This document shows positions 1 through 64,000 of a stretch of 64,000 nucleotides of DNA, piece after piece (the stretch's first letter is position 1; each line of letters begins with the position of its first letter). Position numbers and translations under genes: made by a program. Below the pieces are notes generated by a model. The model was not told the DNA's origin. It saw only the letters and a program-made list of their open reading frames with translations, and did not search any database. The DNA is from an uncultured Schlesneria sp. (GTDB lineage Bacteria > Planctomycetota > Planctomycetia > Planctomycetales > Planctomycetaceae), in contig CAIVEI010000032.1 in NCBI GenBank assembly GCA_903904835.1, positions 1-64,000 of the forward strand, written 5' to 3'.

Positions 1-1
1 G

Positions 2-469
2 TGTGAAACTCCTCCCGGTATCGGCTTTAAGATTGAGAATCAGCGGATCTGCTGGGAAAACGAGTGGGTTCGTCAGACGGCGGAACAATTCGCGGCGGAA
101 ACGACGGAGACGGAGAAGCTGCAGCACGTCGCGGAGAAGAGTGAACTGTCGCGGGTGACCGAATGGGTGAAAAAACGATTGAATGACGGACCTGTTTATA
201 CCAGCGTCCTCAAAGAGGAATCGGCTGGCCATGACATCAGTGAAAAGACATTGATGCGCTCACTGATCCTGCTGGGTGGTATCAAAGGGAAAGAAAAGAA
301 ACCAGACGGGCGATGGTTCTGGCGCTTGCCCGATCCGCTGGTTCAGCCTGTGATCACCAGTTGCCCTGTGCCTCCGAAAAGAACACTCGAATTCAAGACA
401 ATGGCAGAGATCTGTGCTGAGGCGGACAAAGCGAAAGCTCTCAAAAACGCTATAAAACAGGGAACTTGA
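2..469 (+). CDS. C-terminal part of an AAA-ATPase / RepA-like DNA primase-helicase protein (5' end outside window)
   Basis: The frame is open from the window edge to the TGA at 467-469, so this is the last ~155 residues of a longer gene. The visible part has an acidic linker (about residues 24-45) and then a small winged-helix-like module. That module contains the pattern ISEKTLMRS, a basic stretch and a terminal WFWRLP motif. This arrangement (linker, helix-turn-helix with SEKTL, final W-W-LP) is what I recall from the C-termini of AAA_25/RepA-type ATPases carried by phages and integrated elements. The ATPase domain itself lies outside the window, so the family call is inferred from the tail only. 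Direct repeats begin within the last codons. A phage or integrative-element origin is possible but not shown. Confidence 0.55.
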   Translation, partial: CETPPGIGFKIENQRICWENEWVRQTAEQFAAETTETEKLQHVAEKSELSRVTEWVKKRLNDGPVYTSVLKEESAGHDISEKTLMRSLILLGGIKGKEKKPDGRWFWRLPDPLVQPVITSCPVPPKRTLEFKTMAEICAEADKAKALKNAIKQGT

Positions 470-584
470 CCAACTTTGCCAACTTTTTTCGAGCTTCGAT
501 GAGGCGACGGATTGAAGGCGAATCAGGATTTTGAACATAAGGGAACGAAGGTAACGAAGCGAAGAACCACTGGGTTCACATCCT
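443..584. repeat. Direct repeat copy A (about 142 bp)
   Basis: This copy runs from inside the last codons of the preceding gene to about 584. It matches 869-1010 closely, sharing GATGAGGCGACGGATTGAAG and GGTAACGAAG at the same offset of about 426 bp. The tail (GAACGAAGGTAACGAAG type) resembles a short intergenic motif seen in many planctomycete and verrucomicrobial genomes. Confidence 0.85.
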
Positions 585-660
585 TGTCTTTACCCAGGTT
601 TTCCTGCATCGAACGGTATCGTTCTCGATTCCCGAAGGGGGACAAAGAGAGAAGAGTTTT

Positions 661-787
661 TGCCACGGATGAACACAGAAGTACACGGAAAAATGCAAAA
701 CACGGAAATACAGGTAAAGGAGTTTTCAAACTGTATCTCAGGAGATTTGCTCCTCTTTTTCTGTGTGGTTCTGTGTTCATCCGTAGC
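661..787. repeat. Imperfect inverted-repeat element between the two direct repeats
   Basis: The left arm at about 661-693 contains CACGGATGAACACAGAA. The right arm at about 755-787 contains its near-perfect reverse complement, TTCTGTGTTCATCCGTA. A spacer of about 60 bp separates them. No open frame in this span looks real. It resembles the dispersed 'cacggatgaacacgga' intergenic element of Planctomycetes and Verrucomicrobia. Confidence 0.75.
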
Positions 788-868
788 TGAACTCATTTGA
801 GTTCTCTACCAAAGCCAGGGACGGGAATGGGCGGAACCTTGGTGAACTTCACCAAATTCAAACCCTCG

Positions 869-1010
869 AAAACCCTATAAAAAATGGAACTTGACCAACT
901 TGGCCAACTCTTTTGCTAACTTCGATGAGGCGACGGATTGAAGGCGAATCAGGGTTTTGAACATAACGGAACGAAGGTAACGAAGTGAAGAATCACAGGG
1001 TTAATATCCT
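869..1010. repeat. Direct repeat copy B (about 142 bp)
   Basis: Second copy of the repeat at 443-584, with scattered substitutions and no large indels. Because copy A overlaps the gene's 3' end, copy B carries a non-coding relic of that gene end (CTATAAAA...GGAACTTGACCAACTT). This suggests a local duplication of the gene's tail and flank. Confidence 0.85.
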
Positions 1011-1046
1011 GGGCTCGCCTTGGACAGGTAGGGAGGTTTAGCCGGA

Positions 1047-1145
1047 GGGGGTCGGGCGTTCAAATTACAAAATTGGCCGGGATAACTGATGACATCGATC
1101 GCGCGAACCGGTTGGCCAATTTTGAAATTTGAACACCCGACCCCT
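1047..1145. repeat. Long hairpin: 32-bp arms, 35-bp loop
   Basis: The left arm (1047-1078) and right arm (1114-1145) are reverse complements at 29 of 32 positions. The shared core reads GTTCAAAT and CAAAATTGGCC. The hairpin sits just downstream of the convergent LysM gene, so it could end that transcript. It has no clear U-tract and is longer than a usual terminator, so a small palindromic repeat or MITE-like relic is equally likely. Confidence 0.8.
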
Positions 1146-1172
1146 GGGAGAGAAATGGCATCGTCCGAGCGA

Positions 1173-2120
1173 TTAACCGTTTGTATGCTCGTCCGATAGC
1201 TCGTTGGTACGGGCTTGAGGGCGATTTGGCGTTAGGAACCTTCGAGAAGGGAGGAATTTCCTGGCTGGTGTTGTTTTGTCGTCAGGATATTCAGAGCTCG
1301 GTTGCGTTGTGCGTAATGACGGTTTTCTATTTGACGGAGATTCATTGTGCCCGGTACTGGCTGCTTTCGGTTTGCGGTCTGGTGATTCGAGTTCTGTGTC
1401 CGTGAAAGACTGGTTATCCAGTTCCACCTCAACGGCGTTCGTTGACCGTGCTTTGCTGGCGAGTGGTTTTGATTGAGATTCCGTTTGAGGAATGCGAAGG
1501 GTCATGCCAGATTTCAGGTCGTTGACATCGTTCAACTGATCCTGATTGGCTTCGAAAAGCTCCCGAAAGCGACTTGGATTGCCAAGTCGTTTTGCGGCGA
1601 TGGAAGAAAGCGTTTCTCCCTTTTGGACGACGTGAGTCGGTCCTTCATTAGACGCACTGTCTGACATACGACTCGTGACAACACTTGGAGTTGAACTCTC
1701 GTCTTTTCGAGTCTTTTCAGGATGATTGGGATGATCACTCGGAATCGCAATCGGATCCAGTTCTTCAACGTCACTATCGATATCGGAAAGGCGTGCTCGT
1801 GGCTTGCGTTGACCGGCCGATTTCTTGCCCCCAATGGAATCTGCGGGACTCCAGAACCCGGGAGTATGGTCTTCGTCCACATCCTCAGCCTGACGATCGG
1901 CGACTGTTCGCATCCGTGCGCGGTCTGCGGATTCGACGACCTCGATTCCCCTCAAATACGGCCGTGTTGAGCGTTCCGCAATACGGTCGTCGAGTTCCTG
2001 TGCATGTTGCAGGCGGGGCGAATTCGAGACGTCAACCGTCTCGTTTCTAAAGAATAAGGCTGCGCATGCCCCGATGAGGAGCACCCCAAGTGCTAAGCCG
2101 ATTCGTTGATCCTGGTGCAT
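1173..2120 (-). CDS. Membrane-anchored LysM-domain protein
   Basis: 315 residues. Residues about 6-24 form one hydrophobic segment after a short N-terminus, so the protein is probably anchored in the inner membrane with the rest outside the cytoplasm. A long polar, low-complexity region follows. One LysM domain lies at about 163-212, starting HVVQKGETLSSIA and ending with a GMTLRIP motif; LysM domains bind peptidoglycan or chitin-type glycans. The rest is Ser/Pro/Lys-rich and probably disordered. The ATG at 2120 is preceded by GGGAG at good spacing. It is monocistronic, with about 180 bp to the next gene upstream. A cell-envelope or peptidoglycan-binding role is likely; there is no catalytic domain. 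Confidence 0.85.
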   Translation of the reverse strand: MHQDQRIGLALGVLLIGACAALFFRNETVDVSNSPRLQHAQELDDRIAERSTRPYLRGIEVVESADRARMRTVADRQAEDVDEDHTPGFWSPADSIGGKKSAGQRKPRARLSDIDSDVEELDPIAIPSDHPNHPEKTRKDESSTPSVVTSRMSDSASNEGPTHVVQKGETLSSIAAKRLGNPSRFRELFEANQDQLNDVNDLKSGMTLRIPQTESQSKPLASKARSTNAVEVELDNQSFTDTELESPDRKPKAASTGHNESPSNRKPSLRTTQPSSEYPDDKTTPARKFLPSRRFLTPNRPQARTNELSDEHTNG

Positions 2121-2303
2121 CTTGAACTCCCGCTATTGGTCGATTCAAGACAAACATGGATCACGCCGGTGCGTCGTGCATTCAGAACTTGCCAAAAAGA
2201 AATGGATAATCGTTGATCACGGCCATCTTTTGATTGATATGCCGGTCATGCGGGTATTATCGGAATCGAGGAGATTGCGGTCTGTGGCAAATTTCATGAC
2301 GGG

Positions 2304-4721
2304 TCACGGTGATTTGCCAGCCGCGACTTCGCGGCGCTCAGGTTCTTTTGTTGGCGATGGGCTTGGTGCCGGAAAGACGTTGCGCGGGGTCAGAGCGTCT
2401 GCCGGTTTGGGTTGTTCCAGAGGTTGCGGCTCTTTGGGAAGTTCAATCCGTTCCGGGTACAAGAGCCGCTTGGATTCAGAGAGGAGGAAGTCGACGTTCA
2501 TGAACGGGTCGGGCCCGCTGTCGTGCCATCGGATTTTGCCTTGACCATCGATCAATACCGTGGCGTGCAACGGCGTTGATTCAAAGTCGTCGAATGCCTG
2601 ATAACGCTTAAAAGTTTCCATGGTTGAATCAGACAGGATCTGGAACGGGAACTGGCCCTCCTTGTTGTAGGCCTGCAATGAAGTTTGCAGTTTTAAAACA
2701 GTGTCGGAACTGATCGCCACCAGCGTGATTCCTGCATCGGAAAACTCTTTTTGCTTTGCGGTAAACGCCTTCAGTTGTTCGACACAATGGAGGCAGCCAA
2801 ATCCCAAATAGAAGATGACCACGACAGGTTTGCCACGATAGTCGGTCAACGCATGCAGTTGTCCGCTGGCTTCTGGAAGTGACCAATCGGGAGCGGAGAC
2901 TGGCTGCCATGTGAATGGACCGAGCGTTGATAAATCAGGGAGTTCAGCCGCATTACGTGCGATTGGTTTTGGGAGTCGCCAATCGTTTCCAAAGCCGAAT
3001 TCGACCGCGATGGGTTGCAGTCGTGCGAAAGGAGGTAAGTCGAGATCAATTGAACCGGAGATTTCGCGCAGGGTTTGGAAGGTCTTTTTGGCTTCTTCCT
3101 TATTTCCTTGTCGATACTGCATGTTGACGAGGGCTGCGAGTGGTCGGACCTGATTTTTGCTTTTCGCGACCCAATCGCGCAGTCGTTTTAGCGATGGTTC
3201 CTGTTTTCCAGCGAGCAGTTCGACATCTGCCAGGAAGGATTCATCAACATCATGAGCTTTAATCAGTCGATCGAGTGCTTCGGCGTGCTTCCCATCGGAC
3301 AGCAGCACGTATCCCTGCAATTCGTCGACCGCTCGTTCGAGTGCTCGGATTCGTTCGGATGTTGGTTGCGTCGCCTGGTTTTTCTTCGTTTCGACGGCCT
3401 TGGCGTCATTCCCTTCGAATCGGGCCTTCGCAACCGCATCGTCTGCTGCAAGTTCCGACTGGTGTTTCAAGACTGCCAACCGGCGTTCGAGAATCGCGAG
3501 TTGGGCTCGTCCATTTGTCGCGTCATTTCGACGAAGATAGGCACGTCCGAGATGGCGGAAGTACTTGATCTGCTCGAGTTCATCCGCTGTCGGACCAAGG
3601 ATCTGCGTTTGAGCGTCAGTAATTAATGAATCCCATAATTCGAATTGAGAATAGGCCTGAAACAGCCTTAGCCGACCGAAATGGGCACTTTTTCCACCGG
3701 GAAAAGCGTTGTACTTCGGATGCTGGGGCAATTCGATTGTGTTTCTGGCCAAGGAAACGGCATCGTGAACCCGACCGAGATACTGCAGGTTTTTAACAAG
3801 CCATTCATTGTTGTGAGCGAAGTTGTGGATTCGATCAGGAAAAACACCGTCGCGCATCATGTAGGCATGGTCTGTTCTGGCGGAGGCTTCCTGGTGCCAC
3901 ACGGCGTCAAAGTATCGACTCAACTCGCTATAGGTATGGCCCGACATATGCCACATATGAGCGATTCCTGGTGCCGAGAGCCCGCACCTTTCGGCAGAGT
4001 TGACGGCCATGGTCGCCTTGTCGTTATCCCACAGATGAACTCGATAATGATGCACGGGGTGAAAGGGGTTCACGGCCAGCACATCGTTGATCAATGCATC
4101 GATCGCAAAGTAGCCGGGGATTTCCAGGTCACCGCGATTCTGCCAGAGAGCCAGGCCAAGCATCGCTTTGGCTTCCAGATCATCAGGAAACTTGTAGAGG
4201 ATCTCTTCCAGGGCGTTGACATAGTTGCGGGCTCGATCCTTTTTCTTTTTTTCGTTGCTGGTGTCCGCTTTGTACCACGCATCAAGGGCATCGATATATT
4301 TCCGCTCACGTTCTGTCGATTTTTCTTTACGTTTGACGGCTTCTGCGATGAACCCTTTGGCCCTTTTTTCGTTATTCGTATTGGCGAGTGCCATCCCGTA
4401 ATAGGTCATGGCACATTCTGGATCGAGTGTTGCGGCCTGACGAAAGGACCGTTCGGCTTCGAAATACCAGAAGCCGTGCAACTGTCCAATTCCCTGATTG
4501 AAGAACTGTTGAACTTTCGGAACGCTCGTCGTGATAGGGAAGGTGACGCGTCCTGTCGTGCCGAGAAGGGATGGAGCGCGACGCGGTCCTTCGTCGAAGG
4601 TCTCTCCGTGCATCGAGTGCCCTGGACTGATGACATTGTCAGGGTTGAGGGCACTCGAAGGTTCAGCGGGATCTGCGGCCAGCATTGCGGCCGTGAGAAT
4701 CAGCAAAAGGTGGGACATCAT
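2304..4721 (-). CDS. Secreted TPR protein with C-terminal AhpC/TSA-type redoxin domain
   Basis: 805 residues. A signal peptide (MMSHLLLILTAAMLAADPA) is followed by a domain with TPR-like helices (about 75-540), including a segment on a periodic 'rapidly folded food-chain' pattern typical of large planctomycete TPR proteins. A redoxin domain occupies about 590-760. The vicinal cysteines are C643 and C646 (CLHC after GFG), consistent with a thiol-disulfide oxidoreductase or peroxiredoxin-like protein that is extracytoplasmic. The tail (about 760-805) is Pro/Lys-rich. It starts 20 bp after the stop of the TlpA-like gene on the same strand, so the two are probably co-transcribed. Actual substrate unknown. 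Confidence 0.85.
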   Translation of the reverse strand: MMSHLLLILTAAMLAADPAEPSSALNPDNVISPGHSMHGETFDEGPRRAPSLLGTTGRVTFPITTSVPKVQQFFNQGIGQLHGFWYFEAERSFRQAATLDPECAMTYYGMALANTNNEKRAKGFIAEAVKRKEKSTERERKYIDALDAWYKADTSNEKKKKDRARNYVNALEEILYKFPDDLEAKAMLGLALWQNRGDLEIPGYFAIDALINDVLAVNPFHPVHHYRVHLWDNDKATMAVNSAERCGLSAPGIAHMWHMSGHTYSELSRYFDAVWHQEASARTDHAYMMRDGVFPDRIHNFAHNNEWLVKNLQYLGRVHDAVSLARNTIELPQHPKYNAFPGGKSAHFGRLRLFQAYSQFELWDSLITDAQTQILGPTADELEQIKYFRHLGRAYLRRNDATNGRAQLAILERRLAVLKHQSELAADDAVAKARFEGNDAKAVETKKNQATQPTSERIRALERAVDELQGYVLLSDGKHAEALDRLIKAHDVDESFLADVELLAGKQEPSLKRLRDWVAKSKNQVRPLAALVNMQYRQGNKEEAKKTFQTLREISGSIDLDLPPFARLQPIAVEFGFGNDWRLPKPIARNAAELPDLSTLGPFTWQPVSAPDWSLPEASGQLHALTDYRGKPVVVIFYLGFGCLHCVEQLKAFTAKQKEFSDAGITLVAISSDTVLKLQTSLQAYNKEGQFPFQILSDSTMETFKRYQAFDDFESTPLHATVLIDGQGKIRWHDSGPDPFMNVDFLLSESKRLLYPERIELPKEPQPLEQPKPADALTPRNVFPAPSPSPTKEPERREVAAGKSP

Positions 4722-4740
4722 GAAATTCCAGCAGTTCGGG

Positions 4741-5913
4741 TCACTCGGTTTTTTCGAGCAATTGGTTCAAAAGTCGTTGCAATTCTTCGCCGCGTGCAAA
4801 TGTGGAAACGACTTTTCCTTCTTGATCAACAAGGAACGCCGTGGGGATCGACGAGATATTATATCGATTAGCAATTGTTTGTTGTCCATCTTTGTTTGTT
4901 CGAGGGGCTTTGTCGGCGATCTGTGCCCAGGGAAACGATCGCTCGCGCACGCAACGTTCCAATGCTTGCCGATCGTGGTCGAGGCTGACTGCGACGACAT
5001 CAAACCCCTTTTTGTGATATTTGTTATAAGCCGCGTGGACATTCGGCATCTCGGCGAGGCATGGTCCGCACCAGGACGCCCAGAAGTCGACCAGCACGAC
5101 TTTTCCACGGTAAGAGTCCCAGTCGAAGTCATCTCCGTTGAGCAACTTTCCGTCCAGTTCGAGCGTCGAGCCGGGCAACCGTATACGATTGGACTGGCCT
5201 CGGAATTGGGTCGCGTAGGCCTTGATTTTTCGATCGGCATCCGAATTCACGATCGTATCTGCCAATCGTTCATACAGCAAAGCGGCGGAATCGGTGTCGC
5301 CAGCTTTCAAGAACTGATCTGCCACAAATTGGACATCGCTAATCGTCGGGATAGAGAAGCGGGACGTCTGGACGCGACTGATGGCATCGTCAGCAAGTTG
5401 CGTCCGTTCGGCGGTCGGCATGGCTTTCAGATTAAGAGATCTCGCAACGACGAGGTATTCGTTCGCCACCTCAGTAACAACCGGGCGTTTGTCATCTCGC
5501 AAACGCTCAATTTCTGCGAGCACTTTTTCGGGTGATTCACCTGCTCCTGTGACCAGCAAGATCGACCCCGTCAATTTTTTCGAAAGAACTTCCTTAAGTG
5601 TTTTGTCGTCGGACGATTGATCGAGGACCTTGTCGCCTGCTCGGATCATTGCCTTTTGAGTTTTCACCATGTGCTCAAATTGTTCTTTTGGATGAGAGAA
5701 CTTGGGACGACGTTCTTCCAGTTCTTTCACAAACGCCAGAATCTTGGCCGGGCTTCCATTCGGAACACGGTAATTCGGGTCGCTTTCCTCGGCCTCCGTG
5801 GAATTGGTTGTCGTTCCTGACCGATTTCCACATCCACAGGTTCCAAAAGCAAAAAACAGGACAACGAAAGTCATGCTTGTCATCGAATAAGAACTACGTA
5901 AATGACGCAGCAC
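4741..5913 (-). CDS. TlpA/ResA-like thiol-disulfide oxidoreductase, probable lipoprotein
   Basis: 390 residues. The GTG start at 5913 has AGGAG seven bases upstream. The N-terminus has a hydrophobic segment ending GTCGCGN; Cys28 preceded by Gly is a plausible lipidation site. A helical region of about 200 residues has no recognised domain. It is followed by a thioredoxin fold (about 245-390) with the WCGPC active site (C282, C285) and the cis-Pro motif SSIPTAFLVD. TlpA/ResA proteins reduce or oxidise exported proteins such as apocytochromes outside the inner membrane. It is first in a two-gene run with the TPR-redoxin protein, suggesting a shared extracytoplasmic redox task. Confidence 0.9.
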   Translation of the reverse strand: MLRHLRSSYSMTSMTFVVLFFAFGTCGCGNRSGTTTNSTEAEESDPNYRVPNGSPAKILAFVKELEERRPKFSHPKEQFEHMVKTQKAMIRAGDKVLDQSSDDKTLKEVLSKKLTGSILLVTGAGESPEKVLAEIERLRDDKRPVVTEVANEYLVVARSLNLKAMPTAERTQLADDAISRVQTSRFSIPTISDVQFVADQFLKAGDTDSAALLYERLADTIVNSDADRKIKAYATQFRGQSNRIRLPGSTLELDGKLLNGDDFDWDSYRGKVVLVDFWASWCGPCLAEMPNVHAAYNKYHKKGFDVVAVSLDHDRQALERCVRERSFPWAQIADKAPRTNKDGQQTIANRYNISSIPTAFLVDQEGKVVSTFARGEELQRLLNQLLEKTE

Positions 5914-5979
5914 GAATGAACTCCTAAGTTTTAACTCGTTTTGAAGATAGTCCGTCCGATGATCGCGATGCCGTGAAAA

Positions 5980-6939
5980 CTAGGTTGAAATCAGTTCTCG
6001 CATTCGCTTCAGGTGCCTTGGGATGGCAACGAATGGATCTTCTTCCGACTCGTATTCGAGAACAAGGAAGCCGCGATAGTGTGCATCTTTCAAAATTTTT
6101 ACGACGCGAGCGAGATCTGCGAGTTCCTTTTTGCCCCCTGCGAATACATCGATTTTGATTTGGGAATTGATAGCGTAAGGTGCGATTTTTTCCAACTCGG
6201 CATAGGGATCGTCTGTTCGGAAGTTACCTCCGTCAAAATTGACACCGAACCAGGGTGACGGTTTCACTGCTTTGATAATCTTGAGCAATTGTTCGGCTGT
6301 TGAGGTAATTCCGCCATGGTTTTCCAGTGCCAGGCTGACACCCTTTGCCGCAGCGTATTCAAGCGACTGGTTAATTCCGTCAATACACCGTTCGCGTGCG
6401 GCGTCCTCAGTATCACCTTTGGGAACATTTCCGGCAAAAATGCGGATGACGGGTGCTCCTAATGCGGCGGAATAGTCGATCCATTCCCGGCACATTTTGA
6501 GGTTTTCCTGGCGAGCTTCACCTTCAGGGAGACAGAAATCGTTGCCGATTGCCGTTCCCGAGATATCCAGCCCCAGGCGAAACGTTCGTTCCTTAATACT
6601 CATTAAATAATCGTTGGTGATCTCTTTTGGAAAATAATAAGCGGTTAATTCGGTCCCATCGAGATCCTGTTCAGCACAGAAGTCGATAAATTTTTCGAGC
6701 GTATATTTTGCCGTTGCGAGTTGTTCCGGGGTTCCCCGTCGTGTCAGAATTCGACTGAAGGAGTATGCAGCCAAACTCAGTTTCATGTGAGATTTGCCGT
6801 TTCGCTGCGGAGGTTCAGCAGCTTGCAATTGATGCGACATCAGACCGGTACCAATGCCACTGATCGCACTCAGCCCAATCAGACTTTGGTTGAGAAAATC
6901 TCGACGAGTGGTCGTGTCGGACATTTTTTTCAGAGACAT
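5980..6939 (-). CDS. Tat-exported sugar phosphate isomerase/epimerase-like TIM-barrel protein
   Basis: 319 residues from the ATG at 6939, chosen because AGAGG lies six bases upstream; the frame stays open further 5' but without a ribosome site. The N-terminus carries a twin-arginine signal (TTRRDFLNQSLIGLSAISG), so it is probably exported folded. The rest matches the AP-endonuclease 2 / xylose isomerase-like barrel: ENHGG, a GVNFDGGNF metal-site region and a C-terminal VLEYESEEDP. These families isomerise or epimerise sugars using a divalent metal. Planctomycetes carry many exported paralogues of unknown substrate. It is transcribed divergently from the FtsX-type gene. Confidence 0.85.
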   Translation of the reverse strand: MSLKKMSDTTTRRDFLNQSLIGLSAISGIGTGLMSHQLQAAEPPQRNGKSHMKLSLAAYSFSRILTRRGTPEQLATAKYTLEKFIDFCAEQDLDGTELTAYYFPKEITNDYLMSIKERTFRLGLDISGTAIGNDFCLPEGEARQENLKMCREWIDYSAALGAPVIRIFAGNVPKGDTEDAARERCIDGINQSLEYAAAKGVSLALENHGGITSTAEQLLKIIKAVKPSPWFGVNFDGGNFRTDDPYAELEKIAPYAINSQIKIDVFAGGKKELADLARVVKILKDAHYRGFLVLEYESEEDPFVAIPRHLKRMRELIST

Positions 6940-7076
6940 TCGTTTCCTCTTGTTAATATGGTACGAAATCGACCCATTGGAGGTTTGCTGCGGCTGATCT
7001 CCAATTGTACGCGGACATCTCCATTTTGTATCGTCCGCAGGTCGGTTAGTATGACAAATGTTTCGGCCAAGCAATT

Positions 7077-10000
7077 TTGCCTCTGGGCCGACAGCGTGAT
7101 TCTAAGTCACTTTTCAATGGATTTTGCCACTTGGCCAACCTGAATCGCTCTCAGCTTGTCATTCAAAGTCTGTTTCACTACTGGCGGACCAATCTTGCCG
7201 TCCTGTTAGGAGTGGTCGCCGGAACCGCCGTCATCGGCGGAGCACTCATTGTGGGTGATTCGGTCAGGGCAAGTCTGCGCCAAATGACGCTGGATCGTTT
7301 GGGCAACATTGACTTTGTCCTCAGCGGACCACGCTTTGTTCGAGAGCAGTTGGCCAATGACATTGGACGAACTTCCGGAGAGGGGAAGCCCGCAGCGGAC
7401 GCCTCGATGGGTGTCGTCGCACCGGCGATTGTGATGCAGGCGGGGCTGCAATCGAAGGTGAACAACTCGATCCGTCGGGCCGGAAAGGTCAACGTTTATG
7501 GGTTTGATGACCGAGCCTGGTCGTTAGTTGAGACAGACAACATTGTCCGGCCCGTGCAAGCGGGGGTGGTACTGAATGCTCGAGCTGCCGAATCTGTAGG
7601 AGCGAAGGTCGGTGACGATGTGACGCTTTGGATAGAAATTCCCAGTGCCGTTCCTCGCGATACATTGATGGGAAAAAAGGACAATGATTCGCAGGAGATC
7701 ACGCTGACTGTGACAGCGATAGCGCCGGAATCGACCGGGCTGGCACGACTTGGTCTGCAACCGACGCAAGCGCTCCCTTTAAACGCGTTTATCGATCTGC
7801 ACGTCTTGCAGGAGCGGTTGGACCTGGAAGAAGTGAAGCCGAGCAAGCGAGATCCGTCAGGCAGGGTTGCTCGGGTCAATGCGCTGTTTAATAGTCGTAG
7901 TCAAGGTCTCAAGGCTGGTTCAGATGCCACGGCGGCTAAGCAAGTAACAGCCCAAATTCCAACAAACGCTGAAACGCTTTATCAGGGAAATTTGCTGAAG
8001 GACGTACTGCAACGCAACTGGACCTTGGCGGATCTGAATTTGCGCCTGGTCAACAACAAAGGGTCAGGGGGAATTGTTCTCGAATCGGAACAGATGATTC
8101 TCGAGGACAAACTGGCCGAGGCTGCCCGAGAAACCGCCCATCAAATGGAACTGACAACCGCACCAGTGATGGTCTATCTCGCTAACAAATTGTGGAATCC
8201 GAAGGTCTATCAGCCTGGCAAGCGACCGGGATACTCGATGTACTCAACGGTGGCCGGGTTGGATCTATTGGAATGGGACGGGACGCCGTTTGCGGGGTTC
8301 GAATTCATCGGGGACAAGCCGACAACCTTGGGTGAAGACGAGGTCATTCTGAACGAGTTCCTGGCGAGCGACTTACAAGCCAAAGTCGGGGACAGGATTA
8401 ATTTTACCTATCATACGATCGGGTCGAGGGGTGAATTGCCGGAACTCGAACGATCCGTCACTGTTCGCGGCATTGTTGCCATGACAGGGGCGGCCGTCGA
8501 TCGGACGCTGACTCCCGAGGTCAAGGGGATCACGGATGTGGACTCGCTGGCCGACTGGGACCAACCCTTTCCCATGGATCTCGATGCTGTTACCCCTCGT
8601 GACGACGAGTATTGGAATAGCTACAAGGCAACTCCCAAACTTTTTATGCCTTTGAAAACGGCGATGAAACTCTGGCCAAGTCGTTACGGTTCGTTGACAT
8701 CACTCAAGATTGCCCAAAAGAATGTTAATCCGATCGAACGTCAGCAGTCATTGCAGACATTGAACGAACAGTTTTCTCAAAACCTGCTGAAGCACTTGAA
8801 CGCTGCTGACGTTGGTTTGCAATTTCAACCCGTCAAAGCAATAGGCCTGATGGCGGCAAGCGGTACAACGCCGTTTGCGGGATTGTTCTTTGGATTCAGC
8901 ATGTTCCTGATCATCGCGGCGATGATCCTGATCGGGCTGTTGTTCCGGCTGGGGATTGAGCAGCGAGTGCGTGATCTGGGGTTGCTCGGTGCTGTCGGCT
9001 TTACGGCGAACCAGGTGCGCCGACAGATGTTGACCGAAGGGTTTACGACTGCCGTAGTAGGTGGACTGATCGGTACTGTTCTTGCGATTGGCTATGCAAA
9101 ACTGATGATTTACGGCCTGACCCATTGGTGGGTCGATGCCGTCGGAACGAAAAACCTGATTCTGGAAGTGTGGCCGCCAAGTCTCGTCATCGGCTTCTTG
9201 ATTGCGGTGATTGCCGCCGTGATCTCCATCTGGTGGGCACTACGGCAATTGAAACGATTGAGCCTTCGTGAGCAACTGGCTGGCGTCACTGAGCAGGAAG
9301 TCGACTTGGCAACTCAGCAAGCTCGTGGTCAAAAAGTCATGCGCCGAGCGATGATCTGTACGGTACTGGCCGGACTCTTAATCGCTGCAGTCGCAATCCG
9401 AGTCGTTCCCGCGGCGGGGGCATTCTTCGCGATCGGCATTCTTCTGTTGATTGCATCGCTTTCATTCCTGTCTGCCTGGTTACAGCTTGATGGGGGCGTT
9501 GCTGTTGGAGGATCGGGTATTGTTGGCCAGGGGCGGTTGGGATTACGGAACGCCTCCAGGCAGCGACAAAGGTCGGTAATGACGGCTGGCATGATCGCCA
9601 CGGCAACATTTTTGATCGTCACTGTGGCTGCTTTCCGTCACGATCCAACAGGAGATCGTCCCGTGAAAAACTCCGGAAACGGAGGTTTTGTGTTAGTCGC
9701 TGAATCGAGCAGTCCGGTGCTCTACGACATTAATACGGCGGAAGGTCGCCAGAAACTGCGGCTCAGCCCTCCAGAGGGTTCGCAAGCGGCAAAAGCACTG
9801 GCCTCAATGACCGTCGTGCCGTTCCGGGTCAAACCGGGTGAGGACGCGAGTTGCTTGAATCTATATCAAACCAGGGTCCCCACGATCCTTGGTGCGCCTC
9901 AATCTCTGATTGAGCAGGGTCGATTTGCGTTCGCGTCAGGTTCCTGGCGTGAGTTGGCTCAACAGAAGGTCGCCTCGTCAACAACATCCTTGGCATCTAC

Positions 10001-10748
10001 CTTGCCAGTAGAAGGTCGTGATTTGACCGCTTCCATCCCGGTGCTGGGAGACATGAATACTCTGATGTATTCGCTGCACAAAGGTGTCGGCGCGATGATC
10101 GCTGTCCCCAATGAAGAGAATCCGCAACAACAGTTGATTGTGAAGGGGATGTTCCAGGACAGCGTGTTTCAAGGAGTCCTTGTCATGTCCGAAGAAGACT
10201 TTCTCAAGGTCTATCCAGAACAAAAGGGGTTTCAATACTTTCTGATCGAAGTCCCCCCGGAACAGGCCGAGGTCGCTGCCTCATTTCTGGAGACCGAACT
10301 GTCGGAATATGGCTTTGATGCCGAGCCTGTTTCCGAACGACTGGCCCGATTCCTTTCGGTGCAGAACACGTATTTGTCGACGTTTCAGACGCTCGGTGGC
10401 CTGGGTCTTCTTCTGGGTACGTTTGGGTTAGCAACCGTGATGCTGCGTAATGTGCTTGAGCGTCAGGCCGAACTGGCGTTACTGCGAGCCGTCGGGTTTA
10501 GAGAACGCAGTGTTGCTTCGCTTGTCCTTTGGGAGAACGCATTCATTCTTTTGTGGGGCTTGATCGCTGGTGCAGGGTCGGCACTGTTGGCGACGTCTCC
10601 GAATCTTATCAGCCAGGGGGCCGACCTACCGTGGCGGTCGCTGGCTGCATTACTTGCTCTCGTGTTTGTTACGGGAATGTTCGCCGCCGCATTTGCGGTG
10701 CGGGCAGCGGTGCGGCTTCCAATTGTGGCAACATTACGTGGTGAGTAA
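7077..10748 (+). CDS. Very large FtsX/MacB-type ABC transporter permease
   Basis: Up to 1223 residues. An N-terminal membrane segment (NLAVLLGVVAGTAVIGGAL) is followed by a large MacB-like extracytoplasmic domain. Next comes a first FtsX block of several helices near the middle (GLFFGFSMFLIIAAMILIGL onward), a second periplasmic domain, and a second FtsX block at the C-terminus ending in the family-typical RLPIVATLRGE. This LolCE/MacB-like double-permease design usually works with a separate ABC ATPase in lipoprotein or lipid export. No ATPase is adjacent here. The start is unsure: 7077 is a TTG without a good ribosome site, and relatives often begin near LNRSQLVIQ, which would place the start at TTG 7131 or CTG 7140. 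Confidence 0.85.
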   Translation: MPLGRQRDSKSLFNGFCHLANLNRSQLVIQSLFHYWRTNLAVLLGVVAGTAVIGGALIVGDSVRASLRQMTLDRLGNIDFVLSGPRFVREQLANDIGRTSGEGKPAADASMGVVAPAIVMQAGLQSKVNNSIRRAGKVNVYGFDDRAWSLVETDNIVRPVQAGVVLNARAAESVGAKVGDDVTLWIEIPSAVPRDTLMGKKDNDSQEITLTVTAIAPESTGLARLGLQPTQALPLNAFIDLHVLQERLDLEEVKPSKRDPSGRVARVNALFNSRSQGLKAGSDATAAKQVTAQIPTNAETLYQGNLLKDVLQRNWTLADLNLRLVNNKGSGGIVLESEQMILEDKLAEAARETAHQMELTTAPVMVYLANKLWNPKVYQPGKRPGYSMYSTVAGLDLLEWDGTPFAGFEFIGDKPTTLGEDEVILNEFLASDLQAKVGDRINFTYHTIGSRGELPELERSVTVRGIVAMTGAAVDRTLTPEVKGITDVDSLADWDQPFPMDLDAVTPRDDEYWNSYKATPKLFMPLKTAMKLWPSRYGSLTSLKIAQKNVNPIERQQSLQTLNEQFSQNLLKHLNAADVGLQFQPVKAIGLMAASGTTPFAGLFFGFSMFLIIAAMILIGLLFRLGIEQRVRDLGLLGAVGFTANQVRRQMLTEGFTTAVVGGLIGTVLAIGYAKLMIYGLTHWWVDAVGTKNLILEVWPPSLVIGFLIAVIAAVISIWWALRQLKRLSLREQLAGVTEQEVDLATQQARGQKVMRRAMICTVLAGLLIAAVAIRVVPAAGAFFAIGILLLIASLSFLSAWLQLDGGVAVGGSGIVGQGRLGLRNASRQRQRSVMTAGMIATATFLIVTVAAFRHDPTGDRPVKNSGNGGFVLVAESSSPVLYDINTAEGRQKLRLSPPEGSQAAKALASMTVVPFRVKPGEDASCLNLYQTRVPTILGAPQSLIEQGRFAFASGSWRELAQQKVASSTTSLASTLPVEGRDLTASIPVLGDMNTLMYSLHKGVGAMIAVPNEENPQQQLIVKGMFQDSVFQGVLVMSEEDFLKVYPEQKGFQYFLIEVPPEQAEVAASFLETELSEYGFDAEPVSERLARFLSVQNTYLSTFQTLGGLGLLLGTFGLATVMLRNVLERQAELALLRAVGFRERSVASLVLWENAFILLWGLIAGAGSALLATSPNLISQGADLPWRSLAALLALVFVTGMFAAAFAVRAAVRLPIVATLRGE

Positions 10749-10750
10749 TC

Positions 10751-12097
10751 TCATTGTTGAGTCGCCGCGTCAGTCACCCAGTCGATAAATTCGCTACGTC
10801 CGGAAAGGTGTCTGGCTAATGTTGGTTCTGCAAACAAGCGGACTCGTTTGACGTAATCGTCGAATTGCGTGCGAGCCAGTGCATTCACGACAGGTGACAC
10901 CTGGCTCAGGGGGTGATATCGCTTCTCTTTTGGATGATAAATGTCGACTTTGAACTCGACTTCTTTGTGTAGCGGAGGGGCATCAATCAAGAGGTCGGTC
11001 GATTCGACGTGACACGATAGTTCGCGAGAAACACGTTCCGAAAGTCTTCTGGCCACATGCATGAGATCGGCGTAGGGCCGCCCGGCGATCTGGCGATAAA
11101 GGTCCGGGGTCTGATACAGACTGAGTTCGAGGACTCGTTTGTGCAAGCGGCGTTTTGGACCGAACAGGCCATCAAGCAGCGATGCGACAACCGTCCCCGT
11201 GCTGGAATTTCTCAGCTCGCGAATCACATCGAATTCGCTCTGCTGAAACAGCGTCTTTAGATCAAGCGATCGATGCAATTCAAAGAAGCTTCTCGCAAAC
11301 ATGCACGTTGCCGAACGGACCGCGTGGTGCCAATAGACTTCGCTAAACATGACATAGCGGGCAAAGACCATCAGCTCTGCTGCCGTCTTTCCTTTCGAGC
11401 TGATTGCCAGCCCGTCTCCCGCTTCATTGACGAGCAGTGATTGAATCAGTCGAGCCCGATCGAAATTTCGGCCGTAGGGAACACCGGCATGCAGGCTGTC
11501 TCGTTCGAGATAGTCCATTTTGTCGATATCGATTGGCCCCGAGAGAATCGATCGCATGAGTCGAAGTGTCGGCGTGTTTGTCTTCGACACGAGCACATCC
11601 AGAATTTCATCCGCTTCGATACCCCACTCGGAACGGAGAACCTGGCCAAGTTCGCGATCTGGCGATAGAAATTCGGCGGCAAACTGCTCGTGAGGCGGAA
11701 GGTCCGCCAGCCCCATGTCTTCGATAGGATGGCAAAATGGCCAGTGACCCAAGTCGTGCAGTAGTGACGCCACCATGAGGACTTCGGCCTGGTGAGGGCT
11801 GACCGCCGCCGCGAATCGCTCGTCTTTTCCCAACTGCCAGAGATATTTCAACGCATTGTGAAAGACGCCTAAGGCATGTTCAAATCGAGTATGGGTCGCT
11901 CCAGGATAAATCCGTGCAGCAAGCCCCAATTGAGTAATCTGTCTCAACCGCTGGAACTCGGCCGTATCCACCAATGATCGGACTCTCGCTGTAAACGGAA
12001 CATCCAATTGATGCGGGATTCGGACGAGCGGTCCACCGGTTTGCAGGTCGAACAATTCAGGTATCGTGCGGTAGGGATGCGACATCTTCTGTTTCAT
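10751..12097 (-). CDS. HD-superfamily phosphohydrolase (dGTPase/SAMHD1-like, COG1078 type)
   Basis: 448 residues. The HD signature is complete: His74 in THTRFEHALG, His114-Asp115 in SLLHDLGH, extra His118 and His123, and a later Asp in the segment IDIDKMDYLERDS. This is the pattern of COG1078 metal-dependent phosphohydrolases, relatives of dGTPases and SAMHD1. A cytoplasmic (d)NTP or nucleotide phosphohydrolase activity is likely; the exact substrate cannot be read from sequence. Two ATGs lie close together (12097 and 12085) with no decisive ribosome site. It is last in a same-strand run fumC, SUI1-like, HD with gaps of about 50 bp, so they may be co-transcribed. Confidence 0.9.
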   Translation of the reverse strand: MKQKMSHPYRTIPELFDLQTGGPLVRIPHQLDVPFTARVRSLVDTAEFQRLRQITQLGLAARIYPGATHTRFEHALGVFHNALKYLWQLGKDERFAAAVSPHQAEVLMVASLLHDLGHWPFCHPIEDMGLADLPPHEQFAAEFLSPDRELGQVLRSEWGIEADEILDVLVSKTNTPTLRLMRSILSGPIDIDKMDYLERDSLHAGVPYGRNFDRARLIQSLLVNEAGDGLAISSKGKTAAELMVFARYVMFSEVYWHHAVRSATCMFARSFFELHRSLDLKTLFQQSEFDVIRELRNSSTGTVVASLLDGLFGPKRRLHKRVLELSLYQTPDLYRQIAGRPYADLMHVARRLSERVSRELSCHVESTDLLIDAPPLHKEVEFKVDIYHPKEKRYHPLSQVSPVVNALARTQFDDYVKRVRLFAEPTLARHLSGRSEFIDWVTDAATQQ

Positions 12098-12147
12098 CGC
12101 TTTGTTTTAAAGTCGCGCCCTAAGAACGATTGCCACACGGCACAAGT

Positions 12148-12492
12148 TCATCGGACCTGATACCCCAATTCGCGAAGAGCCTTCTGGACGCGTTCGATCT
12201 GGTCCCCTTGAATTTCGATCAAGTCTCCGTCGATGGTTCCACCTGCGCCACAGGCGTTTTTCAGCCGGGTCAATAGTACTGGCAAATCGTTATCCGCCGC
12301 GGCCAGACCACGGATCACAGTCACGAGTTTTCCTTTTTTTCGTTTTTCTGTCGACAACTTTGCCGTCTGCCGTTGCGGAGCGACAGTCGCCCGCCTGATT
12401 GTCTGAGGCGGGCATTTGCAGTCGGTTTCTGGCAGATCGCACCGTTCACAGTGGGGTGGTCGATCAAAAATGGTGCCGGCAAGAAGTCCCAT
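12148..12492 (-). CDS. SUI1/eIF1-family translation factor homologue (YciH-like)
   Basis: 114 residues. An N-terminal Cys cluster (CERCDLPETDCKCPP, four Cys) suggests a small zinc-binding knuckle. A basic linker follows, then the SUI1 fold (about 55-114) with VTVIRGL, LLTRLKNACGAGG and a C-terminal RVQKALRELGYQ. Bacterial SUI1 proteins such as E. coli YciH are linked to translation-initiation fidelity and stress, but their role is not fully settled. The gene lies 48 bp downstream of fumC and 50 bp upstream of the HD gene on the same strand. Confidence 0.9.
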   Translation of the reverse strand: MGLLAGTIFDRPPHCERCDLPETDCKCPPQTIRRATVAPQRQTAKLSTEKRKKGKLVTVIRGLAAADNDLPVLLTRLKNACGAGGTIDGDLIEIQGDQIERVQKALRELGYQVR

Positions 12493-12540
12493 TTCACCCG
12501 TTCTAAAAAAGCCAAAAAGCGATCCAACGTTCCCAAATCA

Positions 12541-13965
12541 TCATGCGTGCGGCTCAGTCATACTCCACGGATCAAGGGCTTTGGTCAGTTGATCTTCGGG
12601 AAGGGTGTTTTGATCACGACAGAGTTGTCGGATTGTCTTGCCGCTTTTGAATGCCTCTTTTGCCAGTGCTGAAGCCTTTTCATATCCGACGAAAGGATTG
12701 AGGCTGGTCACCATGGCCAGGCTCTTTTCGACGCTTGCCTCACAGGCTTCGGGATTGGCTTCCATATCGAGTGCACACAAATCAATGAAGGCGGTTGTTC
12801 CTTGCGCCATTAGAGCGATCGACTCCAGTGTCGCATGGCCCATGATCGGCATCATGATATTGAGCTGAAACTGTCCACCCGTTGCTCCACTAAAGGCCAC
12901 CGTCTGATCGTTCCCAATGACGCGGGCGGCGACCTGCATCAAGCTTTCGCACATGACCGGGTTCACCTTACCCGGCATAATCGAGCTTCCCGGCTGGCGA
13001 TCAGGAAGCATCACTTCGTAAAAGCCGCAACGAGGTCCGGAACCAAGCCAGCGAATATTGTTCGACACGTTGAAGAGAGTTGTCGCAATGGCACGCAATT
13101 GACCGTGGCATTCGACAAGCCCATCACGCTGAGCGTTTCCTTCAAAATGATTGACCGCCTCAATGAAAGGAATCCCGGTTTCTTTTGCCAGAGCCGCGCA
13201 GGTGTGGCGTGCAAAATCCGGGTGTGTATTAATTCCGGTTCCCACCGCCGTTCCCCCGACGGGAAGTTCCAATACGGCCTGCAATGCCTGTTTGGCCCGT
13301 CCGACGCTCAATTGCAACTGTCGAGCGAATCCGCCGAATTCCTGGCCGAGTCGCAGGGGAGTTGCATCGGCGAGATGGGTCCGACCAATCTTAATGATCT
13401 TGTCCCATTGATTCGCCTTGTCGGCGAGAACATCAGAAAAACGCTGCAGGGCAGGGATCAGTAACTGATGAATCGACAATCCGACAGCAACGTGAATTGC
13501 CGTCGGAAAGGTGTCGTTAGTACTTTGCCCCATATTCACATGATCGTTCGGGTGAATCGGCTTCTTCATTTCAAAGCGATTTCCGCCCGTGATTTCAATC
13601 GCACGGTTTGAGATCACTTCGTTGATATTCATGTTGCTCGATGTTCCCGAGCCTGTCTGAAAGACATCGACAGGGAATTCGGCATCAAACTTGCCAGAAA
13701 CGACCTCTTTCGCAGCAGTGAGCATCGCTTCGACCTGGGGGGCTGTCAGCGGGTTCTTCCCGGTACCTGTCAATTTACCGAGATCGCGATTTGCAATCCC
13801 GGCTGCCCATTTTACCAAACCCATTGCGCGAATCATGTCAGATCGGAGAGTCCAACCTGAAACCGGGAAGTTTTCGACCGCCCGCTGCGTCTGTGCACCG
13901 TAATAGGCCTTGGCAGGGACCTGGACATCACCCATAGAATCATGCTCGGTACGAAAATCGGTCAT
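12541..13965 (-). CDS. fumC: Class II fumarate hydratase
   Basis: 474 residues, the usual length for class II fumarase. It contains the aspartase/fumarase superfamily signature GSSIMPGKVNP at about 320-330, plus TFQTGSGTSSNMNINEVI-like (here VFQTGSGTSSNMN) and HPNDHVNMGQSTND motifs that build the active site. It interconverts fumarate and L-malate in the TCA cycle, in the cytoplasm, without an iron-sulfur cluster. The nearest alternative is aspartate ammonia-lyase, but the overall motif set favours fumarase. ATG at 13965. It heads the run with the SUI1-like and HD genes. Confidence 0.95.
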   Translation of the reverse strand: MTDFRTEHDSMGDVQVPAKAYYGAQTQRAVENFPVSGWTLRSDMIRAMGLVKWAAGIANRDLGKLTGTGKNPLTAPQVEAMLTAAKEVVSGKFDAEFPVDVFQTGSGTSSNMNINEVISNRAIEITGGNRFEMKKPIHPNDHVNMGQSTNDTFPTAIHVAVGLSIHQLLIPALQRFSDVLADKANQWDKIIKIGRTHLADATPLRLGQEFGGFARQLQLSVGRAKQALQAVLELPVGGTAVGTGINTHPDFARHTCAALAKETGIPFIEAVNHFEGNAQRDGLVECHGQLRAIATTLFNVSNNIRWLGSGPRCGFYEVMLPDRQPGSSIMPGKVNPVMCESLMQVAARVIGNDQTVAFSGATGGQFQLNIMMPIMGHATLESIALMAQGTTAFIDLCALDMEANPEACEASVEKSLAMVTSLNPFVGYEKASALAKEAFKSGKTIRQLCRDQNTLPEDQLTKALDPWSMTEPHA

Positions 13966-14235
13966 AAGAATTCCGCTCAGTTGTAATAGTCAGTTTGAAA
14001 CGCATCTTTTAACGAGTCTTGTCAACGTCGTTTTGCGTTGGGAAGTATAACGTCGAACTCTCCCGCCTGCGATAATTCGGATGTGGGGAATTCATGTCAA
14101 AAAAGGAGGATAAACGCCAGGGAATTGGTATGGACTGACATTCACCCCTCTGTTATTCCTCCGCGTCAACGGCAGACCGACAAGCCGGATGACTACTACC
14201 TGTTGCGTTAATCACCCATCCACTCTACCAGCGGG

Positions 14236-16404
14236 ATGACCGACACCGTGCCGAGCTTCGTCAGGAGTGCGCGTCTGTCTTGGGGCCTTTTGTGCTCAAC
14301 GGCGGTCGTCTGCGCCGTCGCTATAGCCGGTTGTGCTTCCTGGCGAGGTGATGAACCGTGGGTTCAAAACAAGTTCGTCTCGCATTATGACAAGCTGGCG
14401 CGCGAAGTAGCCGAGCCAAATCCAAGCTTTTTCCCAGAAGTTCCGACTCCGCTCATGGGGCCAGGGCGAAATCTTACGGCTCCAAACCCTGACGAACGCT
14501 GGCCTTTGTCGATTGCAGAAGCGATTCGGATGGGTCTGGCGAATAACTCGATTATTCGTCAGAACGCCCAGTTCATGTCCCCAAACAATCCTGTGATGCA
14601 AAGCCCCGATGCGGTTGCATCCGCATTTGACCCCATCATCCAGAACGCTGGCGTACTTTTCGGTCAACGCGGTACGGATGCGGCCTTGTCAGACTTTGAC
14701 CCGAGGTTGACTGTTACTTCCAAAGTCAGCCGTGATGAGATGGCCCAAAATACATCAAATCAAGCGTCTGCACCCCCAGGAAATGTACTGACGACCGAAG
14801 GGGTCCAGACCCAGACTCGTCTTGATCAGCAGTTGCTTAGTGGCGGTATTATTGGCATCAATAATAATTGGAACCAACTTCAGTCCAATCAGCCACTCCA
14901 GCTATTCAATTCCAGCTGGACGGGGCTGCTCTCGGTCGATTATCGCCAGCCTTTGTGGGCAGGTTCCGGTCAAACCTTTACGTCAATTGCCGGTCCGCTC
15001 ACGCAACGAGCACGCGGTTTCAGTTACGTGAACCAGGGTATTGTGATTGCACACATCAACAAGCGATTGTCAGAAATTGACCTGCAGGAAAATCTTCAGA
15101 ACCTTCTTCGCGAAATCGGTGATTTGTACTGGGATCTGTATCAGAACTATCAGGACTATGACTCCGAGGTTCGGACATCCAAGCTCGCCAAGGATCTTTG
15201 GGATCGTGCAGTCGGCCGAAAGGCTCTTGATCCCGGAGTCGAAGAGGCACAGGCCGAAGACGCGTATTATGAATCGAAAGCGCGTGAAGAAACTGCGCTT
15301 TCCAATCTTTATCTGACGGAAGCGAAGTTCAGGCGGTTGCTGGGACTGTCGTTGGATGATCCTCGACTGATTTACCCCAGCGATAAGCCGCGTGAGGAAG
15401 AAGTCTCTCTCAATCGAGCGAAGTGTCTTTATGAAGCACTCGTGAACCGTACCGAACTCTGCCGACAGAAGATCAACGTCCAAAGCCTTGAATTGCAGTT
15501 GATCGCGGCTCGCAAGCTGGTTGCACCGAAGCTCGATTTCGTTTCTGGTTATGGTCTCAATGGATTTGGCAACCACTTGTTTGGTGCTACCTCCCCGGAT
15601 CATATTAACAATCCTAATAACGTTTTTCTTAACACGGGAGCCTTCGGCAACACGTTCAGCAGCAAAGAAACCAGTTGGAATCTGGGGTTTGAGTACTCTA
15701 TTCCGCTTTGGCTGCGTCAAGAAAAGGCTCAAGTTCGTCAATTGGAAATGAAAATCGTCAAGGGGCGTGCGGCACTTGCAGCCCAGGAAGACGAAATCGC
15801 CTATGAACTGAATTCGGTCTTGATGACGATTAAGCGTGCTCATTCGGTGTCAAAGATCACGAAAAAACGCATGCAAGCTGCTCACCGCCGGGTCATCGCT
15901 GCGGAATCCGACTATGAAGCGGGTAATAAGAGTAATGACCTGGCGCTTCGAGCACTCACCAGCCAGGCCCAGGCCCAGGCTGCATATTCCAGAAGCATCG
16001 CAGAATACAATAAATCGTTGCGTGATTTGCTGTTCCGAACGGGAAGGTTATTGCCAGCCGACGGCATCGGACTTGTTGGTACCGATGGGCTACCAATATT
16101 GCCCCCGTCGGGAATCGATGAACTGCCAGGTCCCACTGAGCCAGGTGAAGGTGAGGAGCAGCCCGAAGAAGAAACTGATCCATTGATTCCCCCGATGCCG
16201 AAAAAGTCCCCGCGGGTTGCTGCGGCAGAAGCCGACGAGGCAGTGGAAGATAATCCTTTCGACGCAGATGTAAACGAAAAAATGGACGACGAATTCGAAG
16301 AGCCTCCAGTCGCATCCAAAGTGAAGTCGGCGGATTTTCAAATTGATTCGTTTGATACAGAGGGATCGACGAATGAAATCATCCCGGCATCAGGTCCGCG
16401 TTAA
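14236..16404 (+). CDS. TolC-like outer membrane efflux lipoprotein
   Basis: 722 residues. The signal sequence ends in the lipobox AIAGC (Cys33), so it is lipid-anchored. The body has the OEP/TolC layout: a proline-rich lead-in, then helical hairpins such as INKRLSEIDLQENLQNLLREIG and QAQAAYSRSIAEYNKSLRDLL, with beta segments between. The C-terminal ~100 residues are acidic and Pro/Glu-rich (GEGEEQPEEE), unlike classic TolC, and probably disordered. It would form the outer-membrane channel of an efflux or type I secretion system. No inner-membrane partner is adjacent. ATG 14236 is the first ATG after an in-frame stop at 14209. Confidence 0.9.
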   Translation: MTDTVPSFVRSARLSWGLLCSTAVVCAVAIAGCASWRGDEPWVQNKFVSHYDKLAREVAEPNPSFFPEVPTPLMGPGRNLTAPNPDERWPLSIAEAIRMGLANNSIIRQNAQFMSPNNPVMQSPDAVASAFDPIIQNAGVLFGQRGTDAALSDFDPRLTVTSKVSRDEMAQNTSNQASAPPGNVLTTEGVQTQTRLDQQLLSGGIIGINNNWNQLQSNQPLQLFNSSWTGLLSVDYRQPLWAGSGQTFTSIAGPLTQRARGFSYVNQGIVIAHINKRLSEIDLQENLQNLLREIGDLYWDLYQNYQDYDSEVRTSKLAKDLWDRAVGRKALDPGVEEAQAEDAYYESKAREETALSNLYLTEAKFRRLLGLSLDDPRLIYPSDKPREEEVSLNRAKCLYEALVNRTELCRQKINVQSLELQLIAARKLVAPKLDFVSGYGLNGFGNHLFGATSPDHINNPNNVFLNTGAFGNTFSSKETSWNLGFEYSIPLWLRQEKAQVRQLEMKIVKGRAALAAQEDEIAYELNSVLMTIKRAHSVSKITKKRMQAAHRRVIAAESDYEAGNKSNDLALRALTSQAQAQAAYSRSIAEYNKSLRDLLFRTGRLLPADGIGLVGTDGLPILPPSGIDELPGPTEPGEGEEQPEEETDPLIPPMPKKSPRVAAAEADEAVEDNPFDADVNEKMDDEFEEPPVASKVKSADFQIDSFDTEGSTNEIIPASGPR

Positions 16405-16672
16405 GCGACGCAGCAGTGCCTTCATTTGGATTTCCCAAAAACTTAACCAACGTCGCCAACGTCGCCAACGCTGAGAACGTTCCCCGTTTTGCAGGTTTGG
16501 AGTTGGCCAACTGGATCAACAAACCAATTCGTTCACACGCGTTGAATCCGTTCGTCACCGCAGTCGAGTTCCAGGATTCGTTTTGAAGAAGCCCTTGTAA
16601 CCAATATTAGTAATTGTGAATGTGAGAATGGATTACGGAGATTTTGCTTTTCGTCGGAGATGTTTGTGACGT
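16405..16672. other. Intergenic, first part of a ~960-bp gap
   Basis: I see no gene here. A short tandem of AACGTCGCC occurs near 16448-16471. The motif TTGGCCAACTGGATCAAC at about 16501-16520 echoes the ttg-(g/a)ccaac words in the repeats near 470 and 895. Confidence 0.5.
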
Positions 16673-16867
16673 TTGAGAACCTGGAAGCGACTCACCCATG
16701 GTCATGGAAGCGCTGAAGATGTTCCAATGCTGCTTCGAGCAATAAGAACCGTTGCTTCCGACGAATGGGGTGATGAGTGGCCTTTGTTGCACTTGTCTGA
16801 AAGCATCTGTTACGACGGGATTGTGTACGAAGCCACATCATATGCGGTTCCTTTTTGCTTGAATTAA
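16673..16867 (+). pseudogene. Remnant of a HEAT-like 'VYEATSYAVPF' protein
   Basis: The frame reads HGSAEDVPMLLRA, then ESICYDGIVYEATSYAVPF, then stops. This strongly resembles the N-terminal part of a family of HEAT-repeat-like hypothetical proteins whose hallmark is GTVYEATAYAVPFL followed by several hundred residues. Here the frame ends right after the hallmark, and no continuation is obvious in the next 500 bp. I read it as a decayed 5' fragment. Whether any product is made is unknown. Confidence 0.6.
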
Positions 16868-17368
16868 CTACCGATCCATTAACGAGGACGCGCCCAGGCA
16901 TCCTGGAGCTTCTGGCCGAGCAACGTTAGGGTCGGTAAAAGGATCCTGCACAGGAAGTATGGTCCTTAAACGGTCGAACAAAAGACACAGTCAGCGAACG
17001 GAACGTGTTTGGAGATCCATTTTGACGAAGAAGGTAAAAAGGCACTCGTGTTCGACAGCGTCGCGCCCGGATTTTCGCAATCGTTGCTGACCCCGTTGGA
17101 AACGAGCATCATACAAATCAAGAATCTTTGGAGGTCGACAAAATGGTCGACAACGCTATTATCAACGTGGTGCCGCTGGAAGTCCCGTCCGTGACCGATT
17201 ACAAAGGTCAGGGGGTTCATCATGGAGGATACAGCAGCATATCGCGCCAAGCGTTTTCTCAGACCGTCGTCCACCGACGGAATGTGACGCCAAGGCACCG
17301 TGGGGCAGTCAGGATGGCTGGACGTCTACTAATGCCTTAATCTCACATGCCTCAAGGAAAATCAAACA
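16868..17368. other. Intergenic, second part of the gap
   Basis: A short open stretch at about 17009-17194 begins MEIHFDEEGKKALVFDSVAPG, which looks protein-like for about 35 residues and then loses that character. It may be another remnant, but I cannot name a family. Nothing else is recognised. Confidence 0.4.
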
Positions 17369-18022
17369 ATGTCTGGAATTCTCGACGCAATCATCAAAAG
17401 TTTATCCCCTGAAGCGACCGCGAAAGTTCTCCCGTTGGGACAAACGAACGCTCCTGACCCAAGCGCAGCAGCTGGAGCCGTTTTGAGCGCGATCGTCCGA
17501 GGGATGGCGCAAAAATCGCAGACCCAGGAAGGTGCCTCAAGCCTTTGGGATATGATCACCAAGCACGCAGGGCAGGGAGGTCAGCCGACGAACTCACCAG
17601 CCACGGGCAAAGGTATCGAAGTTCGTGATATGGACCCAAAAGTCACTGATGAGATTTTGTCCCAAATCTTTGGCGAAAATGCCGGTCAGGTGCAAGGGCG
17701 CGTCGGCAAGGTGATCACGCTCGATCCTGAAACCACAAAAAAGCTGATGGGTGCCATTCTGCCGTCGATCCTTGGAGGCTTGTTAGGTCATGCCAAGGAA
17801 TCTTCCGGCGGCAGTCCACAGTCGTTGCCGGATATTCTCGGAAAGGCGCGTGACGAGTTGAACCAGCGGCAGTCGAAGTCCGGCGGCGCGTTCGATGATA
17901 TCCTTGATCGTGATCACGACGGCAATGTCGATCTCAGCGATCTGATAAGCATTCTTAAGGGTGGTGGACCCGGCGCCGCAGCACCGAAGGCCCCTTCATC
18001 CGCTGGACCAACCGATTTCTAA
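17369..18022 (+). CDS. DUF937/YidB-like protein
   Basis: 217 residues with no signal peptide. Gly/Ala/Ser-rich helices with ILGGLLGHAKESSGGS and the closing DRDHDGNVDLSDLISILKG resemble DUF937 (YidB-like) proteins, which often end in an amyloid-like or EF-hand-like Asp-rich loop. The EF-hand-like loop DRDHDGNVDLSD (about 188-199) could bind calcium. AAGGA precedes the ATG at 17369. It is followed by a strong terminator, so it is a single-gene unit. Function unknown. Confidence 0.7.
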   Translation: MSGILDAIIKSLSPEATAKVLPLGQTNAPDPSAAAGAVLSAIVRGMAQKSQTQEGASSLWDMITKHAGQGGQPTNSPATGKGIEVRDMDPKVTDEILSQIFGENAGQVQGRVGKVITLDPETTKKLMGAILPSILGGLLGHAKESSGGSPQSLPDILGKARDELNQRQSKSGGAFDDILDRDHDGNVDLSDLISILKGGGPGAAAPKAPSSAGPTDF

Positions 18023-18042
18023 CAACTCAGGATTACTGATGC

Positions 18043-18090
18043 CTCGCGCGGCCGTCGCTCGCCAGTGGACGTGCCGCGCGAGTGTTTTTT
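18043..18090 (+). terminator. Rho-independent terminator after the DUF937-like gene
   Basis: Perfect 10-bp stem CTCGCGCGGC / GCCGCGCGAG (18043-18052 and 18073-18082), 20-nt loop, followed by TGTTTTTT. It lies 21 bp after the stop codon. Confidence 0.9.
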
Positions 18091-18154
18091 GCCAAGCGAC
18101 GCCTCGAAAAACTTTAAGGAACTGAAATTTACGAAAATATCTGACGGTTTAACG

Positions 18155-19645
18155 TCAGTGCCGCTTGCTATCGCCAATAAGATTTCGTCCTTCGTCATCG
18201 GCACCTTGACCAGAGATGCTTAGAGCGTGCTGCACTTCGTTCTGCTGATCCTCAGGCGGTTGCGACGCAGCGATGCTGCTTGCGTTCGTATCGTGCTTAA
18301 AGTTGGCTTCTGTTTGTGCTGCTTCCATCGATTCCGTGTTTTTGTTGATACCGGTTCGGCTCGCCTTTTGTATCGTTTCGAACGATGGAGCTACTGGTAT
18401 CTGGAAGACCGCAGGCGTTGACGCAGGCTTGATCCCGACTTTTTGCAAGGCGACCTTGGCAGCAAGCTGTGCGTCGCTCAACAGTTTCAGTCGGTCCATT
18501 CCTTGTGACGGAATCCAAAAATAGGAACGAAGGCGGACTGATCCCTGTTCGATTGCTTCCACGAGCGATCGCGGTGATGGTGACGCTTCAAACCCTTCGT
18601 GTGTCCGCAACGCCGCGGTGATCGCTTCGGTTGCAGAAGCAATGGAAGAATCCCACGGGATCAGCACGTCGAAGCTTGCTCGCATTGCAGTTGAAGCTGT
18701 TCGGTTGACGAGAATCTCTTTGAAGATGATCGCGTTTGGGATACGGATATGACTACCGTCCAGTCCAACAAGAATCGTCGCCCTGGTATTCAGCGATTTG
18801 ACGACTCCTGCTTTTCCTGCCACTTCAAGATAATCTCCCACCCGGAATGGTCGACGAACACCGAGCATGACCGAGGCGATAAAGTTTTCGGCGATGTCTC
18901 GAAACGCAAACCCAACAGCCAGAGCGACGACTCCCGCCAGTCCCATGAAAGAGAGGACAGCCTCGGTCATTCCCAGCAGGTGCAATCCGGCCAGAAAGCC
19001 TCCGACAGCGATCGCCAGCGTAATAACCGACCCAAGCACTGATCGTAACAAGACATTGCTGGTAAACGGAGTTAACAGGATGTCGCTGAATCGACTGAAT
19101 AAACGCGCCAGGGCAATTGCTGCCAAGGTCATCGCAACCACGAACAAATACAAAACCCATTTTCGCGAGATGGTATCCCAGTACTCGCTGATTTGCTTCA
19201 TCGCATATTCCCGAGCGGTGAAGACCTGCAGGTCTGTCTTGGTCTGGTTCAGAACAAGGTTGACCCCCTGGACGCGACGGACGAATTCACGCAATCGATC
19301 TCGCACTTCAGCGTCAGTCACTTGACCGGTGAGCGTCACAACACCATCTTCGACTTCGACGTTGATCCTTTGGACACCAGGATACTTTGGAAGTAGCTTT
19401 TCGAGTTTGCGTCGCACAGTTTCGTCGCTGACGTTTCCAGTGACGTCGATCTGTCCAGTAGCTTCAGCGGCAGTCGCCTCGGGGTTATCTGCGGTGGGAG
19501 CGGTGATCGCCTTTACCGGTTGCACTTCCGCAACGGCTTTCGCGACGGAAGGTAACGTCGGACCTTGCGCGGATGTCGACGTCGGACAAAAGCCATGAAA
19601 CAAGGTCAGTAAAATAAAGACGATCTTCGCTAACCTGATGGACAT
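18155..19645 (-). CDS. Small-conductance mechanosensitive channel (MscS family) with N-terminal BON domain
   Basis: 496 residues from ATG 19645, chosen because AAAGGA lies six bases upstream. A signal peptide is followed by a low-complexity linker and a BON domain (about 65-140, with GVQRINVEVEDGVVTLTGQV), which is usually periplasmic and binds membranes. The MscS part follows: several membrane helices, the pore helix region MGLAGVVALAVGFAFRDIAEN and the beta domain with GDYLEVAGKAGVVKSLNTRAT. It releases solutes upon hypo-osmotic stress. The C-terminal ~90 residues are a polar tail. The BON-MscS fusion is known in other bacteria. Confidence 0.9.
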   Translation of the reverse strand: MSIRLAKIVFILLTLFHGFCPTSTSAQGPTLPSVAKAVAEVQPVKAITAPTADNPEATAAEATGQIDVTGNVSDETVRRKLEKLLPKYPGVQRINVEVEDGVVTLTGQVTDAEVRDRLREFVRRVQGVNLVLNQTKTDLQVFTAREYAMKQISEYWDTISRKWVLYLFVVAMTLAAIALARLFSRFSDILLTPFTSNVLLRSVLGSVITLAIAVGGFLAGLHLLGMTEAVLSFMGLAGVVALAVGFAFRDIAENFIASVMLGVRRPFRVGDYLEVAGKAGVVKSLNTRATILVGLDGSHIRIPNAIIFKEILVNRTASTAMRASFDVLIPWDSSIASATEAITAALRTHEGFEASPSPRSLVEAIEQGSVRLRSYFWIPSQGMDRLKLLSDAQLAAKVALQKVGIKPASTPAVFQIPVAPSFETIQKASRTGINKNTESMEAAQTEANFKHDTNASSIAASQPPEDQQNEVQHALSISGQGADDEGRNLIGDSKRH

Positions 19646-20069
19646 CAACATTCCTTTGAAACGGCTTAGACTGGTTTTGACGAAAGCCGATTGTAAGTTC
19701 CAGACGAATTCATTGAACATGATCACCTTAACGACCAATCACCGGTGGTTAAAAGTCTTGGTGTGAACCCGAATACATGTGAAAGACCGTAAAACACGGA
19801 TTACCGTTATGTTTTCAGGGTCATTGCTTTCACCCGTTACTGGCCTCTGACCACTGCGAGAGTTCGAAGATCATTTTGAAATCGTGTTGCTAAACGAGTT
19901 CTCGACCGGTTGCAGGAATTTACGAAGACGTTACGTTTGGCTCCGAAGAAGCGGTTTCGGATGTCGGCAGTCAGTCGAAATGACACTCTTATCGAAGTGT
20001 TAGGCTGCCCGGATTCATTCATCGCATTCCAGTAGTATTTTAACCATGACCGTTCATCAGGAGCCCCGA
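19646..20069. other. Divergent intergenic region
   Basis: About 420 bp between the divergent MscS and FG-GAP genes. It must hold both promoters, but I could not pick convincing -35/-10 pairs. No gene is recognised. Confidence 0.5.
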
Positions 20070-21314
20070 ATGTCGACCCGATTCATTTCTGCATTAAAAG
20101 TTATGGCTTTTTTGAGCGTATTTGCAATTGGTGCATTGGGGCTTTGTTTCATCGCTCTGGCTGACGAGAAAGCAACGGAACTTGGTTGGAAAATGCATAC
20201 AATCAATGATCAGTCGCCCTACGAAGCGTGCGGCGCGGCTGATTTCAATGGTGATGGAAAGATCGATGTTTTCTGCGGTGATTCGTGGTACGAAGCACCC
20301 AACTGGAGACGGCATAAAGTTCGCGATGTTCCAGCGAGCAGTCCGAATCCGCACTATTACGAAGATTTTTCCGATTCACCACTCGACGTGAACGGTGATG
20401 GACGAGCCGACATCGTGACTTGCAACTACTTCGGGAAGCGAGTTGGCTGGGTCGAGAACCCGGGTGGCGATGCGACAAAGCCATGGATCGAGCATGAGAT
20501 TGATACGCCGGGAAATATGGAATCGGGCGAATTGGTCGATATCAATGGAGACGGGAAACTCGACTTCCTACCAAACCCTGGGAACGTAGTCGTCTGGTAC
20601 GAATTGACACAACAGAAACCAACTGTTGTCTGGAAAAAGCATGATCTTGGGAGTGAAGGGGCCGGGCACGGAATCGGAGTTGGCGACATCAATGCGGATG
20701 GCAAACTGGATATCGTCACCCCAAAAGGCTGGTACGAGCAACCCAAAGCGGATGCGTCAGCCAAGTGGGTCTTCCATCAGGAATTTGAATTAGGTGCCGC
20801 CGGGATCTTTATTCACGGACGCGACATAGATGGTGATCGACTGACCGACATTGTGTGGGGAATGGGACACGGCTTCGGGCTTCAATGGCTGAAACAGTCG
20901 ACGAGTGCGGATGGCAAACGAATCTGGACAAAGCACAACATCGACGACACTTTCTCGCAGGTGCACACCTTGCTCTTTGCAAATCTGGACGGAACGGGTG
21001 AACCAGAACTGATTACCGGAAAACGCGTCTATGCGCACGAGATCGAGCCGGGCGCCACGGATTCGTCTGTGGTCTTCTACTATCAGTTTGATCGCAAGCA
21101 GGAAAAGTGGATCAAACACACGATCTTCAACGGCGACCCGGTCGTGAACGCACCGAAAGATGCGAAGGATCGATGGGCTCTTAAAGATTTTCCGAAAGGA
21201 ACAGCCGGAACTGGCCTGCAGATGAGCTCCGTGGATATCGACGGTGACGGAGATCTTGATCTTGTCTGCCCAGGCAAATCAGGTCTTTATCTATTTGAAA
21301 ATTTGGGGCGATGA
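20070..21314 (+). CDS. Secreted FG-GAP/VCBS-repeat protein
   Basis: 414 residues from ATG 20070, preceded by AGGAG at six bases; an in-frame ATG at 20046 is less likely. The signal peptide (AFLSVFAIGALGLCFIALA) precedes a beta-propeller with repeated calcium-binding loops: DFNGDGKIDVF, DVNGDGRADIV, DINGDGKLDF, DINADGKLDIV and DIDGDGDLDLV. Such proteins are common in planctomycetes and are thought to act outside the cell in adhesion or polysaccharide binding. The ligand cannot be told from sequence. Confidence 0.9.
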   Translation: MSTRFISALKVMAFLSVFAIGALGLCFIALADEKATELGWKMHTINDQSPYEACGAADFNGDGKIDVFCGDSWYEAPNWRRHKVRDVPASSPNPHYYEDFSDSPLDVNGDGRADIVTCNYFGKRVGWVENPGGDATKPWIEHEIDTPGNMESGELVDINGDGKLDFLPNPGNVVVWYELTQQKPTVVWKKHDLGSEGAGHGIGVGDINADGKLDIVTPKGWYEQPKADASAKWVFHQEFELGAAGIFIHGRDIDGDRLTDIVWGMGHGFGLQWLKQSTSADGKRIWTKHNIDDTFSQVHTLLFANLDGTGEPELITGKRVYAHEIEPGATDSSVVFYYQFDRKQEKWIKHTIFNGDPVVNAPKDAKDRWALKDFPKGTAGTGLQMSSVDIDGDGDLDLVCPGKSGLYLFENLGR

Positions 21315-21337
21315 TGTTCCAGGTGGTGAGCGCCAAT

Positions 21338-21365
21338 GAAAAAACCCCAGCGTTTTGCTGGGGTT
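21338..21365 (-). terminator. Rho-independent terminator of the initiator tRNA
   Basis: Read on the minus strand: perfect 9-bp stem AACCCCAGC / GCTGGGGTT (21343-21351 and 21357-21365), 5-nt loop, then TTTTTT on the transcript. It lies about 40 bp past the tRNA 3' end. Confidence 0.9.
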
Positions 21366-21401
21366 ATGGGCCATTTAAGAAAAATTCTCAAAATAGCCAA
21401 A

Positions 21402-21475
<74 letters not shown>

Positions 21476-21649
21476 TCAGTGTGTCGGTGTCGACAGAGGG
21501 AGTATATCGGTCGACCACCAGAAGGGAAGTCAGTTCTTCTCCGATTTCGTAAGTTATTTGCTACTCGAAACTCCAATAAAGAAATAACCGGAGAAAACCC
21601 CTCAATTCCAGGGAGACTTCCCTTGATTTATTTCTAAATCTCCTACAGT

Positions 21650-22708
21650 TTATCTTGTCTCCGAAAACTTCTCCGGCTGCCTTTGAAACGTGGCTATATT
21701 TTCATTGTTACTGAACAAAAACAGCCGTTGATTGTACCAGACGGCGAAATCCAGTGAGCCTTGGATGACCTCTTGATTGTTTCTAAATGAAACAACGTCG
21801 AGTCCTCCAGCGGTCGGAACAAACCGTTCTGGGCCCGCCCGAAACTTTTCCGCAGCTTCGACAGAGGAAAAGCGATAATTTTGAGCTCGGTACTCCACTG
21901 TCAATTCCGGCAGTCCGGGTGTGAACACCCGTTCTTCTTTGAATTTTACGAGGCAGACTTGTTGAAAGTCGCGTTCTTCTGTTTTCTCTACTTGGAATTC
22001 AAATGAATCCGGAGCGTTCCATTGATCGGCCTTAGTTGGTATTGATGACTGAAAAGATGCTTCAATTTCATCGTCGTCTGGAGCGTCCCACGCTCGCTGC
22101 GGGACCTCTTGATTCATCGAGGGCGACGATACGGGTTTGGGAATTTCAAACTCGATTTCTTCCGTTTCACATTCCGTCGATTCAACATGTCCAGCCAATT
22201 GAATTTGACTCGGTTCGCGACTCTTTTCTGACACGTCAGAATTTTGCGCCTCGGGCACGATCGAATCTTGAGCGAAAACGACATTTTTCTCTGAGGAAAA
22301 TTCGCTTGCAGTCTTTGTATTCGCAGCTTTCTTCAACTTCCGTTTCGGCTCGGATGACGTCGCAGCGACTGCGGGCTCGGTTTCCGGTTTCTTAACTTTT
22401 GTGGCAGTTTTTACGGAACCGGATTTCCTATCGGCCTCCGGCAAAGGTGAAAGTGAAGACGATTGGTCAACAGAGGCAACCTTTGGCGTTGCAGACGGCA
22501 CCTCAGTTTTTGCCGATTCGTCCGATTGCGAAATTTGTTTGTTCGTATCGGCCTGCGCTGAAAGCGGTTTGTCCCGCTGTACGGCGAAGATTTTTGGCTC
22601 TTTACGCGTAAGTTTGGGTGGTCCACTGCGGTTGAGCATGCATCCGATTCCGACGAACGGCACGATCGTCAAGACGAGACAGATTGTAGTGCGTTCGGTA
22701 GTTCGCAT
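21650..22708 (-). CDS. Lipoprotein with C-terminal YHS-like domain
   Basis: 352 residues from ATG 22708 (AAGGA six bases upstream; a GTG at 22723 overlaps that ribosome site). The lipobox GIGC puts lipidated Cys at residue 23. A long Ser/Lys/Glu-rich low-complexity region (about 30-240) follows. The last ~85 residues resemble YHS-type modules: YRFSSVEAAEKFRAGPERF, then GLDVVSFRNNQEVIQGS and LFLFSNNENIATFQRQPEKF. YHS domains are linked to metal binding, but this copy lacks obvious Cys ligands. Function unknown; exposed on the cell envelope. Confidence 0.75.
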   Translation of the reverse strand: MRTTERTTICLVLTIVPFVGIGCMLNRSGPPKLTRKEPKIFAVQRDKPLSAQADTNKQISQSDESAKTEVPSATPKVASVDQSSSLSPLPEADRKSGSVKTATKVKKPETEPAVAATSSEPKRKLKKAANTKTASEFSSEKNVVFAQDSIVPEAQNSDVSEKSREPSQIQLAGHVESTECETEEIEFEIPKPVSSPSMNQEVPQRAWDAPDDDEIEASFQSSIPTKADQWNAPDSFEFQVEKTEERDFQQVCLVKFKEERVFTPGLPELTVEYRAQNYRFSSVEAAEKFRAGPERFVPTAGGLDVVSFRNNQEVIQGSLDFAVWYNQRLFLFSNNENIATFQRQPEKFSETR

Positions 22709-23040
22709 GCGCTGTCCTTGCACAAGAATTTCCTATCCTGCGGGGCACATTTCACGACGCGATCATGCGCACCAGTCTCCAATTTCACTTACTTTGGTAA
22801 TGTATCGGCTGCAACGACTCTTCCGCTTGGGTAAACTTTGCAGACAGGGAGGCTTCGGCAGACCCTGCCGCAGTGCGGAGTTGGAAATGATTGTGACATC
22901 TACGGTTTCACTGATGTAATTGTGGTGAGACGGTTTGCCCCGCTTGTTGGTCAAAGGTATCATCAGATGAGTCTTATTGATCTGGCCGCGAGCGATGGGA
23001 TTGATGTGTTGTTCGCGTGTGACCGAGGTTAAGGTCTTTG
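22709..23040. other. Divergent intergenic region
   Basis: About 330 bp between two divergent genes; it should contain both promoters. No additional gene, repeat or RNA is recognised. Confidence 0.5.
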
Positions 23041-26000
23041 ATGATGGTCGATGACGTTCGAACGAAGTTCGGGTTTTTGTTTCAGAATTTTAAATTTCGC
23101 TGCTCGGCATGGGATCTAGTAGATTTGGGAGTCCCTTCAACAGATGTTGGACCCCGTCTTCTGGCTTATGTTCTAGCGCTGCTGATCATGTTGATTTCGA
23201 CGCCGCGCCTTCAAGCGGCAGATGCACTTGACGATTACAACGTTGCCGTAGCGCTCTTTAAGCAAAGCCGCTGGAATCAGGCGGCCGAACAGTTTCGAGG
23301 GTTTTTGAAAGATCATGAAAAACATGAGAAAGCTCCGCTAGCGCGGCTGTATCTCGGATTAACTTTGATCGAAAGTAAAGACTTCAAGGAGGCTCGTGAG
23401 GTTTTGCGGAAATTCGTTACCGAAAATCGGCAGAATCCAAACATCGGCCAGGCTCGTTATCGGATCGGTGAATGCAGCTACCTGATGGACGATCTGCAAA
23501 CTGCTCGTACCGAGTTAGAAGCGTTCGTCCGAGACTACCCCAACGATCCACTACGAGAGCATGCATTGCCATATCTCGGGGATGCTCAACTGAGGTTGAA
23601 CGATGCGGCTGCGGCGCTCAAAATGTTTGATCAGTCGATCGAAAAGTTTCCGACAGGTGCGCTAATTGAAGATGCCAGATTTGGTAGAGCAAGATCTCTC
23701 GAGTCTCTGAAACGGTTCGACGACGCGATTCGCGAATTTCAGGAGATCGCGGCGAAAAAGAATGGAATTCGCGCCGCTGATGCACAGTTTCATCTGGGAG
23801 CGAGCTACTTTGAACGCGAACAATTCGATGACGCTATTGAGGCATATACCGCCATTGCAAAAGAATTCCCTCAAAGTCCGCTGGTTCCCGCAGCTCAGTT
23901 GAATGCGGGATTTGCCCTCTATAAATCGGGCCGATTTCGCGATGCCGCACAACAGTTTGAATTTGCGGCAAAAGAGAAGTCACAGCAGCCGACAGCGGGG
24001 TATTGGCTCGGCCGCAGTCAGAAGTCGCTCGGAGAATATTCGAAAGCATTGGAATCGTTAAATGCGGCCGCCAAGTTTGCCGCGAAACATTCGCTGGCCG
24101 AATCGATACTGTTCGAACAGGCTTTGTGTGAACGCTATCTGCAGCATGTCGTCGAAGCGCGCAAGTTGTTTGACCAGGTAATATCTAGAAATCCTACAGG
24201 AGATCTGGCTGACGACAGTTTGCACGCGCTGATCGAAATGTCGATTGAGTCAGGCGACTTCGCGGCTGCCGAACAGTATCTGACGAGGTTTCCAAAGGAG
24301 TTTCCTCAAAGCGGGCTTCGGCTTCATATTGAATTGTTATCGGGTCGATTGGATCTTGCGCGAGCCGGACAGAAATTGCGCGAAAAGAAACCAACGGCTG
24401 AGACGAACAGCCTGTACGACTCGGCGGCACGACGTTTCGAACAAGCGATGAAACAGAGTACAATTGCAAAAACCAAAGGCCAGGCGCGGTACTATCTGGC
24501 TTTGGCCCGACAGCTTCAGGGAAACCAGGATCAGGCCCTGGAGTTGATTGCTCCGCTGGTTGAGAAGGCACTTGCGGACGGAGAGAAGAGTGACTTTTCT
24601 GACGCGGTCGTTCTTCAAGCGGACAGTCTCTATTTGCAGCAGAAATATGATCTGGCCGGTCAATCCGCAGCGAAGTATCTGGAATTGTTTCCCAAGGGAC
24701 GTCAGGCTCCCCGCGCATTGTCAATTCAGGCTCTTTCGGCCGAGCGTCAAAAGCAGCACGACCTATCCCAAGCCGCTCTGTCCCGGCTTCAGCAAGAGTT
24801 TGCCGATCACCCGCTGATTGTCGTGACGGTACAACAGCTGGCTGAATTGGCAGAGTCGCAAAATGATTGGGAAACGGCGAGCAGTCTTTATGAGACAAGT
24901 CTTCGTCTGGAAAAAGATCCTGAAAAGAAGGCCTATGCACTACGAGGGATTGCACTGGCGCAGTATGAACGAGCCGATTACGCGAAGGCCGCAGAAACCT
25001 TTGGGCGTGTCATCAGCGAATTTCCCAAACACAAGCTCGTGATGGAATGTACTTATTATAAGGCGGAATCGTTGAAACGAGCCGGTCAGCCCGACCAAGC
25101 GATGGCGTTGTTTCAAAAAATCTTTGATACGTTTCCTGCAGTCAAGCCTGCGGCGAGTGGAGCGGAATTGCATCAACCACTCGAATTCGCGTTTAAAGCC
25201 GGATTACAAGTCGCGCGGATCATGAATAAGGCCGATAAGATTGTCGAAGCGGATGCTGCCTATGAAGAGTTACTCAGGCGATTCCCGCAACCAGCGGATC
25301 TTGATAAGCGACTCGACGAATGGGCCATCTTCAATTATCGCCACGAGAGATTTGAGCGTTCGGATGCGATCTGGCGGAGACTTGTCAATGAGACACCCAA
25401 CAGTCCGTTAGTCAATAGCGCCAAGTTGTCTCTTGCTGAGAGCGACCTGTTCGCCAACAAGTTTGAAGAAGCGAGACTTGCATTCGAAGTCCTTGCCGAA
25501 AGCGAAAAAAGTACTGACGAGATCAAGGAACAGGCTCTTTTTCAATTAGTCGTACTGGCAGTGGAACGTCAGAGATGGTCTGACGTTCGGACGATTGGTA
25601 ATAAACTCATCACGAAATTCCCAATGAGTGCTCACCGTTTTTACGTCGCTTACAGCCATGCGGAATCATTGCTGGCGAGTTCGAAGCCGACGGAGCAAGA
25701 GTTAGTCGCGGCTCGGGAAAAGTTGCTGTTTTTGCAGTCTGAATCGGCTGACGAGAAGGTGAGTGGTGCAGAGTGGTTTGATCGAATCTGGGTGTTGTTG
25801 GCTGAAGTCAGTTTTCGCGAAAAGAAATATGCCGATGTTGTGGCAATTGTTGAAGACCTGAAGCAGAGTCGGCCGGAATCGCGATTTATTTATCTTGCCG
25901 AAGAGGTACTTGGTCGCAGTTACAAGCAACAGGCACCACCGAAATTCGATGAGGCCCGAGCAGCGTTCGAGCGGGTTCTTTCCGATCCTGCGGCACATCG

Positions 26001-26286
26001 GACAGAGACCGCCGCCAAGTCTCAGTTCATGATTGGGGACACCTATTTCTTCCAGGAGAAGTGGGATTCGGCGACAATCGCGTACCAGAAAGTTTACAGC
26101 AACTACAAGTTTCCGGAATGGCAGGCTGCGGCGCTGTTGAGCGCCGGCAAATGCGACGAAGCGCAAGAGCATTGGAAACTCGCTGTCGAAACCTACAAGT
26201 TGTTAATCAAAGAGTTTCCCGCAACGTCGGCATTTGATGAGGCAAAGAAACGGCTTGAATCGGCGCAGAAGAGAGCTGGAGGTTGA
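23041..26286 (+). CDS. Giant exported TPR-repeat protein (YbgF/BamD-like repeats)
   Basis: About 1081 residues. The N-terminal ~40 polar residues precede a hydrophobic segment (LLAYVLALLIMLISTPRLQAAD), probably a signal peptide with a long n-region; a later start cannot be excluded. The rest is almost entirely TPR helices of the tol-pal YbgF/BamD style, e.g. YNVAVALFKQSRWNQAAEQF, ARYRIGECSYLMDDLQTA and AIAKEFPQSPLVPAAQLNAG, continuing to the C-terminus. Such arrays are protein-protein scaffolds, here likely periplasmic. There is no enzyme domain. Two adjacent ATGs (23041, 23044) are possible starts. Confidence 0.85.
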   Translation: MMVDDVRTKFGFLFQNFKFRCSAWDLVDLGVPSTDVGPRLLAYVLALLIMLISTPRLQAADALDDYNVAVALFKQSRWNQAAEQFRGFLKDHEKHEKAPLARLYLGLTLIESKDFKEAREVLRKFVTENRQNPNIGQARYRIGECSYLMDDLQTARTELEAFVRDYPNDPLREHALPYLGDAQLRLNDAAAALKMFDQSIEKFPTGALIEDARFGRARSLESLKRFDDAIREFQEIAAKKNGIRAADAQFHLGASYFEREQFDDAIEAYTAIAKEFPQSPLVPAAQLNAGFALYKSGRFRDAAQQFEFAAKEKSQQPTAGYWLGRSQKSLGEYSKALESLNAAAKFAAKHSLAESILFEQALCERYLQHVVEARKLFDQVISRNPTGDLADDSLHALIEMSIESGDFAAAEQYLTRFPKEFPQSGLRLHIELLSGRLDLARAGQKLREKKPTAETNSLYDSAARRFEQAMKQSTIAKTKGQARYYLALARQLQGNQDQALELIAPLVEKALADGEKSDFSDAVVLQADSLYLQQKYDLAGQSAAKYLELFPKGRQAPRALSIQALSAERQKQHDLSQAALSRLQQEFADHPLIVVTVQQLAELAESQNDWETASSLYETSLRLEKDPEKKAYALRGIALAQYERADYAKAAETFGRVISEFPKHKLVMECTYYKAESLKRAGQPDQAMALFQKIFDTFPAVKPAASGAELHQPLEFAFKAGLQVARIMNKADKIVEADAAYEELLRRFPQPADLDKRLDEWAIFNYRHERFERSDAIWRRLVNETPNSPLVNSAKLSLAESDLFANKFEEARLAFEVLAESEKSTDEIKEQALFQLVVLAVERQRWSDVRTIGNKLITKFPMSAHRFYVAYSHAESLLASSKPTEQELVAAREKLLFLQSESADEKVSGAEWFDRIWVLLAEVSFREKKYADVVAIVEDLKQSRPESRFIYLAEEVLGRSYKQQAPPKFDEARAAFERVLSDPAAHRTETAAKSQFMIGDTYFFQEKWDSATIAYQKVYSNYKFPEWQAAALLSAGKCDEAQEHWKLAVETYKLLIKEFPATSAFDEAKKRLESAQKRAGG

Positions 26287-26344
26287 AAAACAAAATCGGT
26301 TTTTCTCTGTTGCAAATCAATGATGGCGCGATACGATCACCGCA

Positions 26345-26520
26345 CGACGTGGGTGTTCGTGAACGAGTGTGTCACGGAAGAATAGGGAAGACGGTGCGAA
26401 TCCGTCGCGGTCCCGCCGCTGTATCCGGGGACGAAAATCGCAATCGCCACTGAGCAGACATGCTTGGGAAGGCGCGGTGAGTAGTGTGATCCGGTAGCCA
26501 GAAGACCTGCCCAGATGTCG
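26345..26520 (+). promoter_or_regulatory. Cobalamin (B12) riboswitch
   Basis: Several conserved core blocks occur in the right order: AATAGGGAA (26381-26389), GGTGCGAATCC (26393-26403), GCGGTCCCGCCGCTGT (26407-26422), GCCACTG (26446-26452), GGGAAGGCG (26466-26474), then CCGGTAGCCAGAAGACCTGCC (26491-26511; the B12 box). This is the adenosylcobalamin/hydroxocobalamin aptamer. Boundaries are approximate. The next gene starts at 26704, leaving about 185 nt for the expression platform. A small hairpin AAACCCA/TGGGTTT (about 26564-26583) lies in that stretch but has no good U-tract, so the mode of control is unclear. Expected effect: repression of the downstream genes when B12 is plentiful. Confidence 0.95.
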
Positions 26521-26703
26521 GTTTTGACGCCAACGACTTCGCGCCGATCGAAACGTTGATTCTAAAACCCAGATATGGGTTTCTTCGTGCCGCTCCAATT
26601 CGAGCCGCCAATGCGGTTTGTATTGTCGTCGCGCGAGTGGAAGCAATCTTTCCTTCGTTGTTGAAGTTGCAGGTGGGGTGCCTATCGACAACGGAGAATT
26701 GTC

Positions 26704-27696
26704 ATGCCAGTTTTTTCGCGTCGCAACATCAGTCTTAAGATTTCGAAGTCAGACGTGGTCTTGTCGCCGTATTCTAGTTTTGGCGGCAAGGTCGACGAAC
26801 ATGAAATCGTTACTGCTGCGTCCAGAAATGGATATCTGTATGGTCGAAAACATCGTTCAGGTTTTACTCTGATCGAACTTCTGGTGGTGATCGCGATTAT
26901 TGCTGTATTGATTGGATTGCTACTTCCCGCCGTTCAACAAGCTCGGGAAGCCGCGCGTCGGACTCAATGTAAAAATAATCTGAAACAGCTTGCTCTTGCC
27001 ACGCACAATTACTCGGAAACGTATGCGGGCTTTCTGCCGTGTTATCGCATTGACAATCAGAAGTTTATCGCAAATGCCACGGCCTATCCTTCGGTTGGCC
27101 AGGCTCGTTTCTGGTTCGGTAACGTGAACTATGATCAGGCCGATCCGACCAAGCAACTCGATTTCACTCAAAGTCCGCTTGCTCCGTACATGGAGACCAA
27201 CTCTGCCGCATTTCAATGTCCAGATCTCTCGAGCCAACTCGTTGATGTCGTTCGATTTGGGAAAATGGCATGTGGTTATGGTTTCAACGCACGCTACCTC
27301 GGATACGGAATCAATTACGACTTCTCGAACTATCCCAGTTACACTGTCAATCCCGACTTTGCTCAATTGCGTGATGTGATGCAACTGACACAGACAGTGA
27401 TTTATGGAGACAGTGCTCAAGTCGATTATGCATTAAATTTCCAGGAAACTTGGATATTGGAACCCCCGAGCCAGAATTTCGCGACGACTCATTTTCGTCA
27501 TTCGGACTCAGCCAACGTGGCCTTCCTGGATGGCCATGTTGAGTCTCGGTCCCGTAATTTTCTAATTCAAGTTCCTGGAACGAATTGGATGTCCTCGGCT
27601 CAGGCAGCCAAGATGGATGCCAAGCGACTGGGGTTTGTCAGCGACGGAAACCTGAATAATCCCTTGCTGCAGGATGAACTCTATGACCGCAAATAA
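26704..27696 (+). CDS. DUF1559 prepilin-like protein under a B12 riboswitch
   Basis: 330 residues. ATG 26704 has GGAG seven bases upstream. The prepilin signature is [14 protein letters not shown] (cleavage after Gly53), followed by the DUF1559 hallmark [29 protein letters not shown] and the C-terminal H-X9-DGHV motif ([12 protein letters not shown]). The leader before the cleavage site is about 53 residues, far longer than the usual 6-25, and the good ribosome site argues that it is real. DUF1559 proteins are massively expanded in planctomycetes and are thought to be pseudopilins of type II secretion-like machinery. The last codons overlap the next gene. Its position directly behind a B12 riboswitch suggests a role in cobalamin acquisition (inference). 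Confidence 0.9.
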
Positions 27697-28033
27697 AACC
27701 TCTCTCTCAATTGCCGCTGTTGTTGTCGCCGGACTCGCTTGTTACCCGGTTCTTTTCGGTGGTTCGACGACAGTTCCGGATGAACTTCTTCAGGAAATTG
27801 TCTATGTCGACAAAGAGACGGGAGATGTTTTCTTGCTGCGAGCCAGATCATCTCCGGAAATTCACCCGGAAACCGGTGACCCAACGTTAATCCCCGGAAT
27901 GTATTGTGAGAAATGCAACTCATGGAAGCCGGTCGGTCCGATCGAAATGCTGCAAACGTCACGCGTGCCGAGGGTCTGTCCAACCCACAAAACACCGCTG
28001 TCACTGGAAGGACCCTTGCCAGAAACCCCCTAG
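27683..28033 (+). CDS. Small exported protein with zinc-ribbon-like CxxC...C-xx-H motif
   Basis: 116 residues. ATG 27683 has AGGA at eight bases and lies 14 bases inside the end of the DUF1559 gene, so translation is probably coupled. The N-terminus has one hydrophobic segment ([19 protein letters not shown]), either a signal peptide or an anchor. The C-terminal half carries [12 protein letters not shown] and then [10 protein letters not shown]-x2-C and C-x2-H pairs about 28 residues apart, typical of a small metal-binding knuckle. Similar small proteins follow DUF1559 genes in planctomycetes, to my recollection. No function is known; metal or cobalamin-related binding would be speculation. 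Confidence 0.75.
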
Positions 28034-28063
28034 CACTTTCTCAAACATCGAAATGAGGATTTT

Positions 28064-28162
28064 GTGCCACTGCGTCGCAGTCTTCGGAGAAGCAGTGGCT
28101 TTGTCTTGTTATTGTGCCGGTTCAAAAAGCACTGCTTGATCGAAAACGGCAAGCAGTGGCAC
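28064..28162. repeat. Nested palindromic intergenic element (CACTGC type)
   Basis: Outer perfect 10-bp arms GTGCCACTGC (28064-28073) and GCAGTGGCAC (28153-28162). An inner pair is GCCACTGC / GCAGTGGC (28066-28073, 28092-28099), and a second hairpin is CACTGCTTG / CAAGCAGTG (28130-28138, 28150-28158). Elements built on 'gccactgct...agcagtggc' are frequent between planctomycete genes. It separates the coupled DUF1559/small-protein pair from the DUF6580 gene and could attenuate read-through. Confidence 0.85.
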
Positions 28163-28274
28163 CCGATTCAAGAGGGTCGCTCGCCTAACTTGCCTTTCCC
28201 GTTTACACTGTCAGTGCCAATCAGGATCACGCTCGATTCCTTTTTTGCATCGTAAAGATTTGAAAGATTTGCAT

Positions 28275-28892
28275 ATGTCATCACGAGTTAAATTTCTGCT
28301 GAGTCTTTTTTCGTTCACGATCATTCTTCGTTTGCTGCCATATGTACTGACAAACTACGACATAAAACTCGATTCAAGTGTGATTTTCTATCCGTGGAAC
28401 TTCTCGCCTATGATCGCGGTCTGTTTGTATTCCGGAGCCTTCATGGCAGATCGCCGCATGCGATTCGGATTGCCTCTGTTGGCGTTACTCGTCAGCGATT
28501 TGGGAATCTGGGCCGTGACCGGCCAGTTTTCCTGGGCGTTTCCAAGTGACCGGTGGGCTGCCTACCTTTGCACGGTGGTCGCAGTGGTCGTCGGACATGG
28601 ACTGAATCGACCATCGGGAGCCGTACGTCCCTTCGCGGCTGTTGGTCATGGCCTGTTGGCCGAAGTTATTTTCTTCGTAGTGACCAACTTTGTTTATTTC
28701 TGGACACAGACGGCTCTTCCACACACCTCGGCCGGATTGGTTGCATGCTATGTTGCGGCAATTCCATTCGCGAAAACATCGTTCGAAAGTTCGATTTTCT
28801 ACTCGTTCCTGCTATTCAGCCCTTTGGCAGACCGAACCATAGTGCCAGCGAAAGCCGCAGAGCCTCGCATGCAATCGGTAAGCGCCTCTTAA
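28275..28892 (+). CDS. DUF6580-family membrane protein, putative transporter (ECF S-component-like)
   Basis: 205 residues, nearly all membrane helices (about six). The pattern RLLPYVLTNYD...NFSPMIAVCLYSGAFMADRR, then FGLPLLALLVSDL, and the closing LVACYVAAIPFAKTSFESSIFYSFLLF match the DUF6580 family, annotated as putative transport proteins. Such small multi-helix proteins resemble ECF transporter S-components, but no ECF ATPase is nearby. The ATG at 28275 is used (in-frame TTG at 28245 is less likely). It follows the riboswitch-led DUF1559 pair by about 240 bp including a palindromic element, so co-regulation by B12 is possible but unproven. Confidence 0.75.
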   Translation: MSSRVKFLLSLFSFTIILRLLPYVLTNYDIKLDSSVIFYPWNFSPMIAVCLYSGAFMADRRMRFGLPLLALLVSDLGIWAVTGQFSWAFPSDRWAAYLCTVVAVVVGHGLNRPSGAVRPFAAVGHGLLAEVIFFVVTNFVYFWTQTALPHTSAGLVACYVAAIPFAKTSFESSIFYSFLLFSPLADRTIVPAKAAEPRMQSVSAS

Positions 28893-28907
28893 TCGCGTAT
28901 ATTCCGC

Positions 28908-28965
28908 TAGCCCGACGCGCAAGCGAGGGACAACAAAGGAAGACCCTCGCTGGCGCGTCGGGCTA
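28908..28965. repeat. Inverted repeat of the 'GCCCGACGCG...AGCGAGGG' class
   Basis: The arms TAGCCCGACGCGCAAGCGAG (28908 on) and the matching CTCGCTGGCGCGTCGGGCTA (to 28965) are near-perfect reverse complements around a 12-bp centre. Read through, it encodes LARRASEG, a peptide found spuriously in many planctomycete protein annotations, which marks it as a dispersed palindromic element. It may also end transcription of the DUF6580 gene. Confidence 0.9.
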
Positions 28966-29015
28966 AAGAATAACCTGGGTTAAGATTTGTTTTTGACCTT
29001 TTTTGGACATCGCCC

Positions 29016-30020
29016 TTGGCCATTGATGTTCCCATCTCGTTCGCAGTAACAGAGGATCTTGTTGGCAAGACCGTTTTGGCCGTCATGCGGACAATGATCC
29101 CCGGAGAATCGTGGTCAAAACTCAGGCAAAGACTTGAGCGATCACAAGTCTCGGTTAACGGAACCGTTTGCCTGAGCGAAGCGCGCCGCGTTGTCGTAGG
29201 GGACATTATTGGACTGCATGATCGGGCAATAGAAACGCCCAAACCACAAGATGTGCAGATTCTGTTTATCGATTCGCACATTGTGGTTGTAGCGAAGCCG
29301 TCCGGTATGATGACCCATCGTCGCGAAGAGGAGCGGAACTGGTCTTCTGACAAAAAGGCACTCCATCCTTCGTTGGAAGAAGCTGTTGCGGCTTTGATCG
29401 CGCGTCGATCGCTCGAGAGTGGACAACGTTCAAAAGGGACGCATTCGCGATCGTCTGTGTTGAGAGTGGTCCATCGTTTGGATCGAGACACCAGCGGCTT
29501 ATTAGTGATGGCTCGAACCGACGAGGCAGAAGTCGGGCTGATCGGGCAATTCAGACGCCACACCGCTCATCGAGTTTATTGGACTATTGTCCATGGTCAT
29601 CCCATGGCTGAGACCATCGAATCGAATCTTGTACGAGACCGTGGTGACGGCCGACGCGGCAGTATCAATAATCCAAAAGTTGGCAAACGGGCGGTGACAC
29701 ATGTTCGTCCGCTCGAAGATCTCGGCAATTTTTCGCTGGTCGAATGTCAGTTGGAAACTGGTCGTACAAACCAGATTCGAATTCACCTTTCCGAGCGGGG
29801 TCATCTCGTTTGCGGCGATATCAAATACCGACAGCCATTTGCCGCTAGAATGGTCGAAGACCGAAGTCGCGCGCCACGGCTTGCCTTGCATGCCGCAGAA
29901 CTGGGATTTGCTCATCCGATCACGGGTGAAGAGCTTAACTTCAGAATGCCGTTTCCTGATGATTTGTCGGAATTTCTTGATCGTCTTCGTCGGGACGCGC
30001 ACAACGCTCGGACAAACTGA
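29016..30020 (+). CDS. RluA-family 23S rRNA / RNA pseudouridine synthase
   Basis: 334 residues. An S4-like RNA-binding region (about 29-70, with GESWSKLRQRLERSQVSVNG) is followed by the RluA catalytic domain. The signature HRLDRDTSGLLVMART gives catalytic Asp156. Further family motifs follow: ETGRTNQIRIHLSERGHLVCGD and RLALHAAELGFAHP. It isomerises uridine to pseudouridine in RNA, most likely rRNA. A length close to 320-330 is normal. The start is a TTG at 29016 with weak GGA upstream; no better ATG precedes the S4 region. It is preceded by a palindromic repeat and appears monocistronic. Confidence 0.93.
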   Translation: MAIDVPISFAVTEDLVGKTVLAVMRTMIPGESWSKLRQRLERSQVSVNGTVCLSEARRVVVGDIIGLHDRAIETPKPQDVQILFIDSHIVVVAKPSGMMTHRREEERNWSSDKKALHPSLEEAVAALIARRSLESGQRSKGTHSRSSVLRVVHRLDRDTSGLLVMARTDEAEVGLIGQFRRHTAHRVYWTIVHGHPMAETIESNLVRDRGDGRRGSINNPKVGKRAVTHVRPLEDLGNFSLVECQLETGRTNQIRIHLSERGHLVCGDIKYRQPFAARMVEDRSRAPRLALHAAELGFAHPITGEELNFRMPFPDDLSEFLDRLRRDAHNARTN

Positions 30021-30485
30021 TGACGAAAAGCTGAAGATGGGAGAGACTCTCATTTTCGTCGTCACGGCTTCGTCCCTCCACGCGTATCTATTTCAGTGGC
30101 TGGAAGCCCCGCTACCACTTGCATAAAGCGCGGGGGGCGCCTGACGCAGGCTCTATGCATATTCCAACGGAAGGTCCTGGCTTGCAGCGATGCATTATGC
30201 GTCACCATTCTGTACGTCGAGTAACTCCGCCGCACTGCATTGCAGTATTAGACAGCGATATTTGACGATTACTTAAAAAGATACTTAATATAATCTTGGT
30301 ATTTCCAAAATACACTTGATTTCAGGTTCTGTTAATGTAGTGTTCAGCGATGCCGCGCGGCCCCTAGTCAAATCTTTGGTCGGCATCGTCTAATTTCCCA
30401 TCATATTTCTCGCTTCCCACCATTTTTCGCGTTTCAAAGGTTTGACCTTTCGGTTTTTCGTTTTTTCTTGTTAAAGGAATCTTCT
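30021..30485. other. Intergenic region before the second DUF1559 gene
   Basis: About 465 bp. It includes a GC-rich stretch with a small GCCTG-ACG-CAGGC hairpin (about 30139-30151). An AT-rich part (about 30260-30310) could hold a promoter, but I cannot assign -35/-10 boxes securely. No gene is recognised. Confidence 0.5.
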
Positions 30486-31532
30486 ATGCGAATTGCAAAA
30501 AGACTTGGCTTTACCTTGATTGAATTGCTGGTGGTCATCGCGATCATAGCAATTCTTATTGCGCTGCTGCTGCCTGCAGTACAGCAGGCGCGTGAGGCAG
30601 CTCGAAGAACGCAGTGCAAAAATAATCTGAAACAACTCGGATTGGCTTTGCATAACTACCACGATGTGTTCAGGGTGTTTCCTTTTCGTTCCGGCGGTGG
30701 TGTCCAGGCCGGCGGCATGGCTGATGCCTTCGACCAAATGTTCACATCAAACATGAGCGGTTTGGGGACGCTCCTTCCGTATATCGATCAGGCGCCGCGT
30801 TATAATTCGATCGCTGCCCTTCCTCAGACTGCTCGTGCCTGGGACGGAAATCCGCTCTATTCTCAAGACATTCCCGGTTATATTTGCCCATCTGACATTC
30901 CAGTCGGTGGTGTAAGCGGCGGCCGTAACAACTATCGCTTCTGTGCGGGAGACTGGGGTAAGCGACATCGTGAGGCGCGTGATGCACTACAATGGGGTGG
31001 AGAAAATCCTATTCGCGGCATGTTCGGCGTTGACTCGAGTATCAGCATCGCTCAGGTCCTCGACGGCACATCAAATACCGTGATGATGTCCGAGCGCTGC
31101 CAGGGGATTGCGGATCGTCGTAATGAACTTATCTCGGGTGTCGGAACACCTTCGATGCAAGATGGCGACATCGATCCTTTCACTCCGGGAAATCAAGCCA
31201 ATATGGATTCGCTCGCCGCTCTCTGCAATTCGAAGGTTGCAAACGGCGTCTATTCGTCGTTCTACCAGAGTGAAATTCCAGGTCAGCGGTGGATCGATGG
31301 TGGCTACTACTATGTCGGATTCAGCACTCTGAACCCTCCAAACGGCGCATCATGCATCGGAGACGGTTGGGACCGGAATCACAACGTTATGGCAGCAACA
31401 AGCCGACATACAGGTTTGGTGCACGCACTGATGGCGGACGGATCTGTCAGAGGTGCCAGCAGTAGCATTGATCGACTGGTCTGGCGTGCTGCGGGAACCC
31501 GCGCAGCCGGCGAAATAAATGGCGACTTTTGA
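30486..31532 (+). CDS. DUF1559 prepilin-like protein
   Basis: 348 residues. ATG 30486 is preceded by AAAGGA at seven bases. The short basic leader MRIAKRLG precedes the prepilin motif [15 protein letters not shown], cleaved after Gly8 by a prepilin peptidase. DUF1559 marks follow: [31 protein letters not shown], internal Gly/Asn-rich loops, and near the C-terminus [19 protein letters not shown]. It is a pseudopilin-like envelope protein. The leader is normal in length, unlike that of the paralogue at 26704. It precedes two large TPR/FG-GAP/ASPIC proteins on the same strand, and this order may reflect a functional grouping. Confidence 0.92.
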
Positions 31533-31696
31533 TGTTCCTTCGATTTGCCAATCTTAAATCAGATCGTTGAATTGCATCGGTTATCGTTTGTTTCGGCAGA
31601 CGATAACCATGCCTTTCACGATCCGTGGTTGGAACGCATATTCTGATTTAGAAGCGCAAAAGCTTCACTCGACCGTCCGCAAAATCGAAGCCAGCG

Positions 31697-34666
31697 ATGA
31701 GAAATTTCGCGATTGGGATGTCTCTATTTCGAAAATTGTTTGTTCGACGACATTGGCTGTTATGGGTAATGGTTGCAATCGCCGCCACCCTGGGAACAAG
31801 CTGTTGGATGCTTCTCGGTCTGCCACAATCCCGTTTCAGGGACATTCAGCGAGCGATGGCTGAGCAACGTTGGACTGACGCAGAATCGTTTGCGAGATCA
31901 CAACTCGAATCGTATCCAAATGACATCGAATCCCGTATCGCACTCGGCGACGTTTTACAACGCGTTGGTAGTATCGCGGAAGCGGTCGAAATCTATCGGC
32001 AGGTTCCAGAAAATGCAGGCGAGCATCGAATGACTGCTCAACTTGCGCTTGTCTCAATTTTCTTGCGACAGGGCCGATTGGCTGAAGCTGAGGCAAAACT
32101 TCAAACTATCAATCTTGATCCCTCGCATACCGACATTGCAAACGGACTTTCGGTCACGCTACTTTCCCTTTCAGGGCGACAATGGGAGTCGATTCCGTAC
32201 CTGCAACGGACGCTCAACAAGGTCGGCGATCGGCTAATGACGCTCATTTACCTGGCGAATCCCGATGAGATGCCCGCGCCCTCAGAAGATGTCTTTGCCA
32301 AGATGTTGCGGGTCCGGGATCCGCTTGGACTTCTTGGATGTGCGCGGATCGCAGCATCGGTTGGTCGAAAGGAACAATCCCTCAAACTTGTCCGAGAATG
32401 CCTGTCTAAGCGGCCCAATTTTGTCGACGCTCAACTGACCTTGGGAACTTTGTTGATCGATTCGGGCAACGAGGCCGAGTTCGAAGACTGGCTGTCAAAC
32501 CTACCAGACGCCGCAGACGAACATCCAACGACTTGGTTACTGCGAGGTCGACGCGCCCAAGATCGAAATGACTATCAAGAAGCAATTCGATGCTACTGGG
32601 AAGTCTTGCGTCGACAACCAAACGATGATCGAGCGACATATCAGCTTGGACAGCTATTGTCGGCGGAGGGCCGTATCGACGAGGGTCGGGTCTTTTCCGA
32701 GCGTTCGAAGCGGCTCAAACATCTGATTCAATTGTCGGTGAAGCTCTATGAACAACGTGGGGCGAAACAGGAAATAGAGGAATGTGCCCTGGTAACACAT
32801 GAATTGGGCCGCTGGCGGGAGTGCCGAGCGTGGTGTGACGTACTGCATACTGTTGCGGCTGACGATTCGACTTCGCTCCAACTCATCAAGACGCTTGGCG
32901 AGGAATCGCGCGACGACTCTCCATGGCTACAGCCTGCGGCGGACCTCGCCTCTCGGTTTGACCTTTCTTCATATCCCTTGCCGAAAAAGATCTCACATGA
33001 CCAGAAAGCACAGCGTCACGCCGAAGATCGAAAGCCAGGAAAGAGCCGGATCGCGTTCGCAGACGATGCACTGCGCATCGGCCTGAATTTCGTTTACTTT
33101 AACGGAGGAGACCCGTCGACCACGGGAAAGCGAATGTTCGAATTCACGGGTGGTGGAGTTGCGGCGATTGATTACGACTTGGACGGTTGGGGCGATGTCT
33201 TTTTCACTCAAGGGACCACATGGCCCCCACAACAACAAAACGATCAATATCTTGATGCGATGTTTCGCAACGTGGCCGGACAGCGAATGCAAGACGTCTC
33301 GAAGCAGATTGGAATCCAGGATGCTGGATACGGCCAGGGAGTTGCCGCCAACGATTACGACAACGATGGGTTTGCTGATCTTTACGTTGCAAATATTGAC
33401 GGGAATCGGCTGTACCGTAACCAAGGCGACGGAACTTTCTTGGACGTAACGAGGTCGAGCGGTATTGGAGCGCATTCTGATTGGACGACAAGCTGCCTCG
33501 TCGTGGATTTGAACGGGGACTCATTGCCAGACGTATTTGATGTCGGCTACTTGGGCGGAAAGGACGTCTTTACGCGCATCTGCGAAGGAGTCGATGGAGT
33601 TCCATCATCGTGCCCTCCTGCAAACTTCCCTGCCGCGCCGGATCACGTCTATATGAACCTGGGTGACGGAACATTCCGGGAAATCACGCATGCCTGGGGC
33701 TTTGACGTTCCCAACGGTGATGGCCTGGGGATCATTGCGGGCGACTTCGACGACTCGGGGACCATCAGTTTATTTGTGAGCAACGACGGACGAGCCAATT
33801 TCTTTTTCGTTCCGGAAGCAGCGACAACTGGTCAAGTCCATTGGAATGAGATTGGTCTCATTTCAGGACTGGCCTACGACGACACGGGGGCTGCGCAGGC
33901 CTGTATGGGTATCGCCGCCGGGGATGCAAACAATGACGGCCGACTGGACCTGTTCGTTACGAATTTCTATAACGAATCGAACACCTTATACATCAATCTC
34001 GGATCTCGGACATTCACTGATCGCTCGCGCTCGGCGGGAATCCGTGACGCCAGTTGGTCAATGCTCGGATTCGGGACACAGTTCGTCGACGCTGATCATG
34101 ACGGCTGGGAAGACATCATTCTTGTCAACGGTCACGTTGATGATTTCACTCGAAACCAGATTCCTTACAAGATGCGACCGCAGTTCCTTCATAATCAAAA
34201 GACGCGGTTTGTCGAACAATTCGGCAAAGATGTGGGGGCGTTCTTTGATGAGCCGCGACTTGGCCGCGGGATGGCGCGGTTGGATTGGAATCGCGACGGA
34301 CTGAACGACGTTGCGGTCTCGCACATTGGTGATCCCGCCACTTTGCTGACCAATCGTACTCAGAAAGCGGGGCGAGGAATCGGGTTGAAGCTCGTTGGAA
34401 CCACGCGATCTCGAGATGCGATCGGCACGCGAGTCACAGTCCGAACGGGCGTCAATCAATTGACTCGGCAACTGACAGGCGGTGATGGATATCAAGCGAG
34501 TAACGAACGTCGCCTCGAATTTGGACTGGCCGAGTATCAGGGCAAAGTGGAAATCGAGATCCGCTGGATGGGCGGCGCAGTTGAAACATTGAAAGTCGAG
34601 CTGAACGATCAGGAATACATCGCCATCGAAGGTCGAGGCGAATTGTTGCGGCTACGTGCCGACTGA
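31697..34666 (+). CDS. Membrane-anchored TPR + FG-GAP + ASPIC/UnbV protein, copy 1
   Basis: 989 residues. One transmembrane anchor lies near the N-terminus (WLLWVMVAIAATLGTSCWML). A TPR block (about 50-390) is followed by a FG-GAP/VCBS propeller (about 440-860) with loops such as DYDLDGWGDVFF, DYDNDGFADLYVAN and DANNDGRLDLFVTNF. The C-terminal ASPIC/UnbV domain (about 875-980) has GIGLKLVGTTRSRDAIGTRV and GDGYQASNERRLEFGL. This CRTAC1-like architecture is frequent in planctomycetes and presumably acts at the cell surface. An in-frame ATG at 31718 (MSLFRK) is an alternative start; neither has a good ribosome site. It is closely similar throughout to the gene at 35186. Confidence 0.9.
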   Translation: MRNFAIGMSLFRKLFVRRHWLLWVMVAIAATLGTSCWMLLGLPQSRFRDIQRAMAEQRWTDAESFARSQLESYPNDIESRIALGDVLQRVGSIAEAVEIYRQVPENAGEHRMTAQLALVSIFLRQGRLAEAEAKLQTINLDPSHTDIANGLSVTLLSLSGRQWESIPYLQRTLNKVGDRLMTLIYLANPDEMPAPSEDVFAKMLRVRDPLGLLGCARIAASVGRKEQSLKLVRECLSKRPNFVDAQLTLGTLLIDSGNEAEFEDWLSNLPDAADEHPTTWLLRGRRAQDRNDYQEAIRCYWEVLRRQPNDDRATYQLGQLLSAEGRIDEGRVFSERSKRLKHLIQLSVKLYEQRGAKQEIEECALVTHELGRWRECRAWCDVLHTVAADDSTSLQLIKTLGEESRDDSPWLQPAADLASRFDLSSYPLPKKISHDQKAQRHAEDRKPGKSRIAFADDALRIGLNFVYFNGGDPSTTGKRMFEFTGGGVAAIDYDLDGWGDVFFTQGTTWPPQQQNDQYLDAMFRNVAGQRMQDVSKQIGIQDAGYGQGVAANDYDNDGFADLYVANIDGNRLYRNQGDGTFLDVTRSSGIGAHSDWTTSCLVVDLNGDSLPDVFDVGYLGGKDVFTRICEGVDGVPSSCPPANFPAAPDHVYMNLGDGTFREITHAWGFDVPNGDGLGIIAGDFDDSGTISLFVSNDGRANFFFVPEAATTGQVHWNEIGLISGLAYDDTGAAQACMGIAAGDANNDGRLDLFVTNFYNESNTLYINLGSRTFTDRSRSAGIRDASWSMLGFGTQFVDADHDGWEDIILVNGHVDDFTRNQIPYKMRPQFLHNQKTRFVEQFGKDVGAFFDEPRLGRGMARLDWNRDGLNDVAVSHIGDPATLLTNRTQKAGRGIGLKLVGTTRSRDAIGTRVTVRTGVNQLTRQLTGGDGYQASNERRLEFGLAEYQGKVEIEIRWMGGAVETLKVELNDQEYIAIEGRGELLRLRAD

Positions 34667-34755
34667 GCCACTTATCCACCAGGGCTCATTGTTGTTTTTG
34701 GGTGGAACAAAGCGATGCGGTTTACAACAGCCGCCATCGTCGAAGGAAGGTAGAA

Positions 34756-34974
34756 ATGAAAAGCGTTTTGACCAGTTTTGCTTTGTATGCTTCACTTGGA
34801 TTGATCTCGTCAGGATCGATCGGTTGCGGACCTGCGCCGGTCGTTCCCACGATAGAAAAAGGTGTGCACGACGCTCACGGGGGTGCCAAAGTTTCGGAGG
34901 AAGCCAGCAAATACAAGAACGGGCGACCAAAACCGAAGGGCCCTGGACCAGCCGGCGGGCACCAGGCAAAATAG
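34756..34974 (+). CDS. Small lipoprotein between the two ASPIC/UnbV genes
   Basis: 72 residues. ATG 34756 has AAGGAAGG upstream. A hydrophobic segment ends in the lipobox GSIGC, so the mature part is anchored at Cys27. The mature portion is Gly/Pro/Lys-rich (PKPKGPGPAGGHQAK at the end). It sits 89 bp after copy 1 and is followed by a terminator, so it is probably the last gene of that transcript. No family is recognised; tiny Gly/Pro-rich lipoproteins of this sort often accompany DUF1559 genes in planctomycetes (recollection, not checked). Confidence 0.8.
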   Translation: MKSVLTSFALYASLGLISSGSIGCGPAPVVPTIEKGVHDAHGGAKVSEEASKYKNGRPKPKGPGPAGGHQAK

Positions 34975-35114
34975 ATTCGCAAGTGCGAATCGAGTGCCGC
35001 TACAAGCGGTTCGCCAGGAGATCTCGCTCCCTAAACCCGAGGAGCTTTGGCGACGCTTCGAACGTCAAGTTCCTCAAGAGATGAATTTTTGACAAGTTGA
35101 ATTTGCAGACAGTC

Positions 35115-35142
35115 GGCCCCTTTACAGGGGCCAACTTTTTCT
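35115..35142 (+). terminator. Rho-independent terminator
   Basis: Stem GGCCCC / GGGGCC (35115-35120 and 35127-35132) with a 6-nt loop, followed by AACTTTTTCTT. It ends the transcript covering copy 1 and the small lipoprotein, and separates it from copy 2. Confidence 0.85.
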
Positions 35143-35185
35143 TCCGTCCCTCTCTATGCGTCGATTCTGAACGCCAGGCCGATCG

Positions 35186-38173
35186 ATGACCACGCAACAC
35201 AATTCCAAACCGCCGACGCGACTCAACTCTCGTCCTCGACGTCGAAATCTTTTATTGCTGACGGGGGTGATCGCGATTTCTGTCGTTGGCTTGGGCGGTT
35301 GGCTTCTCTTCCAGAAGCCCCGATTGAGTTTCGACCAAGTCAAGCGAGCGCTGAAAGAACGACGAATATCAGAAGCGGAGATGCTTGCTCGATCATGGCT
35401 GGCGTCTCATCCGCGCGATATCGATGCGATGATCGTACTCGGCGAGTCACTGCAACGGCAGGGAAATATTTCTGACGCGATCGACGTTTATCAGCGCGTT
35501 CCCAGCGATTCAGGGGAAAAAGGGGCGACAGTGATTCTGGCCATGGCATCCATTTTCTTGCACCAGGGCCGATTGGAGGACGCTGAAACCAGGCTTCTTC
35601 AGATCAAGCCGACATCCGCACAAGCACCGATTGTTGACGGCTTATGGGTCACACTTCTCTCTCTTTCGGGACGCCGATGGGAGTCAATCCCGTATCTTCA
35701 TCGGACGTTGGACTCGCCAAGCGACCCTTTGATGACGTTGATTTATCTGGCGAACTTGGATGAGATGCCCGCGCCACCTGATGACGTCTTGGCCAGAATG
35801 TTAAAAATCAGGGACCCACTCGGAGTACTCGGTTGTGGACGAGTGGCTGCGGCATTAGGACGGACGGAGCAGGCAACGAATCTGGTACGCGAATGCTTGG
35901 CGAAGCGCCCCGAATTGATCGAAGCACATGTGTTGCAAGGTCTACTTTATCTCGACGCGGGCGAACTTAATAACTTTGATCAATGGGTTCGAGGTTTGCC
36001 AAAGGCAGCAGTCGCACATCCATCAATTTGGTTTCTTCAAGGTCGACACGCACAGGATGTCGGACGGCGAGAAGTAGCAATCCGTTGTTATTGGGAAGTC
36101 TTGCGTCGGCAGCCCAATCACGACCGCTCGACGTATCAACTTGGTCAACTGCTGACTATGGAAGGCAGGGGTGAGGACGCTCAACTTTTCTTATCACGGG
36201 CAAAGAAACTCACAAGGTTAATCGAATTGGCCGTTAGAATGTTCAAGGACCGTGGGACCGAGATTGAGAATGAGGAATGTGCAGGATTGACTTATGAATT
36301 AGGACGCCTGCACGAATGCAAGGCCTGGTGTGAACTGACGCTTTCAATATCACCAGACAATTCCATCGCGCATGAACTCGCCGGTAAACTAAGGCGTGAA
36401 CTGCGCGAAGACACGCCATGGTTGTTGCCCGATTCGGACCTCGCAGCTCGAATTGACCTTTCTTCGTTCCCTTTGCCAGATCGGAACATTTCGGGCGACG
36501 AAACGAAAAATCTCGCGAATACCCCACCGATCGAATCGAGGCCGGTCGCTTATGTCGATGATGCCGAACGAATGGGGCTGAAATTCGTGTACTTTAACGG
36601 CGACGACGTTTCAAGTGAGGGGAAGCGCATGTTCGAATACACGGGCGGTGGAGTCGCAGCCATCGACTACGATCTGGACGGATGGTGTGATGTTTATTTT
36701 ACACAAGGAACGGCCTGGCCCCCGAATCGATCAAATCACGAGTACCTCGACGTGTTGTTTCGAAATTTAGCCGGACAAATAATGCTAGATGTGACGACCA
36801 AGATCGGTATTAAGGATTCCGGATTTGGTCAGGGTGTGGCAGCAAGCGACTATGATAATGATGGTTTCCCTGATCTTTACGTTGCCAATGTCGATGGGAA
36901 CAGACTTTACCACAACAACGGAGATGGCACGTTTTCTGACGTGACCAGGTCAAGTGGACTCGGCGCACATCCCCATTGGACCACAAGCTGCCTGGTCGCC
37001 GACTTGAATGGAGACTCACTGCCCGACGTGTACGATGTCACGTTCCTGGAAGGGGACGATGTCTTTTCACGAATCTGCCGAGGGGACGATGGGAAGCCGC
37101 GCTCCTGTGCGCCAGCGGGATTTACTGCCGCTCCAGATCACGTCTACATGAACCAGGGAGACGGAACGTTTCGTGAGACGACGCAGGAGTGGGGTTTTGA
37201 CGTTCCCAACGGCGACGGCTTGGGCATCGTAGCGGGCGACTTCGACGACTCGGGGACTATCAGCCTGTTCGTGGGCAACGACGGACGCCCCAATTTCTTT
37301 TTCGTCCCGGGGACAACCACAGCCGGTCAAGTCCGTTGGAACGAGGTCGGTGTCGTTTCTGGATTGGCCTACGATGACTCGGGAGCGGCTCAGGCGAGCA
37401 TGGGGATTGCCGCAGGGGATGCGAACAATGATGGTCGACTGGATCTATTCGTGACCAATTTTTACAACGAATCAGATACGCTCTATATCAATCAAGGATC
37501 TCGATCGTTTACTGAAAAAGCCCGCTCAATGGGTCTTCGCGACCCCAGTTGGTCGATGCTTGGATTTGGGTCTCAGTTCGTGGACGCCGATCGCGATGGG
37601 TGGGAAGACTTGATTCTCGTCAACGGTCACGTCGATGATTTCACCCACAAACAAATCCCTTACAAGATGCGACCACAATTCTATCAAAACCAGAGAACGC
37701 GGTTCGTCGAACGCTTCGGCAAGGAGGTCGGACCGTTTTTTGATGAACCCCGACTTGGTCGCGGGCTGGCACGTCTGGATTGGAATCGCGACGGACTCAA
37801 CGAAGTGGCGATCTCGCACATTGGCGATCCTGCCGCTCTCCTGACCAATCGCACGCAGCAAGCGGGTCATGGAGTCGGTTTAAAGCTTGTCGGTACGACG
37901 CGATCTCGAGACGCGATCGGGACTCGCGTGACAGTCAGGGTCAACGGCGTTCGATTGACTCGACAACTCACTGCGGGCGACGGATATCAAGCAACAAACG
38001 AACACCGGCTCGATTTTGGACTCGCCGATGAACGGAATGAGGTTGAGATCGAAATCCACTGGATGGGCGGGAAAGTGGAAAGTTATCAGCTCGTGCCGAC
38101 GAACCGGGAATACATCGCCGTCGAAGGTCGAGGCGAGTTATTGCGCCTTCTGCCCGACGACAGCCCTCAGTGA
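35186..38173 (+). CDS. Membrane-anchored TPR + FG-GAP + ASPIC/UnbV protein, copy 2
   Basis: 995 residues, clearly a tandem paralogue of the gene at 31697: same length, same domain order and long identical runs (for example AARDANNDGRLDLF-type loops, and FGSQFVDADRDGWEDLILVNGH matching copy 1). The N-terminal anchor is LLLLTGVIAISVVGLGGWLLF after an Arg-rich stretch. A TPR block, FG-GAP propeller and C-terminal ASPIC/UnbV (GVGLKLVGTTRSRDAIGTRV) follow. The N-terminal ~30 residues differ completely between copies while the body stays alike. Start ATG 35186. The two copies could have distinct partners or be expressed differently, because a terminator lies between them. Confidence 0.92.
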   Translation: MTTQHNSKPPTRLNSRPRRRNLLLLTGVIAISVVGLGGWLLFQKPRLSFDQVKRALKERRISEAEMLARSWLASHPRDIDAMIVLGESLQRQGNISDAIDVYQRVPSDSGEKGATVILAMASIFLHQGRLEDAETRLLQIKPTSAQAPIVDGLWVTLLSLSGRRWESIPYLHRTLDSPSDPLMTLIYLANLDEMPAPPDDVLARMLKIRDPLGVLGCGRVAAALGRTEQATNLVRECLAKRPELIEAHVLQGLLYLDAGELNNFDQWVRGLPKAAVAHPSIWFLQGRHAQDVGRREVAIRCYWEVLRRQPNHDRSTYQLGQLLTMEGRGEDAQLFLSRAKKLTRLIELAVRMFKDRGTEIENEECAGLTYELGRLHECKAWCELTLSISPDNSIAHELAGKLRRELREDTPWLLPDSDLAARIDLSSFPLPDRNISGDETKNLANTPPIESRPVAYVDDAERMGLKFVYFNGDDVSSEGKRMFEYTGGGVAAIDYDLDGWCDVYFTQGTAWPPNRSNHEYLDVLFRNLAGQIMLDVTTKIGIKDSGFGQGVAASDYDNDGFPDLYVANVDGNRLYHNNGDGTFSDVTRSSGLGAHPHWTTSCLVADLNGDSLPDVYDVTFLEGDDVFSRICRGDDGKPRSCAPAGFTAAPDHVYMNQGDGTFRETTQEWGFDVPNGDGLGIVAGDFDDSGTISLFVGNDGRPNFFFVPGTTTAGQVRWNEVGVVSGLAYDDSGAAQASMGIAAGDANNDGRLDLFVTNFYNESDTLYINQGSRSFTEKARSMGLRDPSWSMLGFGSQFVDADRDGWEDLILVNGHVDDFTHKQIPYKMRPQFYQNQRTRFVERFGKEVGPFFDEPRLGRGLARLDWNRDGLNEVAISHIGDPAALLTNRTQQAGHGVGLKLVGTTRSRDAIGTRVTVRVNGVRLTRQLTAGDGYQATNEHRLDFGLADERNEVEIEIHWMGGKVESYQLVPTNREYIAVEGRGELLRLLPDDSPQ

Positions 38174-38365
38174 GAACCGAGCGTATCTCAGCGACGGCGC
38201 CTTCAATGTGAGCGGAACGAGTGATGATTGATCGACTCATCGCGATTGAATCCCCGGCATGGGCCTCGCTCTCCCGAAACACTCACACAAATGCTATCCT
38301 TTTGATTTCTCCGGATTCTTAAGCGGACGTGTCACCACCGTACCGATTGCCTGGAAAGTAACTTC

Positions 38366-40225
38366 ATGACGGATTCGGCGTTACTCGAAATCAGCGGATT
38401 GAAAACGTATTTTCATTCGGACGCCGGGACGGTTAAAGCGGTCGACGATCTGACTGTTCGGATTCGGCAAGGTCAGACACTGGGACTGGTCGGCGAATCG
38501 GGATCAGGAAAATCGGTCACATCGCTGTCGATCATGCGACTGCTGCCCGATGTCGGAGCCAGTATTGACGGTGGCAAGATCGTTTTTCTCGGAAGAGATC
38601 TGGTTCAGTTGCCACGTGCTGACATGCGGCATCTGCGCGGTAAAGAACTGAGCATGATCTTTCAGGAGCCGGGGACGTCGCTCAATCCTGTCTATCGTGT
38701 TGGTGATCAGGTTGCAGAAGCCATTTTATTGCACGAGAAAGTCAGCCGCAGAGAAGCACTCGATCGAACCCGGCGATTGTTTGAAGAGGTCGGCATTCCA
38801 AACCCCGTTCAGTCACTCGAGAAATACCCGCATGAAATGTCCGGCGGCCAGAAGCAGCGAGTCATGATTGCCATGGCGCTGGCCTGTAACCCCAAGCTGT
38901 TGATCGCCGACGAGCCAACGACGGCACTGGACGTGACGATTCAGGCTCAGATTCTGGATCTGATCCGCAAACTGCGAGACGAACGCGGGATGTCGATTCT
39001 GTTTATTACTCATGATCTGGGAGTCATTGCCGAGATCGCCGACGAAGTCGCCGTCATGTATCGAGGAAAACTTGTCGAATACGACACGGTCGCGAATATC
39101 TTTGCAAACCCCAGGCACCCCTATACCAAAGGGCTACTCGCCTGCCGACCGCGACTGGATACAACTCGGCGACGTTTGCCGATCGTTTCGGACTATATGG
39201 ACGCGACGACGGATGCGAATGGCCAACTGGTCATTACCGAGAAGTCGCTCAGTCCCGAACGGTTGTCCCAGATCGAAGGCCGAGGTCGCGGTCGTCTGCT
39301 GCACCCCGTCAGCGAGTTAGCAAAGTTGGCGGGAGAGTCCGCGACAAAAACCGTTGTGTTGCCAAATGCCGGTTCAGCAACCGACCAGAACGTTCCCGAA
39401 GGTCAGGTTCCGCTGCTGAAAGTAGAAAACCTTCAAGTCTATTACCCGATCAAAAAGGGCCTGTTGCGTCGAGTCGTCGGATATACCAAGGCTGTGGACG
39501 GCATCAGCTTCAATGTCTACAAAGGACAAACCTTGGGCCTGGTCGGTGAATCGGGTTGCGGCAAAACGACAACCGGACGGGCCATCTTGCGGTTGCTTCC
39601 CATCACGGGTGGAACCGTGACATTCGACGGCACGAATTGGACCAGCCTGCATGGTGCCGAGCTTCGTCGCGAACGTCGCCGGATGCAGATTGTCTTTCAA
39701 GACCCCTACAGCTCACTCAATCCACGAATGACGGTTGAGGCGATGATCACGGAAGCGATGAGTGTTCATCGAATTGGCAGCGGAGCCCAGGACCGCCGTA
39801 ATCGCGCGGCTCAGCTTCTGGAAGAAGTCGGCCTGCTGTCCGAACATCTGCATCGCTATCCACACGAATTCTCTGGCGGACAGCGTCAGCGGCTATGCAT
39901 CGCCCGGTCACTGGCGGTCGAGCCTGACTTTCTGATCTGCGACGAATCGGTCTCTGCGCTCGATGTTTCCGTTCAGGCTCAGGTCTTGAATCTTCTCAAA
40001 GACCTGCAAGAGAAACGCGGTCTGACCTATGTTTTCATCAGCCACGACCTGAGCGTGGTGAAATTCATGTCGGACATGATGGCCGTAATGAACGCGGGCA
40101 AAATCGTCGAGTACGGTCCCTCAGATTCCATCTACGCCAACCCTCAGAACGAATACACACGCAAACTGATCGCCGCCATCCCGGGCAGCGAAAGCCGCCG
40201 CAAGAACGTCAACCGGAATAAGTAG
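38366..40225 (+). CDS. Fused peptide/nickel-type ABC transporter ATPase (DppD-DppF-like)
   Basis: 619 residues with two complete ABC modules. Module 1 has Walker A GESGSGKS (43-50), signature [15 protein letters not shown] and Walker [13 protein letters not shown]. It is followed by the oligopeptide C-terminal motif [15 protein letters not shown]. Module 2 starts at about 350, with Walker [10 protein letters not shown], signature [15 protein letters not shown], Walker [13 protein letters not shown] (Ser for the usual Pro) and [16 protein letters not shown]. This is the YejF/GsiA-type fusion that energises uptake of peptides or related compounds. No permease or binding protein gene is next to it, so partners must lie elsewhere. 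A linker of about 70 residues separates the modules. Confidence 0.95.
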
Positions 40226-40231
40226 TTGCAA

Positions 40232-40828
40232 TCAGGGCTTCGTCTGCAATCCAGTCTCACGGCGAATTCGGTCCCACAAGTCTTGAACATGCAACCGTTC
40301 AGACCACTCTTCGAGGTAGGTTTTATCCAATCGGCTATGCTGCTGTTTCATCACTCCGACAATATCACGCCACTGCCGATCAAAGATTTCGCCTCTCTTA
40401 CGATACCACACCAGTTTGTGAAGAATCACGTCTTCTGGTGACGCCAGCCAGATCGACAGAGACTCGTTGCCAACACCGATCATTCTCGCTTGCCGTCGTT
40501 TCAACACGGACGCGTTAAACGCATCTTCCCCACAGACGAAAACATCGACCTTCAGCGCCGTTGATAAATGAATCAGATTAAAGCTTCCGCCCCGTTGAAT
40601 GGCGTCGCGCATCGCAGGTTCGCTGACGTAAAAGTCCAGTTCCCATTTGGAGACGAGTTCTCGGACGGCTGACTCCAAAACGTCAGCGCCGATATCGATA
40701 TCAAGTGTGGAGCGAGGTTCGCCATAAATCGAACTCGCCACCGAACCACCGATGTAGTCGAGAATTCCCAAGCGATCGAATTCAGACAGAACGGGTCGTA
40801 GCGCCGATAGCAGATCGTGAAGGTTCAT
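40232..40828 (-). CDS. Nucleotidyltransferase-fold protein (DUF6036/AbiEii-like)
   Basis: 198 residues. The N-terminal nucleotidyltransferase motif reads GGSVASSIYGEPRSTLDIDI (about 27-46), i.e. GS-x(9)-R-x-T-x-D-x-D. It is followed by DVFVCGEDAF and an LASPEDVILHKLVWYRKRG segment typical of AbiEii/DUF6036-type proteins. Such proteins transfer nucleotides to RNA or proteins, and some are toxins of toxin-antitoxin pairs. Here the preceding 82-residue gene overlaps its start by ATGA, so the two are co-translated. Whether this is a toxin is not known. Confidence 0.75.
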   Translation of the reverse strand: MNLHDLLSALRPVLSEFDRLGILDYIGGSVASSIYGEPRSTLDIDIGADVLESAVRELVSKWELDFYVSEPAMRDAIQRGGSFNLIHLSTALKVDVFVCGEDAFNASVLKRRQARMIGVGNESLSIWLASPEDVILHKLVWYRKRGEIFDRQWRDIVGVMKQQHSRLDKTYLEEWSERLHVQDLWDRIRRETGLQTKP

Positions 40829-41073
40829 GCACCATCGCCCTCAAGCCGACGACGCAACCCTTCAGCCAATTCCCGGCCGTAATTCATTTCGACAAAATGA
40901 ATATCCACTTCTCGATCGTCAAATTCCGGGTGACGCTCCCGGATGCCTTGTCGGCAAAGCGACACCACCGTCGCCGTGAGTGCTCGGACAATTGCAAATT
41001 TCTCGGCGGCAGATTTGCGTCGAAGCAGTTCCTGCTGAACGGCTTCTGCTTCGGGGTGCGTGTCGGTCAGCAT
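40825..41073 (-). CDS. Small protein coupled to the nucleotidyltransferase (possible antitoxin partner)
   Basis: 82 residues. ATG 41073 has AAGGA six bases upstream, the best ribosome site around; the frame is open further 5' but without support. The product is highly charged and helical (EAEAVQQELLRRKSAAEKF at the start, LAEGLRRRLEGDGA at the end), with no recognised domain and no DNA-binding motif that I can see. The stop overlaps the start of the nucleotidyltransferase (ATGA at 40825-40828). Gene order and coupling fit a two-gene toxin-antitoxin or MNT-like unit, but that is inference. Confidence 0.7.
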   Translation of the reverse strand: MLTDTHPEAEAVQQELLRRKSAAEKFAIVRALTATVVSLCRQGIRERHPEFDDREVDIHFVEMNYGRELAEGLRRRLEGDGA

Positions 41074-41373
41074 ATCAATTCCTTCGATGCGAGGATCACG
41101 AATCGTACCACTGAGGTTTCGACTCAACAATGAATATCGCCCCGTGGGACGTTGGCCGGAGTTTGTCGCCGCCAATGGCATTCGAATCATGCTTCCGAAG
41201 ACCCTCATTAAACTTCTCCAAATTCTTATTCGTGGGATTCGTAAGATTCGTGGCCAAAACTCTTGTTCTTGAATTAAATTGCGAAGAACGTATTCAAACT
41301 CCTGATTGTCTTTCGCATTTGTCGTGTTCAGAACCTGTGCGGCGCGCAAATTGTCGTAGTGAGTAATTCGGTC

Positions 41374-42045
41374 ATGCACGATCCCTATGAGGCGTTTCGA
41401 TATGTCGCGTACTGCCAGTTTGCTGCGAGCTACGTACTGGCCATCGTCGGCAGTCAGGTGTTGTCTTCCACGGTTCAATGGGATGTCTACCAGAAGACGA
41501 AAGACCCCATGGCGATTGGACTCGTCGGACTTGTCGGTGCAATCCCTGTGATTCTGCTGGCGCTTCCGGCCGGACATGTGGCAGATCGGTTCAGCCGTAA
41601 GCGGGTCCTGTTGCTCACGCAGATCCCCTTGACTGCGGTGCCATTGGCTCTGGCCTTGCCGCATGCCTGGAATCCACAGGGCGTGTCATTGCTCGTGACG
41701 CTGTCGCTAGTCGCAGCCAATGCTGTCGCACTCACATTTGCCCGTCCGACAAGAGCATCGATCCTGCCAAACCTGATACCAAGGTCCGCTTACTCGATGC
41801 GAGGTCGCGTCTCCGCCGTCAATCAGGTCTTCATCGGAGCCAGTAACGAATTAGGCGGTCTGGAATCAGGAGCCACAGCAAAACTGTTCGGCCCGGTCAT
41901 GTCGGTGGTCGCAGGTGGCCTGGGAACACTGCTGGTGGTCCTCGGCATCGCAGGAAAATGGCCGCAGCTTCGGCGGTTGGGATCCTTAGGAGAATTAACG
42001 CCGAAAGAAGAGGGGCTCACCGAGCAAGCGGCTGCTTCAGAGTAA
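41374..42045 (+). pseudogene. MFS exporter with its central part deleted (in frame)
   Basis: The 223 residues from ATG 41374 (or GTG 41359) look like the two ends of an EntS-like MFS transporter. The N-part has MHDPYEAFRYVAYCQF, the MFS loop AGHVADRFSRKRVLLLTQ and ends at SILPNLIPRSAY. The C-part starts abruptly with MRGRVSAVNQVFIGASNELGG, which in full-length relatives lies after about ten helices and is normally preceded by a VRHTLVQLLTP-like segment. Some 190-200 residues (roughly helices 5-10) seem missing, joined without frameshift near 41790-41800. A working transporter is unlikely; it is a deletion derivative or a remnant. It sits at the left border of the mosaic region. Confidence 0.7.
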
Positions 42046-42159
42046 TCAGCGACAGTTCTTGTCTGCGAAATGAATCGACAAATGTCACTGAATCGTGCAA
42101 GTTGTTTGAGCAGTGCCCGTTCGACCCGTTGGTTAAAAATTTTCGCTGCCAGGAGTCGG

Positions 42160-42255
42160 TACAACAGGACGGCTATTGAACTTTTTGTTGCGGGAGTAAA
42201 GGCATGGGAAGTTGGGTTGCGGCGACTCATTGCCAAATTGGCGGATGAAAATTGA
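42160..42255 (+). repeat. Repeated peptide fragment 1 (TAIELFVAG...WE-GLRR type)
   Basis: Open stretch reading NRTAIELFVAGVKAWEVGL, then RRLIAKLADEN and a stop. It matches the fragments at about 42907-42955 and 45042-45233 in protein and, partly, in DNA. It looks like the end of a short gene repeated in this region rather than an independent gene. Confidence 0.65.
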
Positions 42256-42265
42256 CCCGACGACC

Positions 42266-42297
42266 GTGCCCACCCGCTGCTGCGGCTTGGTGGGCAC
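42266..42297. repeat. Short perfect palindrome
   Basis: GTGCCCACC (42266-42274) and GGTGGGCAC (42289-42297) with a 14-nt loop. It is of the planctomycete 'gtgcccacc...' intergenic class. Confidence 0.75.
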
Positions 42298-42399
42298 AAT
42301 GCGGAAAGCCACTTTGCCGCCACGGTCCGGTGCAGCGATTGGATCGGCGCTCTAGTCGTTGTCGTCAAGCTACGTAGATGAATACGTAATCCCCAGCGG

Positions 42400-42700
42400 C
42401 TACTGCGGCTCGAAGATCTCCACCGGCCCCCGGAAGAACGGGGCAACGTAGTCCGCCCCGCGGCTCGTCTCTACCAGCATCGTCGCAAGCTGCTCGAACG
42501 AAAACCCGCGCAGCCGGATGGCGATCTCGACAACGGGCGGCGGAGAGACGAACCCCATGTAGTGGCCGCGATCGTGCTCCTCGTTCCACCCGAACCGATC
42601 GAGTCCTCCCTCGAAACAGTAGTCGCCGCTTAATGTGAGGCTGACAGGGGGTCGAAAGACCGGAGCGCCGGGTGCAGCTCGTCCCAGCTTCGGGACAGGA
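42400..42700 (-). pseudogene. GC-rich remnant of a coding gene
   Basis: One minus-strand frame reads like a real protein up to a TAG at 42400-42402: SLTLSGDYCFEGGLDRFGWN, EEHDRGHYMGFVSPPP, then VEIAIRLRGFSFEQL and FFRGPVEIFEPQ. No plausible start lies upstream in that frame; a second frame upstream (YDQAKAKGSYDPRKGRDIQQ at about 42700-42770) also looks protein-like, so a frameshift is likely. The stretch is visibly more GC-rich than its surroundings. I cannot name the family. It is likely a decayed, possibly horizontally acquired gene. Confidence 0.55.
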
Positions 42701-42894
42701 GCATTGCTGGATGTCGCGGCCCTTCCTCGGGTCGTACGAACCCTTGGCTTTCGCCTGGTCGTAGACGTACGCAGGATAACGGATCAAACCTGCGGTGACG
42801 CCCATGCTTTACTCGCCCGTCAGGCACGCCACTGTGACGCAGAATTAAGTAAGGTGTCAACACCACTTCAACGCGAATGCAATACTTCGCAGTA

Positions 42895-42955
42895 TCACCG
42901 GGGCGGCAGGACACCGTTAGAACTTTTTCAAGACGGCGTCCGTGCGATGTCGTAA
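42895..42955 (+). repeat. Repeated fragment 2 (GRTPLELFQDG)
   Basis: Short stretch RGGRTPLELFQDGVRAMS then stop. It contains CAGGACACCGTTAGAACT (42907-42924), identical to 45146-45163. Confidence 0.75.
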
Positions 42956-43053
42956 GCGGTGCTCGCCCAAATTGTGTAGACCACGCCCGTTTTTAGCGAC
43001 GTCCCGTTTGATTCTCCAGCGCGTTCTCTGCCGTCCGTTCCCGAAAGTAGCTT

Positions 43054-43090
43054 GTCACCCAAAAGTGCTCACCAGCGCCACCCGCCGCCG
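43054..43090. repeat. Diverged repeat, copy 1
   Basis: Reads CACCC...CTCACCAGCGCCACC, matching about 45395-45430 (CACCC...TTCACCAGTGCCACC). Most differences are transitions. It lies about 200 bp upstream of the PEP-CTERM gene, and copy 2 lies just before the GH30-like gene. Confidence 0.65.
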
Positions 43091-43288
43091 GGCCAAACAG
43101 GCGTCCGATGTATCCGTTTATCAACACTGAGAAAATTTCCACTTTCCTTGTCTCGGCCCGTTGCCATTCGCATTCAGGGGTGCTAGAACCACAAACCATT
43201 GCCCCGATCGTCGTTAGGGGTAGCGTTTTTTTCCTGCGAGAGAAACACTTTACGTTCAGTGTCTAGGAGTTGATTTTGAAGATAGAAG

Positions 43289-44017
43289 ATGTCTCGGTGC
43301 GGTTCGGCTGTTTTTTTCTGCCTCATGCTTGGTCTCGCTTCTGCAGTCCAAGCCGGTAACCTGGTGACCAACGGTGACTTCACGTCCTACTCGGGCCCCA
43401 CGATCACTGCCGGTGAGAAGGGCCAACTCTCGGATCACGTTCCGACCGGTTGGAGCATCAGCAACACTGTTCAGTATTCGGCCCTTGATACACCGGGCTC
43501 GGCGACCTCGAGCCAAGGCGGGTATGCCGTTTATGGTCCTTTCGCCGATCCCGCTGCGCCCTACACTGGAAATTTCATCCAGATGGACGGTGACTCCCGC
43601 TACGGCAAGGCTCTCTCGCAGACGATCGACAATTTGACGGTTGGTCATCAATACACCGTCACGTTCCAGCAGGCCGCTGGTCAGCAGACTGGCTTCAATG
43701 GCGATACGACAGAATTATGGGCTGTCTCATTCGGCTCCGACACGAAAGATTCCGATATGTACTCCCTTGCTTCCCACGGTGTTGGCGCTTGGGAGTCGCA
43801 GAGCATGACTTTCACCGCCACGAGCGTCTCAGAGGTTCTTAGCTTCCTGGCCATCGGCACACCGGACGGCGTTCCCCCGACCGTGTTCCTCGCTGACGTG
43901 AATCTGGCTGACACGACGCTCTCGTCCGTACCCGAACCGTCGAGCGTGGTCACGCTTTTGATCGGTGTTGCCGGTGTCGCCGGCTCTGTCCTCCGTCGTC
44001 GTTTCAAAGCTGCCTAA
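43289..44017 (+). CDS. PEP-CTERM sorting-domain protein
   Basis: 242 residues. A signal peptide (SAVFFCLMLGLASAVQAG) precedes a body starting NLVTNGDFTSYSGP, a beginning typical of DUF642-like or carbohydrate-binding exported proteins. The C-terminus is a classic PEP-CTERM tail: VPEPSSVVTLLIGVAGVAG followed by the basic end LRRRFKAA. Exosortase recognises this tail for export and processing, often linked to extracellular polysaccharide. No exosortase gene is in the window. Start ATG 43289. A strong terminator follows, so it is monocistronic. Confidence 0.93.
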   Translation: MSRCGSAVFFCLMLGLASAVQAGNLVTNGDFTSYSGPTITAGEKGQLSDHVPTGWSISNTVQYSALDTPGSATSSQGGYAVYGPFADPAAPYTGNFIQMDGDSRYGKALSQTIDNLTVGHQYTVTFQQAAGQQTGFNGDTTELWAVSFGSDTKDSDMYSLASHGVGAWESQSMTFTATSVSEVLSFLAIGTPDGVPPTVFLADVNLADTTLSSVPEPSSVVTLLIGVAGVAGSVLRRRFKAA

Positions 44018-44049
44018 CCAACGTTAACTCGATTCGATGGAATTAATGA

Positions 44050-44093
44050 TGGCGGCTGGTCCGGCGTTAACGCTGGCCAGCCGCCATTTCTTG
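44050..44093 (+). terminator. Rho-independent terminator after the PEP-CTERM gene
   Basis: Perfect 11-bp stem ATGGCGGCTGG / CCAGCCGCCAT (44050-44060 and 44078-44088), with an inner GCGTTAACGC palindrome, followed by TTCTT. Confidence 0.85.
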
Positions 44094-44145
44094 CATATCA
44101 TAAGGACTGGTTTTCCGGAAGATCTTCAGGAAACGGACCAAACAA

Positions 44146-45015
44146 ATGCCTGCGCTTTTCGGAATGCCGATACCCTCTTACTTGGTTGATATTTTTCGCC
44201 TTTGCGTCTGGCTGGCAATTCTGGTGGCGATTTTTGTCCCGCTTGAACGGCTCTTCGCAGTCCATCCGCAACGAGTCTTCCGTAGGGAATTTGGTGTCGA
44301 TCTACTTTACTATTTCTTCAATAGCCTTGCGCCCGCGGCGATATTAAGTATCCCAGTCGGCTGTCTTGCCTGGCTTGTTCACAACGCCCTCCCACCCGAC
44401 ATCCATGTGTATCTGTCGCAACTTCCCCTATGGGGACGCGTCGTTGCTGGGTTGGTGGCAGGCGAGATCGGTTATTACTGGGGCCATCGCTGGAGTCACG
44501 AGATACCCTTTCTTTGGCGATTCCATTCGATCCACCACAGCGCTCAGGACATGGATTTTCTGGTCAATACGCGTGCCCACCCAATTGACATCGTGTTTAG
44601 TCGGTTCTGTGGACTTGTTCCCATTTATGTCCTCGGACTCGGTGGCCCTGGTCGAACCGAAGGCAGCATGGTCCCAGTGATTGTGACCCTGATCGGGACC
44701 GTTTGGGGCTTCTTCATTCACGCCAATCTTCGCTGGCGCTTCGGCCCCCTTGAATGGGTGATTTCCACGCCCGCCTTCCACCACTGGCACCACACCCTGA
44801 GTGGGCCTATTAACGTCAATTACGCCTCGAACTTTCCCTGGCTCGACAGGCTCTTCGGATCACATTACCTCCCCAACGAGTTTCCGGCCGACTACGGCAT
44901 CAAGGCGAAGGTGCCCGACAACCTGTTCGACCAATTGGCCTATCCCATTTTCCCCGAACCTCAGACGCCTGCCCCGCCTCCGGCCAACGCATTGGAACCG
45001 TCTGAGCAAAGCTGA
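44146..45015 (+). CDS. Sterol desaturase / fatty acid hydroxylase family membrane protein
   Basis: 289 residues with four or more membrane segments. The di-iron histidine motifs are in place: HRWSH (114-118), HSIHH (127-131), His192, and HHWHH (212-216). This set (HX3H, HX2HH, HX2HH-like) defines the family that hydroxylates or desaturates lipids using O2 and a diiron centre in the inner membrane. The substrate (sterol, fatty acid, carotenoid or ether lipid) cannot be read. The C-terminus is Pro-rich. ATG 44146, about 130 bp after the PEP-CTERM gene; a terminator lies between them. Confidence 0.9.
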   Translation: MPALFGMPIPSYLVDIFRLCVWLAILVAIFVPLERLFAVHPQRVFRREFGVDLLYYFFNSLAPAAILSIPVGCLAWLVHNALPPDIHVYLSQLPLWGRVVAGLVAGEIGYYWGHRWSHEIPFLWRFHSIHHSAQDMDFLVNTRAHPIDIVFSRFCGLVPIYVLGLGGPGRTEGSMVPVIVTLIGTVWGFFIHANLRWRFGPLEWVISTPAFHHWHHTLSGPINVNYASNFPWLDRLFGSHYLPNEFPADYGIKAKVPDNLFDQLAYPIFPEPQTPAPPPANALEPSEQS

Positions 45016-45041
45016 GGAGAAAAAGTGTGCATTGCTAAATT

Positions 45042-45233
45042 TTGCCGCAATTTAGGGGCATTGGTGATTCTTCAGCATCTCGCGGCTCTGCCCAGACTGT
45101 TCGTAATCTGGTCGATGACTTCGAATATACTCTCACTCGGGGCGACAGGACACCGTTAGAACTGTTTTGCCTTGGGCTGAGCAGCTGGGACACCGGTTTG
45201 AGGCGTTGTCTGGATGGCGGTAAGTCATTTTAG
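45042..45233 (+). repeat. Repeated fragment 3 (RTPLELFCLG...GLRR)
   Basis: The longest copy: SAQTVRNLVDDFEYTLTRGD then RTPLELFCLGLSSWDTGLRR, ending CLDGGKSF and a stop. It shares CAGGACACCGTTAGAACT (45146-45163) with fragment 2 and the LRR-like protein end with fragment 1. It looks like the 3' end of a short gene repeated in the region. Function unknown. Confidence 0.7.
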
Positions 45234-45468
45234 AGAAATTGTTTGCAACCACGGCGATCGGTCTGCTACTGTGGTTTTCAAGACGGACTGTGTCAAGTTG
45301 ATTTGCTGAAAACCTTGACAAGTCGGGTGCCACGGATGCTACGTGACGATTACTCTCTCGACCACGCAAAACGTACTGGTCGGGTACGGCCCGTGGCACC
45401 CAGAGACGTTCACCAGTGCCACCTGCGGCGTATCTCGACCATGTCTTTTTTCGGCCCGAAAACACGCT
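45234..45468. repeat. Intergenic with diverged repeat, copy 2
   Basis: Upstream of the GH30-like gene. It contains the match (45395-45430) to the element at 43054-43090. No gene is recognised. Confidence 0.6.
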
Positions 45469-46836
45469 ATGAGCATGCGAGTGAAATTCATCTGTATCGT
45501 TAGTCTCCTGATCGGAGCAGCCACGCCCGGCCGATCGGAGGTTGAGGAAACTCGACCAATCACACTGGTAGTGAATCAACTTCCAAGTCAAAGGTTTGAA
45601 GGTTTCGGATGCAGCTTGGTGGATCTGAGCAATGCGAAAATTCCTGACGTTGCCAAAGCGAAGATGTTCGACAGTGTTTTTGGTGATTTAAAGATGAACG
45701 TCCTTCGACTCTGGGTCGAATCCGGTGTCGATCGAACTTGCGTCGATATGAAGGCTGATTTTTATCGCCAATATGTGGACACGGAAGTAATCGCGAATGC
45801 CCAAGAACGTGGCGTGACGACGCTCCTTCTGGCTCCGGCAAGAGGGGAAAAGATACCCTCGGAGCCAATGTCCGACTACGCGCGGAAGATAGCCGAGTTT
45901 ATCGAAGGGGTCAGACTCGAGCGTAAAGTCATCATTGATGTTACTGGTATCGCCAACGAGCCCTCAGGATTTACGGCCAACCAATTTGCAACAGCGATGA
46001 AAACGCTGCGACAGGAACTCGACATCCGAGGCTTGAAGGGAGTGCGTATCATTGGACCGGAGTGGGCCAGCGCCGATAATCAAGCTTACGAATTTATTGC
46101 ACAGATCAAGAAAGATAAACTCGCATGGTCCGCGCTCAGCGGAATAGCAACTCATAGCTACAATATGGCTGCCACAAAAGCCTTTCCCGACTTAACATCT
46201 GGAACAAACAAAGGATATTGGATCACAGAGGCTGGCGACAACGGCAATGAGGGCGAAGACAACTTGAATCTGGCGGCTTCAACGTGTGCACGATTGCTCA
46301 ACGACTTGAATCACGGTGTGACTCATTGGATTTATTTCATCGGATTCCATGCAAGTGACGACATTCGGACCGATGACGACAGTGCGACCAAGCTGCTTGT
46401 TTACGACTTTAAACAACAAAGGGTTATCCAACATCTAAAATTTTCATGGCTGGAACAACTTCGCGCTGCATTTCCTACGGGCACGCAAATTTATCCGTTG
46501 AGGGCGGAGCCAGGGGACGATTTGGTCTATTCATACGGACAAAAACCTCTCTTGAACGCAGCGATGGGGAAACGCCCGACGGGAGGCTGGTCGCTAGGCG
46601 TGGTAAATCTAACCGGCCTGACCCCGAACACAGAGATCAGCAAGTGGCATGCAGGGACGCACCTCAAGATTACCTTGGTATTCCCGTCCCAGGCGATCGT
46701 TGAAGGTGCGAAGTTTGAAATCCACAGTTCCAGTGCGAACAAGCAAGAAACCGTTGTAGGCGAGGCAATCGTGAGCCATGCCAGACTTCATTTGGAGTTG
46801 CATACGGGGGAGATCATCACGCTACTCCAGAAGTAA
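45469..46836 (+). CDS. Glycoside hydrolase family 30-like secreted enzyme
   Basis: 455 residues from ATG 45469 (ATG 45475 is also possible; no clear ribosome site). A signal peptide (MRVKFICIVSLLIGAATPG) precedes a (beta/alpha)8 barrel that begins with RFEGFGCSLVDLS, the GH30-style 'QxxxGFGxS' start. A probable acid/base Glu164 lies in GIANEPSG and a probable nucleophile Glu254 in YWITEAGDNGN. These match the GH30 catalytic pair. The C-terminal part is a beta domain. GH30 enzymes cleave beta-linked glycans such as glucosylceramide, xylan or fucosides. Exact substrate unknown. The family call is by motif only. Confidence 0.75.
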   Translation: MSMRVKFICIVSLLIGAATPGRSEVEETRPITLVVNQLPSQRFEGFGCSLVDLSNAKIPDVAKAKMFDSVFGDLKMNVLRLWVESGVDRTCVDMKADFYRQYVDTEVIANAQERGVTTLLLAPARGEKIPSEPMSDYARKIAEFIEGVRLERKVIIDVTGIANEPSGFTANQFATAMKTLRQELDIRGLKGVRIIGPEWASADNQAYEFIAQIKKDKLAWSALSGIATHSYNMAATKAFPDLTSGTNKGYWITEAGDNGNEGEDNLNLAASTCARLLNDLNHGVTHWIYFIGFHASDDIRTDDDSATKLLVYDFKQQRVIQHLKFSWLEQLRAAFPTGTQIYPLRAEPGDDLVYSYGQKPLLNAAMGKRPTGGWSLGVVNLTGLTPNTEISKWHAGTHLKITLVFPSQAIVEGAKFEIHSSSANKQETVVGEAIVSHARLHLELHTGEIITLLQK

Positions 46837-46918
46837 GCAATATCTCGGGAGAAAAGGACTTGAACTGTTTATTTGTTTTTGAATCCCTGGTTCCGAGACA
46901 GGTGGTCCGGCTATCTCT

Positions 46919-47752
46919 TTACTGGCTAAGTTCGCTGATGAGGTTATCAGTCGCGAAAAGCTTTGGTGGCAAAAAGATGGTGAATTCCGTGCGGTGTTGA
47001 ATCAGTACGCTATGTGGTTTGGATTGCTCCGCAAACGGGACGATTTCCAATCGATCAAAGAGACCGATCGTTGCTTTCACCACATGGCCTGCCGTGCAGC
47101 GCAGCTTGTCATGCCAGATGGAATAGGTTCCCAATTTGCCGTCGCGGCGGCGGAAAACTCCGATCAGCGGATGCGTGAGAGCCACTAAACCGGCATCGAG
47201 ATTTGGAAATCCCTCCAAGCCAGTAATTGGCTCCCCTGAATCGCTCAGCTCCAACTCGACGGGTGCCCAATCACTTGTCGTCGTCATTCGATAACGCGTG
47301 TATCGGGCGGTCGTCGAGTCGTAGTCACAATCAAACTGAATACTCCCTCGATGCCAGGGGAGTTTCCACACATGTCGAGGGACGATAACCGTCCATGAAT
47401 CCAACGTGGTCCCAAAGAACCACACGGCGCGGCGGTTCGTTCTTCGGTCGATGACATAGGTTCGGTAATTGGTCTGTCCGAACCGGAACCGCAACCACGG
47501 CATCGCGGCGAACCGGAAGTCCTGATCCTCGAAGGGGACCATCGAGACCCACACCAACGGCTCGCCATGCGGACCTGGGAAACAGTCGAGATCGAACTGC
47601 GGATCAACGTACGGCCTCACGCGATCGGGCGGAACTGCGTAAGAGACGATCGCGAAGTGTTCCAGCGTTGCTTTCACATCACGACCACGGACCGGCGGGC
47701 ACGTCAGCATGTCTTCAGTGAATCTCAGATTCGCATCAGAATTGTCGTCCAT
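46919..47752 (-). CDS. DUF2071 (YqjF-like) family protein
   Basis: 277 residues from ATG 47752, with AAGGGG upstream. It resembles the DUF2071 family (COG3361): the VPPDRVRPYVDPQFDLDCF opening, VSMVPFEDQDFRF, RTYVIDRRTNRRAVWFFG and LTHPLIGVFRRRDGKLGTY. This is an acetoacetate decarboxylase-like fold. No signal peptide, so cytoplasmic. No enzyme activity has been established for the family as far as I know. It lies convergent to the GH30-like gene. Confidence 0.8.
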   Translation of the reverse strand: MDDNSDANLRFTEDMLTCPPVRGRDVKATLEHFAIVSYAVPPDRVRPYVDPQFDLDCFPGPHGEPLVWVSMVPFEDQDFRFAAMPWLRFRFGQTNYRTYVIDRRTNRRAVWFFGTTLDSWTVIVPRHVWKLPWHRGSIQFDCDYDSTTARYTRYRMTTTSDWAPVELELSDSGEPITGLEGFPNLDAGLVALTHPLIGVFRRRDGKLGTYSIWHDKLRCTAGHVVKATIGLFDRLEIVPFAEQSKPHSVLIQHRTEFTIFLPPKLFATDNLISELSQ

Positions 47753-47949
47753 TTCGCCCCTTAAGGACAATTATCTCACGCTGTGTCGTTCAACTTACAT
47801 GAGATGCGCGTGGTTCTCAACAGACCGGTCCGCTTGTCATGATGGTCGGGACATCGGTTACCATCGAAAACAGCCCATATCACACTGATGACGCCTTCTT
47901 TGATGTGCAATGCCCTCAAGTTTCACCGGCTAAGTTTTCTGGACTTCGT

Positions 47950-48894
47950 CTACTCGCCTTTCTTAATAAACTCTCGAATGGCCCGAAGTGTCTGCAGCAG
48001 GTTGTCTTTCTGGACGGTCGACTCTGCCTCCATAAATGAGAGCATGGTTTTAATGTCATTAAGACGGTCGATGCGATCTTCCGCACCGCGCCCGGCAAAA
48101 TGATCAGTTCTCGACGTCACAATGCCGTGCACTTGTTGAGACAACGTACCCTCAGAATTCGGTTTCATGTACGGAAATCGGAATACTTTGAACCAGCGTT
48201 CCCTTTGATTGTCGTCCTCGGCCAAAATTGTTGACCACACATCCTTGAGCTCACAACCCAAGCCTCGCCCGTCATGAATGGCACGGACGAGAAACATGTA
48301 TCGAGCGACTTCCGGATCAGAGGGAAATTTCCCGGCGTAGACTTGAAATGCCTGTAAAGCACGGTGCCATGAATCTCGGTTGATTTGAAACAACGTCGAC
48401 GAAGGCTTCAGGAAAGCCGTAAATCGACACCGCGATTGTAGCCGGACGTGGCTGGGAATTCCCACACGTTCGGTGCTGTTGTTTAGGTAGATCCACGGTC
48501 CCTCCTCAGCAATCTTTTCTGGCTGTGGGACGGGTCTGAACTGTTGCCGGAATCGATCAATGAGACCCGGTTTCGGATGCCAAATTTCATAGCGAGGATT
48601 GTCGTCAACCCAATAATCCCAATGACCGAAGCGAGCGAGATAATCAGCCGTGGTGAGCCGGCTGTGGTGATGGAAGTAGTCAGCGGACTCGATTTTGTAA
48701 ACGCTGTAGACTCCGTCTTTCTGCTGGACGCCCATTCCCGCATTCGGGTTCAGAAAGAAGACGAACGAAGCCCCCGGCGGAAAAGGGGGCAAGTGCTTGT
48801 ACCAACTGCGATTGCTCGCGACATGATCTGCAAAACATATCGTCTGTTCGAACGTTGGCAACGGAACATTTGCCGCAATTTCCGGGTAATCCAT
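47950..48894 (-). CDS. Conserved hypothetical protein
   Basis: 314 residues with no signal peptide and no family I can name. It is rich in aromatic residues: YKHLPPFPPGASFVFFLNPN, FGHWDYWVDDNPRYEIWHP, LQSRCRFTAFLKPSS. The C-terminal ~60 residues are helical and charged. The gene has good codon use across its length and no frame breaks, so it is likely real. It is on the same strand as the DUF2071 gene, about 200 bp upstream. Confidence 0.7.
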   Translation of the reverse strand: MDYPEIAANVPLPTFEQTICFADHVASNRSWYKHLPPFPPGASFVFFLNPNAGMGVQQKDGVYSVYKIESADYFHHHSRLTTADYLARFGHWDYWVDDNPRYEIWHPKPGLIDRFRQQFRPVPQPEKIAEEGPWIYLNNSTERVGIPSHVRLQSRCRFTAFLKPSSTLFQINRDSWHRALQAFQVYAGKFPSDPEVARYMFLVRAIHDGRGLGCELKDVWSTILAEDDNQRERWFKVFRFPYMKPNSEGTLSQQVHGIVTSRTDHFAGRGAEDRIDRLNDIKTMLSFMEAESTVQKDNLLQTLRAIREFIKKGE

Positions 48895-49031
48895 TCGTCA
48901 CTTCGCCTCCGAACGTTGAGGCCTGCATCGTTCCTGTCAATTATAGAGCGATGGTCTTTTTTAAGCGAGATCGTGAATGAATGAGGCTACTAACTAACCT
49001 TCCCGCTACCGATCGATAAAAGTGATGACTG

Positions 49032-49433
49032 CTACTTGTCGTTTTTCTGCCTTGTGGCCTTGATATCCCAATCCCGTTTTTCACCTCCGTAATCCGACGT
49101 GCCTTTTCCCGATATAGGATCCCCCTCAATTGCCAGTTTGTATTCGATGTTAATGCTGCTATCCGATCGCGGCAATTTTCGAACGGCGGAGAATGACAGC
49201 GTGCCGTCCTTCAGTTTCAGGTCCTTGAGCTTCGCCTCGTCCTTGTCTGGCCAACTCATCGTGCCGGTGAGGTTGTCCCCGTCCTTCTTGATTTTCAGGG
49301 TAGACGTGCGCTGCTGTCCGCCGATCTCATATTCGCACTTCCATGTGCCGATCGGATCGACCGCATTGTTGTCCGCCGCGACTGCAAAGCCGCAAAGCGC
49401 GAGGATCAACGCTGCCGAAAGAATCGCTTTCAT
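49032..49433 (-). CDS. Small secreted beta-rich protein
   Basis: 133 residues. ATG 49433 has GGAG six bases upstream. A signal peptide (ILSAALILALCGFAVAAD) precedes an all-beta mature part with GTWKCEYEIGGQQRTST, KKDGDNLTGTMSW and DYGGEKRDWDIKATRQ. This pattern recurs in small planctomycete exported proteins and resembles lipocalin-like beta-barrels (weak). Function unknown. Confidence 0.8.
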   Translation of the reverse strand: MKAILSAALILALCGFAVAADNNAVDPIGTWKCEYEIGGQQRTSTLKIKKDGDNLTGTMSWPDKDEAKLKDLKLKDGTLSFSAVRKLPRSDSSINIEYKLAIEGDPISGKGTSDYGGEKRDWDIKATRQKNDK

Positions 49434-49754
49434 GATCGTCTCCGAAATTGTGGAGCAATGCAGGCAGCCAGAAGTAAACTGCCAACAACGCTGCGCTGAC
49501 GGCGATTGTATCCATTCCGCCAAACAATTTGGAACGAGGCAAACGAGTTTAACAACGAATCTAACGATTCGTGCGATTACAAAAACAAAACGCACTGGGT
49601 TACCAAATACGGTAATCCAGTGGCATCTGAATTCGCTGCTCAGTGCATGCAAACACGCAGAAACGATAAAAAGGATAGATAGATTCTCTTTTTATCTACT
49701 TTCAACTGACTCAGGTCTACTCTCTCATTTTCCCACCGGCTTCAGTGGAAAAAA
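49434..49754. other. Intergenic region
   Basis: About 320 bp. An AT-rich section near 49560-49720 contains ATTCGTGCGATTAC-type words. No gene or RNA recognised. Confidence 0.5.
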
Positions 49755-50363
49755 TCAGGGAAGCAGAGCGGCGAGGTCGGCGTGGGGGCGAGCGATGACA
49801 TCGGCCAGAATCAGTTTTCCGCCGAGGCGTTCGACAGTTTGGCGACCGACTTCGATGGCGGTTTGTACGGCAGCGACATCGCCACGGATCATGATCGTGA
49901 CGTAGGCGGCACCGATCTTTTCTTTGCCGGCCAACGTGACGTTCGATGCTTTCAACATATCATCGGTCGCGTGCAAGGCGGCGACGAGACCTTGAGTTTC
50001 CAACAGTCCGAGTGCATTCGTAGTCGACATAGCGTTCTCTCTGGGTTTGCGAATATCGTATCCACCGAGCAACGGACTAAAAACAGGCTTTGAGTCCGCT
50101 AAGTTATAAGTCAGTTCCAGGGGGGCGGCCATCACCGAATAGAAGGCCGAACTTCCCATCATTTTTGCAATGGCAGCACCCCGTTCGGCGGCTGCCTGAA
50201 CGTCCGAGACCGGCCCGACTAGCTTGATGCACTGGGCGGCACCGTCCGTGCTTTCGATGCCGAGGATGCGGACGTTGGCCGCCTTCGAGCACGCATCCGC
50301 GACGATAAACGAAGGAGCCAGGTTATTCACTTCGATCAGTGCGAGGCTCAACGAATTATTCAT
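49755..50363 (-). CDS. Tandem bacterial microcompartment (BMC-T) shell protein
   Basis: 202 residues carrying two BMC domains. Domain 1 (about 5-90) has SLALIEVNNLAPSFIVADAC and KLVGPVSDVQAAAERG. Domain 2 (about 116-202) has the canonical ALGLLETQGLVAALHATDDML, KIGAAYVTIMIRGDVAAVQTA and the hallmark ARPHADLAALLP. Tandem shell proteins form trimers with pores in microcompartment shells. The gene stands alone: no other shell protein, enzyme or regulator of a microcompartment is nearby. An in-frame ATG at 50030 (MSTTNALGL) with AGAGAG upstream could give a 91-residue single-domain BMC protein too. Planctomycetes carry a PVM-type compartment for fucose and rhamnose; whether this shell protein belongs to it is unknown. 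Confidence 0.92.
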   Translation of the reverse strand: MNNSLSLALIEVNNLAPSFIVADACSKAANVRILGIESTDGAAQCIKLVGPVSDVQAAAERGAAIAKMMGSSAFYSVMAAPLELTYNLADSKPVFSPLLGGYDIRKPRENAMSTTNALGLLETQGLVAALHATDDMLKASNVTLAGKEKIGAAYVTIMIRGDVAAVQTAIEVGRQTVERLGGKLILADVIARPHADLAALLP

Positions 50364-50912
50364 CGATCAACCTTATTCGAAAGCCTGCGACAGTCTTTAG
50401 ATCAGATCCCGTTCGGTCGAACGGGATCCGAAATCTGCTTATGAAAACGTGCGCTGATTCGCCTCTGGTATACGGTCCGATGGACGAACCATCCGTCAGG
50501 TCAGCACCAGCCGCTAATTGCTGAACGGGTATTTTGACAAACTAGGCAAAGAACAGCAACTTTGCAGCCAAGCTCACTTGATGGGAGAGTTTGACCGCAG
50601 TTTTGCGTTCGTACTTATCCGAAAAACGACTTGTTCACGACAGTCCCATCGACAAACAGGGGGCACGGACTGAATTTTGATTGTTCAGAGAGGATTGGTC
50701 GGGTCGAACAAGGCAGACTTTTGCCTGAAAATGGGAAAAGAACATAAGGTCAAACACAACCTGAAGCAAACGTAAGGAATGCGCTGGAGTTTGCGCAAAA
50801 CTTTCTTCGTTGCCATGTGTTTAAGATTGGGACTTGAAGTTCCCGTGAACATGGTAAAGTGTTGATGCGATTCGAATCAGAATTGTGCTGAACGTCTTCC
50901 TGGAGAGAGACC
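50364..50912. other. Intergenic region with a perfect palindrome
   Basis: About 550 bp between the divergent BMC and VWA genes. It has a perfect palindrome: GATCCCGTTC (50405-50414), loop GGTC, GAACGGGATC (50419-50428), about 45 bp upstream of the BMC start. It could be an operator or a transcript hairpin, but has no U-tract. No gene is recognised in the rest. Confidence 0.6.
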
Positions 50913-52229
50913 ATGCTGTCGCGTGTTGCCATCCGCCGTTTCACAATCGTTTGTCTTTCGCTATCGGTGGTGATCTGGCTGGGGTGGAAATCATCGTCTT
51001 TCGGTGAATCCAGTTCTGGTGGCTCCGCAACCAATCGGGGGGGCAAAACGTCGAAGTCTATGACGGCGAAGGGGCTCGATTCGTTACTAAAATCGAAGAT
51101 GGAATCCCATTGGAAAAAGGGGTTGTCTTCGATAACGTCTGAATCCTTAAGCGACGACGAGATCGTTGAATCGCTCGTTCGATTCGTGAATCGAGAAACG
51201 GCATCTGAAAACTTGACGCCGCCGCTCATCCGAGCAATGTCGCTGTTAGCTGAGGCGAAGCAGGCACAGGCCTCAGATTCATTAGCCAAAATCTTGGGTT
51301 CCGGAGATTTCCGCATGGTGATGGCGGCAGCCGACATCGCCTCGACGACCAAAGATCGGGGATTTTTGGAACCCTTGATGAAACTGACGGCGCGGCGTGA
51401 GTATGCGCAGCGATATGGATTCAGGCGCTGCGTTTTAGATGCGGTAGCAAAATATCCCGATAAGACGGCGGTCGACTTTCTGGTCGATCAACTTGAACAA
51501 TCTGACGGTCAGCTCAAATATGAAACCGCCCTCAATCTTCAGCGAATTACCGGTCAGGAATTTGGTGGAATTGCCACGGACTGGCGTAGCTGGTGGCAAA
51601 AGAACCGCGACGATTTCGTGTTTTCCTCACGCGTGCAGGCATCGCAATCGGTCGCTCTTAAAGTCGCCCCCAAGCCGATTCCGTGGGATGAGCCGCGGCC
51701 CAGTTTTTACGGGATGACGATTTACGCAAAACGAGTCGTGTTCGTGATCGACCGCTCAGGAAGCATGAATTCTTCGGTAAAATATGAAACTCGGCTCGAA
51801 AGAGCTCAGAAAGAACTTCAAAAAGCGATCAAGGAACTGACGGAATCGGACTACTTCAATATCGTCGCGTTCGACGATCGAATGGAGGTGTTCCAAACGA
51901 AACTCGTCCAGGCGACGGACGCCAATAAACTTGACGGTATTCGGTTCGGATACGGCCTTCAGCCGCGAGGGGACACAGCCTGTTACGAACCGCTGAAGAT
52001 GGGACTGGATGCAAGCAACGATCTTGAATTGATGTTGTTTTTGTCGGATGGGGAACCCAATGCAGGGGCGTTGGTTGATCCCCAGGCGATCGTCGTCGCA
52101 ATCGCCAATCATAACCTGACGCAGCGTACGACGATTAACACATTGGGAATCGACGCTCGCAACCTCCACGAGGCCTTCTTGAAGAACCTCGCGGAAAAGA
52201 ATTACGGCAAATTGCTTCTACTTCGTTGA
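50913..52229 (+). CDS. Secreted von Willebrand factor A-domain protein
   Basis: 438 residues. An N-terminal hydrophobic segment (RFTIVCLSLSVVIWLGW) is a signal peptide or anchor. A Ser/Gly linker and a helical region (about 75-230) with HEAT-like helices follow. The VWA domain (about 270-438) has the complete MIDAS: VVFVIDRSGSM (280-285), Thr in GDTACYEPL, and FLSDGEPNAG. VWA domains bind proteins through a metal. First gene of a same-strand run of three; the next ORF starts 26 bp later (overlapping in its longest form). Confidence 0.9.
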   Translation: MLSRVAIRRFTIVCLSLSVVIWLGWKSSSFGESSSGGSATNRGGKTSKSMTAKGLDSLLKSKMESHWKKGLSSITSESLSDDEIVESLVRFVNRETASENLTPPLIRAMSLLAEAKQAQASDSLAKILGSGDFRMVMAAADIASTTKDRGFLEPLMKLTARREYAQRYGFRRCVLDAVAKYPDKTAVDFLVDQLEQSDGQLKYETALNLQRITGQEFGGIATDWRSWWQKNRDDFVFSSRVQASQSVALKVAPKPIPWDEPRPSFYGMTIYAKRVVFVIDRSGSMNSSVKYETRLERAQKELQKAIKELTESDYFNIVAFDDRMEVFQTKLVQATDANKLDGIRFGYGLQPRGDTACYEPLKMGLDASNDLELMLFLSDGEPNAGALVDPQAIVVAIANHNLTQRTTINTLGIDARNLHEAFLKNLAEKNYGKLLLLR

Positions 52230-52255
52230 TTGTCCGGGTGAAAGGTGGACGCGAA

Positions 52256-54100
52256 ATGAATCGAAACATCTGCCGCAACCTGATTTACGTGAGCGTGATT
52301 CTTTGTCTGACGATATCGACAATCGGTGCAAATAAGCCGAAGCCGTCGTCATCGGCAACTGATGCGGTGGAGCGGTTGCTGGAAAAAGAGTCACAGTCAG
52401 CGACGCCGTCGCTCGATCGGCGTGATGCGTTGAAGCCGGAATCGCGACCGGTCAGCGACCCGGAATCGGTCTGGTGGCAAGCGGGCTTTATTCACTCAGG
52501 AGGCCATTGGCTGCCGTATGAAAAGAGCGTTGCTGAGGGTGAACAGGCTGCAAAAGTTGAAGAGTACAGCAAACAGCGTGCGGCGCTTGCGGATGAACCA
52601 CATGGTCAATGGAAATTAGCAAACTGGTGTCGCAAGAACGGGATGCTCGATCAAGAACGAGTCCATTTGTTGCGGGTGCTCGTCGAGCGAGATCCCACCG
52701 TCAAAACAGATACCGTTTACGAACGACTGGGTTGTCAAAAAGTCGGCGAAGTATGGGTTTCGCCGCAAGAACGACTCGAAACGGCCAGAATCAAGTCTGA
52801 GATGGAAACGTCGTTTAAACGTTGGGAATCAAAGCTCGCGGTCATTATTCAACAGTTGGAAGGAACGCCCAAACAACGGAAGTCGGCCGAGCGAAAGTTG
52901 GCAGAAATCACAGATCCTTCAGCCGTTCCAGCAATCGTAAATGCTTTTTGTATTTCGACGCAATCGATGGCAGACTACGGTGTGAGAACCCTCGGTCAAA
53001 TTCCCGAATATCAGGCATCACGCGCCCTGGCCGGCCAGGCAACTTTTTCGCCGTGGAAGCCCGTTCGGACTGCAGCGATTGAACTACTCAAACAACGTAA
53101 GCTGGTCGAGTTTGTACCCGAACTTTTGTTGGTGCTTTCAAACCCTGTTCGGACTAAACATAACCTCGACGTTCAAACAGACGGTCTGCGGGTGCCAAAC
53201 TTTCGGCTGAATTGGGACTACGCCTGGATTGAAGAGACTCACGACACGATTCGCGTCGGAATACGGCGGTTATTCCCAATATCCACGCCGAATAGTATTG
53301 CCGCCGGGAGCGGCTTTTTGCCCTCGTTCGCTCGCAACCCGTCCGAAGCCCGGGCTGAACTTAAAGCGAGAATTGGTTCTCGACTTATGGATCTCTATGA
53401 TCAATCGGAAAAACTTGACTATACAGCCGACCTGATGAATGATGCTCGAAAAGAAATCAACGAGAGGGTGGGCGTTGTCTTATCGACATGCTCCGATCTG
53501 CCAATGACGCCCGAACCCAAAGTCTGGTGGAATTGGTGGGCAAATTTCTCTGACTCCCAATTACCAACTCAAAAAAATATCGTCGTCGTTGATGAGCGTA
53601 AAACACAACCGAACGTGCCATCAATTGCCGTTACGCAAAGACTTCATAGTTGCCTGGTCGCAGGGACTCCCGTATGGACCGAATGCGGTTTCGTGGCGAT
53701 CGAACAGATCAAGCCCGGCGATCGAGTGCTGGCAAAAGATATTGAGACAGGTGAGCTTGCCTATAAAGCTGTCTTGCAAACAACCGTTCGACCTCCAACA
53801 CCGGTGCATCAGTTCGAAGTTGAAGGCAAGACCATTGTGGCGAGTCTTGGCCATCATTTCTGGGTCAGTGGTGAAGGCTGGACCAAAACGCGAGAACTCA
53901 TCCCCGATCATCCAGTCCACACCGCAACGGGGATGCATCGGATTACTGCGGTCGAGGACAAAGGGCGAGTCGAGCCCGTATATAACCTGGTGGTCGCGGA
54001 CTTCCACACGTACTTTGTGGGCGATGCGATGGTGCTCAGTCATGATGTCTTGCCCCCAAGTCTGACAAATGTCAAAATACCAGGATTATCACCTCGGTAG
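52256..54100 (+). CDS. Secreted protein with C-terminal Hint (intein-like) domain
   Basis: 614 residues from ATG 52256 (AGGTGG upstream; a longer frame starts at TTG 52226, overlapping the previous stop). A signal peptide is followed by a charged helical region with HEAT-like and EF-G-like pieces. The Hint domain starts at Cys466 (SCLVAGTPVWTECGFVAIEQ) and includes KPGDRVLAKD, a TxxH-like HHFWVSGEGW block and VYNLVVADFHTYFVGD, ending VLSHD where inteins usually end HN. Only 17 residues follow. Hint domains cleave or splice their own backbone; in polymorphic toxins (PT-HINT) they release a C-terminal toxin. No toxin domain follows here. Second gene of the run of three. Confidence 0.85.
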   Translation: MNRNICRNLIYVSVILCLTISTIGANKPKPSSSATDAVERLLEKESQSATPSLDRRDALKPESRPVSDPESVWWQAGFIHSGGHWLPYEKSVAEGEQAAKVEEYSKQRAALADEPHGQWKLANWCRKNGMLDQERVHLLRVLVERDPTVKTDTVYERLGCQKVGEVWVSPQERLETARIKSEMETSFKRWESKLAVIIQQLEGTPKQRKSAERKLAEITDPSAVPAIVNAFCISTQSMADYGVRTLGQIPEYQASRALAGQATFSPWKPVRTAAIELLKQRKLVEFVPELLLVLSNPVRTKHNLDVQTDGLRVPNFRLNWDYAWIEETHDTIRVGIRRLFPISTPNSIAAGSGFLPSFARNPSEARAELKARIGSRLMDLYDQSEKLDYTADLMNDARKEINERVGVVLSTCSDLPMTPEPKVWWNWWANFSDSQLPTQKNIVVVDERKTQPNVPSIAVTQRLHSCLVAGTPVWTECGFVAIEQIKPGDRVLAKDIETGELAYKAVLQTTVRPPTPVHQFEVEGKTIVASLGHHFWVSGEGWTKTRELIPDHPVHTATGMHRITAVEDKGRVEPVYNLVVADFHTYFVGDAMVLSHDVLPPSLTNVKIPGLSPR

Positions 54101-55468
54101 ATGATTCGTCTGCCGTTCCGCGAAAAGTTCAGACATCGCTGGAGTCGACGAATGGGGACTGCCTTTCCCAGTGCCACAAAAATCATCTCCCTTTTATTGA
54201 TGCTGTCAGTATTGGCTGGCGCGGAAGATTTGACTCCGGCCCAGCAAACTCTTCTTGGTCAGCAAGTGGCCGAAATGTTTCAGGTCGGTTACGCACGCGG
54301 TCCTAAAGCCAATGCTGACGTTCAACGTCTCTACGAATCACTTAAAAAAGATGCGTCACATGATCCACGCGTAGACTATGCCCACGGGCTGGTTCTTTGG
54401 CGTTTGCTGAAGAACAAAGAAGCACAGGCCGAATTCGCTGTTGCGACAAAACGAAAAGGGACTCCCTATTGGCCGGCATGGCAGGGTCTAATCTGGACTC
54501 ACTTCGTCGCGAAAGATTATGACGCCGGTTACGCCCGGTTATTGGAGTTCACCGGGCTCGTCATGAAATCAGACGAGTTGGTCGGCCATGAGCGGGAGGA
54601 TCAGGTTTATTGGATCGGGCGTGTGATGGCGGCCCTGTATCTGACGATTGAATCGAATCAAGGTCGTGAGACGTGGCTTCAAACGGAAAAGAAGTTAACC
54701 GATCTTTTGGGACCAGATTCGACCGACGACTACAACAGCGGAAAGACGACCGTGAATGCGCGACATTCCGATATCGAGGACGATATCCGGCAGACACGCG
54801 AAAAGACGCAAAAGCAACAGGCCGAACTGCTTGAAAAGAAACAGAGTCGAGTTCAGAAAAACCTCGAAGACGTCAAAGAAAAACGCGAGAACCTGAAAAA
54901 GACTGCGGAGGAGATGAAAGAGGCTTTGGCGGAGCAAACGGCTGCGTATCAAAAGCAAATGACTCGACTGGAAAAAGACTATGGATTTGTTGAACGTCGT
55001 TCTGCAGCCCTGATCAGTTCCATGGCAGCTCTCGATCAAGAGATTGCGATACTTCAGCAAAGGAAAAAGAACTCGAACACCAATACTGCAAATCAAATTG
55101 ATCAGGCAATTGCGAATATTCAAAGTCAGCGATTTGCCTATAGCGGAGAACTCGCGAAATCAATGGCAGCCGCCGATCAGATTTCTGCGAGCGCTCAACG
55201 GTTAACGCAAGAACGGGCTGAATTCCTCGAACAGTACCAGAATGTCACCGGAGAAATCGTCCAGCAAGAAGCAGGTGCAGAAAAGTGGAAAGAACGTAAT
55301 CTGAAACAGGCGGCACAATTAAAAAAGGCCCATGCCAATCCTAAGCCGGTTGTCCCTGCTGGAAAAATTCAGCTCGCCAAGACCTTTCGTACCTATGTCG
55401 ATCTCGATCTTTATGCCGAACGAACCAAGGTGCTAGAGTCCTTCGGCGTCGTCTCCCTTGGTAAATAA
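54101..55468 (+). CDS. Exported coiled-coil protein
   Basis: 455 residues. ATG 54101 directly follows the stop of the Hint gene (TAG then ATG), so translation is coupled. The N-terminus is basic, followed by a signal peptide (IISLLLMLSVLAGAED). A helical TPR-like region (about 50-200) precedes a long Lys/Glu-rich coiled coil (about 215-415) with heptads such as KKQSRVQKNLEDVKEKRENL. No enzyme domain. It probably acts as a scaffold or adhesion partner for the two preceding exported proteins. Last gene of the run; it converges on the Nramp-related gene. Confidence 0.85.
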   Translation: MIRLPFREKFRHRWSRRMGTAFPSATKIISLLLMLSVLAGAEDLTPAQQTLLGQQVAEMFQVGYARGPKANADVQRLYESLKKDASHDPRVDYAHGLVLWRLLKNKEAQAEFAVATKRKGTPYWPAWQGLIWTHFVAKDYDAGYARLLEFTGLVMKSDELVGHEREDQVYWIGRVMAALYLTIESNQGRETWLQTEKKLTDLLGPDSTDDYNSGKTTVNARHSDIEDDIRQTREKTQKQQAELLEKKQSRVQKNLEDVKEKRENLKKTAEEMKEALAEQTAAYQKQMTRLEKDYGFVERRSAALISSMAALDQEIAILQQRKKNSNTNTANQIDQAIANIQSQRFAYSGELAKSMAAADQISASAQRLTQERAEFLEQYQNVTGEIVQQEAGAEKWKERNLKQAAQLKKAHANPKPVVPAGKIQLAKTFRTYVDLDLYAERTKVLESFGVVSLGK

Positions 55469-55477
55469 GCTTCTGGG

Positions 55478-56950
55478 TTATTTGGCTGCCGCGACGGGTG
55501 CGATGTATTTCAGAATCTGGTCACGTAGTGCATAGATCGCCACGAGCGTGATGGAGACAAACGCTATCCAGAGCAGGATATCGAGAATCAGCGGCGGGGT
55601 GATGCGCCGATCCAGCTTGCGATATCGGAAATAAATGGTTGACGCCGTAATGATCGGCAACGTTAATGCCTGGCCGAATCCGCCAACCACCACCATCCAT
55701 TTTGGCTCTTTAAACGCCAGAAACAGGCTGAGGGCAATCACAGGAATCGAAAGCGAGATCCAGTGAATCACGCGGCCTCGTTGATGGGGATCACGGTAGC
55801 GCACGATCCCGGCGAGATTGAAAAGGTCCGCTGCCAATCGGGCATTTCCCGCCGCTGACAGATAGAGTGTTTTGAACAGCACGGCACCTGCGCCAATCAA
55901 AAACGCGATTTGTGTCCAGCTTCCAAACGGACCGACAAACATTCCGGACAACGTCAGGATCATATCCTTACCCTGAGGTGCCAATCCTTGAGGATGCAGA
56001 ACCGTCGCCCCCATGAAAAAGAACGCAACGGTCGAAATCGTGAAGACCACCATGCTGACCCAGGCATCCAGATACATCACCCGAATCCAGCCGCGCGCTC
56101 GATGGACCCATTCCGGGCTGTTATCCATTATCCCCACATTGCGTGCATACCCTTTTTCCAGGCACCAATAGGGGTAGTAGAACAACTCGGATGCACCGAC
56201 TCCGGTGATTCCGAACACTCCGAAAGCGATGGCGAATTCACCGGCCGGCAAGCTGAACGTGAGCCCCTGAGCCACTTCATTCCACGGAATTGGAAATTTT
56301 GTTGCAGGTAACGCGAGAGCCGCGGTCACGGTGACCAATGTCAGGCCAACAACGAGAACCGTGGTGACGGATTCGATTCGTCGGTAGCTGCCACTCCACA
56401 AAAGCAGGATCGCCGTCAGGCATGTCAGCACGGCCCAGGGATAATCGGGCCGTTCCTTTAAAATCTCGGCCAGTTGTGGAACGGCGTCGATAAAGCAATT
56501 CGCAACGGAAGGGCTGAAATTGGGGAAGGCGAGATTCAGCGATTGTCCGACGGTTCCCGTCATTGCACCAAGCTGAAAGATCGTGGTGCACATCATCACG
56601 AACCACCACCAGCAGATCCAGTTGGCACCAAGCCGAGGGCCACCAAGTTCGTTTAGCGCTCCCAGCGTCGGCTTGCCAGATGAGATCGCATAACGACCTA
56701 GTTCCGTTTGAACGAAGACTTTGATCACGCAACTGAACAGGATCAGCCACAGAAAGACGAATCCGGTTTTGGCGCCTAATGCTGTTGTGAGCAGAAGCTC
56801 GCCCGAACCCACGATCGTGCCGGCGAGAATAATTCCAGGGCCAATTTTGCGTAATGCCGTCCACAACGATATTGGCGGCTCTTGAACCGCTTCGGGTGGC
56901 AAGGCGTACGGATCATACTCCGTGTCTTCATTCATTTCAGCGTCTTTCAT
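55478..56950 (-). CDS. Nramp-related membrane transporter lacking canonical metal motifs
   Basis: 490 residues, about 11 membrane helices. The N-terminal helix GPGIILAGTIVGSGELLLTTALG aligns with Nramp TM1, but the usual DPGN metal motif is replaced by GTIVGSGE. The TM6 region reads GVFGITGVGASELFYYPYWC, where true Nramps have an MPH motif. It belongs to a Nramp-like clade common in Planctomycetes and Actinobacteria, whose substrate is not established. Classic Mn2+/Fe2+ transport should not be assumed. ATG 56950 or 56935. Confidence 0.85.
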   Translation of the reverse strand: MKDAEMNEDTEYDPYALPPEAVQEPPISLWTALRKIGPGIILAGTIVGSGELLLTTALGAKTGFVFLWLILFSCVIKVFVQTELGRYAISSGKPTLGALNELGGPRLGANWICWWWFVMMCTTIFQLGAMTGTVGQSLNLAFPNFSPSVANCFIDAVPQLAEILKERPDYPWAVLTCLTAILLLWSGSYRRIESVTTVLVVGLTLVTVTAALALPATKFPIPWNEVAQGLTFSLPAGEFAIAFGVFGITGVGASELFYYPYWCLEKGYARNVGIMDNSPEWVHRARGWIRVMYLDAWVSMVVFTISTVAFFFMGATVLHPQGLAPQGKDMILTLSGMFVGPFGSWTQIAFLIGAGAVLFKTLYLSAAGNARLAADLFNLAGIVRYRDPHQRGRVIHWISLSIPVIALSLFLAFKEPKWMVVVGGFGQALTLPIITASTIYFRYRKLDRRITPPLILDILLWIAFVSITLVAIYALRDQILKYIAPVAAAK

Positions 56951-57116
56951 CCGGCTGCTTTAAAGAAATGGCCCTGCATTCTCCGGCCTTACGCCGACAA
57001 AGCAAGCGCACGAACGAATTGCCTTGTTTTCGTAGCATGGGCTTCAGCTCGTGCTACAACAAATAAAATATAGTGGCGCACGAAAAAGCCCTTGCCACGG
57101 CTTGCGACTCGCCCGG

Positions 57117-58487
57117 TCAGGCCATGACCCCGGTGACAATCCGTCCCGCAGAGACGGGAAGTGGACGATTGAGTTTGTCACGAAGTTCCGTCTGCGGGTC
57201 GATCCCCATCAGTGCAAAAATCGTTGCCATCAGATCATCGAGCTGCACAGGGTCTTTATCGGGATATGCCGCCTGTTTGTCTGACGAGCCGTAAACGAAG
57301 CCTCGTTTAACTCCGCCTCCCGCCAAGAGGACGGTATAGCACTGCGGCCAATGGTCGCGGCTGATGTTGTCGTTTAGCCGCGGTGTCCGGCCGAATTCAC
57401 CCATCCAGACGATGAGCGTGTCGTCGAACAGGCCTCGTTCCTTCAAGTCGGTAATCAGGGTCGGTAACGTCTGATCGGTCAGCGGCAACTGATATTCGGA
57501 AAGGATGGGGTACATCCGCGTATTGTCAAAACCATGGGTATCCCAGCCTCCCTCATTACGCCGTCCGCCAATAGTGTTGGAAAAATAAACGTTGACAAAT
57601 TTCACTCCTGATTCGACCAGCCGTCTTGCCAGCAGACAACTTTGTCCGTAGGTTGTGCGGCCGTATTTGTCTCGAACCGATTGCGGTTCTGCAGCCAAAT
57701 TGAATGCATCGCGAACTTTAGAGGAATTGAGCATTCCCAAAGTCTTTTCGTAGTACGCATCCAGACCACGTGCGGCTGGCGATTGCGCAAGCTGATTAAC
57801 CTGGCGATTAATGAGTTGCTGAATCTCGCGCCGGTCGTGCAACCGTTCGGCCGTCAACCCGCTGGGCAGGCTCAATTCCGGTAATGAGAAGCGACGGTCA
57901 TTGGGATCTGATGCAACGAGTAGCGGATCGTGGCCTTTTCCCAGGAAGCTGGCATGCTGGCCTGGCGTGATTTCGCCGTCTCGCATAACATGAGGAAACG
58001 CCACGAAAGTCGGCATTCCGTTTGTGTTCGGTGCCAGTTGATCAACAACAGATCCGTAGGCGGGAAACAAGTCTTGCGAATCGCGAAGACGAATATCATC
58101 CAGCGGCGGTGCGTGGCCTGTCAGTGCGTAATACGCAGCCGGATTATGATTTTTCATCGTGTGATGGACGGTCCGAATGAGTGTGACGTCATTCATGACA
58201 AGGGCGGTCTTCGGCAATTGATCGCAAATCTGGATTCCCGGGGCCGATGTTTCGATCACGCCGTAATGACTTCGCACACCCGCCGGCGCATTCGGTTTGG
58301 GATCGAAGGTGTCGAGGTGACTCGGTCCGCCAAACTGATAGAGGAAGATTACCGACTTGGCTCGACCGGGCTTTGCCTCAGTCCTTTCCGCTGCGCGCAT
58401 CAACTTGGGCAACGTTAAACCCAGCAGCCCCGTTCCACCGATCTGAATCGCCTTACGTCGTGGGATTAAACCCGATTCATTCCACAT
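57117..58487 (-). CDS. DUF1501 exported protein
   Basis: 456 residues from ATG 58487, with GGAGGT upstream. A Tat-like signal (PRRKAIQIGGTGLLGL) is followed by the DUF1501 body: VIFLYQFGGPSHLDTFDPKP, HHTMKNHNPAAYYALTGH, GWDTHGFDN and WMGEFGRTPRLNDN, the metal-binding motifs of the alkaline phosphatase/sulfatase-like fold. DUF1501 proteins almost always pair with DUF1549/DUF1553 proteins in planctomycetes, as here (gap 34 bp). Function not established; hydrolysis of sulfate or phosphate esters in polysaccharide breakdown is one idea (inference). Confidence 0.93.
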   Translation of the reverse strand: MWNESGLIPRRKAIQIGGTGLLGLTLPKLMRAAERTEAKPGRAKSVIFLYQFGGPSHLDTFDPKPNAPAGVRSHYGVIETSAPGIQICDQLPKTALVMNDVTLIRTVHHTMKNHNPAAYYALTGHAPPLDDIRLRDSQDLFPAYGSVVDQLAPNTNGMPTFVAFPHVMRDGEITPGQHASFLGKGHDPLLVASDPNDRRFSLPELSLPSGLTAERLHDRREIQQLINRQVNQLAQSPAARGLDAYYEKTLGMLNSSKVRDAFNLAAEPQSVRDKYGRTTYGQSCLLARRLVESGVKFVNVYFSNTIGGRRNEGGWDTHGFDNTRMYPILSEYQLPLTDQTLPTLITDLKERGLFDDTLIVWMGEFGRTPRLNDNISRDHWPQCYTVLLAGGGVKRGFVYGSSDKQAAYPDKDPVQLDDLMATIFALMGIDPQTELRDKLNRPLPVSAGRIVTGVMA

Positions 58488-58521
58488 GATGATTAACCTC
58501 CACCGGTACCTTGGGCTCGCC

Positions 58522-60816
58522 CTATCGACGCAGCAGAAACTCGTTCGAATTAAACAATCCCCAGGCGATGTCTTCGATCGCCTGGCGACGATCTTTTGAT
58601 TTTTCGAGAAACTGAACCGTTGCCGATAATTCATCCTGATTCGGAGATCGCGAGATTGTCATCCAGTAAAGTTCGGTGACAATCTCGGCCGGTGTCTTTT
58701 GGGATGTCGCCAAAGAAGCGAGAGAGTTCCCATTAGTCGTTAACATCCGATTGATCAACGAACCACTAACCAGTTGAAAAGTCTGGCCGAGCGTTGTCTC
58801 GTCCGATCGTTCACAATCGCACGATTGCAGTCGCGGCGGCTTGCCAAACAATTTCAAGAATCGATCCGCTTCACTTTGCGCGTTATTCCGCTCGCGACTT
58901 GATGGGACACCGGGCAATTGGGCCGCACGGCGACCGGTTGGGTAGCCGGCAAAGTCGAGTGGAACACCAAGAACCTGGCTCGTCGCGTCGAGTAATTGCT
59001 CGGCCGAATGTCGCCGAACGAACGCGTGACTGAAATTCGATTCATCGTCGCGGTTAGTTTCGTTAACGCTGGAAGAAAGCTGGTAAGTGCGCGAGTTCAA
59101 GATCACACGCAACAGTTTGCGTAAATTGAACCGGTCGTCGTTCTGACTCGCCGATGATGTGGCATCACTTGTTCCATTAACAAGGTGATTCGCGATCGCG
59201 TTCAGCAATGCGGGATTGGACGGGGGGTTCGTTGCACGGAAGTCGTCGATCGGATCAACGATCCCACGGCCCATGACTTGTTGCCATGTTCGATTGGCGA
59301 GCATCTGCGCGAATCGGTCGTTATGGGGATCTGTCAACCAGGCTGCCAGTCCCGTTAAGGGATCTTGTTGCGGTTCAAGTCCCTTCGTATCACCCAGGAA
59401 CTTTGCTGAGCGAGTCTTGTCTATTCGTGGATCTTTGGCTTCGCCCGAATCCTTCAGAAAGACAATCTGTTCGCCGTCGAATTCGTGCGAGTCGTTGGAG
59501 TCACGGCGGCGGTTTTCGATAATCTTGTAATCGACACGAGAAAAAACGCTACCCCAACTGTAATAGTCGTCTTGCGTCCAGCGATCAAAGGGGTGGTTGT
59601 GGCACTTGGAACATTGCAACCTGACTCCCAGGAACAATTGGCCAATTGCTTCTGAGCGTTCAAATGGAGTGCGCAAAGCCCGATAGAAGTTTGCTGGCGG
59701 CACTTCATACGTACTCCCTCGCCCGGCGACGACTTCTCGAACCAGTTGGTCAAGCGGTTTATGCGTGGAGAAGGCGTCCCGCAACCAACCATGAAAGTTT
59801 TCGACCCCTTTTCGGTCGAGTGTCTTTTCTTCAACTCGAAGCAGGTCCGACCATTTCATCGCCCACCAATCAGCGAATTCGGGCCGTTCGAGCAGAGAAT
59901 TGATTAATGCTAAACGCTTGCCTGTCGAGGGATCGTTAACGAATTGCCTGGCTTCGTCCGCAGTCGGAGGAAGCCCCAATAAGTCGAAAGTCACCCGCCG
60001 GATGAACGTTGCGTCGTCGCAAACAGGCGATGGGTTAACATTGATTTTTCGCAGTTTCGAAAAGACGAATTCGTCGACAAAATTGGCTGGCTCGGGTGCA
60101 GACCAGACAAAGTTGGGGCGTTGTGGAACAAATGCAATTCTGACTGCAACCTGTTGCTGCAGGTAACGGACGATCACGGTAATTTCACCGGCGGAGTGTC
60201 CAGTGACCAGTCCATCATGTGAAACAACAGCAATTGGTTGTGAGACCTCGTAAACGGCAAGCGACGTGACATCTCGCGACGAACCATCCGAAAAATCGGC
60301 GGTTGCCGTGATTTGATGTCGCCAGTCGGATGAACCAGAAGTTGCTTCTTCCGTCAGAAAAACTTCGTCCGGGGTGACTCGTAAGCGGACCAACTGGCGA
60401 GCATCCGGTCTGTCGTCAGGCATTCCTGAAGAAATCCATTCCCGAAGAAGGTGGTATTCATAGGAATCGACCGAGAAACGCTTGCCCCCTTCGTGAGCCA
60501 TCCGCATCGAAGGTTTGAGTAACAAAAGACTTTGATCTGGATCGTTCGAATTGGATCGTCGTCCGTAAAGATCGCGAGTCAGAACTGCAAAGTCGGCAGT
60601 TGGATCTTGTCCTCGCAGTGAGATCTGAAATCCCCCTTTGCCCCGTGCGTTTCCATGACACGTACCAAGGTTACAACCCGACTTCGACAGGACCGCCATG
60701 ACATCGTTACGAAACGAAATCTCTGCAGCGGTCATGGAGCTTTGGAAAATGAAATTCCAGGCCACGATCGTGCCGAGAAATGCCAGACGAAATTTCAAGA
60801 GAAAGTCCAAAAACAA
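58522..60816 (-). CDS. DUF1549/DUF1553 exported protein with N-terminal cytochrome-like motif and Ig-like domain
   Basis: 764 residues. A signal peptide (FLGTIVAWNFIFQSSMTAAE) leads to a cysteine-rich start (SKSGCNLGTCHGNARGKGGF), a CxxxxCH pattern reminiscent of haem c sites in planctomycete cytochromes but one or two residues longer than CxxCH. A Big-2/Ig-like segment (about 140-215) follows, then DUF1549 (LRKINVNPSPVCDDATFIRR, FDLLGLPPTADEARQF, WAMKWSDLLRVEEKT) and DUF1553 (LTGLAAWLTDPHNDRFAQML through RRHSAEQLLDATSQVLGVPL). It is operonic with the DUF1501 gene. The start is a TTG at 60816 with weak support. Confidence 0.9.
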   Translation of the reverse strand: MFLDFLLKFRLAFLGTIVAWNFIFQSSMTAAEISFRNDVMAVLSKSGCNLGTCHGNARGKGGFQISLRGQDPTADFAVLTRDLYGRRSNSNDPDQSLLLLKPSMRMAHEGGKRFSVDSYEYHLLREWISSGMPDDRPDARQLVRLRVTPDEVFLTEEATSGSSDWRHQITATADFSDGSSRDVTSLAVYEVSQPIAVVSHDGLVTGHSAGEITVIVRYLQQQVAVRIAFVPQRPNFVWSAPEPANFVDEFVFSKLRKINVNPSPVCDDATFIRRVTFDLLGLPPTADEARQFVNDPSTGKRLALINSLLERPEFADWWAMKWSDLLRVEEKTLDRKGVENFHGWLRDAFSTHKPLDQLVREVVAGRGSTYEVPPANFYRALRTPFERSEAIGQLFLGVRLQCSKCHNHPFDRWTQDDYYSWGSVFSRVDYKIIENRRRDSNDSHEFDGEQIVFLKDSGEAKDPRIDKTRSAKFLGDTKGLEPQQDPLTGLAAWLTDPHNDRFAQMLANRTWQQVMGRGIVDPIDDFRATNPPSNPALLNAIANHLVNGTSDATSSASQNDDRFNLRKLLRVILNSRTYQLSSSVNETNRDDESNFSHAFVRRHSAEQLLDATSQVLGVPLDFAGYPTGRRAAQLPGVPSSRERNNAQSEADRFLKLFGKPPRLQSCDCERSDETTLGQTFQLVSGSLINRMLTTNGNSLASLATSQKTPAEIVTELYWMTISRSPNQDELSATVQFLEKSKDRRQAIEDIAWGLFNSNEFLLRR

Positions 60817-60922
60817 TTACCTGTTCCCGAGTTACGATCTGCTTAACAGTTCAGTATTGTATTCAGGGTGAGAACCTGCTGAAAGCCTGGATCAGACAAC
60901 TCGCATATGATCCGACCAAAAG

Positions 60923-61987
60923 TTGTCGATCCGTTGTATGATTTCGGAAAATTCGAATGTAGGGAGTGCAACTGTGATTGCCCGTTTTCCAGATGTAATC
61001 AGTCGGGGCGAGCATTTATTTCCCGGCAGAATCAGAGTATTTCGACGGCAGTGCGCAGCGTTGGTGGTATGCCGCATGATTTTTCCGATCGTGATTGGCC
61101 TGCAACTTTCCACGTCGATCAATGCCGCTGACAAGGTGTCACGCGAATTGGGGTTCACTTTACAGGCACAGAAACAATTCTTGCGACTGCCTCCCGGGTT
61201 CGGTCTTGCTGCATGCTCAGCCGTCGCCGTCAATAAAAAGGGTGAGATTTACCTCTTTCATCGCGGACCAAGACCGATCCTGTGCTTTGATTCCGACGGA
61301 AAATTCCTGCGAGCCTGGGGTGATGAACTGATCAAGACGGCACATGGTCTCAGGGTCGACCGCGACGATAATGTCTGGGTTACTGATGTCGGAAGCAGCC
61401 GCGTTTACAAATTTGATTCCAATGGCAAGCCGCTGCTCTCGTTGGGTACAGGCGTCGCCGGTACCGGAAATGATCAGTTTGACGAACCAACCGACATTGC
61501 TTTCGGTCCAAAAGACGAGGTTTATATCTCAGATGGGTACGGCAACAGTCGCGTAATGAAATTCAATCAGGAAGGGACATACATTTCCTCTTGGGGAACG
61601 CCCGGAGTGGAAAAGGGGCAATTTCATTTGCCTCATTCCATCATCGTTGACGGTGACGGTCGGGTATTGGTTGGTGATCGCGAAAACAATCGAATTCAGG
61701 TCTTCGACGGCGATGGAAAATGGCAGGCAACATGGAAAGGATTTGCGCCTTACGGGATGGCGATCGATGGCGACGGCAGGCTTTTTGTCGCTGATAGTCG
61801 CGCCGGTCAGGTGTTGCTTTTAGATGACCATGGAAAGGTGAAAAAACGCTGGGGTCGACAAGGCGAAGGAGTTGGCCAATTTCAATCGCCGCATATGCTC
61901 GCCTTTGACGCAGACGGAAACCTGTTTGTCGCGGAAGTCGACGGGAAGCGACTACAAAAATTCACTCGCAAACTGACGAAGCCTTGA
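60923..61987 (+). CDS. Secreted NHL-repeat beta-propeller protein
   Basis: Up to 354 residues; the true start may be ATG 61076, which gives a compact signal peptide (MIFPIVIGLQLSTSINAAD). The mature part is NHL repeats with the usual YLFHRGPRP / FDSDGKFLRAWG rhythm: VDRDDNVWVTDVGSSRVYKF, FGPKDEVYISDGYGNSRVMKF, VDGDGRVLVGDRENNRIQVF and FDADGNLFVAEVDGKRLQKF. This gives a six-bladed propeller. Such proteins bind ligands or act as lyases such as PAL; no catalytic residues stand out. It lies divergent from the DUF1549/1553 gene, converges on the next gene. Confidence 0.88.
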   Translation: MSIRCMISENSNVGSATVIARFPDVISRGEHLFPGRIRVFRRQCAALVVCRMIFPIVIGLQLSTSINAADKVSRELGFTLQAQKQFLRLPPGFGLAACSAVAVNKKGEIYLFHRGPRPILCFDSDGKFLRAWGDELIKTAHGLRVDRDDNVWVTDVGSSRVYKFDSNGKPLLSLGTGVAGTGNDQFDEPTDIAFGPKDEVYISDGYGNSRVMKFNQEGTYISSWGTPGVEKGQFHLPHSIIVDGDGRVLVGDRENNRIQVFDGDGKWQATWKGFAPYGMAIDGDGRLFVADSRAGQVLLLDDHGKVKKRWGRQGEGVGQFQSPHMLAFDADGNLFVAEVDGKRLQKFTRKLTKP

Positions 61988-62039
61988 AGAATAGATCCTC
62001 ATATGAGGCTTATCGGTCATATCAGTCCTATTTCAGCGA

Positions 62040-63998
62040 TCAGCTTTTCGTTCGCCCACTTTTCGTCGTTGGTCGTTCCCGGACCTTCTTGTCGGGCGTC
62101 ATGTTCCGATCAAGATATTTCTTCATCTGCGTTGACCAATAGTTCGCGTTATCAGAGACAACCTGCTGGAATTCGGCGTACGTGTCTGCGGTGACTCGAA
62201 TCGCGCAATTCGACATTTCGTCTGTCGATTCTTCCCCGAAATAGACCGTCTTGGGTGGTGAACTGGGGTTGGCGGCGTTCTTTGAAGAATTGTCGTAAAC
62301 GACCTCGATCTGAATCTTCGAACCAATTGGGAGTCGAACCACAGGATTGAAGACGTACGAGTCCTGCCAGTTGAAGTCCCATTCTTCGATTTTGATCAAG
62401 GGGACTTCCTGGCCGGAAGGAAGCAGGCCTCGTACCTTGTAGCTCTTGCCTAACAGATGCATGTGAGGACGGATTTCCATCAGCAGAAGGTTTGACGGAA
62501 TTGTGTATTCGCCGTTGAAAGTGACATTGTCGGCACCTGCCGGGATCACCAAATCGACGTTCCCGATCACAAGATCGGCAATCAATTGTTGAGCATCTGG
62601 TGGTGCGAAATAGATCCCAATTTCGGTCTGGTCGAATTCTGGTTTGCCTGAAGGATGATAGTGAATCTGGAAGACTGCATCGCCACCTTTCGGCATTAGT
62701 CGCCCCGTTCCTTTCGGAAAGAAATGGGGCGTGGCCCCAGGATTCCATCCACCGAGATATGCGGCGGATGAAAGACCATTTCCACCGAACCGAGTATAGC
62801 CTTCCGTGGGATCGGCCTCGTCCAGCAATCGGGCTTCGCCAGTATTGTCGAGAAACATATGAGCATGATGGACAATCTTGGGGTTTCCTGGATGGACTTC
62901 GATGGCCTTGATCAAACGGTCCTGGGTCATTCCGGTCGGAATCACAAAATGTTTGTAGAGATCGACACCGTCGGCATAAAGTGCGAATTTGCGGGGCATT
63001 CTTACGATCATGTCCGGCTTACCCAACTGCCAACCAGAGGGAAACTTTGGCTGGGGCGGCAGATCGGCAACTTCACCTTCCGGAGCACCCGTTTCGGACC
63101 AGAGCCTCAGCAATGAAATTTGAGTTTCAGACAATCGGCGCTCGTTGGAAAAATGTCCATAATCGGGCGAAGGTTTCCAGGGTGGCATCAGCCGTGACGA
63201 AACGACCTCGGCAATCTGTTTAGCGCGTTTTGAAACCTGCTCGTAATTCGTCAGAGCGAACGGTGCGACCTCTCCATCGCGGTGACAGGCCGTGCAATTC
63301 GAGAAGATAATCGGGGCGATGTCTCGATTGAATGTGACTTCTCCGTCTGTCTCACCCGAGCCAGGCCCCTCCATTAAACACCCCACTGCTTGTGTGCGAG
63401 TGACTGCCAGTCGGTGACCGCTAGCGGCTGCGTGCATGGCATCCGCCAGATAGGTTTTCTTCGCGGTACTTTTTTTTCCGAGTCGCTCGCTCGAATCATC
63501 AATCAAACCACGATAAATCTGCTTTCCTTCCCGATCAAAGACGAAAGCCTCGGGTGAGTGTGTCGCACCGGTCAATTCTCGCAACGAAGTTCCGGCATCC
63601 AGGATCATCGGAAATTTCAGTCGGAATTGTGTTTGATGTACCAGAGCCTTTTGACGTGTCACCGTTCGATCTGAAATGACACCGAACAATTCGATCCCTT
63701 GCTTCTGATAGAGTGCCGCCAACTTGTTTAATCGGGGAATTGCTTCGTTACACATCGGACATTCCGTCGACAGAAAGACCAGTGCCGCTCCTCGACTTTC
63801 GGGCGTGTCCATGAGCACATACTGTCGACCGTTCAGGTCGATGATCCGAAACTGTTTTGGCAAGGATATCGTGTCGGTTGAATCGATTCCGATCTTCGGC
63901 TTTTCGTTGCCGCAAAGACCCGTGACCACGGCAGCAGTCGACAGACCGAGTGCCAGCCAGCCGATTAACACGCTGCGGCTCACATTCAATTGATTCAT
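62040..63998 (-). CDS. Fusion: redoxin + cytochrome c + copper type II ascorbate-dependent monooxygenase-like
   Basis: 652 residues, complete (ATG 63998 lies just inside the window). A signal peptide precedes a redoxin domain (about 40-200) with STECPMCNEA (Cys80, Cys83). A cytochrome c-like haem site FSNCTACHRDG (Cys235, Cys238, His239) follows. The C-terminal part (about 320-650) resembles PHM/DBM-type copper monooxygenases: KIVHHAHMF (His377, His378, His380), FQIHYHPSG (His446, His448), EIRPHMHLLG (His512, His514), and Met595 in TDEMSNC, close to the known CuM ligand pattern. An electron path from redoxin through haem to copper is easy to imagine (inference). Similar fusions occur in other Planctomycetes and Acidobacteria, to my recollection. 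Confidence 0.85.
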   Translation of the reverse strand: MNQLNVSRSVLIGWLALGLSTAAVVTGLCGNEKPKIGIDSTDTISLPKQFRIIDLNGRQYVLMDTPESRGAALVFLSTECPMCNEAIPRLNKLAALYQKQGIELFGVISDRTVTRQKALVHQTQFRLKFPMILDAGTSLRELTGATHSPEAFVFDREGKQIYRGLIDDSSERLGKKSTAKKTYLADAMHAAASGHRLAVTRTQAVGCLMEGPGSGETDGEVTFNRDIAPIIFSNCTACHRDGEVAPFALTNYEQVSKRAKQIAEVVSSRLMPPWKPSPDYGHFSNERRLSETQISLLRLWSETGAPEGEVADLPPQPKFPSGWQLGKPDMIVRMPRKFALYADGVDLYKHFVIPTGMTQDRLIKAIEVHPGNPKIVHHAHMFLDNTGEARLLDEADPTEGYTRFGGNGLSSAAYLGGWNPGATPHFFPKGTGRLMPKGGDAVFQIHYHPSGKPEFDQTEIGIYFAPPDAQQLIADLVIGNVDLVIPAGADNVTFNGEYTIPSNLLLMEIRPHMHLLGKSYKVRGLLPSGQEVPLIKIEEWDFNWQDSYVFNPVVRLPIGSKIQIEVVYDNSSKNAANPSSPPKTVYFGEESTDEMSNCAIRVTADTYAEFQQVVSDNANYWSTQMKKYLDRNMTPDKKVRERPTTKSGRTKS

Positions 63999-64000
63999 GA

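What the first reader, a model, noticed from the sequence alone, without database searches (positions are those of the whole stretch)
50913..55468. Three-gene exported operon: VWA, Hint and coiled-coil proteins
The genes are adjacent on the plus strand with gaps of 26 and 0 bp. All carry N-terminal export signals. A VWA protein-binding domain, an autoprocessing Hint domain and a long coiled coil together suggest a surface assembly in which the Hint protein cleaves itself. Only 17 residues follow the Hint domain, so it does not look like a standard polymorphic toxin.
Basis: partly seen in the sequence, partly recalled or inferred. Interest (0 to 1): 0.75.

Follow-up and report, generated by a model that had tools for sequence, protein, structure and literature searches.

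The report
Self-cleaving planctomycete HEAT-Hint gene trio
A cluster of three probably exported bacterial proteins, one of them a likely self-cutting relative of inteins and animal Hedgehog, recurs in many planctomycete genera with changing gene order, which suggests a real working unit.

Summary
The three genes are real and their linkage goes far beyond close strains. Over 170 genomes of the window's family, VWA, HEAT-Hint and coiled-coil (CC) genes lie together in 13 genomes of 7 genera, in four gene orders; CC and HEAT-Hint are adjacent in 31 genomes of 15 genera. [quoted passage not shown] It keeps the N-terminal machinery (Cys466, Ser530, His533) but has Asp597 at the place of the terminal Asn: D in 64 and G in 1 of 65 family rows. 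Other PT-HINT domains of the class end in HN in 22 of 23 readable rows, with about 100-290 residues after them; here 17 follow. I conclude: probably an N-terminally self-cleaving precursor, not a splicing or toxin-releasing one; no cleavage has been shown. In five genomes of three genera the CC domain ends a Ser/Thr kinase; in one genus HEAT-Hint genes stand beside it, and two loci there have a sigma-factor gene upstream. Correction: the CC gene probably starts at 54152, so its gap is 51 bp, not 0.

The parts
50913..52229 (+). Gene 1: probably exported HEAT-like + VWA protein (438 aa)
   Evidence: ORF; Pfam VWA_2 E 1.6e-9, HEAT_2 2e-4 but below cut-off; hydrophobic N terminus
51732..52208 (+). 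VWA domain (residues 274-432) with D280, S282, S284, T355, D379 kept
52256..54100 (+). Gene 2: probably exported HEAT-Hint precursor (614 aa)
   Evidence: structure model mean pLDDT 87.7
53597..53650 (+). Linker before the predicted cleavage site (residues 448-465); model confidence below 50 at residues 450-461
53651..54046 (+). Hint/BIL domain (residues 466-597): Cys466, Ser530, His533, Asn577, His584, His596, Asp597
   Evidence: PF07591; 2lwy Z 18.5, rmsd 1.3, 135 residues; residue counts
54047..54097 (+). C-terminal tail (residues 598-614, Val at +1, T604-N605...P609-G610)
   Evidence: Pro-Gly in 62 of 65 family rows
54101..54151 (+).
54152..55468 (+).
54236..54709 (+).
   Evidence: AlphaFold model; Foldseek matches weak, best row of any kind E 0.02
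54713..55336 (+). Two long helices (205-323, 327-412), read as a coiled-coil hairpin

Best explanation
The trio encodes an exported, extracytoplasmic module. The HEAT-Hint protein is made as a precursor. Its Hint domain shifts the Ser465-Cys466 bond to a thioester (N-S acyl shift by Cys466, helped by Ser530 and His533). The thioester is then resolved by water or by another nucleophile, which frees the HEAT part or ties it to a partner. Because the terminal Asn is replaced by Asp (Gly in one lineage) and no Cys/Ser/Thr follows, the domain is not expected to splice or to cut efficiently at its C terminus; the 17-residue tail stays on the Hint domain and probably serves fold or docking. The CC protein is the usual partner and the VWA protein an optional, probably metal-dependent binding subunit. 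Shown: gene linkage, residue conservation, predicted fold, purifying selection. Inferred: export, cleavage, partner contacts. The second nucleophile is unknown.
For: Linkage: 13 three-gene clusters in 7 genera with 4 gene orders, CC+HINT adjacent in 31 genomes of 15 genera, out of 170 genomes searched. Built-in control: of 42 VWA rows, 17 of the 19 strongest (E <= 1e-84) lie beside CC or HINT, and 0 of the 23 weaker ones do. Fold: Hint residues 471-600 modelled at pLDDT 93-97; best PDB match 2lwy, a BIL domain (E 1.7e-37 by profile; Z 18.5). The structural alignments pair residue 466 with residue 1 of inteins and residue 258 of Hedgehog, and end by pairing residue 597 with 2in0 440, 1am2 198 and 2keq 137 (that these are the terminal Asn of those inteins is recalled). 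Residues: Cys in 64 of 64 readable family rows, [ST] and His of the S/TxxH motif in 65 of 65, position 597 D in 64 and G in 1 of 65. Control: non-HEAT PT-HINT domains of the same class end in HN in 22 of 23 readable rows; HEAT-linked ones in 0 of 10. Selection: dN/dS of the Hint domain 0.07-0.11 against 0.15-0.22 for the HEAT part in three pairs.
Against: No cleavage has been seen. Inteins with a C-terminal Asp or Gln are reported to splice (title of a 2004 paper seen only in a reference list; in one intein changing Gln to Asn sped C-terminal cleavage 20-fold, so Gln works slowly); C-terminal cleavage is not excluded. 27 of 65 family rows have Asn one residue later (HDN), which could act in its place; the window has Val there. 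One of the 10 HEAT-linked control rows (L226) has Ile instead of Ser/Thr at position 530 and one (L232) Asn-Asp instead of His-Asp, so the motif is not without exception. 28 of 63 CC rows and 23 HEAT-Hint places stand without a partner (some cut by contig ends), so the trio is not obligatory. In G003 CC is kept without HINT or VWA beside it.
Confidence: 0.5

Rival explanations
1. Full BIL-type behaviour: both N- and C-terminal cleavage (Asp597 cyclises), releasing a 17-residue peptide or ligating it back on the HEAT part.
For: His596 and His584 are present in the window and the tail's Pro-Gly is conserved; variants at the terminal residue can still react.
Against: Asn absent from this position in 65 of 65 family rows, with Gly in Thalassoglobus neptunius (L186 = G172) and in G176 of the same genus code; the penultimate His is Q, Y or F in 8 of 65 rows; no +1 nucleophile.
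Confidence: 0.2
2. Polymorphic toxin or its decayed remnant: the Hint domain once released a C-terminal toxin that is now lost.
For: Best Pfam match is the pretoxin HINT family; toxin-type PT-HINT proteins are common in the class.
Against: 16-50 residues follow in the 10 HEAT-linked control rows and 17 in the window, against 96-289 in the non-HEAT rows; Pro-Gly tail conserved; Hint domain more constrained than the HEAT part; the recurring neighbours are VWA and CC; no PADLOC match.
Confidence: 0.06
3. The Hint domain is an inactive binding or structural domain and the cluster works without any cleavage.
For: No activity data; positions 584 and 596 vary, and one control row lacks the Ser/Thr at 530.
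Against: Cys466 and His533 are invariant over rows down to about 25% identity to the window protein, hard to explain without chemistry.
Confidence: 0.18
4. Neighbourhood kept by chance or simple inheritance; the three proteins are unrelated in function.
For: 28 of 63 CC rows and 25 of 42 VWA rows lie elsewhere.
Against: Four three-gene orders plus both pair orders over 15 genera (same strand was a condition of the count).
Confidence: 0.06

Closest known systems
Bacterial intein-like (BIL) domain, Clostridium thermocellum, PDB 2lwy
   Same: Same fold (Z 18.5, rmsd 1.3 over 135 residues, 36% identity) and N-terminal half motifs; no +1 nucleophile
   Different: The terminal His-Asn of type A BILs (PMC4031507) is His-Asp here; host protein is a HEAT-repeat protein in a recurring gene cluster
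PT-HINT of polymorphic toxins (PF07591)
   Same: Best Pfam match; C-terminal position; probably exported host protein
   Different: No toxin-sized part after it and no HN
Hedgehog autoprocessing (Hog) domain, PDB 1at0 / 6tyy
   Same: Fold (Z 15.2-15.6); expected use of the N-terminal thioester only (PMC7664689 passage for Hedgehog); secreted N-terminal part
   Different: PF01079 15.6 bits, cut-off 29.7; no Hedge domain match; acceptor unknown
Eukaryotic VWA-Vint proteins (PMC2362128)
   Same: VWA and Hint domains in one unit
   Different: There one polypeptide, described as without signal peptide, with a Vwaint domain between; here separate genes
Receptor-like Ser/Thr kinases with a neighbouring ECF-type sigma gene (their commonness in planctomycetes is recalled)
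   Same: In genus g67 the CC domain is the C-terminal half of such a kinase, beside HEAT-Hint genes
   Different: In the window CC is a free protein with no kinase or sigma gene in the trio

Membership tests
Bacterial intein-like (BIL) type A | Hint fold with N-terminal Cys and block B T/SxxH | tested here: met
Bacterial intein-like (BIL) type A | C-terminal His-Asn | tested here: not met
   His596-Asp597; Asn in 0 of 65 family rows at this position
Bacterial intein-like (BIL) type A | No Cys/Ser/Thr directly after the domain | tested here: met
   Val598
Bacterial intein-like (BIL) type B | No similarity to intein block G; cleavage uncoupled from splicing (PMC4031507) | tested here: inconclusive
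   Block G partly kept (SHD); activity not testable
Polymorphic toxin with PT-HINT | Toxin domain after the Hint domain | tested here: not met
   17 residues; control
Polymorphic toxin with PT-HINT | Adjacent immunity gene | tested here: inconclusive
   Recurring neighbours are VWA and CC; no dedicated immunity-gene search beyond Pfam, NCBIfam and PADLOC scans
Hedgehog (Hog) | Match to PF01079 above cut-off, Hedge domain | tested here: not met
   15.6 bits against 29.7; no Hedge match among the Pfam families listed
Hedgehog (Hog) | Sterol transfer to the N-terminal part | not testable with these tools
   needs biochemistry
VWA-Vint | VWA and Hint on one polypeptide | tested here: not met
   separate genes
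HEAT-Hint family as defined here | HEAT part + Hint with Asp/Gly at the terminal position + short tail (Pro-Gly in most) | tested here: met
   in the class 90 of 248 genomes match at E 1e-30 and, by my count of the table, 73 at 1e-50; the weaker ones may be Hint-only

The most novel reading that the evidence does not exclude
A Hedgehog-like secreted signalling system in bacteria: HEAT-Hint precursors use their thioester to release the HEAT part or tether it to a non-protein acceptor or neighbour protein, and the CC protein is its sensor or receptor. In some genera the CC domain is built directly into a membrane Ser/Thr kinase, in one of them with a sigma-factor gene upstream, so that processing outside would control transcription inside.
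Probability: 0.12. Interest if true: 0.92.

Novelty: new variant of a known kind. Interest (0 to 1): 0.62.

Why it matters
Bacterial Hint domains outside inteins are often read as toxin-release devices. Here is a class-wide planctomycete family in which the Hint domain is under strong constraint but has neither a toxin to release nor the Asn used for ordinary C-terminal cleavage, and whose window branch is tied to recurring partners, one of which turns up at the C-terminal end of kinases. That makes a testable bacterial counterpart of Hedgehog-type processing and names genes in a poorly understood part of planctomycete cell-envelope biology.

Tried and rejected
Toxin or toxin remnant: rejected on payload length, the HN/HD contrast and constraint. 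Anti-phage defence: no PADLOC match for the three proteins at E 0.001. Known fold for the CC protein: Foldseek gave only weak matches (best E 0.02), so it is described by shape alone. Promoters and terminators: 3 promoter-like and 13 terminator-like sites against 3.7 and 6.2 expected in shuffles, none of the promoter-like ones upstream of gene 1; I draw nothing from this. Other neighbours within 5 kb of HEAT-Hint in the named loci: apart from HINT, CC and VWA no BLAST cluster reached more than 6 loci, with a simple ORF caller. The HEAT-Hint search over the phylum gave no answer; the class was searched instead. The VIA-align list covers the Hint region only; nothing is claimed from it about the fold of the HEAT part. 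Papers: five searches listed no paper that by title or start of abstract treats HEAT-Hint proteins in Planctomycetes; two searches listed 12 of 13 papers each, and of these only passages of PMC3482391 were read. The library lacks most subscription journals.

Rows dropped before counting: all 63 CC rows and all 42 VWA rows were given, but of the HINT rows only those down to about E 2e-42 plus three fragments; weaker HEAT-only or Hint-only rows were left out. In one search, 8 of 73 rows (L197, L198, L199, L201 twice, L203, L206 twice) are non-family rows and were set apart, leaving 65; several of the 65 are cut by contig ends so that their HEAT part is not seen. In one search two short fragments were set apart from 25 non-HEAT rows, 16 of the 22 HN endings were read by eye from the printed stretch, the window row was put by the script in the wrong group, and two of the ten HEAT rows (G017, G172) are the same genes as L160 and L186. 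Only the 30 loci of best matches were examined. The HEAT-Hint row of G022:C9 in alignment A2 (L061) has a mis-framed N-terminal part, because that gene is split over two frames; it was left out of A4. The tree scores CC and VWA as absent also where the fetched stretch ends near the gene. The named loci and the G genomes overlap (e.g. L138 = G001, L155 = G168, L186 = G172), so counts must not be added.
Full report
What is there. The window holds three plus-strand genes at 50913-52229, 52256-54100 and 54101-55468. Gene 1 is a HEAT-like + VWA protein that keeps the residues recalled as the VWA metal site. Gene 2 is a HEAT-repeat protein ending in a Hint domain (PF07591 E 1.7e-19; HEAT by profile match to artificial HEAT-repeat proteins, Pfam HEAT_2 below cut-off). 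Gene 3 has no Pfam family above cut-off; the model (mean pLDDT 86.7) shows a helical, TPR-like N-terminal part and two helices of 119 and 86 residues, read as a hairpin. A hydrophobic 12-mer within the first 70 residues is found in 4 of 5 VWA, 44 of 53 HINT and 22 of 26 CC rows; the interior control gave 2 of 53 for HINT and 9 of 26 for CC, so for CC this simple test is weak. The kinase-linked CC copies described below have a hydrophobic stretch between kinase and CC (seen by eye), which would put CC outside.

A correction. The start is therefore probably 54152 and the gap 51 bp.

Organism. The nearest relatives with the same locus are uncultured Schlesneria genomes (G001:C292 and L138's contig share the length 35426). 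In G001 and G002 the trio is followed by the same Nramp-like, DUF1501 and PSCyt2/PSD1 genes, in G005 by the Nramp-like gene up to the contig end; a BMC-domain gene lies before it in all three.

Is the neighbourhood conserved? Yes. Searching 170 genomes of the family with profiles found CC in 47, HEAT-Hint in 53 and VWA in 32 genomes at the thresholds used. By coordinates (same contig, same strand, gaps up to 1 kb), 13 genomes of 7 genera hold all three together: VWA-HINT-CC in 4, VWA-CC-HINT in 6, CC-VWA-HINT in 2, CC-HINT-VWA in 1. CC and HINT are together in 31 genomes of 15 genera. 35 of 63 CC rows have HINT or VWA beside them; 28 do not, some of them partial or weak matches. Of the VWA rows, 17 of the 19 strongest have a partner; of the 23 weaker ones none has. 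Among 70 named loci, which overlap with these genomes, 21 hold a CC match and 11 a VWA match. On a quick tree of 53 HEAT-Hint proteins the CC link changes 6 times and the VWA link 5 times; many HEAT-Hint genes, among them those of records named Pirellulales, have no CC match in the fetched stretch. In G003, which by its length of 7,067,087 bp is probably Schlesneria sp. DSM 10557 (PMC11812302, seen in a search listing with the start of its abstract), CC is followed by the Nramp-like orthologue as in the window, but HINT and VWA are not beside it; a 460-residue gene without Pfam match overlaps it by 4 bases. So CC + HEAT-Hint is the core, VWA optional, and none is strictly obligatory.

The Hint domain. 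The model of gene 2 has mean pLDDT 87.7, 93-97 over residues 471-600, and a low-confidence linker at 450-461 just before Cys466. By profile (E 1.7e-37), Foldseek (TM 0.88 to the target) and VIA-align (Z 18.5, rmsd 1.3, 135 residues) the nearest solved structure is the BIL domain 2lwy. The aligned ranges put residue 466 on residue 1 of inteins and on residue 258 of Hedgehog, and residue 597 on the residue recalled as the terminal Asn of several inteins. I could not read model coordinates, so side-chain geometry is untested.

Catalytic residues. Of 73 Hint rows, 65 belong to the family. Cys466 is present in 64 of 64 readable family rows, [ST]530 and His533 in 65 of 65. Position 597 is Asp in 64 and Gly in 1; 596 is His in 57, Gln in 4, Tyr in 2, Phe in 2; 598 is Asn in 27. 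A Pro-Gly pair 12-13 residues after 597 is present in 62 of 65; the other three (L190, L195, L196; two are Isosphaeraceae records) show FDA instead. As a control, 118 genomes of the class were searched with PF07591 (61 with a match at E 1e-10) and the 30 fetched loci examined: the 10 HEAT-linked rows end HD (7), HG (2) or ND (1) with 16-50 residues left, one of them with Ile at position 530; of 23 readable non-HEAT rows 22 end HN and one HH, with 96-289 residues left. The HEAT-linked Hint domain is thus a distinct type within one class of bacteria. dN/dS against three Schlesneria copies is 0.07-0.11 for the Hint domain and 0.15-0.22 for the HEAT part, 0.08-0.09 for VWA and 0.08-0.11 for CC against the copies compared (the 17-residue tail and 18-residue linker are too short for their values to mean much).

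How it probably works. The intein review PMC4031507 (passages read) assigns Cys1 with block B Thr and His to the first step, the amide-to-thioester shift, and the terminal Asn to C-terminal cleavage; type A BILs end in His-Asn and lack the +1 nucleophile, type B lack block G similarity. Here the step 1 residues are intact and the step 3 residue is changed, in one lineage to Gly, which cannot cyclise. The simplest reading is N-terminal cleavage at Ser465/Cys466 with the tail left on the Hint domain. Against certainty: variant terminal residues can react slowly, and 27 of 65 family rows carry Asn one position later (HDN), though not the window. Whether the thioester meets water, a partner's amine or a small molecule cannot be told from sequence.

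A hint at function. In three genomes of one genus (G166, G167, G168) the CC domain is the C-terminal half of a protein with an N-terminal Ser/Thr kinase domain (Pfam Pkinase E 2.5e-41 for G166 and 1.2e-40 for L155, the named record of the G168 locus; G167 read by eye), with HEAT-Hint genes directly downstream. In G166 and L155 a sigma-70/ECF-type gene lies directly upstream. In G050 and G099, of two further genera, a CC match of E 1e-18 and 2e-16 ends a protein with kinase and Ig-like domains; no HEAT-Hint gene was found near those. Domain fusion and adjacency make a signalling role for CC plausible, but in the window CC is free and no kinase lies in the trio.

Comparison with the known. It works most like a BIL or Hedgehog-type N-terminal autoprocessor, but fails the HN feature of type A BILs and the sequence threshold for Hog. 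It is not a polymorphic toxin as described in PMC3482391 (passages read), where the HINT peptidase sits just before a toxin domain. Eukaryotic VWA-Vint proteins (PMC2362128, section 12 and passages read) join VWA and Hint in one chain without signal peptide; that paper also mentions a group of bacterial proteins with a C-terminal Hint-like domain, whose species I saw only in part (myxobacteria and others). HEAT-Hint matches occur in 90 of 248 genomes of the class at E 1e-30 (73 at 1e-50 by my count of the table), with up to 10 matches in one genome, and CC in 9 of 294 genomes drawn from the phylum at E 1e-15.

Verdict. It is a new variant of a known kind: a BIL-like Hint domain with an altered terminal residue, in a recurring set of probably exported proteins. 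Interest 0.62.

Noticed in passing
window 49755-50363 (-): Protein with two bacterial-microcompartment (BMC, PF00936, E 6e-36) stretches, about 99% identical in three Schlesneria relatives; no other microcompartment genes were looked for.
   Followed up: no
window 55478-60816 (-): Nramp-like, DUF1501 and PSCyt2/PSD1 genes behind the trio, syntenic in G001 and G002. In G003 the Nramp-like orthologue follows CC; the next genes agree in strand and length only.
   Followed up: partly
L240:4731-8305, L155:4288-7919, L104-L106, L237, L238: CC domain at the C terminus of Ser/Thr kinase proteins, with a sigma-70/ECF-type gene directly upstream in L240 and L155.
   Followed up: partly
L052, L053 (G034, G038) and family f2: Tandem HEAT-Hint genes in G038 and G034 and up to 10 matches in one f2 genome; tails read there carry FDG or FDA in place of Pro-Gly.
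   Followed up: partly
G460: 30 PT-HINT matches listed in a single planctomycete genome, with 31 of 59 candidates scored; other genomes hold PT-HINT in open frames of up to 8255 codons.
   Followed up: no
L058:6243-8938 (G003): A 460-residue gene without Pfam match at E 0.01 overlaps CC by 4 bases, where the window has VWA and HINT.
   Followed up: partly
L037 / L140 (G005:C102) and L061 / L165 (G022:C9): HEAT-Hint copies split over two overlapping ORFs, possibly frameshifts or assembly errors.
   Followed up: no
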